Shown here piece by piece: positions 1 to 54,066 of a stretch of 54,066 nt of DNA. The stretch is from assembly GCA_015522635.1 (NCBI GenBank), contig WALW01000008.1, positions 1-54,066 on the forward strand. The letters are read 5' to 3'. Every line of letters begins with the position of its first letter. Positions within the stretch are counted from its first letter, which is position 1. The stretch comes from Candidatus Tiamatella incendiivivens (GTDB lineage Archaea; Thermoproteota; Thermoprotei_A; Sulfolobales; Acidilobaceae). A program made the position numbers and the translations under genes. The notes under the pieces are model-generated. The model saw nothing but the letters and a program-made list of their open reading frames with translations, had not been told where the DNA came from and did not search any database.

Positions 1-98
1 ATGTCTGGTCCCCCCGCTGCTCCGTTTAGTTTTGGCTGTTTTTTGAGTTGGTTTGTCAGTGCTTCTATTGGTGATAGGTAGAGTTTTCTCTTTATCAA
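1..98 (-). CDS. possible N-terminal part of an unknown gene running off the left edge
   Basis: An open frame of 32 codons runs leftwards off the window from a TTG at 98-96. It starts with residues MIKRKLYLSPIEAL and shares the A-rich codon style of the neighbouring NurA gene, from which it diverges. No clear ribosome binding site precedes it and no family is recognised. It may be a genuine gene start or chance open frame; the missing left flank would decide. Confidence 0.2.
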   Translation of the reverse strand, partial: MIKRKLYLSPIEALTNQLKKQPKLNGAAGGPD

Positions 99-254
99 TA
101 TGGGTCCCAGAGTTTAATTGTCTCTGATCGTGGCTTTATTGTCTATCGCCTGTTGAATAGTTTCGGTGAGGCGTGTAAGATAGTTTTGTTCCATAACTAC
201 TTGATCTTTCAACCATAGAAGTCAACAGTTAGCCAGTTATCCTAAATGTTAGGC

Positions 255-318
255 AGAGGGTTATATTTTTAACCCTCTACTGCAATATAAAACATAGGGT
301 AATACCCAAGGTAATACT
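255..318 (+). promoter_or_regulatory. promoter and inverted repeats upstream of nurA-herA
   Basis: A 9-bp perfect inverted repeat (AGAGGGTTA, 6-nt spacer, TAACCCTCT) lies at 255-278. An AT-rich TATA-like element, AATATAAAA, follows at about 284-292. A compact palindrome GGGTAATACCC then lies at 297-307, and its half GGTAATAC is repeated directly at 311-318. The palindrome sits between the putative TATA box and the nurA start at 346, where a repressor could block initiation. The pairing is visible in the sequence; the regulatory role is inference. Confidence 0.45.
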
Positions 319-345
319 TCCACACTCCCCTGGGGGGCTGTAGAA

Positions 346-1563
346 TTGGACCTGCAGAGAATAAGGGTGACAATAACAAAGATAACCAGCGGCACACCGA
401 GAATCAAACTAATCAAACAAGCAAGAATAGACTACTACATAATAGACGATCAGCCGCAAGGACCAACAAAGCTAATAGAACACAACCACCCTATACAGCC
501 AGTAAACCCCCCAGGGGAAACAAAAGACAAACACCTCATAATAGGACTGGACAGTAGTAGCTCAATAATCCGTACACCATTCTTCAACTTAATAACAATA
601 ACAGCCTCAGCCAGCAGCACACTAATACCGGAAGTATACGACCACCCAGAAATATACACATACCAAATCAAGCCAAGAATCAGGCAACCATACATCATAG
701 TAGGCACAGACACAGAGCTTCCCGAGGAAGGAGAAGGCGTAACGACGAGGAACCCGCTAGGATCACCATACGGGTTCAAATACACACCGGAAAGAATAGC
801 AGACGAGTACAGGTCGTGGATAGAGAACTGGATGCTCTCAGACCCAATCCACCAAGCAACCCGGAAACTAGAAAAACAAAACTACAAGCCGATAATCCTC
901 CTAGACGGCCCCTTATACCAGACACCCCAACTCATAGCAAAAATGCACCTAACAGGTGAAGCGTCAAGCATATGGAGGAGAATAGTAGAAGATAGAATAA
1001 ACCTAATCCAGGCATACGAAGATATAGGCATACCGGTCATAGGAGTCGTGAAAAGACTAGAGCAAAGCACAATCCTATCACACTCACAACACTACTCTAA
1101 ACTAGTCAAAGGCCACTGCGGTGTAGACCTCTCCTACTATAGTCCTCCAGGAGACCAAGCACTAATACATCTACTCTTAAACCTTGGAAAATGCAGATAC
1201 CATATCGGGGAAATGATGCGTACATCCATACTAGAATATACTCCAGGGGGATACGGTTTACCTAAGCTGTTCACATACATAGTAATCCCCCCGTCAATAT
1301 GGAGCAAACGTGTAAGCAGCTACCGTAGCTACCGTATAGAGTTCACACGAAAAACAATGAGCATACTGAACGGGATGAATCTAACACCGTGTCAAGTCAT
1401 ATACCTCGAGACAGTAAGGCACGCACTACCAATACCCTTCTCAATAAAACTCAGCGACAGAAGAGCAGGAATGCTGGCACAAGCCCTACGGAGCAAGTTC
1501 AGGCGAATGCTCTCAGGGATGAATGTACCCTTCACCTATGATGAACTAACCTACCAGAGGTGA
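346..1563 (+). CDS. nurA: NurA-family nuclease
   Basis: This 405-aa protein fits the NurA family, the Mn-dependent 5'-3' nuclease that partners the HerA motor in archaeal DNA end resection. Acidic motifs typical of the family are visible: GLDSSSS with Asp about 69, and LLDGPL with Asp about 187. The TTG start follows a G-rich stretch at 332-337. It overlaps the next gene through GTGA, so the two are translationally coupled. Mre11 and Rad50, which accompany NurA-HerA in many archaeal operons, are absent here. Codons favour A and C on the coding strand, unlike the genes to the right, which suggests separate ancestry. Length is within the usual range for NurA. Confidence 0.8.
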   Translation: MDLQRIRVTITKITSGTPRIKLIKQARIDYYIIDDQPQGPTKLIEHNHPIQPVNPPGETKDKHLIIGLDSSSSIIRTPFFNLITITASASSTLIPEVYDHPEIYTYQIKPRIRQPYIIVGTDTELPEEGEGVTTRNPLGSPYGFKYTPERIADEYRSWIENWMLSDPIHQATRKLEKQNYKPIILLDGPLYQTPQLIAKMHLTGEASSIWRRIVEDRINLIQAYEDIGIPVIGVVKRLEQSTILSHSQHYSKLVKGHCGVDLSYYSPPGDQALIHLLLNLGKCRYHIGEMMRTSILEYTPGGYGLPKLFTYIVIPPSIWSKRVSSYRSYRIEFTRKTMSILNGMNLTPCQVIYLETVRHALPIPFSIKLSDRRAGMLAQALRSKFRRMLSGMNVPFTYDELTYQR

Positions 1564-1568
1564 CCCGT

Positions 1569-3692
1569 ATGGTTGAGAAAGAACAATACATAGATACGGG
1601 ACAAGGAAAAGACTTGATAGACCTGCAGAGAGTCCTTGAAGAGAAAACTAGGCGGGCAGTAGATGCCGCTTTAAAGTACGGGGCAATAGTAGGCTATGTA
1701 TCTCGGTACAGTCCTGTAGAGGTGGACATGAGCAATGCTACAGTAGCATTCGACATAGACCCCTCAATATACTTCTCCCGGCTAAACGATCCCTCAAACC
1801 CCCTCTACCGGATGGGCAGTATACTAGCTGTAATAGACCCCAAAACGCAACACCTAGTATCAGTCCGCATCAAAGAAATCCGTAGACTAGACGAGCTAGC
1901 CAGCCTTGGAGTAGAAGAACCTCTCTCAACCCCACTAAACCCCGACACGTCCACACTCATGACGAGGACAAAGATAATTGGAGAAATACTCTTGGAATAT
2001 GATCCCAAAACGGAAGCAGCCTTCCCATCTAACCTCAGCATAGAACCGCAGAGCCCAGTAATAGATCCGCAGCCAGATGTACTAGTCAAACTACTAGGAC
2101 TACCCAGCCTCGGGGAAGGCGTCATAATAGGATCACTATCATTCAATTCAATACTAGTCAAAAATGGTAGCATACCGGTAGTCCTACCATACAAAGTAAT
2201 GCTTCAACACACCCTAATACTAGGAACGACAGGGAGTGGGAAAACTACACTAGTCAAGAACATGATAGCGAACACTGTCAGCAACCAGACGGGCATAATC
2301 GTAGTCGTATTCGACCTAAACCAAGACTACATACAACTACTACTCCCACCCATAAAACATCCGGAACAAGGATCGGAGAGCCGAGTATACCATGGAGTCT
2401 ACAAGGACACACGTGAGCCAGATAACATAATAATCATAGCACCAATCTCAAGGGAGATAGTTGGCAGAAACTTATACCCTGATGGGGATAATTTATTCCG
2501 CGGAATATTCAGGGAGTACTTTGAAGACAGCTATACACCACTCCTCACACTCCTAGGCCAAGAACATGTTCAAGGCAGGATAGAAGAGGGAAAGCACAGC
2601 CTCACCTATACATTCAAACTCAACGGGGGTACCAAAAGAATAATATTCATACCATACAGCCTATACACGCATAGAATCCCCGGAGACACCCTAGTAAACC
2701 TGATGCCAGGCCTCACAGGCCAAGCGAGAAACATACTTAGAAGGCTGAAGAGGAAGGTAGAATCAGAACTACCAATAGGATCACCTCCCCCATTCCTCGA
2801 CCTATACGTAGAATCCATAAGAGTATACCTGGAGGACACGCGTAAGAAAGACAACCCCTGCGCGTCAAGAAGCCAGGAAACCTGGTTCACGAAAAGAGTC
2901 CTAGAAAACATAGCCGCAAGACTATCAGGCGACTACATACGCTTAGAAGAGAACATGGACCTCCTACTAAGTAACTACTATCACATACCAATAATAATCT
3001 GCCACGCACTACAGGAAATAACACCCCACCGCAGCTCCCTAGAAAACCTACTAAGAGAACTGGGCACACTACTAGACACAGGCATAGTAGACGTAATCAC
3101 AGGAGTCCACAAGGAAAAACTAGCATTCCAAATGGAACCAGACTGGATGCAACTCCTAGAGACATCAATAGCGCTAAACTCGCCAATAATAGTGGACCTA
3201 GCATGGAGCTACCGGGCAAGCAGCCTAGGAGAAAACACACACCGTGTCACGGCAATAAGGCTATTATCAACACTCCTCACCTGGAAACACGGGATGTGGA
3301 AGGAAAGAAAGCCAACACCGGAGATACACGTATACATAGACGAAGCACACCAATTCTTCCCCAATGAAACTAAAGACGAAAACACCCGTCAACTGTCAAG
3401 CATACTCAGCAGAATAGCCAGACTTGGAAGAGCGAGAGGAATAGGGCTAGTATTCGCAACCCACACACCAAGCGACCTAAACGACATAATTATACAGCTA
3501 ACAAACACTAAAATAATACTGAGAATGGATCCAGCACACCTGGAAAGACTGGACATACCCTCAGACACGAGGAGACACCTAGCACTCGCACCCCCAAGAC
3601 ACTACGCAGTAAAAAGCTACTACATACCAAACGGCCTCATAACAGGAGTAACAACCACACCAATAACATTACACTACGACACATCAGCATAG
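1569..3692 (+). CDS. herA: HerA-type hexameric ATPase/helicase
   Basis: This is a HerA/FtsK-like P-loop motor that would translocate on DNA with NurA. The N-terminal 150 or so residues resemble the HAS-barrel. Walker A (GTTGSGKT) lies near residue 220, Walker B (VYIDEAH) near 590, and an Arg-rich segment RLGRARGIG with FATH follows. At roughly 707 aa it is longer than common HerA proteins of about 500 aa, with the extra length between the Walker motifs. GTG at 1560 overlaps nurA, but GAGGTG at 1556-1561 sits 7 nt before ATG 1569, which I take as the start. The stop codon lies inside a tRNA-like sequence. The A/C-rich codon style matches nurA. Confidence 0.8.
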   Translation: MVEKEQYIDTGQGKDLIDLQRVLEEKTRRAVDAALKYGAIVGYVSRYSPVEVDMSNATVAFDIDPSIYFSRLNDPSNPLYRMGSILAVIDPKTQHLVSVRIKEIRRLDELASLGVEEPLSTPLNPDTSTLMTRTKIIGEILLEYDPKTEAAFPSNLSIEPQSPVIDPQPDVLVKLLGLPSLGEGVIIGSLSFNSILVKNGSIPVVLPYKVMLQHTLILGTTGSGKTTLVKNMIANTVSNQTGIIVVVFDLNQDYIQLLLPPIKHPEQGSESRVYHGVYKDTREPDNIIIIAPISREIVGRNLYPDGDNLFRGIFREYFEDSYTPLLTLLGQEHVQGRIEEGKHSLTYTFKLNGGTKRIIFIPYSLYTHRIPGDTLVNLMPGLTGQARNILRRLKRKVESELPIGSPPPFLDLYVESIRVYLEDTRKKDNPCASRSQETWFTKRVLENIAARLSGDYIRLEENMDLLLSNYYHIPIIICHALQEITPHRSSLENLLRELGTLLDTGIVDVITGVHKEKLAFQMEPDWMQLLETSIALNSPIIVDLAWSYRASSLGENTHRVTAIRLLSTLLTWKHGMWKERKPTPEIHVYIDEAHQFFPNETKDENTRQLSSILSRIARLGRARGIGLVFATHTPSDLNDIIIQLTNTKIILRMDPAHLERLDIPSDTRRHLALAPPRHYAVKSYYIPNGLITGVTTTPITLHYDTSA

Positions 3693-3790
3693 CTCAGTTG
3701 GTAGGGTATAGTATTATTGCCTTGATAAAAGCTAAGGCTCTTGGCAAGCCTTGGGATCACGTTAAATTGATTGGCTATGCCAGTGCTGAA
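3683..3790 (+). other. tRNA-like relic at the 3' end of herA
   Basis: Positions 3690-3704 read TAGCTCAGTTGGTAG, a perfect canonical tRNA D-arm/A-box. About 30 nt later AAGGCT (3734-3739) pairs with AGCCTT (3747-3752) across a 7-nt loop CTTGGCA, like an anticodon arm. GCATAGC (3687-3693) can pair with GCTATGC (3774-3780). No proper T-arm is present, only a weak GTTAAATTG, and the arm spacing is wrong for a working tRNA. I read it as a decayed tRNA gene or an unidentified structured RNA. The herA stop codon (3690-3692) is inside it. Confidence 0.3.
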
Positions 3791-3939
3791 GGTATATTAT
3801 ATGTTGTAATAAAAAGTTAATAGATCCAGTGTTTTTTCTCTGCATATCATATGAGTTTTTCATAGATTGTTTTCTTATGTTGAGATAATTCATATATCAC
3901 TTCCTATAATATATAATTAGACTTAGAGAGGATGGTGTT

Positions 3940-4143
3940 TTGACTGGTAGGGTTTTGAAGCCTCTTAGGCCTGGGGAGCTTGATAAGGTTCCTCGTGGTA
4001 ATTGGGTTGCTTTGGTTGATGGGCGGATGGTTGCTTGCGCTAGATCTCTCGAGGAGCTTATGGATATTATGGAGAAGAAAGGGTATAGTTATGATGAATA
4101 TATTGCTGTTAAGCTTCATCGTCACGACTTAATGGCTGCTTAA
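3940..4143 (+). CDS. DUF5678-like small protein
   Basis: A 67-aa protein with the pattern NWVALVDGRMVACARSLEEL followed by a helix and KKGY, matching the small archaeal DUF5678 family of unknown function. The TTG start at 3940 follows GGATGGTG. Family members are often found beside aspartyl-protease-like genes, but none is visible here. The codon style (G/T-rich third positions) contrasts sharply with the upstream herA. Confidence 0.6.
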   Translation: MTGRVLKPLRPGELDKVPRGNWVALVDGRMVACARSLEELMDIMEKKGYSYDEYIAVKLHRHDLMAA

Positions 4144-4349
4144 CTATCTATAGCGGTTTAGACTGTTCTGTGTGGATTAGTGCTTAGTGTTATGGTGTTT
4201 ATTTTATGTTCCTACGTTTTATTACTGTTTTCAACTCCTCTCCGGTGGGGTAAGATTCTGGTTTATATATTATTACGCTTTATGGTATGGTAGGTGTAAT
4301 TATCGCCTTCTAAGTTTTTATGGCTGTAAAATTGAGGTGGGTTTCAGTT

Positions 4350-6629
4350 TTATTTTATTGGTACCTTCACTGTTAGATTAAGAGGGTTGATTATTACCTT
4401 CATTATTGTTCCCTTTGGGAAGTGGTGGATTCTTACTTGTTCGCTTAAGTGTATCGGGAAGGCTGCTTCTATGTAGAGTTGGCCCCAGAAGTAGGTGGCG
4501 TTAGCGGGTTTTGTTATTATGGTGGTGTTTGGGAAGATTAGTTGGATGGTTGCTTTGTAGTTGTAGTATGGTAGTTTATATATTACGATTGATATTGCTG
4601 TGGATATTGTTGAAACGCTTCCGTCTATTTCGATGGTAATGTTATTTGCTTCGATTGCTTTGTGGAAGGGGTAGATTATTGTTGAAATGCTGTTGTTTGC
4701 TGTTTGTATGGTGAAGTTCTGGGGTGTACTATAGTTTTCTATTGGGATTGTCATGCTGAGTTTTGGAGGTAGGGTTTGCCTCATTTTATAGTAAGTGGTT
4801 AAACCCTTGTTCCACCAGTAGTTCGAGTGTGATATTATGTTTTTGGCTATTGTGTAGTTGAAATATTTACGGTAAATTATACTGGTGTCCGAGGGCTTTG
4901 ACTCGTATATGAGGGGTATGCTCCTTATCGTCTTGTTGAGTGCGGTTATGCTGCTTGGAGGCTGGAAGTCTTCGCTACTCATTTTCTTGTCGAGTATTTC
5001 TCGGAAGATTTTTACCCAGAACTCAGGGGACTGTATATCTGGTTTTCTGTAGTGATCTGGTTTATTTGTAAAGAGAGCTTCCACATATTCGCTTGGGTTA
5101 CTTGTCCATGCTATATAGTTCCCGTTGCTCCATATTATAGTGAAATTGTTTAATGCAATAGTCATTCTCTGCTTTATTAATGGTTTAAAGAGTGGTAGCC
5201 ATGGTGCCTGCAGGATTCTCGGTAGGCTTGTGAGGCTTTGAGGTATTCCCATGTAGAAATATAGCATCCATCCGTTAAGAGGGTCTGAGTAGGGGTCAGT
5301 GTACTGTAGCGGTGGCTCGATATCTGTTTCGGTCGTGTTATCCCAGTCTATTCCAGCTGCTTGAAGGTCTATTACATCGTCTATTACTACTGCCGAGTCA
5401 TTTACTCCGTCCTGGTCTACGTCAACCTTAGCGTTTACTAGGTTTAGATGGTTGTTTGATTTTATTTTTGAGGATGGGAATATGAGCAGGGATATTGAGT
5501 GGTCGAGATCATTTATCACCATGTATGCCGAATATGATGCTAGGGCGTTGGTAGCGAATAGGCTTGATGCTCTTGAGAAGTGGTTGCATACGCCTTCTCC
5601 AGCATAGTTTATTGTGAATGGTGTGTATTGGGGGGCGGATGCTGGGCCACCGTATGTGGTGTTTGCTCTCACTATTTCATTTGGGAGGAACTGTGGGTGT
5701 ACAGTGTTCAGCACCGTGTTGTCTACCCTGTAATTCCTGCTATAGTATTCCTGCGGCGTTATAGTTTCAGGTATAATGAAGTGGTATGCGAGTGCGAATA
5801 TGGGCTCCATAAGATCCCAGTATACCTCTTCTATATGGTAGAAATAGTTGCTAGTAGTGTAATTAGTGTTCTTGAAATAGGCAGGCATCTCTAGGAACAC
5901 GTAAATATTGTGTATCTGTAAACGGTCTCCTTTAGTTTCAATGCTAGTATTATAGGAGGTGAAAGCCATTCTCCACATTACCCATTTTGAGGTTGGCCTG
6001 TAGTTTAACGCCAAATCCCTTGCTATCTCATTTGCTCCTTCGAGCTGGCTATACCAGTATGTAAGAATCATTGCTATAGTGTTTTCCCAGGCTGTTGAGT
6101 TTACTATAGTGCCGTGTAGAACTATGTTGATATGATCTCCATACCGGTATGCAGTTACAATAACTCCGATGCCGTATGGGAGTCTTATCACCCCGAGTCT
6201 AACTGTTTGGTTCAGAGTTGGAGGCTCAGGGCTTTTTTTATACGTTGGGTTATGCCAGTACCCTGAGGTATAATAGAGGCATTGTTGTATGTGGTATGGC
6301 TTGGTTGCTAGTGCCGTTCCAGGAGTAAGCATCACCCACCTTATCCATTTTATATATGACTTGATTGAAGGGTCGGATGAGTTGAAGTCTTTCATCTTGG
6401 CCCATAGATTATTTGTCATCTGGTCTCCATCCAAACTGTTTATCCTACCGTTTAGAGGGGAAAGGATTATTGCTGGGCTTCTAGCGATGGGAGTGGATGT
6501 TGGAATGTGGTGATATTCACTGCTGATATTAAGAAATGCCCCTATTATATATAGTGAGCTGATAAGTACTATCCCAATAATAATTAGAGCATATATCGCG
6601 GTAAACCTGTTATTCACCTCACCCGCCAC
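4350..6629 (-). CDS. secreted, membrane-anchored transglutaminase-like protein
   Basis: A 759-aa protein with one N-terminal membrane helix (about residues 10-32), followed by a long extracellular part rich in N-X-S/T sequons, as expected for a glycosylated archaeal surface protein. In the middle, GEGVCNHFSRA, LDHSISLLIF and VVIDDVID give Cys, His and Asp in the order and spacing of the transglutaminase/papain-like triad. Between His and Asp lies DVDQDGVNDS, a Ca-binding DxDxDG-type loop. The start is GTG 6629, or the GTG four codons in. No partner gene is evident. The substrate could be peptide or protein; the assignment to the transglutaminase-like fold is inference from motifs. Confidence 0.5.
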   Translation of the reverse strand: MAGEVNNRFTAIYALIIIGIVLISSLYIIGAFLNISSEYHHIPTSTPIARSPAIILSPLNGRINSLDGDQMTNNLWAKMKDFNSSDPSIKSYIKWIRWVMLTPGTALATKPYHIQQCLYYTSGYWHNPTYKKSPEPPTLNQTVRLGVIRLPYGIGVIVTAYRYGDHINIVLHGTIVNSTAWENTIAMILTYWYSQLEGANEIARDLALNYRPTSKWVMWRMAFTSYNTSIETKGDRLQIHNIYVFLEMPAYFKNTNYTTSNYFYHIEEVYWDLMEPIFALAYHFIIPETITPQEYYSRNYRVDNTVLNTVHPQFLPNEIVRANTTYGGPASAPQYTPFTINYAGEGVCNHFSRASSLFATNALASYSAYMVINDLDHSISLLIFPSSKIKSNNHLNLVNAKVDVDQDGVNDSAVVIDDVIDLQAAGIDWDNTTETDIEPPLQYTDPYSDPLNGWMLYFYMGIPQSLTSLPRILQAPWLPLFKPLIKQRMTIALNNFTIIWSNGNYIAWTSNPSEYVEALFTNKPDHYRKPDIQSPEFWVKIFREILDKKMSSEDFQPPSSITALNKTIRSIPLIYESKPSDTSIIYRKYFNYTIAKNIISHSNYWWNKGLTTYYKMRQTLPPKLSMTIPIENYSTPQNFTIQTANNSISTIIYPFHKAIEANNITIEIDGSVSTISTAISIVIYKLPYYNYKATIQLIFPNTTIITKPANATYFWGQLYIEAAFPIHLSEQVRIHHFPKGTIMKVIINPLNLTVKVPIK

Positions 6630-6905
6630 CTTGAAGTAGAAAACATTACACTTTGACTGCAGCAGTGAAACCCTCTCCAGTTAGTTCCTCCATGAATGCA
6701 TTCTCTTAGTTTCTTCTGGCCGAAACCTATTATTTTTTCATAGTCCATGGGTTAGTAAAGCGTTTAGAACTATCTTTGGAAGCAATCCTATAGTGATGAT
6801 AACTGTTCTAGTTTACTCTGTTGCAGAATGAAACATAGAATCCTGGTAGACGTTTTTACAATATATGTTCTCATTGTTTTATTTCTTTAAAATTATACGC
6901 TATAT

Positions 6906-7406
6906 ATGTATCGGATTGAAATGGTGTTCGAACTGGATGGGCCTTGTAGGGTTGAGGGATGGATTAAGAATAAAGGGTTAAACTGGAGGCTCCACAAGCT
7001 TAATTCTAGGGTTAAAACTGTTGCAGAAGCCGCGTATGCTCTTAGTGTAGATGAGGGAAGTATAGTTAAAACCGTTGTAATAAAATGCGGCGACTTGTTC
7101 TATGCATGCATCTTACGAGGAGATACTAGGCTTGATCTTAATAAAATCTCTATTATACTCCATTGCAAGCCTCGACTCGCCAAGCCAAGGGAAGTCGAGG
7201 AAGTCACGGGCTATAGTATTGGGGGCGTTCCACCTGCACCTTTGCCATCAAGTGTGGGAATATTAGTTGACATTAGAGCTGCAGAATTAAAGCAGGCTTA
7301 TGGAGGCGGGGGTGATGATTACACGCTTCTTGAATTTAGGCCGAAAGAACTTCTGGACGAAACTAATGCTGTAATAGTAGATATGGCGGCAAATTATGTT
7401 GAATGA
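6906..7406 (+). CDS. YbaK/ProX-family aminoacyl-tRNA deacylase
   Basis: A 166-aa protein of the YbaK/EbsC/ProX editing family, which hydrolyses mischarged aminoacyl-tRNAs in trans. Family features include IVKTVVIKCGD with the conserved Lys, LRGDTRLDLNK, and the glycine motif TGYSIGGVPP near residue 103. A run of glycines (YGGGGDD) and LLEFRPKEL close the domain. The ATG at 6906 gives the full N-terminus, although nearby ATG 6924 could also serve. It ends 21 bp before the convergent taw1 stop, with a T-run in the gap. Substrate specificity cannot be read from the sequence. Confidence 0.75.
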   Translation: MYRIEMVFELDGPCRVEGWIKNKGLNWRLHKLNSRVKTVAEAAYALSVDEGSIVKTVVIKCGDLFYACILRGDTRLDLNKISIILHCKPRLAKPREVEEVTGYSIGGVPPAPLPSSVGILVDIRAAELKQAYGGGGDDYTLLEFRPKELLDETNAVIVDMAANYVE

Positions 7407-7427
7407 ATGGTTTTACATGGCTTTTTT

Positions 7428-8525
7428 CTAAAGTTTTGCCTCCGGATCACTAGGATTGTACTCGCTCTCCCCCGGATAGTCAGGTGTTCTCCATCCTCGC
7501 GGGCATCCTTTGCCGTGTCTTATAGGTTTCTCTAGTTTTGATAGTAGGACTACTCTGCTTGGCTTTGATTGACTGCGGATCGGGTATCCCGTTAGCTCTG
7601 AGAATTTCCCAGCTATTTCTCTGACTTCCTTGTGACTTAGCATGTTCTCTCTCCCTAGCCTATACCTGCTGGCTCCTACGTACATATATGATTTGAGTTC
7701 TACATAAGTCGGTTCCCCGCGATTGACCAGTTTCGCTAGTGCTTGCAGCTGTTTTTCACTAGTATTCCATCCCTTCACTAATGTTATCCTATAGACAATG
7801 GGGTTTGTCATCGTCTGGAATAGATCTATAGTCTCTAATGTAAGTTCCCATGCTCGTGGTACCAGGGGCTTGTTGAAATATTGATAGCTATCCTTATCCC
7901 ATGCTTCTAGGCTCAAATACGTTTGGCTTGGTTCCTCGTCTAGCTTGGATAAAATATCCGGCCTTACGCCTCTAGTGACTAGGAAGCTAGTCATCCCCCG
8001 TTTATGTATTTCCTTTAGAAAGTCATTGAAGTACGGGTATAATGTTGGTTCCCCAGTCAAGCTTATTGCCACGTGTTTAGGATTCATCGCTTCATTTACC
8101 CTTTCAGGGTCTGCTCTTGGATGACCTTTGTAACCGCTAATTATTCTTTTGTACTCGTGGATCATTCCCTCAACTATCTCCTTCGGCGGGTCCGCATAGG
8201 GCATTTTGGTTTCATCCCATTCAAACCCCATGTCTTGTGGTCGGAGCCTCCAGCAGTGTAGGCATGCGTTCCAGCACCAGAATGCTGTTGGACTCATTTG
8301 TATGCAACGGTGGCTTTCTATGCCATAGAACTTGCATTTATAACAGAATCTACCCTCTACTAATGCAGCGTGGTTCCAGTAACATTTCTTAACAACACTG
8401 TGCCTGCCTACGAAATGGTATTTCTGCTTCTCCATCCTCTGCCTTAACAGTTTGTAGCGCTCCTCGTCGAACACCTTTGTGCACCTGTTATTCACAGTAT
8501 TAATAATTGGGAGCCTATAAATCAA
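7428..8525 (-). CDS. taw1: 4-demethylwyosine synthase Taw1 (archaeal TYW1), radical SAM
   Basis: A 365-aa radical-SAM enzyme that forms the tricyclic base of wyosine at position 37 of tRNA-Phe from N1-methylguanosine and pyruvate. The SAM cluster motif is CxxxCxxC at Cys84, Cys88 and Cys91 (FWCWNACLHCWR). The upstream cysteines Cys61, Cys64 and Cys74 would help bind the second Fe-S cluster. SLTGEPTLYPY matches the conserved glycine region, and the full length fits archaeal TYW1. The start is TTG 8525, preceded by AAAGG. It is a core tRNA-modification gene next to the deacylase. Confidence 0.88.
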   Translation of the reverse strand: MIYRLPIINTVNNRCTKVFDEERYKLLRQRMEKQKYHFVGRHSVVKKCYWNHAALVEGRFCYKCKFYGIESHRCIQMSPTAFWCWNACLHCWRLRPQDMGFEWDETKMPYADPPKEIVEGMIHEYKRIISGYKGHPRADPERVNEAMNPKHVAISLTGEPTLYPYFNDFLKEIHKRGMTSFLVTRGVRPDILSKLDEEPSQTYLSLEAWDKDSYQYFNKPLVPRAWELTLETIDLFQTMTNPIVYRITLVKGWNTSEKQLQALAKLVNRGEPTYVELKSYMYVGASRYRLGRENMLSHKEVREIAGKFSELTGYPIRSQSKPSRVVLLSKLEKPIRHGKGCPRGWRTPDYPGESEYNPSDPEAKL

Positions 8526-8559
8526 CCTTTAACTAGTAATTTTGTTTGGGGAGTAGCTT

Positions 8560-9243
8560 TTGTCTTCATCAATGCGAGCCACAGTGAAGTGTAGGAAGGA
8601 CGCTGTCGGACTGGTGAAGAAACTCTATCGCGCAAGGAAAGCTGTAATTGTGAATGCTAGGCCACCAGGGGGTAATGTTGATTTATCGCCTAGCTGGAGA
8701 ACTTTAACCATTTATATAAGCCCGGTCTTTGCAGGGGGGGATATTACTGATCAGTTAATCCTAAGCCTAATATTAGCGTATAGGAAGAGGAGGCTTGCTC
8801 GGGGTGTTGCAGAGGCTCTTGCGATACTGTCTCTAGCGTTTATAGGTAGCCTATCTAAAACTATTGCAGGCCCATGGTACAGTCTATTATACCTGGTAGC
8901 CGTGATAGCGTCTGCATTCGTCGCGGCATATATCATTGCACTCTCCAGGAGAATGACAGGTAAACCTACGCTTCAGCTTTCATTGGCATCTATCTTACTG
9001 TCGGATCCACTGTGCAAGGCTACTGTGGAGTCTGTTAAACAGTTGCTTTATTGGGGGATAATTGAGAAGGATAAGGATGTGAAATCAGATCAGGTTGTTG
9101 AAGGTAGATTAAGATGGCCTAGGAGAATTGTTTCGTATAATCACTACAGGGATATAGTAAAGAAGTATCCCGCACTAATCTCAATAGTTGGGGTGAGTAG
9201 TGAACGGTGCAACTTGTATCCTAGTGGTAATATTGAAAAATAA
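8560..9243 (+). CDS. membrane protein of unknown function
   Basis: A 227-aa protein with a soluble N-terminus of about 70 residues, two hydrophobic helices (around residues 83-105 and 110-130) and a soluble C-terminal part of about 95 residues. I do not recognise the family. It diverges from taw1 with about 35 bp between the starts, so they may share a promoter region. The next gene downstream is a PAP2 phosphatase 48 bp away on the same strand, suggesting co-transcription. Confidence 0.5.
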   Translation: MSSSMRATVKCRKDAVGLVKKLYRARKAVIVNARPPGGNVDLSPSWRTLTIYISPVFAGGDITDQLILSLILAYRKRRLARGVAEALAILSLAFIGSLSKTIAGPWYSLLYLVAVIASAFVAAYIIALSRRMTGKPTLQLSLASILLSDPLCKATVESVKQLLYWGIIEKDKDVKSDQVVEGRLRWPRRIVSYNHYRDIVKKYPALISIVGVSSERCNLYPSGNIEK

Positions 9244-9291
9244 CCGGGTTGCTATATGTAACCATAGTAAAATTTGTTGGATGATGTAGCA

Positions 9292-9960
9292 ATGAATGAT
9301 AAAGCCATCAGTCGACGTGGACTGACTAGTCTAATTGTACTACTTATAGTATTCGTCTTTTTACTAGGATTAGAGGTTGGAGGGTATTTCAACGAAATAA
9401 ACCAGGAGGTCAATACTGGCATTCCACATTCGAGTTCTGTTACTGTTCAGTTGCTTACAAACAGTGTGGATATAATTGTCATTCTGTATGTTCTACTGGT
9501 TCCCATATACTTTCTCTATAAGACGCGGAGGCTTCCAGCAGATTACGTGTTGGCTATAATTTCCATCATTACGGCGATGATTATTGTTGCCCTCCTAAAG
9601 ATTCTCGTCGGAGAACCTAGGCCTGGGGCATCAGTTATACATTACTCTATTAGTACGGTTATATGGAATCTTGATTATCTGTCATTCCCATCTGGGCATA
9701 CTGCAAGGGCAACCGTGATAGCATGGTATTTGGGTAAGAGGAGAAGTCTTGCTCTGAAGGTATTGTTGAGTGTTTGGGTTATAGGGATAGCTGCTAGCAG
9801 GCTTGTTGTAAACGCTCACTGGTTCGGTGATGTTATCACATCGCTAGATCTAGGGCTTTTAGTGTGCTTCATTGTTGATAAAACTAGTTGGAAATGGATA
9901 TATCTCTATAATAAATTAATGAAACCTCTTCCTGTTCTCCGAGTAGACGAACAGGCTTAG
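9292..9960 (+). CDS. PAP2-family membrane phosphatase
   Basis: An integral membrane phosphatase of the PAP2 superfamily, acting on lipid or isoprenoid phosphates. All three signature motifs are present in order: KILVGEPRP (KX6RP), FPSGHTAR (PSGH) and SRLVVNAHWFGD (SRX5HX3D), spread over about six membrane helices. An upstream TTG at 9274 is possible, but GGATGATG lies just before ATG 9292, which is the better start. In archaea such enzymes may recycle undecaprenyl/dolichyl-type or archaeal lipid phosphates; the actual substrate is unknown. Confidence 0.82.
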   Translation: MNDKAISRRGLTSLIVLLIVFVFLLGLEVGGYFNEINQEVNTGIPHSSSVTVQLLTNSVDIIVILYVLLVPIYFLYKTRRLPADYVLAIISIITAMIIVALLKILVGEPRPGASVIHYSISTVIWNLDYLSFPSGHTARATVIAWYLGKRRSLALKVLLSVWVIGIAASRLVVNAHWFGDVITSLDLGLLVCFIVDKTSWKWIYLYNKLMKPLPVLRVDEQA

Positions 9961-10123
9961 CTTTTCGATTCAATCCATATAGCCGTATATTGTCTCGATT
10001 TGCGCAAGAACCATTCAGAGATTAATACTATGGTTTTAGCATATGATTAGTGAGCATGGTAATTTATTTTAAAAAGGATCGAAGGCTGACTTAACGAGCT
10101 TTTTTAATCATAAAGGAAAAAGA

Positions 10124-10678
10124 TCATGTTTTGAGGAATTTGCTAACGTAGGGGCTTTCTCCCGGTGTTCTCCTCCTGAAGTGTCCTGACGGTTTTCCTG
10201 TTAGTAGTTCCTCGAACCATGCTTCATGTTCTATTTCTTCGTGGAGTATTGCTAGTGCTAGATCATATGTTCTCGGGTCTTTTCCATGTGTGTAGCTTGT
10301 TATTTCGGTGTATATCTGTACAGCGCATCTCTCTGCGTCTAGGAGCACTTTTAGAATGTTTTCTATTGTAGGGTTCTCAGGTAATTTGGCATCCATGCAT
10401 CCCGCTATTGACGCGAATTCTTTTATGTCGTTCGGTAGCTGTCCTCCGAGTTCGTATATCCTGGGTACTAGTGCTTCAAAGTGGTTTCTATCTTCGATTC
10501 TCGCGTCCTCGACTATTTCTTTGATAGTTTCTCCTTCAAGTCCGGCTGCATGGTTTCTTAGGATTGTGTAATAATAGTATGTTGCGAATTCCGCTGCGGC
10601 GGCTCTTACCAGCATGTCTAGGAGTTTATTGATGTCGATCCCCGCTTTCTCTATTAATTCAATGTTTTTTCTAGGCAT
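10124..10678 (-). CDS. DPS-like ferritin (DpsL/thioferritin type)
   Basis: A 184-aa four-helix ferritin-like protein of the archaeal DpsL type, which oxidises and stores iron using peroxide and protects DNA. Metal-ligand motifs are visible on the four helices: [29 protein letters not shown] and [12 protein letters not shown]. Two cysteines (AGCMDA and AERCA) match the Cys pair described near the ferroxidase site of DpsL. AAGGTG lies 6 nt before ATG 10678, which decides the start. It diverges from a Fur-family gene, and a 16-bp palindrome lies 19 bp upstream of the start, so iron or peroxide control is likely. Confidence 0.82.
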
Positions 10679-10696
10679 ATATAACACCTTAAAATG

Positions 10697-10712
10697 ATTT
10701 CTAATTAGAAAT
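10697..10712. promoter_or_regulatory. perfect 16-bp palindrome, probable Fur/PerR-type operator
   Basis: ATTTCTAATTAGAAAT is its own reverse complement. It sits between the divergent dpsL-like and fur-like genes and falls about 25 bp from the shared TATA region, where dpsL-like transcription should begin. A Fur-family dimer bound here would block that promoter and could autoregulate its own. The palindrome is seen directly; its binding protein is inferred from the adjacent gene. Confidence 0.6.
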
Positions 10713-10721
10713 TGTTTCTGG

Positions 10722-10738
10722 TTATACTATATAAATAT
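10722..10738. promoter_or_regulatory. TATA region serving divergent dpsL-like and fur-like genes
   Basis: TTATACTATATAAATAT is strongly TATA-like on both strands. For the + strand it places the transcription start near 10760. This makes ATG 10778 the first usable start of the Fur gene and rules out the upstream ATGs at 10712 and 10739. On the - strand it puts the dpsL-like transcription start close to the 16-bp palindrome. Confidence 0.5.
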
Positions 10739-10777
10739 ATGCCTCCCAATCTAACAGACAGACCAGGATCATTAAAA

Positions 10778-11191
10778 ATGGAAAACCTGGATAAGATAAT
10801 GAAGGAACTGAAGAAAACCGGCATGAAACAGACACCACAGCGCATAGAAGTAGTTAGGGCTCTTCTAAAGCTGAAAGAAAAGCATCCCACGCTTAATCAA
10901 GTATACAATGAGGCAAAAAAGAAAGTTCCCACACTCAGCTTTTCCACGCTATATACGATTGTTAAGAAACTAGAGGAACTAGGCGTCATAAAGCTCTTCG
11001 ACCTGCTAGGAGAAACAAGAATAGAGGTAAACAATAAACCCCACATTAACATAATAGACCTTAGTAATGGAGAAATAGATGACTATAATGACGATTCTCT
11101 GGTGAAGGAAATAGTTGAAGAGACAGGATTAGACCGCAGTGACTTCGTATTAATCAATATTCTCGTCTACAAGGAGAAGACTAGTAAGTAA
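10778..11191 (+). CDS. Fur/PerR-family metalloregulator
   Basis: A 137-aa winged-helix regulator of the Fur superfamily. TPQRIEVVRAL and PTLSFSTLYTIVKKLEELGVI are the hallmark DNA-recognition segments. The dimerisation part includes TRIEVNNKPHINI, matching the family's metal-binding H-x-[HN] region, but the CxxC zinc motifs common in Fur are absent. The open frame extends upstream to 10712, but the TATA box lies inside that extension, so the start is placed at ATG 10778. The divergent dpsL-like gene and intervening palindrome point to iron- or peroxide-responsive repression. Confidence 0.8.
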   Translation: MENLDKIMKELKKTGMKQTPQRIEVVRALLKLKEKHPTLNQVYNEAKKKVPTLSFSTLYTIVKKLEELGVIKLFDLLGETRIEVNNKPHINIIDLSNGEIDDYNDDSLVKEIVEETGLDRSDFVLINILVYKEKTSK

Positions 11192-11202
11192 CTATTGTAC
11201 AC

Positions 11203-12357
11203 TTAGAATATACATTTGTTCCTATGACCGCAGCTAGGATCGTATAACTCGTTTATAACTATCCTGGTTGGCTTGGGGTATTGGTATAATTTCCCAGTAC
11301 TATATAGCCATGGTATTGGCTTGCCGTGAATAAAGTTGTCAACTAGCATGCTCGCAACTCCGGGAGCTCTCATAATGCCATAGCCATCTAATCCGCCTGC
11401 AATAAAAATCCTTCTTTGTCCGATAATTGGTCCTGCGTATGGTATTCCGTCCATAGCTACCTCGCAGGGACTGCTCCATACTGAGGCTAGTTCTCCACGC
11501 TCCATGTGTGGAAACCTTATCGTCAACGCTTCTATTACTCCCAGTGTTATATTCTGGTTGGGGTTCAATCCCTCCTCTGGTTGGTTGAGGGGTCTGCATC
11601 CGTCACCAGTTATTATACTGTTTTTAGATTCAGGAACGATGTATATTTCATCTGTGTAATCGTAGATAGATGTGTCAGGGTCTGGAGGGGTTGTCTTGAC
11701 TTTGTGTGCTTGACAACTGTATAGGAAGACTTTGCCTTCGAGCCCGGCGAGCCGAACTCCCCACGGCCCTGAAGCTATAATTGCATAGTCGTATTTTTCT
11801 ACTCCATTGTTTTCGGATTCTACCTCTACTAGGTGACTGTTTTCCTTAATGCTCAGGACGGGATTATATTCCAGCAGTCTTACTCCTATCTCCTGGTATT
11901 CTTCTCTTAGTGCTTGTGTCAAGATGCCAGTGTCAAGTATATAGTCTCTCCATGTTTCAAGACCTATTAATGTCTCAGGATCATGTATTCCAGGTAGTCT
12001 TTCTTCTAGATTCCCCCCTTCGTAAAGCTTGTAAGGTATACCCCACTTCTCTAGCTTGCCAGTTATCACTTGTATACATTGTTTACTATCTTTGTCGAAT
12101 AAGCTTACTCCGTTAACCTTTCTATAGAGTCCGTAGCCTTTTTCTCTGAGTCTTCTATAGTATGATAGGCTTCCGCTTGTGAGTGTGTAGTCGTGATCCA
12201 AGTATAGTTGGAATGTAACTATTCCAGCAGCTTTGCTGGAGGCTTCCTGGAATAACTGCCCCCTCTCGTAGAGGGTTACATCTAAATTATTCATTGATAG
12301 TTGGTGGGCTAGTGATGATCCTAGAATTCCACCTCCTATGACGGCGATTTTAACCAA
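11203..12357 (-). CDS. FAD-dependent oxidoreductase, DAO family
   Basis: A 384-aa flavoprotein of the D-amino-acid oxidase/glycine oxidase/sarcosine oxidase fold. The N-terminal dinucleotide motif is VIGGGILGSSLAHQL (GxGxxG) with an acidic end at LYERG. YAIIASGPWG and a C-terminal GLDGYGIMRAPG segment complete FAD binding. The oxidised substrate is unknown; an amine or amino acid is likely. The C-terminus carries a short Cys tail (DPSCGHRNKC). The TTG start follows GAGGTG. It lies 25 bp downstream of a membrane protease on the same strand. Confidence 0.7.
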   Translation of the reverse strand: MVKIAVIGGGILGSSLAHQLSMNNLDVTLYERGQLFQEASSKAAGIVTFQLYLDHDYTLTSGSLSYYRRLREKGYGLYRKVNGVSLFDKDSKQCIQVITGKLEKWGIPYKLYEGGNLEERLPGIHDPETLIGLETWRDYILDTGILTQALREEYQEIGVRLLEYNPVLSIKENSHLVEVESENNGVEKYDYAIIASGPWGVRLAGLEGKVFLYSCQAHKVKTTPPDPDTSIYDYTDEIYIVPESKNSIITGDGCRPLNQPEEGLNPNQNITLGVIEALTIRFPHMERGELASVWSSPCEVAMDGIPYAGPIIGQRRIFIAGGLDGYGIMRAPGVASMLVDNFIHGKPIPWLYSTGKLYQYPKPTRIVINELYDPSCGHRNKCIF

Positions 12358-12382
12358 GCACTGTACACCTCTGATAGTTGGG

Positions 12383-13471
12383 TTAGTGAGGTATTGTTAG
12401 CAGTGAGAGGAATACTATTAGTGTGCCGAGTTGTATAGTGTGGTTCACTATCTTACCCCACTTGTAGCGTTCTAGGAAGTCGGAAACTAGTCTGCCTCCA
12501 TCAGTAATGTATAGCGGGGCCATGTTTATGAATGCGAGGCTGAGGTTGATCCATGCCATAGAGTATGCGAGTAGGCTGGCGCTACTGCAAAATACCCCGC
12601 TCATGACGCTGATACCTATGAGGGATCTATTCTCCTTGATTTTTTTCCAGACTGTAATATTTAGAGGCTGCCCGCTTCTTTTTATAGTTAACGTGAAGTT
12701 AACGTCAGGGGGAATTTTAGGGTAGACATTTGTGAATCCGCCTTTCTCAACGGGAGTGCCGTTGACAGCTACTATCATATCCCCCGGTTTCAACCCCGCC
12801 TTTACAGCCGGCATGTTAGGTTCTACTCCCACAATGCATACTCCTGTAGGTGGAGCTGCTATGGTGTAGAGGAATAATAGGGCTACAAGTGCTATTGCGA
12901 GATTAGCAGCTGTACCCGCATTATATACGAAGGCTCTTGCTTTTAGGGAGGCTTTACGGAGTTCCTCCTCGTCAGGCTCTACGAATGCTGCTGGTATAAA
13001 TGTTAGTAGAAGTATTCCGGCGTTCTTCACTTTTATACCGTTTACTCTTGCAGCGAAAGCATGGCTGAGCTCGTGGAATAAGGCGCCTACACCTATAGCT
13101 AGTGCTATATAATACAGTAAAGGCCCCTTGATGGTTACTCCTGGTATAACAGGTACGAAGCCTGCTACTGCGCCACCGGCCTCGGATGGGTGAATATACT
13201 TGGTGTAGAGTCCCTGTCCGAACAGGAAGTAAATTCCTGCTATGCTGATGGCTGCACTTACATGTGTAAATACCATATAGGCCTTGCTCAGTATGGTTCC
13301 ACGGTACTTCTCCCAAGACTTGAAGCCGTATGGTATTCTCAGCATAAAGAACAATGGATAAATTATTAGTTTCTTCTCTTCATCAGGCTTGTCTCTAGTG
13401 ATATACCAGTATATTATTCCTATTGCTGTCCATCCAGCGGTAATCGCTATGAGTGCACCGATGATATTCAA
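12383..13471 (-). CDS. M50 site-2 protease with PDZ domain
   Basis: A 362-aa intramembrane zinc protease. The active-site helix carries LFHELSHAF (HExxH, near residue 134). A PDZ domain follows at roughly 205-285 (GVEPNMPAVKAGLKPGD, VNGTPV). A second catalytic helix has ITDGGRLVSDF in place of the usual LDGG motif. Several hydrophobic segments flank these motifs. Such proteases release membrane-anchored regulators or process membrane proteins. A start at TTG 13471 places the first membrane helix directly at the N-terminus. Confidence 0.8.
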   Translation of the reverse strand: MNIIGALIAITAGWTAIGIIYWYITRDKPDEEKKLIIYPLFFMLRIPYGFKSWEKYRGTILSKAYMVFTHVSAAISIAGIYFLFGQGLYTKYIHPSEAGGAVAGFVPVIPGVTIKGPLLYYIALAIGVGALFHELSHAFAARVNGIKVKNAGILLLTFIPAAFVEPDEEELRKASLKARAFVYNAGTAANLAIALVALLFLYTIAAPPTGVCIVGVEPNMPAVKAGLKPGDMIVAVNGTPVEKGGFTNVYPKIPPDVNFTLTIKRSGQPLNITVWKKIKENRSLIGISVMSGVFCSSASLLAYSMAWINLSLAFINMAPLYITDGGRLVSDFLERYKWGKIVNHTIQLGTLIVFLSLLTIPH

Positions 13472-13555
13472 TACCGTTGCCCCACTTCATTTAACAAGGG
13501 ATAGCCTGCATTATAAATTAGGAGCCTTGACTCCACACTACTCGGGGAGAAGGGA

Positions 13556-14017
13556 ATGTTGAGTGATAGTGGTGGCCTTGAAAGGTATAGAGGGGTAAAG
13601 GGGTTATATCTTCTTGTCATTGGATTGGAAGAGGGAGATTACCGGGTAGGGAGGCTTTACGAGGGAAAGCTACCTGATGGATTCTATGTTTATATAGGAA
13701 GCGCTTGGGGTTCTGGAGGTCTTGGAGCACGTCTATCCCGGCATTTGGTTAGAAGTAAGAAGGTTCACTGGCATATTGACTGGATAACAAGTGATCCGCG
13801 AAGCAGGGTATCCAGTGTTTACATTTTACCAGGAGTTAAGGGGGAATCAGATCTGTATAATATTGTCTCAAGCATAGGTGGATGTATTATACCAGGATTT
13901 GGTAGCAGTGATGATCCTGGTTCCCGCTGTCATTTGCTTTACTTGAAAACCGACCTCGACGTCTTGGAGGGTATCTTGAGCGAGTTTTACCCGAATTATA
14001 TTAAAATTCTTCTATAG
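13556..14017 (+). CDS. DUF123/GIY-YIG-like nuclease domain protein
   Basis: A 153-aa single-domain protein of the archaeal DUF123 (Uri-like, GIY-YIG superfamily) type. GLYLLVIGLEE and FYVYIGSAWGSGGLGARLSRHL correspond to the GIY and YIG strands with the following Arg helix. KVHWHIDWITS is the family's conserved His segment. DDPGSRCHLLYL lies near the C-terminus. Members may act in DNA repair or restriction, but activity is not established. The ATG start follows GGGAGAAGGG. It ends 24 bp before panB. Confidence 0.72.
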   Translation: MLSDSGGLERYRGVKGLYLLVIGLEEGDYRVGRLYEGKLPDGFYVYIGSAWGSGGLGARLSRHLVRSKKVHWHIDWITSDPRSRVSSVYILPGVKGESDLYNIVSSIGGCIIPGFGSSDDPGSRCHLLYLKTDLDVLEGILSEFYPNYIKILL

Positions 14018-14041
14018 AAATAAAAGCACCCTAAACCTAAA

Positions 14042-14869
14042 ATGGTACCTGGGTGTAGGATTATTTTGAGCGAGCACAAGAAAGTAACCGCACGTAAAAT
14101 CAGTAAAATGAAAGGTAAAGATAAAATAGTCATGGTAACCGCTTATGATTATCCTAGTGCCAAGGCTGCTGACGAAGCAGGCGTAGACAGTATCCTCGTA
14201 GGTGATAGCCTTGCAATGGTTGTTCACGGTATGAAGAACACTCACAATGTCCCAATAGAACTCATGGAGTATCATGTGAAAGCTGTTGCTCGGGCCGAGC
14301 CGTCTGCTCATGTTGTTGGGGATATGCCGTTTATGAGCTATGAAACAGGTACGCGTGATGCGGTTATCAATGCTGGCAGACTAGTAGCTGCAGGTGCTGA
14401 CAGTGTCAAACTCGAGGGTGGAGGCGAGTATAGTGATGTTGTTAGAGCAATAGTTAGGTCAGGTATACCTGTTATGGGCCATATAGGTCTCACACCGCAG
14501 AAATACCTGGCACTAGGTGGGTATAGGAAAATGGGTAGGAAGCCTGGTGAGGCAAACGAGATACTCATGGACGCTAAAGCACTTGTCGATGCAGGTGTTT
14601 TCAGTATTGTTATAGAGTATACTAGTGCTGAGGTTGCTAGGAAAGTTACTCAGACTGTTCCTGTACCAACGATATGCATAGGATCGGGGCCCTACTGCGA
14701 TGGGCAAGTCCTAGTATTCCATGACCTCCTGGGTTTCTCACCCTATGAGCCGCCTCCATTCGCAAAGAATTACGCGAATTTATATGATATTGTGAGAAAA
14801 GGTATTATCCAGTATGCAAAGGATGTAAGAGAATTAAAGTTCCCGGGTCCTGAACACTATTTCGACTAG
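14042..14869 (+). CDS. panB: ketopantoate hydroxymethyltransferase PanB
   Basis: A 275-aa TIM-barrel enzyme transferring a hydroxymethyl group from methylene-tetrahydrofolate or methylenetetrahydropterin to ketoisovalerate, the first step of pantoate and CoA synthesis. VMVTAYDYPSAKAADEAG, ILVGDSLAMVVHG (metal-binding Asp), KLEGGGEY and GHIGLTPQ are diagnostic. IGIGSGP-type and QVLVFHDLLG segments close the barrel. ATG 14042 is possible, while TTG 14066, preceded by GGGTG, may be the true start. It probably heads a short operon with the secreted LEA14-like gene 2 bp downstream. Confidence 0.92.
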   Translation: MVPGCRIILSEHKKVTARKISKMKGKDKIVMVTAYDYPSAKAADEAGVDSILVGDSLAMVVHGMKNTHNVPIELMEYHVKAVARAEPSAHVVGDMPFMSYETGTRDAVINAGRLVAAGADSVKLEGGGEYSDVVRAIVRSGIPVMGHIGLTPQKYLALGGYRKMGRKPGEANEILMDAKALVDAGVFSIVIEYTSAEVARKVTQTVPVPTICIGSGPYCDGQVLVFHDLLGFSPYEPPPFAKNYANLYDIVRKGIIQYAKDVRELKFPGPEHYFD

Positions 14870-14871
14870 AA

Positions 14872-15360
14872 TTGAGAGTGTATAAATTGGATCCAAGGCT
14901 AAGACTACTAGGCCTCTTCATATTTTTCCTATTAATCCCACCTATTGGCTACGGAATCGTGTCCTCCAAGACAGCGGCTTTAGACTCCGTCAGCTTTAGC
15001 CAAATTTACTGGAAGAATGGTCATTACTATTTTAATCTTACCTTAAAAATTGACAATCCTTCCCTACTACCATTAGACCTCGGAGTTAATGTTATGCATT
15101 TGACTGTCAACAACGTGTCAATAGATATTACTAACCTTACTTTATCAAAGAACGCTATTCCTAGTAGGAATAAGACCCTTGTAACCCTCCTGATAAACGG
15201 TGTCCCGATGGGGCAGGCTTCTGAGAATGGTTACACTCCGGTTAAAGTTGGTGCTGATGTTTGCATAGAACTTTCAACGGAACCGAGCTTTCTCGGGTTC
15301 CCAAAAGGGATTTACTGCAGTCATGCTGAGAGCAGTAGTGTAATTGAAATAGGGAGTTAG
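14872..15360 (+). CDS. secreted LEA14/WHy-like domain protein
   Basis: A 162-aa protein with an N-terminal hydrophobic anchor or signal (about residues 10-29) and one extracellular beta-sandwich. FNLTLKIDNPSLLPLDLG matches the conserved NP motif of LEA14/water-stress WHy domains found in archaeal surface proteins. Two cysteines near the end (DVCIEL and IYCSH) could form a disulfide. The TTG start lies 2 bp after the panB stop, so translation is probably coupled, though no functional link is obvious. Confidence 0.6.
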   Translation: MRVYKLDPRLRLLGLFIFFLLIPPIGYGIVSSKTAALDSVSFSQIYWKNGHYYFNLTLKIDNPSLLPLDLGVNVMHLTVNNVSIDITNLTLSKNAIPSRNKTLVTLLINGVPMGQASENGYTPVKVGADVCIELSTEPSFLGFPKGIYCSHAESSSVIEIGS

Positions 15361-15418
15361 AATTTAAAAGCCCCGTCAACACTCCTACACTAAGGATGAG
15401 TGAACAGGTGGACATGTA

Positions 15419-15733
15419 TTGATGAAGAAAGAGGAAAGGATAAGTTATCCGAGAGTAATTGACGAGATAACCATAGGCCCTCCCTATCTAACCAAGTACG
15501 AGAAAGCGAGGATTATTGCAGCCAGATTATTCCAGTTATTCCTAAACGCGCCCCCCCTTATTAACCCTGAGAAGATAGGCTCACGTAACATGTATGAAAT
15601 AGCTAAAGAAGAAGTGGAGAGAGGAATACTACCGGTGGCTATATACAGGAAAGCACCGGAAGAAGCCCAGTCTATATCGTTGAGACTCTTACTGGAGACT
15701 GGTGAAAAATTAATTGGAAGAAAAACCATATAA
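15419..15733 (+). CDS. rpoK: RNA polymerase subunit K (RpoK/Rpo6)
   Basis: A 104-aa Rpb6/omega homologue that helps assemble the large RNA polymerase subunits. YLTKYEKARIIAARLFQL is the signature helix, followed by NAPPLI and IAKEEVERGILPVAIYRK. The N-terminus is short and lacks the acidic tail of eukaryotic Rpb6, as is usual in archaea. GGTG lies 8 nt before TTG 15419, with ATG 15422 also available. A C-terminal extension of about 20 residues after the core is unusual and overlaps the next gene by 20 bp. Confidence 0.88.
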   Translation: MMKKEERISYPRVIDEITIGPPYLTKYEKARIIAARLFQLFLNAPPLINPEKIGSRNMYEIAKEEVERGILPVAIYRKAPEEAQSISLRLLLETGEKLIGRKTI

Positions 15734-16853
15734 CGAAACAATCCTCCTCGAGGAGAGAAAGGAGGATTTTCCCTGTAGGAACATAGTTGAGAGCAAGCTC
15801 AGCCGGGACTACCATGTAGAAAGGCAGGGTGCTTTACAGTATACTATTCAGTTCCCTTATACTATTGAACTAGGAGAGCCTGGCTGGAGAGAGTTTTACC
15901 AGCAAATGATTAGATCCGGTTGTAAACCACTTGTCAGAAAGTGGAAAGGTTATACGCTTCTTATAATAGTTAGGGAAGAAGAGAAAAAGAAGAGGGTCAA
16001 TACTCTAGCAGGGCTGATGTTAGCGCTAATTACTCTAGTAACGTTGTACATTAGCGGTGATTATCTAGAACAGAGCATGCTCGCATATGGTTATACTGGA
16101 AGTATTTCCGCTTCGTTGATACCGTCACTCTATGTCATAGGGTTACTCGGTCCTCTGTTGATACACGAGACAGGGCACTGGAGCATGATGAGAGTATACA
16201 AGACTCCGAGTAGTATGCCTTATCTCCTACCGGCTCCACCACTCCAATGGGGGTTCCTCGGAACATTTGGCGCCGTGATTAATATGAGGTGGCTTCCGCC
16301 TACAGTAGACGCTTTAGCTGTAGTTGGTGTTATGGGGCCTCTCGCAGGGTTTATAGCTGCGATACCTGTGACTATTTACGGGTTGAAAATGAGTTTAGTT
16401 GTTCCTGCATCAATGGCACCTTCAGGCGGATACTTAATGGCTTACCCGATTATATTCCTACTTCTCAGTGATAAATTCCTACCGACACCGACTGGGAGTG
16501 AAGTAGTCTTGCTCCACCCGTTGGCTTTTGCAGGGTACATTGTTTTCCTCGTGACTTTCCTCAATCTTATACCGATAGCCCAGCTCGATGGAGGACATAT
16601 AGTTAGAGCATCTCTGGGTGATAGAGGACATAGAATAGTTAGTAATGCTTTTCTAGTACTTCTACTAGGCTTTAGCTTAATTGAACCATTTCTATTGTTA
16701 TTTGCATTGATAGCTTTCACAATACACATGCTATCAAGGGGAAGGCATCCTGGCCCCGCCATGCCTGTTGAGAGGCTCAGCGTAAAGGGGCAGCTGGCTG
16801 TTATTACATTCTTTATACTCTTATTCCTCACATTCCCATTACCGACTACATGA
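15714..16853 (+). CDS. M50-family membrane metalloprotease (no PDZ)
   Basis: A 379-aa polytopic membrane protein with the zinc motif LIHETGHWSMM (HExxH) near residue 152 and the second catalytic motif IAQLDGGHI. APPLQWGFLGTFGAVI between them is typical of the plant EGY/archaeal S2P subgroup. A soluble N-terminal region of about 95 residues precedes the membrane part. The start TTG at 15714 overlaps rpoK by 20 bp, suggesting coupling. It is a second, unrelated-subtype M50 protease within 3 kb of the PDZ-containing one. Confidence 0.78.
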   Translation: MEEKPYNETILLEERKEDFPCRNIVESKLSRDYHVERQGALQYTIQFPYTIELGEPGWREFYQQMIRSGCKPLVRKWKGYTLLIIVREEEKKKRVNTLAGLMLALITLVTLYISGDYLEQSMLAYGYTGSISASLIPSLYVIGLLGPLLIHETGHWSMMRVYKTPSSMPYLLPAPPLQWGFLGTFGAVINMRWLPPTVDALAVVGVMGPLAGFIAAIPVTIYGLKMSLVVPASMAPSGGYLMAYPIIFLLLSDKFLPTPTGSEVVLLHPLAFAGYIVFLVTFLNLIPIAQLDGGHIVRASLGDRGHRIVSNAFLVLLLGFSLIEPFLLLFALIAFTIHMLSRGRHPGPAMPVERLSVKGQLAVITFFILLFLTFPLPTT

Positions 16854-16892
16854 ATATCTCCTAATAGTTCTGTTTATAAAACTAGTTTGAGA

Positions 16893-16906
16893 ATTTGTTT
16901 TTGTTA
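16893..16906. terminator. T-rich region between convergent genes
   Basis: The 82-bp gap between the M50 protease (+) and the ESCRT-III gene (-) contains a T-rich run on the + strand (ATTTGTTTTTGTT). It is immediately followed by A-runs that are T-rich on the - strand. Oligo-T tracts of this kind are the usual archaeal termination signal. No stem-loop is evident. Confidence 0.3.
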
Positions 16907-16935
16907 AAAACTACAAATAGAAAATAGTTAGAGGA

Positions 16936-17610
16936 TTATGGGGATCCTACTTCTCCGCTGTTGGCAGGTGTTCCTGGTAGCCCTCCAGTAGGTAAGGCTG
17001 GGAACTGATCCTTCATCTGCTGCTGTGCTACTAGCTGCGCTTCCTCTAGTATCTTCCTCGCTTCCTCGTTTACAGCCTCATCCATAGGCATCTCTATGAA
17101 TCCAGCGGAACTCATTGCTAGAGCGTTATGTAATTCTTCTACTGTCTGCATTATATCAATATATGCGTCGGGCATTACGTTCGCCATCTGGGAGGCTATC
17201 ATCTTTATAGCGCCTAGGGCTGGTCCTAGATCTTTGTATGCCTCACCTATAATTAGGACAGTCTCTAGCCTGGTCTTCGCTCTCTCTAGAGCGAATCTTA
17301 TTGTGAGCACGCCCTTAGCGACTTTCCTTATCTCAGCCACCTCGCTAGCATACATTTTCGCTTTAACCATATCGCCATGTTTATATGAATCCACGACTTT
17401 CTCGAATAATTGTTGATCCCTTGCCCTTAGCTTGCTTGTTATATAATCCATCCTGGAGATATGTGTCCCTAGCTTATAGATAGCGTTGCTTATTTGATAT
17501 CTGAGGCCGGGGCTAGGATTAACTATTTCCTTGAAAGTGTCCTTAATAGCGTTCCTGACAGTCTTCTTCGGCCCTGTCCAGTTTTTACCGAAGTCACCTA
17601 GGCTGGACAT
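16936..17610 (-). CDS. ESCRT-III/Snf7 cell-division protein (CdvB paralogue)
   Basis: A roughly 224-aa helical Snf7-fold protein of the archaeal Cdv division system. SSLGDFGKNW, ISNAIYKLGTHISRMDYITSKLRARD and the long charged helices with EVAEIRKVAKGVLTIRFALERAKTRLE are characteristic. After the core comes a Pro/Gly-rich tail, and the C-terminal winged helix seen in CdvB proper is missing, so it resembles CdvB1/CdvB2 paralogues. GGTGA lies 9 nt before ATG 17610; the upstream GTG 17622 is less likely. It is divergent from cdvA. No cdvC ATPase is in the window. Confidence 0.82.
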   Translation of the reverse strand: MSSLGDFGKNWTGPKKTVRNAIKDTFKEIVNPSPGLRYQISNAIYKLGTHISRMDYITSKLRARDQQLFEKVVDSYKHGDMVKAKMYASEVAEIRKVAKGVLTIRFALERAKTRLETVLIIGEAYKDLGPALGAIKMIASQMANVMPDAYIDIMQTVEELHNALAMSSAGFIEMPMDEAVNEEARKILEEAQLVAQQQMKDQFPALPTGGLPGTPANSGEVGSP

Positions 17611-17750
17611 TTGATTTTTCACCGTTGGACTATTGAATCAGTAATTTATTTAAAGGGACTCCCGGTCTTACCATCTGACCCCTTTTATACACTGGTAATA
17701 CTAAGGATAACACCGAGACGATGCCTCGTAGATTAAGGGGTGTATTATAT

Positions 17751-18458
17751 ATGGGTATAAAGGTAGAAGAAATCTCCGGCTACCTGGGACTTGAAATACA
17801 TGATCCTTATGGGAGGATTTTTGGGGCACTTGTGACATTCTACAGTAATGTTCACGGAGAAGTCGAGGGGTTCGAGGTCAAGGTTTCCGATGATAAAATA
17901 GTCCATATAGAGCCGGAGAAGATACGTGTTGAGGATGGTAAACTTGTTGTTCTCCCTGAATGGAAGTTCCGCGCCGTCACAGTGTTAGATGCTCTTGATA
18001 GAGCTCTAAAGAGGAAGAAGGCTATAGAGAAAACCCTCAGCCAAACAGACCTTCCTGGAAGCGTTATAGAGACTTACCTAAAGAAGCTGAATGAGGATAT
18101 TAAGAATTTAAAGAGTGAGGCTGTCAAAGCCAAGACTGAGATAAAGGTAAGAATGAACAGGATAGAAGACGAAGTCTTACATGTGGATAAAGCCCTCGTT
18201 AACCTTCAGATAACTTATCTAAGCGGTGAAGTCAGTGACACTGCCTTCAGGAAGAGCAGTGAACAGTTGAAGAGGATAAAGGGTTGGCTTCTAGAGGAGA
18301 TGAGTGATGCCAGATCTACTATAGAGAAAATAGAGAAGATAGAATCTAGTCCGGTTCTCCTGGCTGAAATCCCTAAACCTAAAGAGAAACAAGGTTCTAC
18401 AAATGTTCCTGTGAAGGCTCCGAATGAAGATGTTGTCGTAATGCTTAGCGGTGAGTAA
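17751..18458 (+). CDS. cdvA: cell-division protein CdvA
   Basis: A 235-aa CdvA homologue, the crenarchaeal membrane-associated scaffold that recruits ESCRT-III at mid-cell. The N-terminal PRC-barrel-like domain spans about residues 1-75 (EISGYLGLEIHDPYGRIFGALV). A long coiled coil follows to about residue 200. A Pro/Lys linker and a short hydrophobic end (VVVMLSGE) match the peptide that docks on CdvB. GGGGTG precedes ATG 17751, and the upstream ATG 17721 seems a worse start. A TATA-like TTTTATACA lies near 17683-17692. It is divergent from the ESCRT-III gene rather than in the usual cdvABC order. Confidence 0.85.
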   Translation: MGIKVEEISGYLGLEIHDPYGRIFGALVTFYSNVHGEVEGFEVKVSDDKIVHIEPEKIRVEDGKLVVLPEWKFRAVTVLDALDRALKRKKAIEKTLSQTDLPGSVIETYLKKLNEDIKNLKSEAVKAKTEIKVRMNRIEDEVLHVDKALVNLQITYLSGEVSDTAFRKSSEQLKRIKGWLLEEMSDARSTIEKIEKIESSPVLLAEIPKPKEKQGSTNVPVKAPNEDVVVMLSGE

Positions 18459-18582
18459 ACGAACCGAACCTCCCTTCTATTAGTTTTTGATATATTAAAT
18501 AATTTGTCATGCTTTAGTTTTTGAGTGTATTAATTGCAATGAAAAACAGTAATCCGTGTATAGTTTATTTGTTTATAGGAGG

Positions 18583-18855
18583 TTATTTCTCGGGTACGTA
18601 CACAGGGCTCCTTTTATTTGGTGTATATAGTGCCACTACACCCTTTTCCTCCATGATTCTCAGCAGTTTCTTTGCACTTGAGAGCGTTAAATTGTATTTC
18701 TGTGCTACCTTGAATGGAGTCCAATAACTTTCTTTGGGGAATTCTTTTTCAGCCCTTTTTATTAGCTCCTCAGGGACTGCTACATTATACATTGCTTGTT
18801 CCGTCATACTCCTAGCTTTCTGCGGTTGACTTGACTGTTTCTTTTTCTTTGCCAT
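18583..18855 (-). CDS. rps25e: 30S ribosomal protein S25e
   Basis: A 90-aa winged-helix ribosomal protein of the small subunit. The Lys-rich N-terminus (MAKKKKQSSQ) and YWTPFKVAQKYNLTLSSAKKLLRIMEEKGVV are diagnostic of S25e. AGAGGTG lies just before the ATG. It stands alone between cdvA (convergent) and the ABC transporter (divergent). Length is normal for archaea. Confidence 0.88.
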   Translation of the reverse strand: MAKKKKQSSQPQKARSMTEQAMYNVAVPEELIKRAEKEFPKESYWTPFKVAQKYNLTLSSAKKLLRIMEEKGVVALYTPNKRSPVYVPEK

Positions 18856-19000
18856 GAACTACACCTCTAACTATATTGAAACCAATATTGCACGGACAAT
18901 ATAAATTATTGTTAATGAACTACTGTCATTATATGTATGTAGCGTATATAATATAATGCGTTAATAAACAACAACTAGCTATAGAAGGTGAGCCAGGGAA

Positions 19001-19993
19001 TTGCCGGATAATTGTGCAGTAGAGGTAATGGGGTTAACCAAGGAATACGGTGATTTAGTTGCCGTAGACAAGGTGAGCTTTTGCATACCTGAAGGTATAG
19101 TATTTAGCCTCCTAGGCCCCAACGGTGCAGGCAAAACAACCACAATCCATATGCTATCAACACTTCTACAGCCGACAGGCGGGGATGCATATATTCACGG
19201 TTTCAGTATAATACGAGATAAAGGGGAAGTCCGGAAGATAATTGGGCTTGTACCTCAGGACCTCACAGCCGACGATGAGTTAACTGGATGGGAGAATGTT
19301 TACATACAAGCCAAACTTTATGGCCTTCAGAGCGGTAAAGCAGAGGAGAAAACCGAAGAAGCCCTCAGGTTCATGGAGCTATGGGATCATAGGAAAAGGA
19401 GAGTCTCGACTTATAGTGGAGGTATGAGGAGGAGAATAGAGATAGCTATGAGCCTTGTAAACGAGCCTAAGGTAATGTTCCTAGATGAGCCGACGTTAGG
19501 CTTGGACGTTCATTCGAGGAGGCATCTCTGGGGTCTAATTGAAAGGTTGAAGGAGCAGGGTACTACTATCCTATTAACAACCCACTACATGGATGAAGCA
19601 GAACATCTAGCAGATCGAGTCGCAATTATAGATCATGGTAAGATAATTGCTGAGGATACGCCAGATGGACTTAAGGCCAGGATAAAAGGTGACAGGATAT
19701 ATCTAAGGTTCAAAGGTGAAGAAGAGACGCAGGCCTTGTTAAAGGAGTTAGCTGTAAAAGGATTCGATTCGTCACTACATAATGGATCAATAATAGTTAA
19801 AGTAGAGAAGAGCGAGGCAGTTCTGCCTAAGCTTATCACACTCCTCCAAGGAAAAGAGCTTCTTGAAATCCGTGTAGTAAAACCTAACCTCGAGGAGGTT
19901 TTCATAGAGTTAACTGGACGAGGGTTAAGGGGAGAGGAAGAAGCGTTTGATTCCTTCAAGTATAGAGTTATGAGGAGGAGGATGAAGAAATGA
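19001..19993 (+). CDS. ABC exporter ATP-binding protein (DrrA-like)
   Basis: A 330-aa ABC ATPase of the drug/lipid exporter (DrrA/NodI/CcmA) type. Walker A is GPNGAGKTT at about 39-47. YSGGMRRRIEIA is the ABC signature, VMFLDEPTLGLD is Walker B and TTHYMDEAEHLADRVAII is the H-loop. The C-terminal 90 residues form the DUF4162-like extension typical of this group (IRVVKPNLEEVFIELTGR). The TTG start follows GGTGA. It overlaps the permease gene by 4 bp and forms the two-gene exporter operon. Confidence 0.85.
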   Translation: MPDNCAVEVMGLTKEYGDLVAVDKVSFCIPEGIVFSLLGPNGAGKTTTIHMLSTLLQPTGGDAYIHGFSIIRDKGEVRKIIGLVPQDLTADDELTGWENVYIQAKLYGLQSGKAEEKTEEALRFMELWDHRKRRVSTYSGGMRRRIEIAMSLVNEPKVMFLDEPTLGLDVHSRRHLWGLIERLKEQGTTILLTTHYMDEAEHLADRVAIIDHGKIIAEDTPDGLKARIKGDRIYLRFKGEEETQALLKELAVKGFDSSLHNGSIIVKVEKSEAVLPKLITLLQGKELLEIRVVKPNLEEVFIELTGRGLRGEEEAFDSFKYRVMRRRMKK

Positions 19994-20862
19994 GCGGTTT
20001 AATTGTACTCTTCAAACGAGAGCTCAAGAAGTGGTTTGGCAGGCGTGCAGTCCTGTTCATGAGTCTTGTGACACCATTAATATGGATTGCACTATTCGGT
20101 AAAAGCTTCAACTTGAACGCGCTAGTTAGTGTCAGTGCACAGGCACTCATTCCACCGCAGCTACAAGGGTTCATCGATCCAAAGACCATTGAAGGAATAG
20201 TTAAGAAGGCCATGGAGAACCAGTTGAAAAGCATATTTGGTACAACAGACTACTTCACATTCTTCGCTAGCGGAATGCTAGTAGCCTTCTCAATATTCCA
20301 AGGAGCGTTCGGTGGTGTAGGAGTTGTATTCGATAAGAGACTAGGGTATATGAGGAGAATACTGGTCACTCCGGTGAGGAGGTCATATATCTACCTCGCT
20401 AAACTCTTCGGGACACTAACTAGGATAAGCATTCTGAGCCTCATACTGCTGGCTGCAAGCATTCCACTGGGATTCAAGTTCAAGCCCAATCTCACTGTAG
20501 TGGATGTAATTGTACCTTGGATAGCGATAATGCTCCTGTCAATATCCATACTCTCAATATATATGGTGATAGCATTCTACACAGATAACCAGGAAGTAAT
20601 CTTCGCTGCTTCAAATCTCATCAATCTCCCATTAATGTTCGCTTCGAACGCTATATTCCCATTAAAACAGATGCCTGAGTGGCTCCAGGTAATAGCTAAA
20701 TACAATCCTGTTACGCATGCAGCATACATCGTGAGATACCACCTTATAGGAAGTAGCATACCGAACTACTGGGAAAGCATGATTTATCTAGTGATCAGTG
20801 CAGTGGTGCTTTTAGCTGTTAGCATGTATTATAGCACGCGGAAGATGGAGAAGGGTATATAA
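19990..20862 (+). CDS. ABC-2 type exporter permease (DrrB-like)
   Basis: A 290-aa ABC-2 permease with about six membrane helices and an N-terminal LFKRELKKWFGRRAVL segment typical of the family. LPLMFASNAIFPLKQMPEWLQVIAKYNPVTHAAYIVRY is the conserved C-terminal loop and helix motif. GGAGGAGGATG precedes the ATG, which overlaps the ATPase stop. Together they would export a drug, lipid or glycan precursor; the substrate cannot be predicted. Confidence 0.83.
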   Translation: MSGLIVLFKRELKKWFGRRAVLFMSLVTPLIWIALFGKSFNLNALVSVSAQALIPPQLQGFIDPKTIEGIVKKAMENQLKSIFGTTDYFTFFASGMLVAFSIFQGAFGGVGVVFDKRLGYMRRILVTPVRRSYIYLAKLFGTLTRISILSLILLAASIPLGFKFKPNLTVVDVIVPWIAIMLLSISILSIYMVIAFYTDNQEVIFAASNLINLPLMFASNAIFPLKQMPEWLQVIAKYNPVTHAAYIVRYHLIGSSIPNYWESMIYLVISAVVLLAVSMYYSTRKMEKGI

Positions 20863-20934
20863 TAACCTATAGATTTATAGCTAAGTCTATAATTTTCTGA
20901 TCCAGGCTTCTAGTTAACTTACGGTGAGATAGCT

Positions 20935-21837
20935 ATGAGTATACTTACCGAACAAACAAAAATTAAGGTAAGAGAATTCTGTATAGATGAATACAGGGAT
21001 CACATAGTCTATAAAACACTAGCCAGACGGGAGAAGGACATCGATAGGCGGAAAATTCTGGAGAAACTTTCCGAGGAAGAATACAAGCACTATCTGTTCT
21101 GGAAAAAAGTGATAGGAGGAGAATGCAGGGCAAGAATCGGTACCTCCTATCTATGGATAGTCACACTGAGTAGAATCATCCTAGGACTAACGTTCACCCT
21201 CAAAATGCTCGAGAGAGGTGAAGAGAAAACTATAGCAGAATATAGGGGGTATCTCAGCAACCTAGGAGGTGAGGAGAGGCAGAAGCTCGAGGAGATAATT
21301 AAAGATGAGGAAACACATGAGTCAAGCCTGATGAGCCAGATTAACGAAGCGGTCGTAAGATATATGAGTTTCATAGTGCTAGGTCTGGCTGACGCTATTG
21401 TTGAAATAACAGGTGTACACGCAGGGTTCCTGGGAGTCACCAGTAGCACTACTGTAGCAGGTATAGCTGGTTTAGTAGTAGGGTTCTCCGCTGCAATAAG
21501 TATGGCTAGTGCTGCTTACCTACAGGCTAAACATGACTTCGAAAAGAACCCTATATCATCGGCCTTAGTAACTGGATTCTCTTATATAAGTGCAGTTGTG
21601 GTTCTAGCGTCACCATACTTCACCACACACAATATGCTTATAGCCTTCCTAGTAAGCGTATCATTCGCTATAACGCTGATAGCCACATTTACATTTTATG
21701 GAAGTGTAGTGTTTGACAAAAAGTTCTTAAGAGAATTCATAGAGTCAACAGGGCTTATGTTAGGTACGGCTTTCTCAGCATACTTCTTCGGAGAGATACT
21801 CGGTGTATACTTCGGTGTGAGAGGAGTATTCGGATAA
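20935..21837 (+). CDS. ferritin-like domain fused to VIT1/CCC1 iron/manganese transporter
   Basis: A 300-aa fusion. Residues 1 to about 140 are a ferritin/rubrerythrin-like helical bundle with FCIDEYRDHIVY, SEEEYKHYLFW and KDEETHESSL metal-ligand motifs. Residues from about 143 on are a five-helix VIT1/CCC1 transporter (GLADAIVEITGVHAGFLGVTSS, then GFSAAISMASAAYLQAK). The arrangement resembles the bacterial MbfA family, which exports iron or manganese using the ferritin domain as sensor or collector. GGTGA precedes the ATG. It adds to the iron-related genes in this window. Confidence 0.82.
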   Translation: MSILTEQTKIKVREFCIDEYRDHIVYKTLARREKDIDRRKILEKLSEEEYKHYLFWKKVIGGECRARIGTSYLWIVTLSRIILGLTFTLKMLERGEEKTIAEYRGYLSNLGGEERQKLEEIIKDEETHESSLMSQINEAVVRYMSFIVLGLADAIVEITGVHAGFLGVTSSTTVAGIAGLVVGFSAAISMASAAYLQAKHDFEKNPISSALVTGFSYISAVVVLASPYFTTHNMLIAFLVSVSFAITLIATFTFYGSVVFDKKFLREFIESTGLMLGTAFSAYFFGEILGVYFGVRGVFG

Positions 21838-21865
21838 GGATAAGAAATTAGGGGGAGTGACTCTC

Positions 21866-23260
21866 TTACCTATAGAGTTTAGCCATAAGGTAAATGGCAA
21901 TTACCAGTAGAATAGCCACTGCGACACTGCCTATTATCATTCCATCTTTATCCTTGTAAGCTGCTGGATTTGGTGCGCTGGATGTACTTGACAAACTGGT
22001 ATTACCTGTTGTTCGAGCGTTTGTAACGGTCTCTTCCGTTACTACTAGAGTAGAGCTTGTCGACTTCTCGCTTTCAATCACGTAGCTAGGATTGTTTTGA
22101 TCGAGTAGTACTGCCTTATTTCCGGGTAAGGTAATATAGGCATACCAGCTTGTTGATGCTGTTTTCACGCTAACAGACGTCAAACTTTGCTCATATGTGA
22201 AGGATGTCGTCGAATTAGGGTTGGCCATCAGGACTATGTAACTGTTCTCGTTATTGATGAGGTTAAACCTAACTGGAACACTAATCGGTTTTCCTTCAAT
22301 ATTCACTAACGTATTACTGACAGTCCCAGTGATTACAGTCTTCCCGTTCTCTAATGTTACTTTGGTATGCTTCTCTATCCCAATATTGCTCTCATTGTTT
22401 ACCAGTACTGTAGTGTATTTGAACGTTCCATTGGGGTATAATATTAGCAGGAGATAATGATTCTTCCCTGTAATGATCAAAGTGTTGTTTCCAGGTGGTG
22501 GCCCCCTATTCTCATAAAGAGGTGCACCGGCACCCCCAGTTATTATCCATGTAACATTATAACTACGTGTCACAGCGTATCCATGCCAGTGTCCTTGTAA
22601 TACTAGTTTGACTAAACCTGGATGCTGTTGCAGAAAGCTTAGGAGGATGCTTGCTCTTGTAGCATCCATATTGTGTCCAACATTTGGTATAACAGGCCTG
22701 TGATAAACGAGTATTAGGCTCCTATCATCCAGGTTTTTAGTAGTATTATCTAGCTGGCTCTTCCAGTACGTTGCATCACCAGTTTCACCGTCTAGAACTG
22801 CAATTCTCCATCCTGGGAAAGTATCCATATTGTAGTGCTTCGGTGCTATAAGGGATGTCCAATATCCTATTGCCCCACCGTATTGAATATCATGGTTGCC
22901 GATACAAAGCCATATATTCCAGATGCTAGTGTTCGAGAGTAGGCTATATAATGCCTTGAACTGCCACGGTGTCCCTCTACCTATCTGGTCTCCAGTTCCT
23001 ATCATTGCGAAGGGATCCATGACTTCTGTTTGATTGAGTATTTTTAGGAATACAGGTGTGAAGCCGTTTGATACCTCTACTTCAGGCCTGTTGTCTCCAA
23101 ATATTACAATCGGGTACCAAGGTAAGTCTCCTGGAACATTACGGCTTGTCTCGTTTAACACAGTTTCTGTAGTTGCCGGGGTGTTTGATGATGTTATTGT
23201 ATAGAACTGTATGCCCAGTAGTAGCAGTATCGCCAGCACTAATGCCGTCTTACCTTCCAT
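21866..23260 (-). CDS. secreted, C-terminally anchored metallophosphoesterase
   Basis: A 464-aa extracellular calcineurin-like phosphoesterase. It has an N-terminal signal helix (about 6-22), a catalytic core to about residue 260 and a C-terminal membrane helix ending in a short basic tail. Motifs in order are FGDNRPE (DxH position altered to DNR), GTGDQIG, GNHDIQYGG and QGHWHGY. The second half is a Thr/Ser-rich beta region with many glycosylation sequons, consistent with surface exposure. It may release phosphate or cleave phosphodiesters outside the cell. The changed first motif leaves metal binding there uncertain. Confidence 0.72.
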   Translation of the reverse strand: MEGKTALVLAILLLLGIQFYTITSSNTPATTETVLNETSRNVPGDLPWYPIVIFGDNRPEVEVSNGFTPVFLKILNQTEVMDPFAMIGTGDQIGRGTPWQFKALYSLLSNTSIWNIWLCIGNHDIQYGGAIGYWTSLIAPKHYNMDTFPGWRIAVLDGETGDATYWKSQLDNTTKNLDDRSLILVYHRPVIPNVGHNMDATRASILLSFLQQHPGLVKLVLQGHWHGYAVTRSYNVTWIITGGAGAPLYENRGPPPGNNTLIITGKNHYLLLILYPNGTFKYTTVLVNNESNIGIEKHTKVTLENGKTVITGTVSNTLVNIEGKPISVPVRFNLINNENSYIVLMANPNSTTSFTYEQSLTSVSVKTASTSWYAYITLPGNKAVLLDQNNPSYVIESEKSTSSTLVVTEETVTNARTTGNTSLSSTSSAPNPAAYKDKDGMIIGSVAVAILLVIAIYLMAKLYR

Positions 23261-23405
23261 TTAAACAGCACCTAACCAGATCCAATCATGGCTAGTTTAT
23301 TAAAACTCTATCGAACCTAATAACTGGGCAATAATCTTTAAACCCGTAACTGTTTAGTGACACTAATGTTTTTATCATTCCATTACGTATTAAATCCTAA
23401 CAAGT

Positions 23406-23456
23406 GGAGGACCCGCATAAACCATCCTAGACTACTAGTCAGAATAAGGGTCCTCC
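23406..23456 (+). repeat. 9-bp inverted repeat in the thiolase-cluster leader
   Basis: GGAGGACCC at 23406-23414 is the exact complement of GGGTCCTCC at 23448-23456, 33 nt apart, just upstream of the first thiolase-like gene (start 23484). In the transcript it could form a stem with a large loop. On DNA it could be two half-sites for a regulator. The pairing is directly visible and G/C-rich in an AT-rich flank; its role is unknown. Confidence 0.4.
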
Positions 23457-23483
23457 ATAAAGGTCTAAGAGGTGTACGCAGGT

Positions 23484-24650
23484 TTGACGACTAGACCTAG
23501 AGTGGCGATAATAGGGATGGGCTACTCTGGCTTCCAGCCGGTAACTCCTCATGCGAGTTTTAGGGAGATGATGTTTGAAGCAGCTCTCAAAGCGTACAGC
23601 ATGGCAGGTCTTGAGGATCCTCGAAGCCAGGTAGACGCATTCATATCATGCCAAGAAGACTATTGGGAGGGGATCTCCATAGCAGACGAGTTCTCTCCAG
23701 AGCCTATTGGCGGTGTTTTGAGACCCATTTTCACAGTATCTGGAGATGGTTTACAAGGTATAGCTCAGGCTGTCATGTTGTTGAAGACGGGATACTTTGA
23801 TGTTATAACAGTCGAGTCTCACGCTAAGCCTAGTGACATAGTGGATCTGGGTAAGATCTACGAAATAACGCTGGATCCCGTGTATGTCCGGCCTACAGCG
23901 CCGAAAAAAGCTATCCCCCACTACATTGCAGCTCTAGACGCTGTAGCATACATGGAATCGAGGGAGGCAGGGGAGGAGGATTTTGCTGAGGTTGCCGCTA
24001 AGAATAGGAACAACGGTCTGTCAAACCCACTTGCTTCATACGCGTCTAACGTTACTGTGGAAGAGATACTAGAATCAGAGCATGTTGCTTACCCGCTTAC
24101 AATGTACGATATCTCACAACCGGTAGACGCTGCACTAGTAACAGTATTGGCAACAGATATGGCAGTAGATCGTTTGGGGGCATGGGACAGAGCTGTCTGG
24201 ATCGATGGGGTAGGATATAATACTGAAACCTATATCCCAGAAAGACATGTATACGGCACGATGCCTAGTATCAGGCGGTCAGCTTTAATAGCTTATAGTG
24301 AGGCTGGGATAACGAACCCCTTGTCACAACTTAACTTCGCAGAAGTCGATGACCGGTATAGTTTCATGGAGCTTCTCTCGTTAGAAGAAGCCTTACTAGG
24401 AGAGGATTCGTTGAAGCTGTTGAGAAGAGGTGATACCTATCCAGATGGGAAATTCCCGGTTAACGCTAGCGGTGGAAGCCTTGCCACTGGCGCACCATTC
24501 GAGGCTACAGGTCTAATGAGACTGTACTTCACCTACATGAGACTGCTCTCGATGCAGGAGGGTAAAAGCCTCGTCGTCTCCTGGAGAGGGCCTCCAACAT
24601 ATACAGCTGCAACAGCTGTATTATCATATTATGGGGGTGGTGAAGGGTGA
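23484..24650 (+). CDS. thiolase-fold protein lacking the catalytic Cys (subunit 1)
   Basis: A 388-aa SCP2/thiolase-superfamily protein. The normal nucleophile motif CASGLQ is replaced by SGDGLQ (Ser for Cys), the usual EVHD-type motif is EVDDRYSF, and the GHP motif is GAP (ASGGSLATGAPFEATG). It therefore cannot use the standard thiolase mechanism. The fold and CoA site appear intact. GAGGTG 9 nt upstream favours TTG 23484 over GTG 23472. It overlaps the next gene by GTGA, in a coupled cluster with a second thiolase-like gene and two DUF35 genes. It may be the non-catalytic or structural half of a heteromer. Confidence 0.7.
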   Translation: MTTRPRVAIIGMGYSGFQPVTPHASFREMMFEAALKAYSMAGLEDPRSQVDAFISCQEDYWEGISIADEFSPEPIGGVLRPIFTVSGDGLQGIAQAVMLLKTGYFDVITVESHAKPSDIVDLGKIYEITLDPVYVRPTAPKKAIPHYIAALDAVAYMESREAGEEDFAEVAAKNRNNGLSNPLASYASNVTVEEILESEHVAYPLTMYDISQPVDAALVTVLATDMAVDRLGAWDRAVWIDGVGYNTETYIPERHVYGTMPSIRRSALIAYSEAGITNPLSQLNFAEVDDRYSFMELLSLEEALLGEDSLKLLRRGDTYPDGKFPVNASGGSLATGAPFEATGLMRLYFTYMRLLSMQEGKSLVVSWRGPPTYTAATAVLSYYGGGEG

Positions 24651-25825
24651 AAACGAATATACATATAAAGGATAGAGTAGCTGTAGTTGGCGCTGGATTA
24701 ACATTATTCCGGAGGAGAATGCTGGAGACGCCCCAGGAACTATCTGCAGCAGCAGCGAAAATGGCTCTAGACGAGGCTGGGCTTACACTCGATGATATCG
24801 ACTGTATTGTGACTGGTACGGCTCCAGATGCCTTCGACGGTGTCCACTTCAATGGGGAATACATGGGGGATGGCAGTGGAGCTGTGAATAAGCCTATGGT
24901 AAGAGTCTATGTTGGTGGAGGAACCGGAGTAATGATACCTATAGCTGCATGGTGGCACATAGCAAGCGGGAAATGCAAGACTGTATTGGCTGTAGGAGAG
25001 GAGAAAATGAGTCCTGCACTACCACATCCTCAGTATGTATTCGCATATATATGGGATCCTATACTGGAGAGACCCTTGGAGCCTAATCTAATCTGGATAT
25101 TCGCGATGGAGATGAGGAGGTATATGAGTAAATGCGGAGCTAAGAAAGAAGACATTGCACTCGTATCGGTGAAGAATAAACGAAACGCACTCGATCATCC
25201 GGCAGCACAGGTAGCTGAAAACATAACTGTTGAAGACGTTTTGAACAGTGAGACTCTCGTCTGGCCAGTCAATAGACTAGATATCAGCCCTGTTAGTGAT
25301 GGAGCAGCTGCGATGGTATTAGCTTCAGAGCGTGAAGCAAGGAGAATAACTGATAATCCTGTATATGTCGAGGGCGTAGGGTGGACTCTGGATAATACAC
25401 ACTGGTATAATAGAGACTTATACTACCCGCGGTATGTTGAGTACGCCGCGAGAATGGCTTACAAGATGGCCGGCGTAGATAAACCTATAAAGGAAATAGA
25501 CGTTGCTGAGCCTTATGATCCATTTGACTATAAAGAACTGCACCACCTGGAAGGTCTCCAGTTAGCACCTAGATGTGGTGCATGGAAGCTGGTGAAGGAG
25601 GGCTTCTATGATAGAGATGGTGATCTACCGTCTAGCCCCAGCGGTGGATTACTAGGTGTAGGTAACCCAATAGCCGCAGCTGGTGTTATGAAGACCATAG
25701 AGATCTACTGGCAGCTAGCAGGTAAGGCAGGTGGAAGACGAGTTAAGAAAGACGTCTACCGTGGAGTAGCTCAAGCTTGGGGTGATTTAATGCAGGTTGG
25801 AACTGTAATCGTTCTTGGGAGGTGA
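24647..25825 (+). CDS. thiolase-fold protein lacking the catalytic Cys (subunit 2)
   Basis: A 392-aa SCP2-type thiolase paralogue. The nucleophile motif reads VGGGTGVMI (Gly where Cys is expected), the EVHD-type His is a Tyr in AEPYDPFDYKEL, and GHP is GNP in SGGLLGVGNPIAAAG. Loss of Cys together with a Tyr at the active site recalls the Ltp2 retro-aldolases of steroid degradation, which work as complexes with DUF35 proteins and cleave aldol C-C bonds in acyl-CoA substrates. That parallel is inference. The GTG start is coupled to the previous gene, and a DUF35 gene follows 6 bp after the stop. Confidence 0.7.
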   Translation: MKTNIHIKDRVAVVGAGLTLFRRRMLETPQELSAAAAKMALDEAGLTLDDIDCIVTGTAPDAFDGVHFNGEYMGDGSGAVNKPMVRVYVGGGTGVMIPIAAWWHIASGKCKTVLAVGEEKMSPALPHPQYVFAYIWDPILERPLEPNLIWIFAMEMRRYMSKCGAKKEDIALVSVKNKRNALDHPAAQVAENITVEDVLNSETLVWPVNRLDISPVSDGAAAMVLASEREARRITDNPVYVEGVGWTLDNTHWYNRDLYYPRYVEYAARMAYKMAGVDKPIKEIDVAEPYDPFDYKELHHLEGLQLAPRCGAWKLVKEGFYDRDGDLPSSPSGGLLGVGNPIAAAGVMKTIEIYWQLAGKAGGRRVKKDVYRGVAQAWGDLMQVGTVIVLGR

Positions 25826-25831
25826 CTCGTA

Positions 25832-26368
25832 TTGGTTAAATTGGAAGGTACAAAATTATCGGAAAAGGACTTTAAGGCTCTCCCCGGCGTAATATACTAT
25901 AAGCCGTTCACTAGGTACAAGTTTACTGCAGGGTACGCTGTTTCAGTATTCCTAGATGGACTGAAGCAAGGGAAGATTATTGGAAGCATATGCCGGAGAT
26001 GTGGAAGAGTATACGTTCCACCGAGGAGTTATTGTGAGTATTGTCTAAAGCCAACTGACGAGTTTATCGAGCTCCCCGATAGGGGTGAGATATCTACCGC
26101 AGTAATCAGCTATATATCTGCTAAGAGAGGAAGATTAGAGAAGCCGGAATTCGTAGGTGTTATAAGGCTGGAGACTCCTGGTTATCGTGAGGGTAGCTAC
26201 GAGTTCGCAGGACTATTCCATAAGATATGCGGTGTAACAGAGGAGGATGTCAAGTCCGGCAGAGCTATCGGTATGAAAGTTAAGGCAAGATGGAAGCCTC
26301 CGGAGAAGAGAACAGGGAGCATTCTAGATATAGAGTGCTTTGAGCCTATAGGAGGTGGAGAAGAGTGA
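25832..26368 (+). CDS. DUF35 OB-fold protein with zinc ribbon
   Basis: A 178-aa protein of the DUF35 family (rubredoxin-like zinc ribbon plus OB fold), the acyl-CoA-binding partner of thiolase-like enzymes. The zinc ribbon is complete: CRRCGRVYVPPRSYCEYC with two CxxC knuckles near residue 60. The OB fold follows with AVISYISAKRG and FAGLFHKICGV. GGAGGTG precedes the TTG start. It overlaps the next DUF35 gene by GTGA, so both are made together with the two thiolase-like subunits. Confidence 0.78.
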   Translation: MVKLEGTKLSEKDFKALPGVIYYKPFTRYKFTAGYAVSVFLDGLKQGKIIGSICRRCGRVYVPPRSYCEYCLKPTDEFIELPDRGEISTAVISYISAKRGRLEKPEFVGVIRLETPGYREGSYEFAGLFHKICGVTEEDVKSGRAIGMKVKARWKPPEKRTGSILDIECFEPIGGGEE

Positions 26369-26817
26369 TCTGGAGAAGGGAGGCTAGACTAGACGTATAT
26401 AAACATATCCCCGGGTCAATGGAAGTAGACACATTCAGATACACCCCTGGCAAAGGAGGGTTGAAGCTAGCGGAAGCATTGAAAAAAGGCTGTTTAGTCG
26501 GAGAGGACTGTGGGGGATACATACAAATACCTCCGAGAGGATTCTGCCGCGATCTAAGTAAACCAAGGGAATATGTTGAGTTACCTGAGGATACATTATG
26601 GTATGTCGACTCATTCACAATAGTCTACGAAGACGGTGAACCTAAAGTAATTATATTCGCCAGACCAGAAGGTGAAAGACTAACAGGCGGACTCATTCAC
26701 AGGCTCAAACCAGGACTTCCAGTATACATAGGAATGCCAGTAAAACCGGTATTCAAACCAGAAGAAGAGAGGAAGGGAACAGTCGAGGACATAGTATATT
26801 TCGACGAATACGCATAA
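26365..26817 (+). CDS. second DUF35 OB-fold protein, degenerate zinc ribbon
   Basis: A 150-aa DUF35 paralogue. In the ribbon position it reads LVGEDCGGYIQIPPRGFCRD, retaining only single cysteines in place of the two CxxC pairs, so zinc binding is probably lost. The following OB fold (VDSFTIVYEDGEPKVIIFA, GGLIHRL) is intact. GGAGGTGG lies 8 nt before the GTG start. Having two DUF35 genes with two thiolase-like genes suggests a heteromeric complex in which one DUF35 is catalytic or channel-forming and the other structural. Confidence 0.65.
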   Translation: MIWRREARLDVYKHIPGSMEVDTFRYTPGKGGLKLAEALKKGCLVGEDCGGYIQIPPRGFCRDLSKPREYVELPEDTLWYVDSFTIVYEDGEPKVIIFARPEGERLTGGLIHRLKPGLPVYIGMPVKPVFKPEEERKGTVEDIVYFDEYA

Positions 26818-26935
26818 CAACTTCCTTTTTCATAGTAAACCCTTTTCCTATAGAAAACTCGCTCTTTGCATTCAAGTATAAAAAGCCTCAATGACTCCTA
26901 GGCTACCTTAGGGTAGTAGTAGGGGTGTATTATGA

Positions 26936-27457
26936 TTGTCCAGCGATCCTATAGGTGAGGTCTTCCAGAAGCTTATTGAGGAGATTTACTGGGTTGAGAC
27001 TTTAGAGGAGGCTGAGCATATTCTAGCTGAGAAGTTGAGGTTGCTTGATGAGGACCTTAGGGAGGTTTTACTAGAGAAGCGCCGTGTATATTGTAGTGAT
27101 ATCCAGAGCATTAGCGAGCCTATTCAATTGCAGTTTGTGGCGGAGCAGGAGAACGATGATCAAATGAAGGTTTTACTTAATATTAGGAGCCTCATTAGCA
27201 CTGGATATCTTTTACAGTGTACTCCTTCTTGGCAGTCAATGGATCCTGAGACCAAAGCTAGATTCTTAGCCCCGCTTTACAGAGCTAGTTATGCTTTCGA
27301 GTTATTCGTCAAGACAGGCGATAAGAAGTATTTGTCTGATGCTGAGAAGATGTTGAACGTATTGTTTGATAGGTGCAAAGAGTACGGATTATTAAAAGAG
27401 TTGAATTCACATATAGAAGGCGTGTTGAACGACTACTACGAAGAAATGGAGGAATAA
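26936..27457 (+). CDS. hypothetical helical protein
   Basis: A 173-aa soluble, mainly helical and acidic protein that I do not recognise. It contains two helical blocks (residues about 10-60 and 85-170). The segment LAPLYRASYAFELFVKTGDKKYLSDAEKML looks like a TPR-like or four-helix arrangement. The TTG start follows GGGGTG. It ends 3 bp before the homoserine dehydrogenase start, so it is probably co-transcribed with it. Confidence 0.5.
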   Translation: MSSDPIGEVFQKLIEEIYWVETLEEAEHILAEKLRLLDEDLREVLLEKRRVYCSDIQSISEPIQLQFVAEQENDDQMKVLLNIRSLISTGYLLQCTPSWQSMDPETKARFLAPLYRASYAFELFVKTGDKKYLSDAEKMLNVLFDRCKEYGLLKELNSHIEGVLNDYYEEMEE

Positions 27458-27460
27458 CCA

Positions 27461-28426
27461 TTGGATAATCCGAGAATCCTCCTCCTGGGCTTCGGAAATG
27501 TGGGTAGAACATTTGCAAGAATACTTATAGAAAACCCGTTGGCACAGAACTATGTTTTCCTAGGTGCATGCGATTCCAAAGGGTGCTCGTACAATCCGAG
27601 AGGGTTCAAAAGGGAAGAGATACAGGAACTCCTGGGGGTTCCTCGTGGAAGGATAGGTGAGACTGTTTACGGTACAAGAGAAAGCCCTCTATCGTTGATA
27701 GAAGAGTCTCCACCTGATATCGTGGTAGATGCAAGACCCAGTAATTATGATAAGCCGCACATAGATATCTACAGGCTTTTGGAAAGCGTTAGATACCACA
27801 TAGCCACGGCAAATAAGGCTCCACTAGCACGAAACCCTAGTCTAATAGTAGATAATCCCCTCCGTAGCCTTATCCACTATAGAGCTACTTTTATGGCTGG
27901 AACGCCATTATTTGATCTAATCACTTATGGGTTAAAGGGAAGAAATATAACACTTATCCGCGGAGTGTTCAATACCACCACAACATATATGCTCACACTT
28001 GCATCGCAAGGATACGGTTTTGATGAAGCACTCCAGGAGGCTATTAGTGAGGGTATAGCTGAGTCTGATCCTAGTCTGGATGTAGATTGCATAGACCCTG
28101 CTGCTAAGGCCTCCATAATAGCGGCAACCTTAGGATACAAAGTCTCTCTCGGCTTTGTTGAAAGGAAGAGCCTAAGGGATTCATGGGGAGAGGATGGATT
28201 CCTAAGGTGTGTTTCAATTGTTGAAGTAAATAAAGGGGTTAAAGCTATTCCAATGAATATTAATCTTGATGACCCTTTAAGGCTTGCTGTAGGTAAGAGG
28301 AATGTGGCAGTTATTGAGGTTAAAGATGGTAACTCGGTTATACTTTCTGGGAGTGGCGGTGGCCCCTATCAGACAGCTATGACATTATTCTCAGACTTGG
28401 AGAAGGCGAGAAATAAGCTATGGTAG
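27461..28426 (+). CDS. hom: homoserine dehydrogenase
   Basis: A 321-aa enzyme reducing aspartate semialdehyde to homoserine for threonine, methionine and isoleucine synthesis. The N-terminal Rossmann motif is LLGFGNVGRTF (GxGxxG), and VVDARP and TANKAPLA carry the catalytic region. The homoserine-binding motif appears as GVFNTTTTYML, followed by EAISEGIAESDPSLDVDCIDPAAKASIIA with the conserved Glu and Asp. There is no C-terminal ACT domain, so feedback control through ACT is unlikely. GGAGG precedes the TTG start. It overlaps the next gene by 7 bp. Confidence 0.85.
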   Translation: MDNPRILLLGFGNVGRTFARILIENPLAQNYVFLGACDSKGCSYNPRGFKREEIQELLGVPRGRIGETVYGTRESPLSLIEESPPDIVVDARPSNYDKPHIDIYRLLESVRYHIATANKAPLARNPSLIVDNPLRSLIHYRATFMAGTPLFDLITYGLKGRNITLIRGVFNTTTTYMLTLASQGYGFDEALQEAISEGIAESDPSLDVDCIDPAAKASIIAATLGYKVSLGFVERKSLRDSWGEDGFLRCVSIVEVNKGVKAIPMNINLDDPLRLAVGKRNVAVIEVKDGNSVILSGSGGGPYQTAMTLFSDLEKARNKLW

Positions 28427-28908
28427 TTGGAGAAGATAGTTTGCCAGCGGTTTATGGTACTGTTGTAATCTTAGACTTGGATAGGTTCAAAGAGTATACT
28501 ATTCAACAAGGATTCAACGCGTATAAACCTAATATTGTCACTGGTACATTATCGCATCTAGTTTTAGATGTTGCCTCTAAGCGTACTGGAAGTATACTAT
28601 ATGGGTTAGATTGGGATCGTGGCACTGAAGAAGCAATAATTGTTTTCCCAGGAATGGAATCCTTACAGGTTAAAGAAGACTTATTGAGCATAGCTAAAGA
28701 GATATGCGAACTAGGAGCATCAATTACAATTGTAGCCTTGCATGAAGCTATAATCACCCCAGGTAGGGTTAGCCAAAGGAAGCTTAGGAGAATTTTCAAA
28801 AGAGAATTTAGTATTCTAGAGAGGCTAAAGCATAGAGGTGGAGGGCTCGTTTATATTGACGGGGAAATATTCCATATTTGCAAACGGCCTTGCTTAGGTA
28901 TTGAGTAA
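28420..28908 (+). CDS. unknown protein with a palm/cyclase-like pattern
   Basis: A 162-aa single-domain protein overlapping hom by 7 bp. I recognise no named family. The order of elements recalls a nucleotidyl-cyclase/GGDEF-type palm. A strand ends in ILDLDRF, then comes a helix, then a beta hairpin SILYGLDWDRGTEEAIIVFPG with acidic turn residues, another helix, and a strand ITIVALHEAI. A basic helix (RKLRRIFKREF) and two C-terminal cysteines follow. If the palm reading is right, the acidic residues could bind metal and NTP. This is pattern reading only. Confidence 0.45.
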   Translation: MVVGEDSLPAVYGTVVILDLDRFKEYTIQQGFNAYKPNIVTGTLSHLVLDVASKRTGSILYGLDWDRGTEEAIIVFPGMESLQVKEDLLSIAKEICELGASITIVALHEAIITPGRVSQRKLRRIFKREFSILERLKHRGGGLVYIDGEIFHICKRPCLGIE

Positions 28909-29149
28909 ATAAAAAACAAATGTAAACATGATTTTCCTACTGCTCTATGATTTATCTAGCCAGGTTCTTTCTTACTGGAAGCTCCATGCCATTTATAGTG
29001 CTACTTATCATCTGAGGGCTCACTAGCAGTAGTAGGGAAAGCGTCCAGCTAGCTATTTTCCTTGTCACCAGTTATTTTCGCCGCGATAGCCGGCTTTTAC
29101 TCGTAGAGTTTAAAAATTTTTCTATTCAATGAAATTGTTATACAATGCG

Positions 29150-29335
29150 GATCCTGTGGAGGGCATATTATTATGGCTGATCTAGGTCGTTTCTCCAATA
29201 ATGAGCATTGCTTTACTGTTAGGTAATACCTCCACGCCAGCTGCAGCTAACCCTCTAGGTTTAATGTTTTTATCCCCAGCCTTGCTTAGTAATGTATTCT
29301 TTATAATCCTGTTAGATGTAAAAACTGTATCTTAG
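29150..29335 (+). pseudogene. C-terminal remnant of an MFS-type transporter
   Basis: The 438-bp gap 28909-29346 holds no intact gene, but an open stretch at 29201-29335, with an in-frame stop just upstream near 29183, encodes a hydrophobic tail (MSIALLLGNTSTP, then two helices). It lines up loosely with the C-terminal end of the MFS transporter at 30793-31998 (IALAASTPLTG, then GLLASLGVIATLLAIVLP). I read it as the worn end of a related transporter. The rest of the gap (28909-29149) shows only short interrupted hydrophobic frames. Confidence 0.3.
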
Positions 29336-29346
29336 GTGTATATTTC

Positions 29347-30771
29347 TTGCCTGAAACACCTCCTATTCGCAAAGAAAAAGTAATCGACTCTCTAAAGGTA
29401 ATGCTCTCAAAGGATATCGATCCGCATAGCGGTAGATTATGGTCATATGTCTACGAGACAGGAGTAAGTGAATTGAGAGAATTGGCTGAAGAAGCGTACA
29501 TTCTTAGTCTCTGGAGGAATATGCTTGACCCTACTGTTTTCCCCAGCGTCCTCGAGTTAGAGAAAAGTGTTACCAGCTTCGTAGCCCGCATCTTCGAAGC
29601 GCCAGATACTACGACAGGCAACTTCACTAGTGGTGGAACTGAAAGTAACTTTATGGCAGTTCTAGCCGCAAGGGAATGGTACTACAAGAAAACTGGTAAA
29701 TCAAGTACTCCGAAGTTAGTTGCCCCTGCAACTGTTCATCCGAGTGTCATCAAAGCTGCATGGCTCCTTGGTGTGAAGCCTGTTCTAATACCAGTTGACG
29801 AGGCTTATAGAGTTAAGGTTGATGAGCTTATAAGTAAAGTAGACGATGATACCGCTCTAGTTGTAGCGTCTGCCCCCAATTATCCGTTCGGTACATTTGA
29901 TCCTGTTAGAGAAATCGCGGAATCTCTTGATAAGAAGGATGTATGGTTTCACGTAGACAGTTGCCTAGGCTTCTCTATACCGTTTGCTAGAATGGAGGGA
30001 CACGATATACCTCTTTTAGGCTTGAATATTGACCGGGTTGACTCTATGAGCGTGGATCTACACAAGATGGGTTACGCCCCCAGAGGATCATCAACCATCC
30101 TCTACAGGGACAAGGAGAGGAGGAAGAACGCCTTCTTTGTCTACAGTAGATGGCCTGGTTACCCTATGGTAAACCAGATATTCCTATCGTCAAGAACATC
30201 GGGTCCATTAGCAGCATCATGGAGTTTGATAAACACATTAGGAGTAGATGGCTACAGGATGCTAGCTAGGAACGCTTTCGCTGCCCGTGAGAAACTAATA
30301 AGTACCATGGCTAAACAAGGGTTCCAGGTAGAAGGCAATCCTCCTTACCTCGTTCTAGCTTTCAGTCATCCGGAGCTAGATCTAGTTGACTTCTCGAGGA
30401 AAGCTGGGGAAAAGCATTGGCACATACAAGTCCAGCCGGGAAGTAAGAAGCTAGGGTATCCTATGACGGTGCACTTCACAGTTACACCTATACACTTCCA
30501 CGTAGTTAACAAATTCGCCAGCGATCTAGAAGGGATCGTTAGTAATACAAGGAAACTCTCAGAGTTAGGTCAGGATTCCATGTTAGAGGCATTGAAGACT
30601 GTGTCACCAAGCGATGTAAGTAGTGCTGCACCACTCATTATGGAGTTACTTGGAGGTAGCGGAGGCGGTTTAGAAGGCGCAGACTTGAGCTTCATTGGCA
30701 GGTATATCTATGAGCTAGATCCGGACGTTGTGGAGGCATTGTTCAGGGAAGTATCAAACGCATTGCTGTAA
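29347..30771 (+). CDS. PLP-dependent lyase/decarboxylase, sphingosine-phosphate-lyase-like
   Basis: A 474-aa group II PLP enzyme. FTSGGTESNFMAVLAARE (cofactor phosphate binding), ATVHPSVIKAA, VWFHVDSCLGF and SVDLHKMGYAPRGSS, with the Schiff-base Lys near 240, match sphingosine-1-phosphate lyase more closely than glutamate decarboxylase. The GYAPRGSSTILYRDKE stretch is the best discriminator. Lyases of this group cleave long-chain-base phosphates to an aldehyde and phosphoethanolamine; archaeal members have also been called tyrosine or aspartate decarboxylases. The TTG start has TAGGTG 9 nt upstream. It is followed by an MFS transporter 21 bp downstream. Confidence 0.72.
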   Translation: MPETPPIRKEKVIDSLKVMLSKDIDPHSGRLWSYVYETGVSELRELAEEAYILSLWRNMLDPTVFPSVLELEKSVTSFVARIFEAPDTTTGNFTSGGTESNFMAVLAAREWYYKKTGKSSTPKLVAPATVHPSVIKAAWLLGVKPVLIPVDEAYRVKVDELISKVDDDTALVVASAPNYPFGTFDPVREIAESLDKKDVWFHVDSCLGFSIPFARMEGHDIPLLGLNIDRVDSMSVDLHKMGYAPRGSSTILYRDKERRKNAFFVYSRWPGYPMVNQIFLSSRTSGPLAASWSLINTLGVDGYRMLARNAFAAREKLISTMAKQGFQVEGNPPYLVLAFSHPELDLVDFSRKAGEKHWHIQVQPGSKKLGYPMTVHFTVTPIHFHVVNKFASDLEGIVSNTRKLSELGQDSMLEALKTVSPSDVSSAAPLIMELLGGSGGGLEGADLSFIGRYIYELDPDVVEALFREVSNALL

Positions 30772-30792
30772 ACCAGGAAAGGTGCAAATATT

Positions 30793-31998
30793 TTGACGGG
30801 GAAAATAGGCCGTGCAATCGCATTAGCAGGGTTCCCCATCCTAGTTTTTGCCTCCCAGGTAGTATGGGTGTCTTACTCTCCCGTCACCACGAAGGTAGCC
30901 GCTGACCTCGGTGTGAGTAAAGACGCAGTTGGCTTATTAGTAATGCTATTCCCTATCTTATACATATTAATGGCTTATCCGGCCGGGAGATTACTCGATA
31001 CATGGTTCCGGGGTGCATTAATCACCGCATCAATTCTATTTATTGGCACAGGTATAGCTAGAATCGTAGCTCCAGAGAATTACCTTTCTATTCTCATAGG
31101 TCAAATACTAGCAGCAATAGCCCAGCCCTTCGTTGTAAACGGGATAACCCCATATGCTTCAGCCTATTTCGAGGAGAAAAGGCGTCCACTAGCCGTCTCA
31201 ATGGGAAGTGCTGCAATGTATGCAGGAATGATTGTAGCCATGGCTATAGGGGCATTCGTCTACAGCGAATGGGGTGTCTGGGGATTATCAATATACTCTG
31301 CAATTACTGTACTAGTCAGTGGATTATGGACTCTTTGGATGGTTTTAAAGGCAAACATCATAGGCAATGTTGAAGTTGAGCATTTACCGACACTAGAGAG
31401 TATTAGGACCATTGTGAAGAGAAGAGAGGTGTGGATGTTCGCTGGAATCATAGGTATAGGACTTGCTATACTCGACATATTGATGACTTGGATTGAGCCT
31501 GTTTTATCACCGGTTGGCCTGGAGAAAATAGCTGGAACGGCAACAGCCTTAATGCTTGTCTCAGGCGTTATAGGTGCTTCAACCCTCCCATCTATAGCAG
31601 CTAAGTACAATATCAGGAAGACGCTCATAATAATAGCAGCATTCACAGGAGTATTTGCATACGGCGTGTTGACAGCCTACATATCTGGTATCCTTGTATA
31701 TGCCATGTTAGCGTTAAACGGTTTCATGCTAATGGCCGGTCTACCAGTGATATTTGAGTGGGTTGAGAAGACAACGCCATTTACCCAACAAGGTGAGACT
31801 ATTGGTGTCATAATGATTACAGGCCATATTATCGCTGTTATAGCCCTTGCAGCATCAACACCTCTCACAGGGTTTTACAGGGAATTCTTCGGCCTACTAG
31901 CCTCACTGGGTGTTATCGCAACACTATTAGCAATCGTTCTACCAAGTGACAAAGGGTTGAAAAGGATAAACGCTAATGAAAAAGAAAGTTTAATGTAA
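30793..31998 (+). CDS. MFS transporter, FLVCR-like
   Basis: A 401-aa, 12-helix major facilitator. YPAGRLLDTWFRG is the loop 2-3 motif (G-R/K-type). AQPFVVNGITPYASAYFEEKRRPLAVSMGSAAMYAG resembles the FLVCR group, whose animal members carry choline, ethanolamine or heme. The AAAGGTG ribosome site precedes TTG 30793. It lies 21 bp after the sphingosine-phosphate-lyase-like gene, so the two are probably one operon, and an ethanolamine-related or lipid-derived substrate is a possible link. Substrate assignment is inference. Confidence 0.68.
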   Translation: MTGKIGRAIALAGFPILVFASQVVWVSYSPVTTKVAADLGVSKDAVGLLVMLFPILYILMAYPAGRLLDTWFRGALITASILFIGTGIARIVAPENYLSILIGQILAAIAQPFVVNGITPYASAYFEEKRRPLAVSMGSAAMYAGMIVAMAIGAFVYSEWGVWGLSIYSAITVLVSGLWTLWMVLKANIIGNVEVEHLPTLESIRTIVKRREVWMFAGIIGIGLAILDILMTWIEPVLSPVGLEKIAGTATALMLVSGVIGASTLPSIAAKYNIRKTLIIIAAFTGVFAYGVLTAYISGILVYAMLALNGFMLMAGLPVIFEWVEKTTPFTQQGETIGVIMITGHIIAVIALAASTPLTGFYREFFGLLASLGVIATLLAIVLPSDKGLKRINANEKESLM

Positions 31999-32004
31999 AT
32001 CTAA

Positions 32005-33666
32005 TCATATTCTAGCTTTTTTCTCCCAATCTACTTCGTCGAGGCTACCCCTCAGGCTTACTATTTCACTCAACAACCTCTTTTCCGGGACGTTGAGCTT
32101 GCCATTAACCACCCAGGAATAGTATAAATCAGCTACATCCTCAAATACTGTATCGCCTGTTTGTCTAGCCGCGTCTAGCAGCAACAATGTGGCTACGGAC
32201 TCAGCCATCTTTGTTAAAGTCTCCTTGGATAACCATTCTGCCTGGGTTGGATCACCACTAAGCCTACCTACCAGATTCGCAAGCCTAGTATATGCCTCTT
32301 CAGCTAACTTCTGGTTCTGCTGGTTCCTTGTTAACTCCTCCATATCATCTAGGAGAGGCTGGTGAGCTTTCTTCTTCCACATGGCTTCCAGCATATCTAA
32401 TGCTTGTATATTGCTTGTTCCTTCCCATATCGGTGTTATGAGTGCCTCTCTGTGCCATCTTTCCACCGGGAACTCGTGGAGGAAGCCTATTCCACCAAAT
32501 ATCTCCATAGCTCTCCTTGAGACGAATGCTGCTACATCTGCTGTATAATTCTTTGCTATGTGGGTCATAAGCCGCGCGTAGTGATACTTCTCTGAGTATG
32601 GAGGCTCGTTATGCCAGGCTTCATCGAATAGAGATATAGCTTTCATCGATACTGCCAATCCCGCCTCAATTAGTAACTCCATTTCCAGGAGATCTCTAGC
32701 TAGGAGGGGGTGGTCTTTAATTAGTTTCCCAAATGCAGATCTCGTTGATGCGAAACCATAGGCTTCCAAGTAAGCCTTCCTAGCTATACCATTAGCAGCA
32801 TGCGAGTTTGCTAGACGGCTGACCATCAGGTCTTCCATAGTATAGTATATTCCCTTCTGAACATCCCCTACGATGTATGCCTCAGTGTCGATAAACTCTA
32901 CTTCTCCTGTTGGTACGGCTACCGTACCACTCTTCCACTTCAGCCTTCTAATCCTATAGTTTAGTCTTCCGTCGCTACTCAACCTTGGAACTAAGTATAA
33001 TCCCAGCCCTTTGGCGCCAATCCTACCTCCTTCAGGTCTTCCTGTAGTTAATGCCATGCTTGCTACTCCAGCCCCGCTTGAGAAGTACTTGTATCCATTA
33101 AGCTTCCATACACCATTATCTTTCTTGGCTATAGTTGTATTTGCACCTAAATCGCTTCCCCCCTGAACTTCTGTGAACCATGTAGCTCCCCACATGGGGG
33201 GTTCCTGTATTCCCGAGAGCGGCTTATAGTATTCCCGTATCTTCTCGTCACCGTATTTGTAGAGGGCATATGCCGTTTGAATTGTTATTGTTAGTATACA
33301 TGAGATTCCAGGATCACCTATTAGGTATAGGCCTGTGTAATGATGGTGCCATGACCTTCCTTCGAATGGATGTGTATTCACCTTGTACTTCAGGACTAGA
33401 TCTAAGAGAACTCTCTTCTCCATTGGGTCAAGCAGTGCTACATCAGGGTTACCGCCTAGTGTGTCCCAATTGATTAGCAGTGGAGGGCTTAGTAGATCTA
33501 CACGATAGGCTGTTTCATATACCTCTCTACCTGTATACTTCCCTAGTCCGCTGTAGTTCGGGTCTTCTTTGATGTTATACTTTAATAGGTTTCTGTAAGG
33601 CTTATCCAAGGTATAATGATCTAAACCATAGGCAGGACTGACTGGTTCTAATCCGGCTAGTGGCAT
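32005..33666 (-). CDS. acyl-CoA dehydrogenase, AidB-like subgroup
   Basis: A 553-aa flavoprotein of the acyl-CoA dehydrogenase superfamily. ATWFTEVQGGSDLGANTT closely resembles the AidB/ACAD subgroup motif. FASTRSAFGKLIKDHPLLARDL binds FAD, and the C-terminal PIWEGTSNIQALDMLEA carries the usual catalytic-Glu position. An N-terminal extension of about 150 residues is also AidB-like. It could oxidise an acyl-CoA thioester or have a protective role like AidB. It converges on the MFS gene with only 6 bp between stops. Confidence 0.78.
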   Translation of the reverse strand: MPLAGLEPVSPAYGLDHYTLDKPYRNLLKYNIKEDPNYSGLGKYTGREVYETAYRVDLLSPPLLINWDTLGGNPDVALLDPMEKRVLLDLVLKYKVNTHPFEGRSWHHHYTGLYLIGDPGISCILTITIQTAYALYKYGDEKIREYYKPLSGIQEPPMWGATWFTEVQGGSDLGANTTIAKKDNGVWKLNGYKYFSSGAGVASMALTTGRPEGGRIGAKGLGLYLVPRLSSDGRLNYRIRRLKWKSGTVAVPTGEVEFIDTEAYIVGDVQKGIYYTMEDLMVSRLANSHAANGIARKAYLEAYGFASTRSAFGKLIKDHPLLARDLLEMELLIEAGLAVSMKAISLFDEAWHNEPPYSEKYHYARLMTHIAKNYTADVAAFVSRRAMEIFGGIGFLHEFPVERWHREALITPIWEGTSNIQALDMLEAMWKKKAHQPLLDDMEELTRNQQNQKLAEEAYTRLANLVGRLSGDPTQAEWLSKETLTKMAESVATLLLLDAARQTGDTVFEDVADLYYSWVVNGKLNVPEKRLLSEIVSLRGSLDEVDWEKKARI

Positions 33667-33860
33667 AATTTAGACACCGTATTACTGATTAATATTATCT
33701 ATGGCATTATAAAGTCAATAGACTCGAATTCTGAGTGAATGATGTAAATCACAAATTATACTCCACGTATAGTTGAATGATGACCTGCAATTCTCATCAT
33801 CCATTATTGCATTACAGTATGCCATGACTAAAATTTGAATCACAAGCCATTACACGTAAT

Positions 33861-34838
33861 CTAGGATTCATAATTTAATAGTTCTTTTAAGCTTTTTACC
33901 AGAAAATCGTTTTCTTCCGGAAGACCTATTGAAACCCTATAGTAACCTGGTATCCACTCACTCGATAAATCCTTTATCGCTATTCCCTTTATCCTCAGCT
34001 TCTCCGAAAGCCCAAGTATATCACTTCTTATTAATATGAAATTTGTTGCTGACGGGTAAGCTTCCACTCCAAGTTCCTTCAATTCACTAATCAGCCTTTC
34101 TCTTTCACTAATTATTCTTTCAACGTTTTCTCTTACATATTCCCTGTTCTTTAAAGCTGCTATTGCTGCATAGACTGAGGGTCTTGGAAGAATTGTTGCA
34201 AAGTCTGAGAGTCCCTCTTTAAACATATCTCCTGCAAGTAGAAAACCGATCCTTAATCCAGCTAGGGAGAACCCCTTGTCAAGTGTTCTAGTTATTGCAA
34301 GGTTAGAATAGTTGCTAATAAGGCCTGAGAATGTTTTCCTGGAGAACTCATAGTATGCTTCATCTATTACTAGCATGGTGTTCTTGTTATCTAGTAACTT
34401 GATAACTAAGTCATGATTTAGGAATTCCATTCCTGTAGGGTTATTTGGATTATCTATTATTACGAGTGACGGTTCCTTAATCTCCTTCATCAATATCTCC
34501 GCGTTTAACTTGAAATCTGGTGGAGTAACTTGGAACTTCAATATTTTCCTTGAATGCCTTCTAGCGCACTCTAAAGCTGGGAAAAATGAGGGGTTGAGCA
34601 TTATCACTTTCCTGTTGACGGAGAACGTGTGTATGATCTCCCTTAGAATAATATCTGAACCTGGGGAAACTATTATTCTATCCCTAGGTATATTCGTGTA
34701 TTCGCCGATAAGAAGCTTCAATTCCTCTAAATACTTAACTTCACAGTACCTCGTGACTTCACTTAACCCTCTCCTAGCCTCCTCAACTACTATCCTAGGA
34801 GGAGGATGCGGATTCTCGTTAAAGTCAAGCCTGATCAA
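33861..34838 (-). CDS. HisC-like class I/II aminotransferase
   Basis: A 325-aa PLP aminotransferase of the histidinol-phosphate aminotransferase/CobD group. RLDFNENPHPPP, DNPNNPTG, VIDEAYYEF and TRTLDKGFSLAGLRIGF (Schiff-base Lys) are all in place. GYYRVSIGLPEEN near the end carries the carboxylate-binding Arg. It could be HisC, or a cobamide-pathway or aromatic enzyme; no other his genes are present. The TTG start has GGAGG upstream and overlaps the stop of the COG3199 gene, so the two are co-translated. Confidence 0.72.
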   Translation of the reverse strand: MIRLDFNENPHPPPRIVVEEARRGLSEVTRYCEVKYLEELKLLIGEYTNIPRDRIIVSPGSDIILREIIHTFSVNRKVIMLNPSFFPALECARRHSRKILKFQVTPPDFKLNAEILMKEIKEPSLVIIDNPNNPTGMEFLNHDLVIKLLDNKNTMLVIDEAYYEFSRKTFSGLISNYSNLAITRTLDKGFSLAGLRIGFLLAGDMFKEGLSDFATILPRPSVYAAIAALKNREYVRENVERIISERERLISELKELGVEAYPSATNFILIRSDILGLSEKLRIKGIAIKDLSSEWIPGYYRVSIGLPEENDFLVKSLKELLNYES

Positions 34839-35932
34839 ACTCTTACCTCCATAACTACCTCTTCTCTGTATCCCGTCACTACTTTTATTGGCCCAGCTAA
34901 CATTCTATCCACACCTTCGTCTCCTGTATCAACCCTTAAGCACTTCAGCTTCAGAACCTTCCCTTTAGTTCCCACAACTATTATATTCTCTTTTCCAACT
35001 CTTCTCAAAACTTCAGGAGTAAACTGCTTACTCGCTCTTCCAAATATGAATCCATTCCCACCAATGGGGGTTACGATAATCTTTGCCTTCCCATAAGTAT
35101 GTATCAATTTTAAAAGACCTTTCTCATTCAAATCCTTACCAACTAGCCTTCCATTGTATACTGCATCTATCCCTAGAAGAGTTTTACTGACACCAATCCT
35201 ATCAGCTATTGCTTTAAGCGTGGTTCCCGGACCCAAAAAGTACACATACCCTTCCTCAATATTCTCAACTATATACTCGGCTATTTCCTTCTTTTGAGCT
35301 TCTTCAGATTTACTTATGTTTGACGCTTCCTTACCAGCCTGAAGAAGCAGTTCAATCCCAGGTACCTTCAGGTAGGAATATAGCCTTGCAGCCAACCTAT
35401 TCTTCCTGAATGCTTCTTCATCTATATCCATAACTTCCCTTTCAATTAGCGGAGTTTCCTTGTTAAAGGAATCTATAATGTTAGCAGCTGCATTGGGAGA
35501 TAGCACAAATACCGAGCTAAACATCTTAACACCTGAAGGAATCGCCAATACTGGAACCTTTAAATCTACAGCGTCAGCTATATCCCTCGCAGTACCATCC
35601 CCTCCAACGAAAACTAGGAGATCAATTCCATTAGCTACGATTTCCCGAGCAATCCTTTTCGTATCCTCAGCACTCGTCTCCTCCCCGACGCTTCCCACAA
35701 CCTCATACCTAAAATCGGTATCCCTAACGTAATTTTCACCCATACGCTTAGGAGCTACGAGGAAGAAAATATCCCTTCTCTTTATAAGTGAAAGCAGATA
35801 CCTAATCCTCCCCGGGGAAACGGGTTTTGCTCCAAGCTCTAACGCTCTTCTATATGCTTCCCCATCAGTACCTTTAAGACCGACAGACCCTCCCATCCCA
35901 GCTATTGGGTTTACAATAAGCCCTACCCTCAT
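34835..35932 (-). CDS. ATP-NAD kinase-like protein (COG3199)
   Basis: A roughly 365-aa protein of the NAD-kinase/diacylglycerol-kinase superfamily. VGLIVNPIAGMGGSVGLKGTDG and FVGGDGTARDIADA are the phosphate-binding motifs. TPIGGNGFIFGRASKQ and a C-terminal beta domain fit the COG3199 group, whose substrate is unsettled. The frame opens with TTG 35941, but ATG 35932 fits the family start (MRVGLIVNP). It is translationally coupled to the HisC-like gene, suggesting a shared but undefined pathway. Confidence 0.7.
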   Translation of the reverse strand: MRVGLIVNPIAGMGGSVGLKGTDGEAYRRALELGAKPVSPGRIRYLLSLIKRRDIFFLVAPKRMGENYVRDTDFRYEVVGSVGEETSAEDTKRIAREIVANGIDLLVFVGGDGTARDIADAVDLKVPVLAIPSGVKMFSSVFVLSPNAAANIIDSFNKETPLIEREVMDIDEEAFRKNRLAARLYSYLKVPGIELLLQAGKEASNISKSEEAQKKEIAEYIVENIEEGYVYFLGPGTTLKAIADRIGVSKTLLGIDAVYNGRLVGKDLNEKGLLKLIHTYGKAKIIVTPIGGNGFIFGRASKQFTPEVLRRVGKENIIVVGTKGKVLKLKCLRVDTGDEGVDRMLAGPIKVVTGYREEVVMEVRV

Positions 35933-36122
35933 CAATAGCAACTACCACGTGTAATGAATGAAACACAAATTATATTCTTAACCAATAGACTAGTTTTCAT
36001 CTTCAAAGCAATCAATTCGGACGGAATGCTTTAACAATGAAGAAAGCCCTTGTATTCGAATTCTTCATTGTGAAACATAAAATGTTGCCAATATACTATT
36101 CTACTGCACAGGGGAAAGTTAT

Positions 36123-36860
36123 TTGAAGGTTCTAGTTATCTCAGATATACATGGAAACAGTATCGCATTGAAAGAGGTTATAAAACGAAACGAATTTGAT
36201 GAGCTATGGGTTCTAGGGGATCTCGTAGACTATGGGCCAGATCCTGGCGGAGTAATAGACCTTATAAAAGAATTGAAGCCGAAATTCATAGTCAGAGGAA
36301 ACCATGACCACGCTGCTGCATTTAACGTTGACTGTGGATGCGGTCCAGCTACCCATGAATTGAGTACCGTCACCAGGGAAAAGATAACACTACAGTCATT
36401 ATCAAAGAACGAACTCAAGTGGTTGAGTGAGATACCTTTAACGTTAGAGACGGAATTAGACGGGTCAAATTATTATATCGTACATGGGTCACCGAGTAAT
36501 CCATTGTACGGGTACTTATACTATTATACAGGTAAAACATTGCTTGAGGATTCTCTACAAGGACTCGGTTTCCGAGATAATGGGGAAAACACCCTTGTGC
36601 ACGGCCATACCCACTATCAGGGATCCATGCATTACAAAAACATGTTACTCATTAATCCTGGGAGCGTTGGCCAACCTAGGGATGGCGATAGTAGAGCCGC
36701 ATACCTAGTTATTGAGAAGGGTAGCCAGGGGGATAGATTTATTTTAGGTAGAATTAAATATGACATTGAAAATGTGGTTAAGCAAGTTAAAACCTTCGAT
36801 CTTCCTGAATGGGCTGTAAAACAGTTAACGTATATCCTGAGAAATGGAAAAGTAGCCTAG
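36123..36860 (+). CDS. metallophosphoesterase, YfcE/MJ0936-like
   Basis: A 245-aa cytoplasmic calcineurin-like phosphoesterase with all motifs intact: VISDIHGN (DxH), LGDLVDYGPDP (GDxxDxG), RGNHDHA (GNHD), IVHGSP and VHGHTHYQ (GHTH). NPGSVGQPRDGDSRA is diagnostic of the YfcE/COG0639 group of phosphodiesterases. The TTG start is preceded by GGGGAAAG. It diverges from the COG3199 gene. The in vivo substrate is unknown; cyclic nucleotides or phosphoesters are typical in vitro. Confidence 0.78.
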   Translation: MKVLVISDIHGNSIALKEVIKRNEFDELWVLGDLVDYGPDPGGVIDLIKELKPKFIVRGNHDHAAAFNVDCGCGPATHELSTVTREKITLQSLSKNELKWLSEIPLTLETELDGSNYYIVHGSPSNPLYGYLYYYTGKTLLEDSLQGLGFRDNGENTLVHGHTHYQGSMHYKNMLLINPGSVGQPRDGDSRAAYLVIEKGSQGDRFILGRIKYDIENVVKQVKTFDLPEWAVKQLTYILRNGKVA

Positions 36861-36950
36861 ATTATTCCAGGATAAACTTATCATCTATATCTACCATAAA
36901 TTATCAATTGTAGATCTGTAACACTGATATTGACTACAGGGTGAATTAAA

Positions 36951-37889
36951 TTGATTATAAAACCTCTCGCATTTGACTCATTCGGCGTTCGAAGCCAATC
37001 CACCCTCGTTAAACTAGGCCAGCATAACATCCTGATCGATCCTGGAGTCGCTTTAGGTCCAAAACGATACGGTTTACCTCCAACAGAAGAGGAGTTCCAT
37101 GCCCTAGAGCTAGCTAGGAATGAGATCATCTCGCAATGCGATATAGCCGACATAGTATTAGTTACACACTACCATTATGATCATCATCCCTTCCCAGAAG
37201 ACGACGAGATGTACGAGACTTGTTTTACAGGAAAAACTGTAATAGCGAAGAACATCAAGGAGAACATAAACTATTCCGGTAAACGGCGTGGAAAACTATT
37301 CGAATCTAAGGTAAAAGACATAGCTGATAAACTTGAATGGGGAGACGGTAAAAACTTCGATTTCAATGGATTGCAGGTAAAAGTCTCGCCAGCTGTATGG
37401 CATGGTGAGGTGAAAAGTAAAGTGGGTACAGTGGTAATGATACTCATAGAAGACAGGGAGAACAATGAGAAATTCCTATTTGGTAGCGATGCACAGAACC
37501 TTGCTGATCCAGCTGCATTAGAATGGGCTGTGAGGGCTAACCCTGATATAGCGGTAATAGATGGCTACCCCACTATATTTTTGGGATGGAGAATGAGTCA
37601 GAAATCCTTCGAGAAGAGCTTAGGCACGCTCGGAGACTTTGTCATGAACACTAAGGCCAAAACAATTATATTAGACCATCACATCGTGAGAGACATCAAC
37701 TTCAAGGAAAAGATAAAGCCAATATATGATCTAGCCGGCAAGAAGAGTAAGCTAATCCTTACAGCAGCAGAATACTATGAACTAGAGAACTTCTTCCTGG
37801 AAGCATGGCGGAAAGAAATACATCAAGGTAAAAGAAAAGTAGATGTAGACAAATACTACATGAAGCTACACAATATCATCAATAGGTAG
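36951..37889 (+). CDS. UPF0282-type metallo-beta-lactamase-fold hydrolase
   Basis: A 312-aa MBL-fold protein of the archaeal UPF0282 family. FDSFGVRSQSTLVKLGQHNILIDPGVAL opens the fold. VTHYHYDHHPFP is the zinc motif (HxHxDH). WHGE, GSDAQNL and LDHHIVRD supply later ligands. Function is unknown; MBL folds hydrolyse esters, RNA or cyclic phosphates. It lies 90 bp after the YfcE-like gene on the same strand. Confidence 0.75.
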   Translation: MIIKPLAFDSFGVRSQSTLVKLGQHNILIDPGVALGPKRYGLPPTEEEFHALELARNEIISQCDIADIVLVTHYHYDHHPFPEDDEMYETCFTGKTVIAKNIKENINYSGKRRGKLFESKVKDIADKLEWGDGKNFDFNGLQVKVSPAVWHGEVKSKVGTVVMILIEDRENNEKFLFGSDAQNLADPAALEWAVRANPDIAVIDGYPTIFLGWRMSQKSFEKSLGTLGDFVMNTKAKTIILDHHIVRDINFKEKIKPIYDLAGKKSKLILTAAEYYELENFFLEAWRKEIHQGKRKVDVDKYYMKLHNIINR

Positions 37890-37962
37890 TTGAAAATTAA
37901 GGAGAAGGAAGAATTGATTCTGGTTTGAATATATAAAAAGGTAGAGGAGCGGGTTAACTAGA

Positions 37963-38418
37963 TTATAATTTACTTATCATTTCCATAAACCTCTGATGGT
38001 GCTGTTTCTCGTTTTCTTCGAGCTGTCTAGCAAGTTCTCTAATTACAGGATGATCTGCCTCCTCTGCTAGCTTAGCGTACGTCTCAACCATATCTCTCTC
38101 GATTTCTAGGTGTCTTTCAGCAAATCGTTTCACAAGTGCTTTTGTCTGAGGAGATACCCCCTCTGGCTTTATACCCTCCCTTTCCTCTAGGGAGGCTATT
38201 GTCTGATCCATTTTCTCCAGTTCCTTTACTGCGTTGAGGAGGCCCTCCATTAGGTGTTTGTGTATAATCGTTTCAACAGCTATTGTTTTGAGAGAATCTT
38301 GGAGCTCTTTGTACGAGTATCCTAATGCCTGGAGTCTTGAGAGACCGAATGTATAGTCATAAGCTGCTTGTGTTTCAATACCATGAGCTTTCTCCACTAT
38401 TTCACGGAGGTTCTTCAT
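37963..38418 (-). CDS. ferritin-like four-helix protein
   Basis: A 151-aa helical bundle. Possible di-iron ligands are VETIIHKHLMEG, RHLEIERDMVETYAKLAEEA and EENEKQHHQRFMEMI, giving repeated ExxH spacing as in rubrerythrin-like proteins. The ligand set is less canonical than in ferritin. AGGTGA lies 6 nt before the ATG and is part of a palindrome, so translation or transcription is likely controlled there. It could store iron or scavenge peroxide, in line with the other iron genes in the window. Confidence 0.6.
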   Translation of the reverse strand: MKNLREIVEKAHGIETQAAYDYTFGLSRLQALGYSYKELQDSLKTIAVETIIHKHLMEGLLNAVKELEKMDQTIASLEEREGIKPEGVSPQTKALVKRFAERHLEIERDMVETYAKLAEEADHPVIRELARQLEENEKQHHQRFMEMISKL

Positions 38419-38421
38419 TGT

Positions 38422-38440
38422 TTATCACCTAATGTGATAA
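38422..38440. promoter_or_regulatory. 7-bp palindrome overlapping the RBS of the ferritin-like gene
   Basis: TTATCAC, 5 nt, GTGATAA form a perfect inverted repeat directly upstream of the ATG at 38418, and the - strand half contains the AGGTGAT ribosome binding site. A bound repressor, or a hairpin in the mRNA, would mask the start. A partial copy, TTATCAT, follows at 38441-38448. Confidence 0.5.
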
Positions 38441-38627
38441 TTTATCATTAATAGTATTTTAGTTTTGAGTTATATATATGAAATTAATTTTATAAAACAT
38501 TAACCTTGGAAGACGAACTTTCTTACTATGTTTACTGAACCCGCCTTTAACTGGGACGCTGAATCTTTCACTTCCAGTTAACCCCCTCTTACAATAATGA
38601 ATAGACCCTTATTAACGGGTCCTCGAA

Positions 38628-39278
38628 TTGGGGCTTATAGGAATCTATATACTTGACAAGCTTATAGGTTCAATCCCTAACTACTGGATCCTAGAATTCT
38701 ATGGTGACAGAAGAATAGTCAGTAGCCTACTGCATTATGTTACAGCATATAGGAGTAAGTTCGGCAGAGTTCTAGTTTTATTGAATAAGGATTTCGGGGG
38801 CCTAGACCCCTACACTGTTATGAGGCTTACCCGTATTCTAAACGGGGATTCCCTAAAGATAGATGTAGGCAGAGGGTTCCGTTTCTCTGATACTATCAAG
38901 TTGCTCCGAGAGGCATGGGATTCAAAGGGTTATGATAGCGTAGTAATTGGTTATCCGTACTTTCATATGCCCCGCGGCTTCAAGGGTTACTCCAGTGCAA
39001 CAGAGGTCACCGGCTTGGCCAGAGAGCTTTCACTGAAAAATATTAGGGTTTTCATGTTCAACAATGTATCCCATATGGGTGTGTGGATGCCTGAGGGTGG
39101 TAATTATCACCATCATAGTGTCCATGTCATAATTAGAGTTGATAGGATTAGAGGAGGGAAGATTGGGGCTCGCATTATCAAGCACCCGTCTAAACCTGTT
39201 GGCGGAGCAGTATCCTTTAGGTCGGAAGAAGTTTTCTATGGAAAAGGCGTTTATCAACCCTTATCGGCTTGGTTCTAG
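38628..39278 (+). CDS. RadA/RecA-fold paralogue without Walker motifs
   Basis: A 216-aa RecA-fold protein. ILEFYGDRRIVSSLLHYVTAY sits where RadA has its Walker A segment, but GxxGxGKT is gone. VVIGYPYF replaces the Walker B strand. The C-terminal half follows RadA closely: IRVFMFNNVS, a GG-HHH loop, VHVIIRVDRI, ARIIKHPSKPVGGAVSF. It is therefore likely a non-ATPase recombinase paralogue acting as an accessory or mediator, as some archaeal RadA paralogues do. The TTG start has a weak RBS. PolB2 lies about 1.4 kb downstream on the same strand. Confidence 0.6.
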   Translation: MGLIGIYILDKLIGSIPNYWILEFYGDRRIVSSLLHYVTAYRSKFGRVLVLLNKDFGGLDPYTVMRLTRILNGDSLKIDVGRGFRFSDTIKLLREAWDSKGYDSVVIGYPYFHMPRGFKGYSSATEVTGLARELSLKNIRVFMFNNVSHMGVWMPEGGNYHHHSVHVIIRVDRIRGGKIGARIIKHPSKPVGGAVSFRSEEVFYGKGVYQPLSAWF

Positions 39279-39283
39279 ATAGA

Positions 39284-40323
39284 TTATAGTCCTTTAATGT
39301 TTGCTAGTTTTTTCTTTATGACCGGTATTGTTTTGCTATAGTCTATTAGAGTCCTATAGTCTTCTAGTTTTATCTTCGGCTTGACATCATTCTCTACAGA
39401 CCTTGCCACTAGTACATAATAATTCGTTGGTGACTGCAATCCTGTTTTTGTTGCCTTTGCTTGGGTTCTCTAAGGATAGTTTCAGCTTCACCAGGTGGTC
39501 ATGCCTCTCCACTTAGCTTCTATGAACGTAGTCGTAATTCCTGGTTCACGTATTATTATGTCTATTTCGTATTGCTTGTACCACCATGATCCTACTTGGA
39601 ATGGTAGTGTCTTTATGTATCCTATCGCATGGAGATCCCGGTATTATTGTTTGTACTATTTGTTCGAAGACCTGTGAGGTATGTATATCCTGTTTTTTTA
39701 CTGCTTCTTCCACAGCTTTTCCCCGATAACCCGTTTCTACTAGGTTTCTGAGTGTCGTAATGTATTTGTAGTAGTAAAGAAAGTAAGGCTGAAATATACT
39801 TCGAAACTATTCTATGGTCTATGCCTCTTGCACTCGATATTTCAGACATTCCCGTTCTACCGGTTGCAACTGCCTTTAAGATGGAAGCATAGCTTCTAGG
39901 TTCCCTCATTTCCTGCCTCAACAGGTTTTCTGCCTCTTCTAGTAGTATGGATCCCCCGGGATTAGTACTACTTGTATTACATCTATTGAATTCTTGACGT
40001 TAATTGTATGAAGGAGATAGGCCGGTGTACCGCCAACAATACTATATGACTTTGTGGCTTCTATTGAATCCATTTTAGGCCAGAAACCGCCGGGCTTCTA
40101 GAAGCCTCATTGGATATAAGTGTATTTGACTGGTCCTTCTACCGTGGAGTGGTGCTTTATATCTAAGAAGCTCCTTCTCGAAGAATGATGCAGATGGCCC
40201 GGATAATACTAGGACTATATTCGTTTTATCTAAAACTGTATCAATGGATCTTGGTTCTTTCCATTCCTTGTTTAGTATGGATAGCTCTGTCTCTCTATCT
40301 ACGAATTTCCCCCTAAATGCCAA
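39284..40323 (-). pseudogene. decayed archaeal AAA ATPase (ATPase_2/DUF234 type)
   Basis: Pieces of one archaeal ATPase_2 gene can be read in order in shifting frames. FVDRETELSILNKEWKEP (N-terminus, TTG 40323 with GGAGG) jumps directly to IVLVLSGPSASFFEKELL and RLLEARRF. YSIVGGTPAYLL, LREPRSYASILKAVATG, SWWYKQYEIDIII and TLIDYSKTIPVIKKKLA then follow to the stop at 39284. The Walker A and B region has been deleted and several frameshifts and stops interrupt the rest. It is a clear relic, convergent with the RadA-like gene. Confidence 0.75.
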
Positions 40324-40333
40324 GTCAACCTCC

Positions 40334-40370
40334 TTTTCATATTATAGTACGTATAACGTAATATGGAAAA
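40334..40370. promoter_or_regulatory. inverted repeat upstream of the PolB2 operon
   Basis: TTTTCATATTA (40334-40344) and TAATATGGAAAA (40359-40370) are inverted copies with one extra base, separated by 14 nt, in the space between the decayed ATPase and the PolB2 operon. The left arm includes a TATA-like ATATTATA. It may be an operator over the promoter; the evidence is positional only. Confidence 0.35.
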
Positions 40371-40433
40371 GATGAGAACACTTACATCCAACCGTCCCCC
40401 TTATCATAATAATCAAATAAATGGGATAGACTG

Positions 40434-40766
40434 TTGGGCCGTACAACACCTTCGCTCAGGGTAACTGTGAAAAGACAGTTATCCAGGATTGAATCCATTC
40501 TAAACCTCCTACCTGAATGCGAGGCGGAGAGAGCCAGAAGACTGTTCGATGATATTGATGAAACAATCTCACTATACACGCACTCTAATGGTCCTATTGA
40601 CCCGATTGAACTCATACTAGTCCATCTTATACGTAGAATTGCCATTGGTGAATGTAGACATGCATTTCTGGGTGATAGACGCGGAGCCCTGGGAGACAGG
40701 GGCATTACTCTATATTCTATGGGAAAATGGGAGGCTGGAAAAGAGGAAAGTAGACCTGGAGTATAA
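40434..40766 (+). CDS. small helical protein overlapping polB2
   Basis: A 110-aa frame opening with TTG 40434. The first 75 or so residues look like a compact helical domain (RVTVKRQLSRIESILNLLPE, ECEAERARRLFDDIDETISLY, DPIELILVHLIRRIAIG). The tail after about residue 76 overlaps the start of polB2 for about 107 bp in another frame and looks less protein-like. It may be a genuine short partner of the polymerase or a leader whose stop codon happens to lie late. Position directly after the operon promoter supports it being expressed. Confidence 0.5.
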   Translation: MGRTTPSLRVTVKRQLSRIESILNLLPECEAERARRLFDDIDETISLYTHSNGPIDPIELILVHLIRRIAIGECRHAFLGDRRGALGDRGITLYSMGKWEAGKEESRPGV

Positions 40767-42600
40767 GGGGTACATATTACCTAACAATAATGTTGACCCG
40801 GATCTACTAGCAGAGGATCTGGAGTACTCTGGGCTAGTAGGGAAAGCCAGGGTTGAAGACTGGAGGCTACCTCCCCACTACAGGCAAGAGACGGGGATAG
40901 TTATCTTCACTGTAGAGAGCCTCAAGGACTACAGGAGAGTAGCCACTATAACGAGGCAGAGAAATGCTGGTAGAATAGTTAATGACTATCCTGACCCATT
41001 AGTAGAGGCGTTATGGTCATCTAGGTACCATCCTTTCCACAGGTTATTCGTGGAAAACGGTAGACCCTTGATGATGGATGATCCTAGTAAACTGGATTAT
41101 GAATCACCGCCGCTTAGAATAGCCTTCCTAGAATACGATTCAGACAATGGTAAGTACAGTGTAAAGTTACCGGGTACGATGATTCAGTTAGCACATAGCG
41201 AATCATTGGCAGATTTGCTTGAGGAGTATCAGGTGCATATAATTGCCTCACCTTTAGATGTTAGGCTTAGGGTACAGGAGGCTGATCCCCGTATAGACTC
41301 TATTAATGCTCTATGGGTTGAGACTGATAGTATGCTCACCGGATTCGACAGGTTGATAGAGTGGGCTAGGCTTAGTAGGATACCGTTGAGAGAGGCGGCT
41401 CGCTCCAGTATAGGTAAGATACTAACCACCATAGAAGCGTTTGAGGCACGTAGGAGAAAGTATCTTGCAGTAAGGGGTTATGGTAGGCTTGAGCCTTTCC
41501 GTAGTCTTATAGGGTTGGCTGAATACGATAGAGGCGGGTCCATATATTCTCCGCAGCCCGGGGTTTATTGGGGTGTTGTCCAGATAGACTTCAACAGTTT
41601 ATACCCTAGTATAATATCCCGTTACAATATATCAGGCGAAACAGTGGACGACCCGGATTGCAGGGATACTATTGAACCGCCTGGCTCTGATCACAAGGTT
41701 TGCAGGGAGAGAAGGGGGATTGTTCCCAGTGTTATGGATGTCCTCATACCTAGGAAAGACCAGTATAAGGAATTAACCGAGAATGCCATTGATCCTGGTC
41801 TGAGAAGTGTTCTAGAGGAGAGGAGGAGTGCAGTTAAATGGATACTCGTAGCGAGCTTCGGGTACCTCGGGTATAGGAACAGCCTCTTCGGCTCCATAAT
41901 GGCTCACGAGTCCGTGACTAGCGCTAGCAGGAGTATAATGATGAGGTCAAGGGAGATAGTGGAGAAAATGGGTTACAAGGTTATACATGTCCTAGTTGAT
42001 AGCCTCTTCATCCTTACAGGAAGAGATACCAGTACCGGGAAATGCTTGGAGTTCGCTGAGACTGTTTCCAGAGAGACTGGGTTCCGGTCTCGATGCGAGT
42101 CTGTTTACAAGTGGCTCGTTATACCTAGGACTGAGAGCGGGAGCGGTGCAGCGAACAAGTATTTCGGGTTATTAAGCGATGGAGAATTTAAAATCAAAGG
42201 ATTGCTTGCCATTAGGAGAGATACACCTGTTCTAGTACGCGAGTTCCAGAAAGACCTGCTTGGATTGCTGAGGAATACATGTGATCCTAAGGTATTAGAG
42301 GAGCTATGCGGAGAGATGAGGTCTGTTTACAATGCTTACAAGAATAGAGTGAGAGAGAGGCGTTTATCTGCTAGGGACCTGGTCATTAGGAGGAGGATAG
42401 GGAATCATGAGTGGAGTTTCAACAAGAAGATAATCTCATCTTCCAAGGAGGGTGCAAGCCAAGCTGCTGAATATATTCTCGTCAGGAGGGGAGTTCCGGT
42501 AAATCCTAGAGACTTTAATGGTGGCTTAGACACTAGGTTTTACTTAAGACTGCTCGAGAGAGGGTTTAATGAGGTTGCAAGCGAGTTATGTGGTGGTTAA
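40660..42600 (+). CDS. polB2: family B DNA polymerase, PolB2 type with altered active site
   Basis: A roughly 646-aa family B polymerase of the archaeal PolB2 group, associated with damage tolerance. Motif A is canonical (DFNSLYPSII, Asp about 310). Motif B is altered (KWILVASFGYLGY, Lys about 393, with Ala for the usual Asn). Motif C reads VLVDSLF (about 445-449) instead of DTDS, losing the first Asp. KYFGLL matches the KxY region. The N-terminal third keeps no clear exonuclease motifs. GGTG 9 nt upstream favours ATG 40660 over TTG 40639. Its stop overlaps the convergent aminotransferase stop by 4 bp. Confidence 0.8.
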   Translation: MHFWVIDAEPWETGALLYILWENGRLEKRKVDLEYKGYILPNNNVDPDLLAEDLEYSGLVGKARVEDWRLPPHYRQETGIVIFTVESLKDYRRVATITRQRNAGRIVNDYPDPLVEALWSSRYHPFHRLFVENGRPLMMDDPSKLDYESPPLRIAFLEYDSDNGKYSVKLPGTMIQLAHSESLADLLEEYQVHIIASPLDVRLRVQEADPRIDSINALWVETDSMLTGFDRLIEWARLSRIPLREAARSSIGKILTTIEAFEARRRKYLAVRGYGRLEPFRSLIGLAEYDRGGSIYSPQPGVYWGVVQIDFNSLYPSIISRYNISGETVDDPDCRDTIEPPGSDHKVCRERRGIVPSVMDVLIPRKDQYKELTENAIDPGLRSVLEERRSAVKWILVASFGYLGYRNSLFGSIMAHESVTSASRSIMMRSREIVEKMGYKVIHVLVDSLFILTGRDTSTGKCLEFAETVSRETGFRSRCESVYKWLVIPRTESGSGAANKYFGLLSDGEFKIKGLLAIRRDTPVLVREFQKDLLGLLRNTCDPKVLEELCGEMRSVYNAYKNRVRERRLSARDLVIRRRIGNHEWSFNKKIISSSKEGASQAAEYILVRRGVPVNPRDFNGGLDTRFYLRLLERGFNEVASELCGG

Positions 42601-43769
42601 AGGAGAGTTGATAATGCCTCCACTAGGCCTCCTAATTCCTCCCTAAACCTTAAGGGGTCCCCTCCTAGACCTATTCTAAGGTATCCAGGAAGCTTGAAGC
42701 ACTCACCGGGATTCACTAGTATACCATGTTGATAGTATAATTGCGCTGAAAGTTCTAGTGAGTCTTTTTCTTTGACCTTGAGTAGCTGGAAAGCGCCTGC
42801 TTCGGGCCAGTATGGAGTGATCATCTCTTCCAGCTGTTCTATTGTGGTTTTTAGGGTTTTTACATTCTCTTCTACTATCCGTTTTGCACGGGTTCTCAGA
42901 GCTTCTACAGCTTCATTACTGGATAATAGCTTACTTGTTATATAGTCGCTGATGATTGATGGTGCTATGCTGGTGTAGTCTTTTACACTCCATGCTCTTT
43001 CTGCGTGGCTTTTGTCCGTGATAATCCAGCCTATCCTAAGGCCGGGTAGTCCATAGACTTTTGATAAGCCATGGACTATTGAAACAGTTTCTGTGTTTCC
43101 TAGTTCTATGGCGCTTGGCCTATGATCATTTTGCTCAGAGCCCCAGTAGACCTCGTCGAAAAATAATCTGACATTGTTTCTTTCGGCAGTTTCAATCAGC
43201 TCCTCAAGTTCATGCGTCCTCATATATTTTCCTGTAGGGTTATTAGGGTCTGTCACAAACACTAGTTTAGGCTTCTCATCTTCAATCAAATGTATAGCCC
43301 TATCAAGGGGGAACCTCCAATCCGGAGGTTCACGCCATAATTCAATAATCTTTGCGTCTATCCATGTAAGGAGACCTGCTACCTGCATATACATAGGAAC
43401 ATCTAGGATAACCTTATCACCGCTTGCAACTGCAGACATGATACTAGCAAGGTTGGCTTCTGCACTCCCATTAGCCACAACTACATTATCAATCTTCAAA
43501 TCCGTCTTATAGAGCGATAAGATGCTTTCCCTGAGTTCAGGACTACCCCGCGTCCAACCGTAGCCTAAGGGTAACTGTCTTAGATCTCCCATTTCTATGC
43601 CTAACTCTTCAAGTTGCCTTATGGAGAGAGGCTCTAACCCGCTCTCACTAAGTAATATGCGGGCTGCCGTTTCATGCGTACTCTGCCATCTCTCCAGACA
43701 AAACCTCGGGAACCCGTTGATGATATTCCCGAGAAGAAGGCGCTTCAACCTAAAAAATTCCTCTCCCAT
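42597..43769 (-). CDS. class I/II PLP aminotransferase
   Basis: A 390-aa fold-type I aminotransferase. YGWTRGSPELRESIL, ANGSAEANLASIMSAV, DPNNPTGKYM, RLFFDEVYWGS and HGLSKVYGLPGLRIGW (Schiff-base Lys) are present, with YLRIGLGG carrying the C-terminal substrate Arg. The exact amino donor is unclear; aspartate, alanine or aromatic enzymes share this pattern. The ATG start gives normal length. It converges on polB2 with a 4-bp overlap. Confidence 0.75.
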   Translation of the reverse strand: MGEEFFRLKRLLLGNIINGFPRFCLERWQSTHETAARILLSESGLEPLSIRQLEELGIEMGDLRQLPLGYGWTRGSPELRESILSLYKTDLKIDNVVVANGSAEANLASIMSAVASGDKVILDVPMYMQVAGLLTWIDAKIIELWREPPDWRFPLDRAIHLIEDEKPKLVFVTDPNNPTGKYMRTHELEELIETAERNNVRLFFDEVYWGSEQNDHRPSAIELGNTETVSIVHGLSKVYGLPGLRIGWIITDKSHAERAWSVKDYTSIAPSIISDYITSKLLSSNEAVEALRTRAKRIVEENVKTLKTTIEQLEEMITPYWPEAGAFQLLKVKEKDSLELSAQLYYQHGILVNPGECFKLPGYLRIGLGGDPLRFREELGGLVEALSTLL

Positions 43770-43817
43770 AGATGGTAACCTCGGTTAAATAATCGATTTA
43801 CACGTTTATAGCCATGA

Positions 43818-45359
43818 TCATTCTTCACGGAGTTTCGTTATCAGAGGGTTCCTAAAGCTAAAGCCGATAAAAACGCGTGCATCATGGAAAAGCTTGCGTA
43901 TCCACGGGTTAATCAAGTACAAGACAGCTAGATAGAGGATAAGACCTATCGTTAGGTGTACTACTAATATAGGGAATTGACTCCAGAAGTGAGTTACTAC
44001 TATCTTGTAAGCACCTACAATGATAAAGTAAAGAGACACTACTATAGACCCTATTGAAACAGCCGCTGCTTCTCTAACTGGGAACTCGTATGCTACCTCA
44101 GCAGTTGTTCTTTTTGCATAGTAGGCTAGCAAAGGTACAGTCGAAACTAATAGTGCTATTACTACTGCTTCTGCAGCCATTAGGGGGTTGGAGCGGTAAT
44201 AGAAGAGTAAAGGTATGAATATCATATAGGCTAGAATGTTTACTATTAGACGAGAGAACGGAGCCTTGAACAAATAGGACGATAGGAGTGTCTTATAATC
44301 CGGCATGCCATACATGTCAACTGCCTCAATACCACGGAGAACTGCATTATATATGAGTGAAAGCCCATTTAGAACAGCGTATATGGAGACTGTTGAAATC
44401 ACAATATATGCTTCAATATAAACAGGATTATAGAGCGTTGCAATAGCCTTAGATAAAACGAGGAATACGGGAAGCATATAACCTATAAAAAACATGAACA
44501 GCCTCAGTGTTTCCTCAAGATCCTGTCCTTTCTTCTCCCTAAGCGTTCTAGCATACAGTGCAGAAGTCCCGGCTCCCGAAGCCTGTAAGAGTGGTGCTTC
44601 AGCAGAGAATCCAACGTTCAAATAAGCCACAGGAACTTCGCTACCAGTAACCCATGAAACAACCGCCCTTAAACCTGATTTTAAGAAAGAGTTCAGCAAC
44701 GTAGTAGTAGGGAGATACCAAGCTTTCAACCAATCAATAGCCAGGTGTAATGAAAACCGTTTGCTGAAAACTTCCATTGCATATAGCCTAGACCATGTAT
44801 ATGAAAGAGCGACAAACAAGGCAAGAGCAACTGATATTATAACACCGCCCAACCTCAAATCTAGATAAACCACGAAGAAATAGACCAGAATTATTCTAAG
44901 GGTCTCATAGATGAAGTTACGGTAAGCCCTGAGCTCCGGTTTTAATACAGCTGCCATTGTTAGTAGAAAAGAATCCAGAGTTTGGAAAAACATTAATGGT
45001 AATCCAAGTAACATATAACTGAAGCCCCAGCCTAGGATTTTCTCCTCTATGACTGAAACGAGTAAATAGATTATTCCTCCCGGAATCCAGTAGAGTATAG
45101 TTAGGATAAGACCGGTTAAACCCGCCTCTTTCCAACCTCTAGCTGTGAATCTAGGAGCCCATGTCGACCATAATACTACTGGGGTAGAGAGCATTAGGGA
45201 TGCTGATAGAATAATCCCCCATAAACCGTACTCTGATACATGAAGTTTTCTAGCCACTATAACAGTGAAACCTATAGCTACAAGCATTCGGTATATCATT
45301 GAAGAGTAGTTTATAATAGTTGAATATCTCAGCCTAATACGGTGCTCCAAACGCCCCAT
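43818..45359 (-). CDS. polysaccharide/lipid-linked oligosaccharide flippase (MATE/Wzx-like)
   Basis: A 513-aa integral membrane protein with about 12-14 hydrophobic helices. The N-terminal MIYRMLVAIGFTVIVARKLHVSEYGLWGIILSAS is typical of the Wzx/RfbX polysaccharide transporter group (ARxLxxxxYGxW). It would flip lipid-linked oligosaccharides for N-glycosylation or surface polymers, fitting the many sequon-rich secreted proteins in the window. No glycosyltransferases lie beside it. Confidence 0.7.
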   Translation of the reverse strand: MGRLEHRIRLRYSTIINYSSMIYRMLVAIGFTVIVARKLHVSEYGLWGIILSASLMLSTPVVLWSTWAPRFTARGWKEAGLTGLILTILYWIPGGIIYLLVSVIEEKILGWGFSYMLLGLPLMFFQTLDSFLLTMAAVLKPELRAYRNFIYETLRIILVYFFVVYLDLRLGGVIISVALALFVALSYTWSRLYAMEVFSKRFSLHLAIDWLKAWYLPTTTLLNSFLKSGLRAVVSWVTGSEVPVAYLNVGFSAEAPLLQASGAGTSALYARTLREKKGQDLEETLRLFMFFIGYMLPVFLVLSKAIATLYNPVYIEAYIVISTVSIYAVLNGLSLIYNAVLRGIEAVDMYGMPDYKTLLSSYLFKAPFSRLIVNILAYMIFIPLLFYYRSNPLMAAEAVVIALLVSTVPLLAYYAKRTTAEVAYEFPVREAAAVSIGSIVVSLYFIIVGAYKIVVTHFWSQFPILVVHLTIGLILYLAVLYLINPWIRKLFHDARVFIGFSFRNPLITKLREE

Positions 45360-45537
45360 ACACCGAGAAGAATTATACCGCTATATTGGAATATTAAACA
45401 ACTCCGAAACCACACATAATGCAAAGACATATTCTAAACACTAGCAGGTTAGTAGACTAGGAATAGTAGGTATAATACCTGGAGTGAAGTAGAAATCGAA
45501 GGATATGGAAAAGAAAGTAGGTATAATAACTAGGCTC

Positions 45538-46344
45538 CTAAGAGCCGCTCTGGAGAAACTGCATCACTACACTAACAAACCTATCAAGCTCTTGAAGTAT
45601 CAAACCATGACCCGAATTCTCGAATATAACTAGCCTAGAGTTAGGTATTTTCTTCGCCAGGAGCCTACCATTATCTGGAGGAATTATGATATCCTTTCCT
45701 CCTGAGATAACCAGTGTAGATGCCCTGATCTTATCCAGTTTATCATAGGCATTGAACTCTAAGATAGCCTCTAGCTGCCTATTATAGGCATGGGCAGGCA
45801 TGGGGTATTGCAGTGCCCTCTTAATATATGACTTCAATTCCTCCCGGTGTTCCTCTACGTATTCCTTTGTCAGAAGAGTCTCTATCAACATCTCAGCAAG
45901 AACCTCAACCTGTACACTAGACCTGTCCAAGAGTAGTTGCTTCATAGCTTCCGGCGTTGGAGGAACAGCCTCCGGTCCACCTGTAGAGGTTACACATAAA
46001 ACAAGTTTCCCGACAACCTCAGGGTAACGGATGGCAAGTGACTGTGCGATCATCCCACCCATAGAAACACCCAGGATATGTGCTTTCCTTATTCCTAAGT
46101 AATCCATAAGCCCCAACACGTCATCTGCCATAAGGTCGATTGTGTACTTACTGTCAGGCTTATCGCTCCTTCCAGCCCCGCGGTTGTCTAATACAACGAC
46201 ACTATAATCTTTCGAGAACTCCTTGATTATCCTCAGCGGCCACCAATTAGAGTCAGCCCCCAAACCCATGATCATTACTAGAGGAAAACCCTCACCGTGA
46301 ACTTCATAATATAATTTTATCCCATTTACTGTAGCGTACGGCAA
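45538..46344 (-). CDS. alpha/beta-fold hydrolase
   Basis: A 268-aa alpha/beta hydrolase. IMGLGADSNWW contains the oxyanion-hole region, VVLDNRGAGRSDKPD is the strand-4 motif, GVSMGGMIAQSLA is the nucleophile elbow (Ser near 95), and GGKDIIIPPDNG and FENSGHGLILQE give Asp and His. It could be an esterase, lipase or C-C hydrolase. The TTG start is used. It stands alone upstream of the accessory region. Confidence 0.78.
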   Translation of the reverse strand: MPYATVNGIKLYYEVHGEGFPLVMIMGLGADSNWWPLRIIKEFSKDYSVVVLDNRGAGRSDKPDSKYTIDLMADDVLGLMDYLGIRKAHILGVSMGGMIAQSLAIRYPEVVGKLVLCVTSTGGPEAVPPTPEAMKQLLLDRSSVQVEVLAEMLIETLLTKEYVEEHREELKSYIKRALQYPMPAHAYNRQLEAILEFNAYDKLDKIRASTLVISGGKDIIIPPDNGRLLAKKIPNSRLVIFENSGHGLILQELDRFVSVVMQFLQSGS

Positions 46345-46609
46345 TGAGAATCCACCGACTTGAAATATAGCTAATAATGCTAAAATAATTAGACAATCGA
46401 TCGCCTATATAATATCACTAACCTAGAAATAATAAATCCATAAAATAATTAATAATACCTGTGACTTCTCGGTTACACGAAGGAGATTTTGTATGAAACA
46501 AAAACAATAGTCCAAGTATATGCAGTAGGAGAAAAATAGTAAACTCCCTGAAACCGCAGAGGGCTTTATTTCGACGTAGGATATTAATAAAAGGCAGAAA
46601 CATTCTGAT

Positions 46610-47049
46610 ATGAGACATATATCGGAAAAGAAGCATGAAATAATAACCATAATTATAATTGTAATTTTAGTTGTCAGTATGCTTCAGTACATCTTCAGCA
46701 GTTCACTTATCTTTCCAAGCACTGACAAGGAAACATATAATCAAGGAGAAAAGGCAGTAGTCACCCTCTGGAATCTAGGGCTCAGAAATATCTAAACAGG
46801 AGTAGGCAATTACTATGTGGAGATTTACAATAATGGTCATTGGGAAGCCTGTGAAAACCTGACATCAAAATACCGTCCAGAAGTACTGCTACAACTATAT
46901 TTAGGAGGTACAATTATAAGGGGATGATAAACCTTGACGATGCACAGCCGAGGAAATACCGTGTTGTAAAGGAGGTTTCATTAGATAGCAATTTTAATAA
47001 CAAGATAACGCACACAGCGTATTTTACTATAAAACCAGAGCATCTATAA
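46610..47049 (+). pseudogene. broken membrane-anchored Ig-like (BIG_14-type) surface protein
   Basis: From ATG 46610 a signal or membrane helix (IITIIIIVILVVSML) leads into an Ig-like domain (ETYNQGEKAVVTLWNLGLRNI). An in-frame TAA at 46793-46795 interrupts it, the frame continues with YYVEIYNNGHWEAC, and a 1-nt loss in the G-run near 46920-46923 brings a second stop. The domain then resumes as INLDDAQPRKYRVVKEV and ends at 47049. The pattern of EIYNNGxW and PxKYRVVK is that of bacterial/archaeal Ig-like intracellular or surface domains. Two lesions make it a pseudogene unless the sequence is in error. Confidence 0.65.
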
Positions 47050-47102
47050 CGACTAGTCATATGGTATTGATACCGGATCAGCACATCACATTCCTATTTA
47101 TT

Positions 47103-47195
47103 TTACTGTAACCTCTCTTTCATTTCTTCATAGGTTATTTCAACCCACCCCCAGACTGTAAAGTAATACCTGTCAACTCTCTTCTGGATTAGTAT
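47103..47195 (-). pseudogene. short coding remnant in the gap 47050-47352
   Basis: The gap 47050-47352 contains no intact gene. On the - strand a 30-codon open stretch reads QKRVDRYYFTVWGWVEITYEE and ends with MKERLQ and a stop, with protein-like composition. It is preceded by a stop in the same frame and by YPIGLIHKY in a neighbouring frame. It looks like the C-terminal end of a lost gene, family unknown. Evidence is composition only. Confidence 0.2.
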
Positions 47196-47352
47196 TTATG
47201 TATCAGTCCTATTGGATAGAGTATCCATAATTATTATGCTTTCCAAAGTAACCTTGAATATCCAGGAGTAAGGTATTTTAAGAATATATGCCCGTCGTAT
47301 ACAAATCAAGTGAACGTGTATACACCAATTAACTAGTGAGAGGTGGTGACAG

Positions 47353-48045
47353 TTGGAAACTAGCCATAAGATCTACCTGGTTATAGCTGCTGGACTAATG
47401 CTAGCGCTACTAATAATTCCCCTATCTAATACTACCCCTCTAGCAGAAGCCAGAACTACCGTGACCAAGACAACAGGGATATTGAACAACAGTATTCCAA
47501 TCTATTATATAGGATATGATTACAGAATAATCCACTCCTTCAAACACATTACCGTTAACCCCGGTCAAGCCTCAAGTAATAATCAGCACATAACAATCAT
47601 AGACCTACGATACGTTGAACCAGATACTGCACAAGAACTAATGGGATCATCCTTCAATAACAAAGATCCATTCGTCCTAATAGGAGCATCGGGAGATATA
47701 ATGAGATTAATCACCCACTCCGAATCAAGCATCCCCTCACCATCAACTAACCTAATGTACGCTCAACACAATAAATTAACAGAAACATCATTGAAAGTCG
47801 TTATATACGGTTATATCCCACTTTCCCAGGGAAAGAGCATTTCAATATCAATAATCAACACCAATAATAATGTCAGTGCATTCATACAATCAGTACAGGA
47901 GGTATACTCTGAAATAGTCGCCAGTCTCAATGCAATGAATAATCCTAACCTGCCAAGTGGAATAACACCTGGTATCACTCATAACAGGGCAACTAAGACC
48001 CCTTCTTACTGTGAACTAATCCTTAAACTAAACGAAAAGCTTTAA
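47353..48045 (+). CDS. secreted protein of unknown function
   Basis: A 230-aa protein with an N-terminal signal helix (about residues 6-24). The mature part is polar, rich in Asn, Ser and Thr with many glycosylation sequons, and carries a single Cys near the end. I recognise no domain. GAGGTGGTGA lies just before TTG 47353. It lies in the accessory region next to the broken Ig-like gene, and the base composition is A-rich. Confidence 0.5.
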   Translation: METSHKIYLVIAAGLMLALLIIPLSNTTPLAEARTTVTKTTGILNNSIPIYYIGYDYRIIHSFKHITVNPGQASSNNQHITIIDLRYVEPDTAQELMGSSFNNKDPFVLIGASGDIMRLITHSESSIPSPSTNLMYAQHNKLTETSLKVVIYGYIPLSQGKSISISIINTNNNVSAFIQSVQEVYSEIVASLNAMNNPNLPSGITPGITHNRATKTPSYCELILKLNEKL

Positions 48046-48163
48046 TCAAACGAATAATTGTATATAACTGCATTTTAATTAAAACTTATACCACCTTAAA
48101 ATACCTGCTCACTAAGATTACGAAGATGACAGGAGAATAGAATAGTTAAAGTTCGTCTTAGTA

Positions 48164-48389
48164 TTAATTGTTTAATAATATCTCTGTTTTTGACGTCATA
48201 GTTATCTTTTTAGTAGTTGATTGGGTGATGTGGTTCGTTTCGGACTTGATGTGGTGTACGTAGTCAATCTTTACTATTACACTAGCTTTTATGTTGCTCT
48301 GCCTAGGTACCTCTCTTGATAGGGTAATCAGCTCCTCTAGCTCCGCTAGCTCTAACTTATAGCCTAAACAGCTTCAAATAATCATGCAT
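48164..48389 (-). pseudogene. frameshifted small gene remnant
   Basis: This lies in the 450-bp gap 48046-48495. On the - strand ATG 48389 begins MHDYLKLFRL and meets a stop. One base away, an open frame continues as YKLELAELEELITLSREVP, then KASVIVKIDYVHHIKSE, to a stop at 48164. Joined, these give about 75 protein-like residues of unknown family, with a coiled-coil-like first half. The frameshift is near 48360. The rest of the gap shows nothing recognisable. Confidence 0.3.
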
Positions 48390-48495
48390 AGATTTGGGGG
48401 AGCCTAGGTTCAAACTTTCCCGTTTATAATTTTTCCTTTAAAACCTGATCCATATAGTAAAATATAAAACAGAGTTTAAAATATGATGCATAAGG

Positions 48496-48861
48496 TCAGG
48501 GTTCTATCACTGTTATTTTATTCAGATTGGAGCCTGCCGGTTTACTCGCAGTATAGACTTGCACACTTCTAGCATTGTGCACATTCTGTGAGACATCTCC
48601 TGCCACAATGAGGAAGAATTCCCCGTTGGAATGCTCCATGGGCACACCAGAGTACATCTTCAGGGTGTACTCGCGGCCGTTGATTATTACTTTCACAATA
48701 CCCTTAGTCATCCACACTACCTTACCCTTCACCGGGTAGGCTAAACTGGCACTGGTTCTATTAGCGTTCACCATGGGCATAAACCGCAAGGTGGCTACTA
48801 ATACCAGTATCACTAGCAATGATACTGCCATTAAGCCGTATTTACTCTTGGACTTCAACAT
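48496..48861 (-). CDS. small exported protein of unknown function
   Basis: A 121-aa protein with an N-terminal membrane helix or signal (about residues 9-30) and a compact beta-rich domain (GKVVWMTKGIVKVIINGREYTLKMYSG, FFLIVAGDVSQ). No family is recognised. The ATG follows AAGGTG. It stands alone between remnants in the accessory region. Confidence 0.5.
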   Translation of the reverse strand: MLKSKSKYGLMAVSLLVILVLVATLRFMPMVNANRTSASLAYPVKGKVVWMTKGIVKVIINGREYTLKMYSGVPMEHSNGEFFLIVAGDVSQNVHNARSVQVYTASKPAGSNLNKITVIEP

Positions 48862-48935
48862 GGTTCACCTTGGAGTTACTTATCCATATCTATTAAAATA
48901 GGTTTAGACCCCTTATTTTTTTCTCACAACTGAGG

Positions 48936-49103
48936 GTGACCTTTCACAGGAAGACTAAATACATAGACAGCGGAACACAAAGTATAGTAAAGCAGGCCAG
49001 ATTAAGGGTCTGTAGAGTTCGAAGGGGAGGGATGCCGAGGTATAAAAACACACTGAAAAACGAGTATAAATGGGACAGGAACCCTTCTGAAATATTAACT
49101 TAA
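48936..49103 (+). CDS. possible small basic protein (55 aa)
   Basis: An open frame from GTG 48936 to TAA 49103 encodes a very basic peptide (VKQARLRVCRVRRGG, RYKNTLKNEYKW). It lies in the 412-bp stretch 48862-49273, which otherwise holds nothing recognisable. No strong ribosome site and no family. It could equally be the worn end of a lost gene. Confidence 0.2.
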   Translation: MTFHRKTKYIDSGTQSIVKQARLRVCRVRRGGMPRYKNTLKNEYKWDRNPSEILT

Positions 49104-49273
49104 AACAGATATGACTTTGTGATCAGGGATCTCGTTACAGTGATCGGTAGTATATGAGTACTCTTCGAGCATACATAAAATTATTTAGTCATCATCGGCT
49201 GGTTTGTTTTAGAGTGTTCTTCCTAGGTAACAATTATTTGCTTTCAGTGCGTGTTAATAATTGGGGAATTGTT

Positions 49274-49474
49274 TTGTCCCGAGTGATAAGAGCTAAATAC
49301 ACTGGGGGAGTTTTGAAGCCCTTGGACGAGCTTAACTTAAACGAAGGAGAGATAGTGTCTATTATCATAGAGAAGAAGCTCCCCACCGGCATAGCAGACT
49401 TGGTAAATGAGATGAGGAAAAACACGCCTAAAACAGAGAATCCTGTAAAAGTTCTCGGGGAACTGAGGAGATGA
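49274..49474 (+). CDS. vapB: VapB-type antitoxin, DUF104 family
   Basis: A 66-aa antitoxin of the archaeal DUF104/VapB family. SRVIRAKYTGGVLKPLDELNLNEGE matches the second copy at 53207 (SKVIRVRYEKGILKPLEPIEFREGE), which fixes the start at TTG 49274 rather than the longer upstream frame. The N-terminus is the AbrB-like DNA-binding part and the tail binds the toxin. It overlaps vapC by 4 bp. Expected to neutralise the toxin and repress its own operon. Confidence 0.8.
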   Translation: MSRVIRAKYTGGVLKPLDELNLNEGEIVSIIIEKKLPTGIADLVNEMRKNTPKTENPVKVLGELRR

Positions 49475-49920
49475 TTGTAGTCGACGCCAGCGTGTTTATA
49501 GACTCCTTATTCAGCAGTAACGCTGAAAGGTATCAGAAATCCATAGACTTCCTCAAGGCAGTTGAAGGACTACCAATATATGCACCCAGAATACTCAGAG
49601 TAGAACTGGTAGCAGTGGCCCGTAGACTCGGCTACAAAGGCGAACGGAAAGAATTACTGGAAATTACGGAGAAATTGAACTTGGTTGGAGAAAATGAAAT
49701 AATCAACCTTGCAGAATACGTGGCAGACCAAATACACCCCAGGGCAGTCGACACGTATTATATAGCTACTGCAATACTCACGGGAAGCATACTCGTATCA
49801 AACGATAGACTAATGGCTGAAAACTCCGGGAAAGCCGGAATAGAAGCATACTACCTGCTCGAAGAACACGAGGCAGCCAAAGACAAACTAGGAGAACTAA
49901 AACAAAACATGCAAGATTAA
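49471..49920 (+). CDS. vapC: VapC-type PIN ribonuclease toxin
   Basis: A 149-aa PIN-domain toxin. Acidic metal ligands are visible in VVDASVFIDSLF (first Asp), PRILRVELVAVARRLG (Glu) and the late AVDTYYIATAILTGSILVSNDRLM (two Asp). The ATG is within the vapB stop region, giving translational coupling. VapC toxins cleave tRNA or rRNA. The A/C-rich codon style resembles nurA-herA and the other vapC, suggesting acquired DNA. Confidence 0.85.
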   Translation: MIVVDASVFIDSLFSSNAERYQKSIDFLKAVEGLPIYAPRILRVELVAVARRLGYKGERKELLEITEKLNLVGENEIINLAEYVADQIHPRAVDTYYIATAILTGSILVSNDRLMAENSGKAGIEAYYLLEEHEAAKDKLGELKQNMQD

Positions 49921-49993
49921 CGGGTTTAAACCCCCTATGCGAGTAATGTTATTATTATACAACCCCCAATAACACACTGTACAGTGAGCCTGC

Positions 49994-50302
49994 TTGCCTC
50001 CCAGCCAGGTGGACACAGCAATATACAACTCAATTATACATGCGATGAGCCGCAGAGGCCTCCTAGCCTGGATCCGAGGCGCCCTCAGGGACGATGAAGA
50101 CCCGGGTGTATCTAGGGAAGCCGCAGGGATCCTCGGGAAACAAGGCCTACTAGAGGTGGCCCGCAGGTACCTCCAGGGGAGGATAGACCTATACCTCAAC
50201 CAGCCCCTCCCCGGGGGCGGGAGGCTCATCGACGCTCTAGGCGGTAGCGTCGAGTTAGCCGAGAACGGAGTACTCCTCTACCAAGGCGAGCCTGGGTGTT
50301 AG
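49994..50302 (+). CDS. small hypothetical protein, GC-rich
   Basis: A 102-aa, mainly helical protein (AIYNSIIHAMSRRGLLAWIRGAL, VSREAAGILGKQGLLEVARRYLQG). I do not recognise it; a helix-turn-helix-like pattern is possible. GC content rises noticeably across this gene and its downstream neighbours, unlike the flanking AT-rich remnants. The start TTG 49994 or GTG 50009 is uncertain. It is followed 28 bp later by the protease-like fragment. Confidence 0.4.
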   Translation: MPPSQVDTAIYNSIIHAMSRRGLLAWIRGALRDDEDPGVSREAAGILGKQGLLEVARRYLQGRIDLYLNQPLPGGGRLIDALGGSVELAENGVLLYQGEPGC

Positions 50303-50330
50303 CAGGAGCTTCTATTATCAATTATTGAAT

Positions 50331-50813
50331 ATGAAGAGACCAGTTCCCAGCAGGGTTGTTGCCAGACTATTGGAGGTTCTCCCCGATGACGCTGTCTTGA
50401 AGGCTGAGCCGGTGTTCTTCTCTAACTATGTTAAATACTCTAAGCTAGATCTTCCCGTGGATAAGCTGGTTCAACTGCTGGTTGATTATATTCGTAAGCA
50501 TCCTGCCAGTGCCAAGATCCTCGTGTCTTCCCTGCAGAAGGAGGCTGAGAGGCTTGGTTTAACCACAGGAGTAATCACAACATTTAATGGTGCGCTTTAC
50601 GATTATATCAACTCAAAAATATCAGGATTCTATATAACCAACCATGTTGATCATGGTGATAGCGGGGGAATAGTATATACACAGGGCAGTAACGGTTATT
50701 ATGGTTTAGGGATAGTTGTAGCTATCGTTTCCACGGACAATGAAAATGCAACTCTAGTAGTACCCATATTCAGGATCACAGATGACATAGGAGTCAAGAT
50801 TTACACGGGGTGA
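50331..50813 (+). CDS. chimeric protein with a trypsin-like GDSGG segment
   Basis: A 160-aa protein in two parts. Residues 1 to about 80 are helical (VVARLLEVLPDD, LVQLLVDYIRKH) and unrecognised. From about residue 98 it reads like the C-terminal third of a chymotrypsin-fold protease: VDHGDSGGIVYT (Ser 111), then GIVVAIVST and TLVVPIFRI. The His and Asp parts of the triad are missing, so it is probably a truncated or rearranged protease gene, or a pseudo-protease. ATG 50331 is preferred to TTG 50325. Its last codons carry the RBS for the next gene. Confidence 0.5.
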   Translation: MKRPVPSRVVARLLEVLPDDAVLKAEPVFFSNYVKYSKLDLPVDKLVQLLVDYIRKHPASAKILVSSLQKEAERLGLTTGVITTFNGALYDYINSKISGFYITNHVDHGDSGGIVYTQGSNGYYGLGIVVAIVSTDNENATLVVPIFRITDDIGVKIYTG

Positions 50814-50818
50814 CTTCC

Positions 50819-51808
50819 ATGGAGAACAACTTAGTGTTGAGGAGTTTATCCGGGCTGATTTTACTGTCAGCTATAGTACTTGCTATAGTTGCTTACCCGT
50901 CGGCCGCTATCGGGGGACAGGTGCCGCATTATAGTGAGTATTGGCTTGGTGGTCTTAGGGTTGTCCTGGTGGATCCCCGGACTCCGGATTTGGTTATACG
51001 GTATAAGGGGCTGAACTATGTGGACTTCAATACATCCAACGACTACGCCACACTTGGACCCCGGGTTATCCCGGGCTTGAACATGGCTGGTAACACGACT
51101 CCGATCAACTCCACGGTTCTCTCCAAGGCCATCGGCCCTGTCGCTGGATACTTGGAAAACCGGAATGTGACCGGGGAACCTGTAGGCGTGGATTACCCCG
51201 TGGTGATCCACCGGGACTACAGTACAGTTGAAGTGGTTGTGAACCCGGACAAGGATCCCCTAGAGGCGTCAATGCCTATAGCCAAGGCCCTCAAGCCTCT
51301 GCTACTGGAGCACGGCTATACCACGCTTATAGTAGTGAGAGAATTATCAGGTACCCCCTTCACCAGACTGTCCAAGGCGGCAGAAGTGTTAAACCATGTA
51401 TTCGAGGAGTTGGTTGACGGTAATTATACAGGTAACCCTCCAGTCTACCTGCAGCGGTTAGCGGAGAATATCAGGGAGAACCCTGACAGGATGTACTTGT
51501 TGGTTGGGACAGGAGTATATGGGAGTGTAGTCATAGACTTCTGGGGCCCGAAGCCGAATAAGACGCAGGTCTATAACATGGTTAAGTGGATAAGGGACAA
51601 GGCAGGCCCCGAGTACAGCGACGTCCCAGTCTACATAGTATTCCACAGCGGGCAACCCCCTAAGCTCGCCCTAATGACATTCACTGTAACCCACAGAACA
51701 ATAACCACTAGGCCACCACCCAGCATAAGCTACTCCACCACAGGTATCATACTCACTATAGGACTCGCCATAGTATTGATGGCGGTTATACTCAAACGAA
51801 AATACTAG
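50819..51808 (+). CDS. secreted protein with C-terminal membrane anchor
   Basis: A roughly 329-aa surface protein. It has a signal helix at about 10-30, an extracellular domain with several sequons and alternating strand/helix pattern (AKALKPLLLEHGYTTLIVVREL, VYLLVGTG-type strands), a Pro/Thr linker, and a C-terminal membrane helix ending in KRKY. No enzyme motif is recognised. GGGGTGA overlapping the upstream stop lies 5 nt before ATG 50819, which decides the start and couples it to the protease-like gene, perhaps as its surface partner. Confidence 0.55.
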   Translation: MENNLVLRSLSGLILLSAIVLAIVAYPSAAIGGQVPHYSEYWLGGLRVVLVDPRTPDLVIRYKGLNYVDFNTSNDYATLGPRVIPGLNMAGNTTPINSTVLSKAIGPVAGYLENRNVTGEPVGVDYPVVIHRDYSTVEVVVNPDKDPLEASMPIAKALKPLLLEHGYTTLIVVRELSGTPFTRLSKAAEVLNHVFEELVDGNYTGNPPVYLQRLAENIRENPDRMYLLVGTGVYGSVVIDFWGPKPNKTQVYNMVKWIRDKAGPEYSDVPVYIVFHSGQPPKLALMTFTVTHRTITTRPPPSISYSTTGIILTIGLAIVLMAVILKRKY

Positions 51809-52017
51809 AATCCATCTAAAACTCATAAATCTTTTTTCTACTAACTCCCCGGTTAAGATATTTCCTAATCCTAGGACAGTATTATATGGGAAGCCTTGTC
51901 GACGAAGACAGAGCCAGCCGTGATGCTGAAGGAAATAGGTTCCCCTGTAAGATCTGGAGGAGGCGCCAGAGGCATTTGACAAGCTGAGCACACTGGAGAG
52001 GAGCATTGTTGGGGTGA

Positions 52018-52287
52018 TGGAGGTTACCGCAAAAGCTCCCAAGACTGTCAGGACGTGAAGTAATTAGAATATTAACCAGGAAATTCGGATTCAAGGTAAG
52101 GAAGCGGCGGGGAAGCCATGTCGTACTAACCAAGTACAGCAGGAAAGAGAAAGTAGTGACAGTAACCCCGCTCCACCCTGAATTCAAACTGGGAACAATT
52201 CCAGGAGTACTCATTGAGTACTATGGGAAATATAGTCCACATAGAGATATTTTGATACATTGCTTCCCTCAGCGTTTTATGACATAA
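52018..52287 (+). pseudogene. HicA-like toxin without a usable start
   Basis: An open frame of 89 codons encodes QKLPRLSGREVIRIL, GFKVRKRRGSHVVLTKY and VTVTPLHPEFKLGTIPGVL, matching the HicA double-stranded-RNA-binding toxin fold. There is no ATG, GTG or TTG near its beginning, and the C-terminal tail after GVL is unlike HicA. Just upstream (about 51890-52060), pieces in other frames (EEAPEAFDKLSTLERSIVGVMEV) look like remains of another small gene, perhaps the antitoxin. I read the stretch 51809-52335 as a decayed toxin-antitoxin locus. Confidence 0.5.
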
Positions 52288-52335
52288 AAAGTTAAGGTTT
52301 AGACATTATATTAAATTTCTATGGTGTGTTGAGGA

Positions 52336-52572
52336 GTGGAGCACAGGTTTAAGTGGATAACTGTGGATCCCAATGTGTCCCACGGCAAACCAGTATTCAA
52401 AGGAACCCGGATACTCGTCTCCGACATACTGGAGATGCTTTCTGCCGGGATGAGCATTGAGGATGTACTCAAGGAATACCCCCAACTTTCAAGGGAGATG
52501 ATATACGAGGCCATTGGGCTTGCTGCTGAGCTGTTGAGGAGGGAAAGGAGTGTCATACCGATTCCTGCTTGA
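52336..52572 (+). CDS. DUF433 antitoxin
   Basis: A 78-aa DUF433 protein. FKWITVDPNVSHGKPVFKGTRI, VSDILEMLSAGMSIEDVLKEYP and REMIYEAIGLAAELL are the complete family signature with its helix-turn-helix. DUF433 genes pair with DUF5615 PIN-like toxins, exactly as here, with a 23-bp overlap. The GTG start follows TGAGGA. Confidence 0.85.
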   Translation: MEHRFKWITVDPNVSHGKPVFKGTRILVSDILEMLSAGMSIEDVLKEYPQLSREMIYEAIGLAAELLRRERSVIPIPA

Positions 52573-52891
52573 CGAGAACGTTCCCCGCAGTGTATTCAAG
52601 TACTTGGAATCCAACGGGTATGACGTTGAATACGTTCCAAGCGATGCCGACGACAGGATCGTGGTAGGAATCGCGAGAAGGAAGGACTTAATACTAGTCA
52701 CAAGAGACAGTGATTTCGCAGACGAGATACGCTACCCTCCCGGGTCTCATCCTGGAATAATAGTACTTAGAATCCACCCAGCCAAACCTGAAACAATGAT
52801 AGAACGCTTGGCATATACACTGGATAATATTCGCGATTTCCATGGGAAAACAACGATAATTTATAACGATAGAATTGAATCAATAAAATAA
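52550..52891 (+). CDS. DUF5615 PIN-like toxin
   Basis: A 113-aa Mut7-C/DUF5615 PIN-fold protein. RFLLDENVPRSVFKYLESNGYDV carries the first Asp, DDRIVVGIARRKDLILVTRDSDF carries the later acidic pair, and PGIIVLRI closes the fold. The GTG start lies within the DUF433 gene after GGAG. It is presumed to be a ribonuclease held inactive by the DUF433 partner. Confidence 0.82.
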   Translation: MSYRFLLDENVPRSVFKYLESNGYDVEYVPSDADDRIVVGIARRKDLILVTRDSDFADEIRYPPGSHPGIIVLRIHPAKPETMIERLAYTLDNIRDFHGKTTIIYNDRIESIK

Positions 52892-53006
52892 CATTAAACA
52901 CAGAATTACAGACCTATTGGTAATAAGAGAGAACTAAATTCCTCACTTAACTCGGTGTTTACTAAACATAAAGAATACTTGGCTGTATGATGCCAAAACA
53001 TATCCA

Positions 53007-53056
53007 ATGGTGCGACCGCCGGGATTTTGGGATCCGGGACCATTGGCTTGGGAGGC
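53007..53056 (-). repeat. degenerate copy of the tRNA-Gly 3' part (att-like)
   Basis: About 50 bp match the tRNA-Gly(CCC) at the right edge. AATGGTGCG, CCGCCGGGATTT, CCGGGACC and GGCTTGGGAGGC are all shared with the functional copy at 54016-54066. Differences include a G-to-A change in the acceptor arm, a scrambled T-loop with 2 extra bases, and loss of anticodon-stem pairing, so this copy cannot be a working tRNA. Its orientation equals the true gene. Such partial tRNA copies mark integration of mobile elements into tRNA genes. Confidence 0.75.
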
Positions 53057-53206
53057 TAAGGATTTATAAACTATGTTCCCAAGGAGAAACGAATAACTGT
53101 TCAGCAGTAAATATTACCGAGAATGCTGATGCGGATGACCTAGAAGCTCTCTGCAGGGAAAGGCTAATTGACCCGGTATACCCAATATATAGATGGTGGC
53201 TAGAAG

Positions 53207-53431
53207 ATGTCCAAGGTAATCAGGGTTAGATATGAGAAGGGAATACTCAAGCCACTGGAGCCGATAGAGTTCCGGGAGGGGGAGGAGATCGTTTTGGAGG
53301 TGAAGAATCCGCCCAGTGGAAGGGGGATATGGAGGTTCTTCGGTATAATAAAGGCAAAGGATTCTGAGCCCGTAAAGGAGGAGGACTATTATGAGCACCT
53401 CTCGGAAAGAGGTCGTATTCCTAGACAGTAG
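53207..53431 (+). CDS. vapB: VapB-type antitoxin, DUF104 family
   Basis: A 74-aa DUF104 antitoxin, paralogous to the copy at 49274. SKVIRVRYEKGILKPLEPIEFREGEEIVLEV is the DNA-binding part, and a C-terminal tail (WRFFGIIKAKDSEPV, YYEHL) binds the toxin. GGTGG lies 7 nt before the ATG. It overlaps the toxin start by 41 bp. It lies between the degenerate and true tRNA-Gly copies, so it may be cargo of an integrated element. Confidence 0.82.
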   Translation: MSKVIRVRYEKGILKPLEPIEFREGEEIVLEVKNPPSGRGIWRFFGIIKAKDSEPVKEEDYYEHLSERGRIPRQ

Positions 53432-53891
53432 CGTGATACTCCACTATCTTACTGGGGATCCTCGAGCTAGAGATATCATAGAAGATACATCAAGATTAGC
53501 AGTAAACTCTATAGTTTTCAGTGAGGTATCATTCAACCTCCTAAAACTACTATACAGCGAGAAATACGGGGAATACAAATTTTACAACATGAAATCCAGG
53601 ACCACAATGCTCGACAAGGACATACTACAAGGTTACACTATACTCCAATCATTCCTGAACGAGCTCCACAAGGAAGATAGGCTCGTATACCTCCCCATAA
53701 CCCTGGAGGTAATGAGAGAAGCCAGCGAAACAGCAGTCAAATACGGACTACTCCCTAATGACGCACTGATAGCAGCAACTTGCAAGCACTATGGCATAAG
53801 CACAATCGCAACCCTAGACGAGGACTTCGAGCGAATACCTTGGCTGCAGATCGTTCCACAACACTCAAAATCCACCAAAAGAAACGCATAA
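53391..53891 (+). CDS. vapC: VapC-type PIN ribonuclease toxin
   Basis: A 166-aa PIN-domain toxin. VFLDSSVILHYLTGD carries the first catalytic Asp, SIVFSEVSFNLLKLL the Glu, and YGLLPNDALIAATCKHYGISTIATLDEDF the late Asp pair. GGAGGAGG precedes ATG 53391. Codon style is A/C-rich on the coding strand like the vapC at 49471. It ends about 125 bp before the tRNA-Gly 3' end. Confidence 0.85.
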   Translation: MSTSRKEVVFLDSSVILHYLTGDPRARDIIEDTSRLAVNSIVFSEVSFNLLKLLYSEKYGEYKFYNMKSRTTMLDKDILQGYTILQSFLNELHKEDRLVYLPITLEVMREASETAVKYGLLPNDALIAATCKHYGISTIATLDEDFERIPWLQIVPQHSKSTKRNA

Positions 53892-54017
53892 CACAATCCC
53901 CAGCTGCGCACTCATAACTATCCGATTTTGAGAGAAGCTTCGCCTCTGTTTTCCAGTCACGGAGGCAGACGCATCATAATACATTAGGTGTTACTAATAG
54001 CGGAATGGCACCTGTAA

Positions 54018-54066
54018 TGGTGCGGCCGCCGGGATTTGAACCCGGGACCCCCGGCTTGGGAGGCCG
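54018..54066 (-). tRNA. tRNA-Gly (anticodon CCC), 5' part beyond the right edge
   Basis: Read on the - strand, the sequence shows the anticodon loop CTCCCAA (anticodon CCC) closed by GGC/GCC pairing. A variable region and a perfect T-arm (CCGGG-TTCAAAT-CCCGG) follow. The 3' acceptor strand ends in discriminator A plus an encoded CCA (54018-54020). The D-arm and 5' acceptor strand lie outside the window. It is the likely integration target that produced the degenerate copy near 53.03 kb. Confidence 0.9.

Follow-up and report, generated by a model that had tools for sequence, protein, structure and literature searches.

A Second, Stand-Alone NurA-HerA Pair in Candidatus Tiamatella, and a Promoter Palindrome Common to Its Family and to Canonical mre11 Operons of Acidilobaceae

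It was found that the heat-loving archaeon Candidatus Tiamatella incendiivivens carries a second, stand-alone NurA-HerA set (here NurA2-HerA2) in addition to its canonical mre11-rad50-nurA-herA operon, and that this second pair is near-universal in the Acidilobaceae. The pair looks like an old and stably inherited one and not like a travelling defence cassette, and within the family a palindromic site upstream of nurA2 also occurs upstream of canonical mre11 operons, a small family-level link of the two NurA-HerA operons that we read, from the DNA letters, as probable co-regulation. We consider it fairly probable that NurA2-HerA2 works as a second motor-nuclease acting on DNA ends, serving end processing or recombinational repair and controlled together with Mre11-Rad50 in this family. 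The value of the finding lies in the site held in common with the Mre11-Rad50 operon and in an unexplained codon style, and it provides a testable tie between a stable second pair and Mre11-Rad50 that bears on why crenarchaea keep several NurA-HerA pairs.

The Locus and Its Two Genes

The window, namely the whole stretch of 54,066 nucleotides that was analysed, is contig C8 of the Tiamatella genome (1.45 Mb in 27 contigs), and it contains the following two genes:

346 to 1563, plus strand: nurA2, NurA-family nuclease by sequence, 405 aa, TTG start; assigned by domain and fold
1560 to 3692, plus strand: herA2, HerA-family ATPase homologue, 710 aa, with a possible alternative start at ATG 1569; assigned by domain and fold

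The two genes overlap in the letters GTGA, and the reading frames and Pfam domains bore out the coordinates, this coupling and both protein families as given in the initial annotation. The nurA2 product belongs to the NurA family by its match to PF09376 (1.8e-11; 44.5 bits against a curated cut-off of 21), and the herA2 product belongs to the HerA family by its matches to the HerA-like models PF01935 (2.8e-12) and PF05872 (6.6e-09), with DUF87 at 47.7 bits (cut-off 23.2) and HerA_C at 35.4 bits (cut-off 22). HerA2 had also been correctly described as unusually long, with 710 residues against the 512 of the genome's canonical HerA, and the remark that mre11 and rad50 are missing beside the pair agrees with the downstream neighbours, which are other genes, and with the upstream side as far as it is seen, that is, for 345 bases. 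The contig starts at the end of this 345-bp upstream flank, and an integrase may lie beyond it. The closest named relative is Candidatus Tiamatella sp. (NCBI family Acidilobaceae; HerA 88% identity), and next come Aeropyrum, Acidilobaceae and other Desulfurococcales MAGs. Throughout this work, “the family” means the 48 genomes having the window's family code, f1, which probably stands for Acidilobaceae just as f3 probably stands for Desulfurococcaceae, both names being taken from identical or near-identical named loci.

Searching the same genome for a canonical herA-mre11-rad50-nurA operon revealed a complete one on contig C7 (positions 70524-77328), with its genes named by reading-frame similarity and by NurA and HerA model matches, and the pair of the window is thus a second set, as had been suspected. 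The window HerA and the canonical HerA of its own genome show 34% identity in an alignment of only 73 residues, and a profile of the paralogue family gives 815 bits to HerA2 and 44 bits to the canonical HerA. When compared by hhalign, HerA2 and canonical HerA aligned only in the C-terminal ATPase part, and the NurA2 profile gave no alignment with a single canonical NurA. On the NCBIfam HerA equivalog models, HerA2 reaches 59.8 of 970 bits and 41.4 of 800 bits, far short of the cut-offs. Given that canonical HerA matches (E up to 1e-20) are present in 38 of the 48 family genomes, including 24 of the 25 good ones (completeness of 90% or more, contamination of 5% or less), the second pair comes on top of the canonical set. 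In one genome of the Desulfurococcaceae type (locus L099), nurA2-herA2 is even found directly upstream of nurA1-herA1.

Distribution and Inheritance of the Pair

Matches to the window HerA below 1e-50 occur in 37 of the 48 family genomes, as do NurA matches up to 1e-4, and taken together a HerA or NurA match is found in 38 of the 48 and in 23 of the 25 good genomes. At the order level, HerA is matched at 1e-6 in 150 of 214 genomes, although the matches near 1e-7 may be other HerAs. The pairing itself is firm: in 36 of the 38 flanked loci having both genes, nurA2 lies immediately 5' of herA2 in the same orientation; the two exceptions are L085, where a 294-aa gene is inserted, and L108, where nurA lies behind herA on the opposite strand.

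NurA and HerA trees were built from 73 loci, after removal of loci lacking either gene, of duplicate HerA rows and of a single partial row. The Acidilobaceae (26 rows) and the Desulfurococcaceae (17 rows) each come out as a single clade, with starred support, in the NurA tree as well as in the HerA tree. The two trees have 46 of 70 splits in common, and a single pair of starred splits is in conflict. The two proteins therefore agree with each other and track the family and genus labels, which were the yardstick used here in the place of a species tree. In the genus-mate G051, the pair is followed by 11 gene families in an order identical to that of the window, and this locus aligns to window positions 1-392 at 78%; the window genes at 4350-6629 and 6906-7406 are absent from it. 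From genus to genus, the gene neighbours of the pair differ. A tblastn search with HerA gave no match among 50,697 phage and 72,556 plasmid records, and on viral contigs three loci gave local, weak matches of 33-82 residues only.

Codon Style and the Stretch behind herA2

The third-position A+C content is 0.76 in nurA2 and herA2, with a third-position T of 0.07-0.09, against a mean of 0.496 in 122 genes from 8 other stretches of the genome (sd 0.057; highest value 0.66). Similarly, the codon-usage distance is 0.61 for the pair and at most 0.42 in 60 long genes, all of which are exceeded by both genes. The foreign-looking, A/C-rich codon style pointed out by the initial annotation was thus confirmed against the 122 genes, and its likeness to the vapC genes of the right-hand island stood in part: PIN genes do reach 0.72 and 0.70, but the likeness is not exclusive to them, since a ferritin gene (0.74) and the gene of a 759-aa protein (0.67) are also among the A/C-rich genes of the window, along with the one at 26365-26817. 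In the two congeners, the A+C of nurA2 is 0.70 (G051) and 0.70 (G052, with T at 0.05 and 61% protein identity). The codon usage of the pair in other genera is mostly ordinary, which rules out the style as a whole-family trait, the nurA of L081 (0.72) being an exception. Because the style has been retained across a divergence down to 61% identity, it is old and no fresh foreign trace, and a recent arrival as its source is ruled out by its presence in both congeners, one of them 61% identical. These data speak against taking a striking codon bias such as this one for a sign of recent mobility.

Behind herA2, one further stretch was considered:

3687 to 3780, plus strand: possible decayed tRNA-like stretch, weak; perhaps a part of the locus

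Complementary 7-mers are found at 3687-3693 and 3774-3780, and the 15-nt run 3690-3704 resembles a tRNA D-arm. ARAGORN found no tRNA behind herA2 in its standard and intron modes, and in the permissive pseudogene mode made an implausible reverse-strand call only; Rfam gave nothing at 3687-3780, even with E up to 5; the search of the genome gave no second copy of this unique stretch, and it is absent from the genus-mate G051. The tRNA-like relic at the 3' end was therefore the weakest point of the initial annotation, gaining no support from ARAGORN, Rfam or the genome search.

A Palindrome Common to the nurA2 and mre11 Promoter Regions

The region upstream of nurA2 contains these elements:

261 to 294, plus strand: putative AT-rich promoter-like stretch with TTATATTTTTAA and ATATAAAA, placed before the operator-like site
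298 to 306, plus strand: palindromic operator-like site GGTAATACC (motif GGTAWTACC), exact in the window, G051 and G052
310 to 318, plus strand: second copy of the palindrome, GGTAATACT, with one mismatch

The sequence GGTAATAC was repeatedly found upstream of nurA2 across loci, and when extended it gives the palindrome GGTAWTACC, located mostly 16-70 bases 5' of nurA2 and usually immediately after a TATA-like stretch. All three species of the genus keep the tandem of sites, of which the Tiamatella genome has a single occurrence, and they also conserve the first AT-rich element. Around the TATA-like stretch there is also a palindrome that two species of the genus keep and the third lacks.

We counted the motif in 120-base upstream regions, and the controls were genes preceded by 60 or more intergenic bases. 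With at most one mismatch, GGTAWTACC is present upstream of nurA2 in 23 of the 29 family loci, covering 11 of 12 genera, and 15 of these loci have it exactly. In the independent set of canonical mre11 genes it precedes 12 of 19, from 6 of 9 genera, 4 of them with an exact site, against 13 of the 187 controls, where one site is exact. The mre11 set comprises 19 of the 21 stretches tried, the other two being one without the gene and one without the gene start. Fisher p values versus the controls are 1e-16 for nurA2 and 2e-8 for mre11, both uncorrected for kinship, and among the 256 palindromes of its form the motif ranks 1 in the nurA2 and in the mre11 sets and 26 in the controls. In a looser count over 150 bases, the exact motif was present at 16 of 29 nurA2 genes and, among 324 other genes, at two, of which one has its intergenic region in common with nurA2. 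Given that the motif was discovered on nurA2, the mre11 set alone constitutes the true test.

The canonical mre11 operons of the Tiamatella genome and of G051 show no site (best 3 and 2 mismatches, respectively), and hence the co-control would hold for other genera of the family and here by kinship only. In other families, the motif was found at nurA2 in 0 of 10 loci (6 of f3, 2 of f7 and 2 of f9). Genome-wide enrichment in 8 genomes was at chance level (9-18 sites per genome versus 9-26 for the reversed pattern), and the other exact sites examined, which were all those in G011, G012 and G007 and part of those in G000, G010, G014, G018 and G051, lie inside genes or upstream of mixed genes. We also observed a repeated exact site at a small-gene locus of G000, G007 and G010 that matches no known Pfam family, and a few motif sites conserved between both Aeropyrum genomes. 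In PMC9738581, the damage element of Sulfolobales is given as ANTTTC, bound by Orc1-2, which differs from GGTAWTACC. The literature within scope, most subscription journals being outside of it, yielded only the work on Pyrobaculum with regard to GGTAWTACC or to another NurA-HerA pair in crenarchaea.

Structural Models and Proposed Mechanism

The structures considered here are predicted single-chain models, with a pLDDT of 87 for HerA2 and 83 for NurA2. The HerA2 model fits the HerA of D. radiodurans (Z 27.3, rmsd 4.1 Å, 503 residues aligned) and those of T. kodakarensis and S. solfataricus (Z 25.7), and since the fit to solved HerA spans residues 42-706, it has the full-length HerA fold. Likewise, the NurA2 model has the RNase H-like NurA fold, as judged from its fit to the NurA of T. 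kodakarensis (Z 17.5, rmsd 3.5 Å, 262 aligned) and of S. solfataricus (Z 17.0). The Walker A residues G222-K228-T229 and the D594-E595 pair of HerA2 are retained in 33 alignment rows, and D69, E160 and D187 of NurA2 are invariant in the alignment. With these folds, intact Walker motifs and invariant acidic residues, a DNA pump with a docked NurA is to be expected.

We propose that NurA2-HerA2 would be a specialised paralogue of long standing beside the canonical set, passed on vertically as an operon of two genes among Acidilobaceae, Desulfurococcaceae and related Thermoproteota. In this view, HerA2 would assemble into a hexamer that pumps double-stranded DNA, and the NurA2 nuclease would dock on this hexamer; the complex could then enter at DNA ends and degrade or resect them, by analogy with the solved NurA-HerA complexes. 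A dimeric repressor could sit on the promoter palindrome behind the TATA-like stretch. The fact that the site is common to the nurA2 promoter and to the canonical repair operon points to repair. A bolder proposal, which we regard as evenly poised between right and wrong, is that GGTAWTACC marks a small and so far undescribed regulon for DNA breaks in the Acidilobaceae, in which one dimeric repressor would control both operons and NurA2-HerA2 would be a damage-induced, specialised engine for resection or DNA export. The 9-bp palindrome could serve as bait for the DNA-break regulator still missing in these archaea, which are difficult to work with genetically.

Alternative Roles

The pair could instead be a donor-side DNA-exchange engine, in which NurA2-HerA2 would prepare or pump the DNA imported by a partner's Ced pilus, in a manner similar to NurA-TdtA of Thermus, where the NurA of ICEth1 and the FtsK-HerA ATPase TdtA are required in DNA donation, according to PMC5365140. 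In PMC9905601 it is proposed that NurA-HerA supplies the ssDNA for Ced/Ted, and PMC11868833 describes the export ATPases as unknown. We find this role unlikely given that the palindromic site is shared with mre11-rad50 and that no Ced gene was noted on inspection of the listed flanking genes. Identity of HerA2 with CedB itself, which had seemed likely at first from PMC9905601, was rejected on its NCBIfam scores, which are far under the cut-offs for both CedB (26.4 of 700 bits) and CedD (40.8 of 600). Across families, CedB-like matches and HerA2 do not coincide: f6 has the former and no clear HerA2, and as the CedB model recovers none of the f1 genomes, this distribution weighs little either way. 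Less likely still is an accessory pair of type III CRISPR, working in spacer acquisition or target degradation as conceived for nurA-csm6-herA of Thermoproteales, even though the kinship in sequence is real: in PADLOC, HerA2 comes closest to the “Type III coevolved” HerA PDLC01055 (7.8e-48, 162 bits), and NurA2 to the corresponding NurA PDLC01056 (6e-09). In Caldivirga (L155), a Cmr-like gene, NurA, HerA and a CARF/Csm6-like gene follow one another, the pair of a second Thermoproteales locus (L158) also lies beside CARF/Csm6-like genes, and nurA-csm6-herA clusters of Pyrobaculum appear in PMC3396285, so that the wider family does contain pairs with another likely role. These Thermoproteales rows, however, form a separate deep branch on which the tree was rooted; no CRISPR array was detected in 42 stretches with a finder that was positive on a synthetic control, and no Cas10 match in the Tiamatella genome or its two congeners. 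Moreover, Cas10 matches showed no association with the pair, being found in 8 of the 38 genomes of the family that have it and in 3 of the 10 that lack it, by a search with one model that may miss some Cas10. The type III CRISPR pair was thus set aside as related, with neither array nor Cas10 detected.

Least probable of all, and in our judgement very improbable, is the foreign mobile or defence cassette that the initial annotation had proposed. Its extreme codon style, the tRNA-like stretch 3' of herA2, the neighbours that change between genera and the structural kin that include HerA-type defence complexes, such as 8xaw and 8wld, all speak for it. Nevertheless, the trees, the synteny and the congeners reject recent mobility: the trees are vertical and congruent with families and genera, the pair is near-universal, the gene order is retained in the genus-mate at the same locus, and the codon style is common to the congeners. 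A plasmid role finds no HerA match in the plasmid records searched, and a defence role fares no better with the phage records, where HerA had no match and viral contigs gave only the three local ones, nor with CRISPR arrays in the flanks or Cas10 in the genome. The palindromic motif in common with the repair operon is also against such a cassette, and in accordance with the motor-nuclease of DNA-end repair that we favour.

Comparison with Known Systems

The second set of Thermus ICEth1, as described in PMC5365140, resembles the Tiamatella pair in having a NurA gene immediately before the gene of an FtsK-HerA ATPase and in being the cell's second set, and differs in belonging to an excisable element with tRNA-derived flanking repeats and in its DNA-donation function; no element of this kind was seen here. 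The DNA-import ATPases CedB and CedD share with HerA2 the FtsK-HerA superfamily and the same archaeal orders. The CRISPR-associated pairs of Pyrobaculum and other Thermoproteales are homologous to ours and, like it, vertically inherited, as reported in PMC3396285; in contrast, two of the Thermoproteales members score 493 and 675 bits on PDLC01055, adjoin CARF genes and branch apart, and the window pair has neither csm6 beside it nor Cas10 nor an array. The canonical archaeal HerA-NurA differs from the window pair by its linked mre11/rad50, its other locus and its shorter HerA, and is like it in both protein families, in the nurA-then-herA order, in the folds and, in those 12 of 19 family genomes, in the similar site (at most one mismatch) that precedes the operon.

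Genomic arrangements of the second NurA-HerA pair

In a Desulfurococcaceae-type genome (G072), the second pair and the canonical one stand in tandem, in the order nurA2-herA2-nurA1-herA1 (L099:7554-13726), and at two further loci, L078 and L105, an additional NurA-HerA-like pair lies within about 3-7 kb of nurA2-herA2. Only once among 38 loci are nurA2 and herA2 separated, by a 294-aa gene (L085:11053-12128, G041). In G057, herA2 carries several in-frame stops (C64:5674-7557) and is apparently a decaying copy. The contig ends a few kb or less from the pair in many MAGs (G051, G052, G022, G024, G026, G034, G045, and G014), and the window likewise starts at a contig end close to it; no CRISPR array accounts for these ends.

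Downstream genes and codon style

Between the pair and the downstream block shared with the congener G051, the window holds two genes, both missing at this place in G051:

4350-6629, 759-aa protein with no Pfam match
6906-7406, tRNA-editing-domain gene

The window also contains a class of T-poor, A/C-rich genes, including ferritin, PIN proteins, and others, and the G051 gene occupying the ferritin position has the same style:

10124-10687, 26365-26817, 49471-49920, and 53391-53891, T-poor, A/C-rich genes

Palindrome at the TATA-like stretch, and GGTAWTACC sites beyond nurA2

255-278, perfect palindrome with 9-bp arms, enclosing a TATA-like stretch
L248:8395-9448 (G000), and L298 and L308 (site at 1001), GGTAWTACC with a small conserved gene

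The arms of the window palindrome differ in sequence in G051 yet still pair, and those of the other congener, G052, do not pair. The palindromic family motif GGTAWTACC also precedes a conserved small gene with no Pfam family in G000, G007, and G010, and in G000 this small gene is followed by a winged-helix-looking gene, a candidate regulator.
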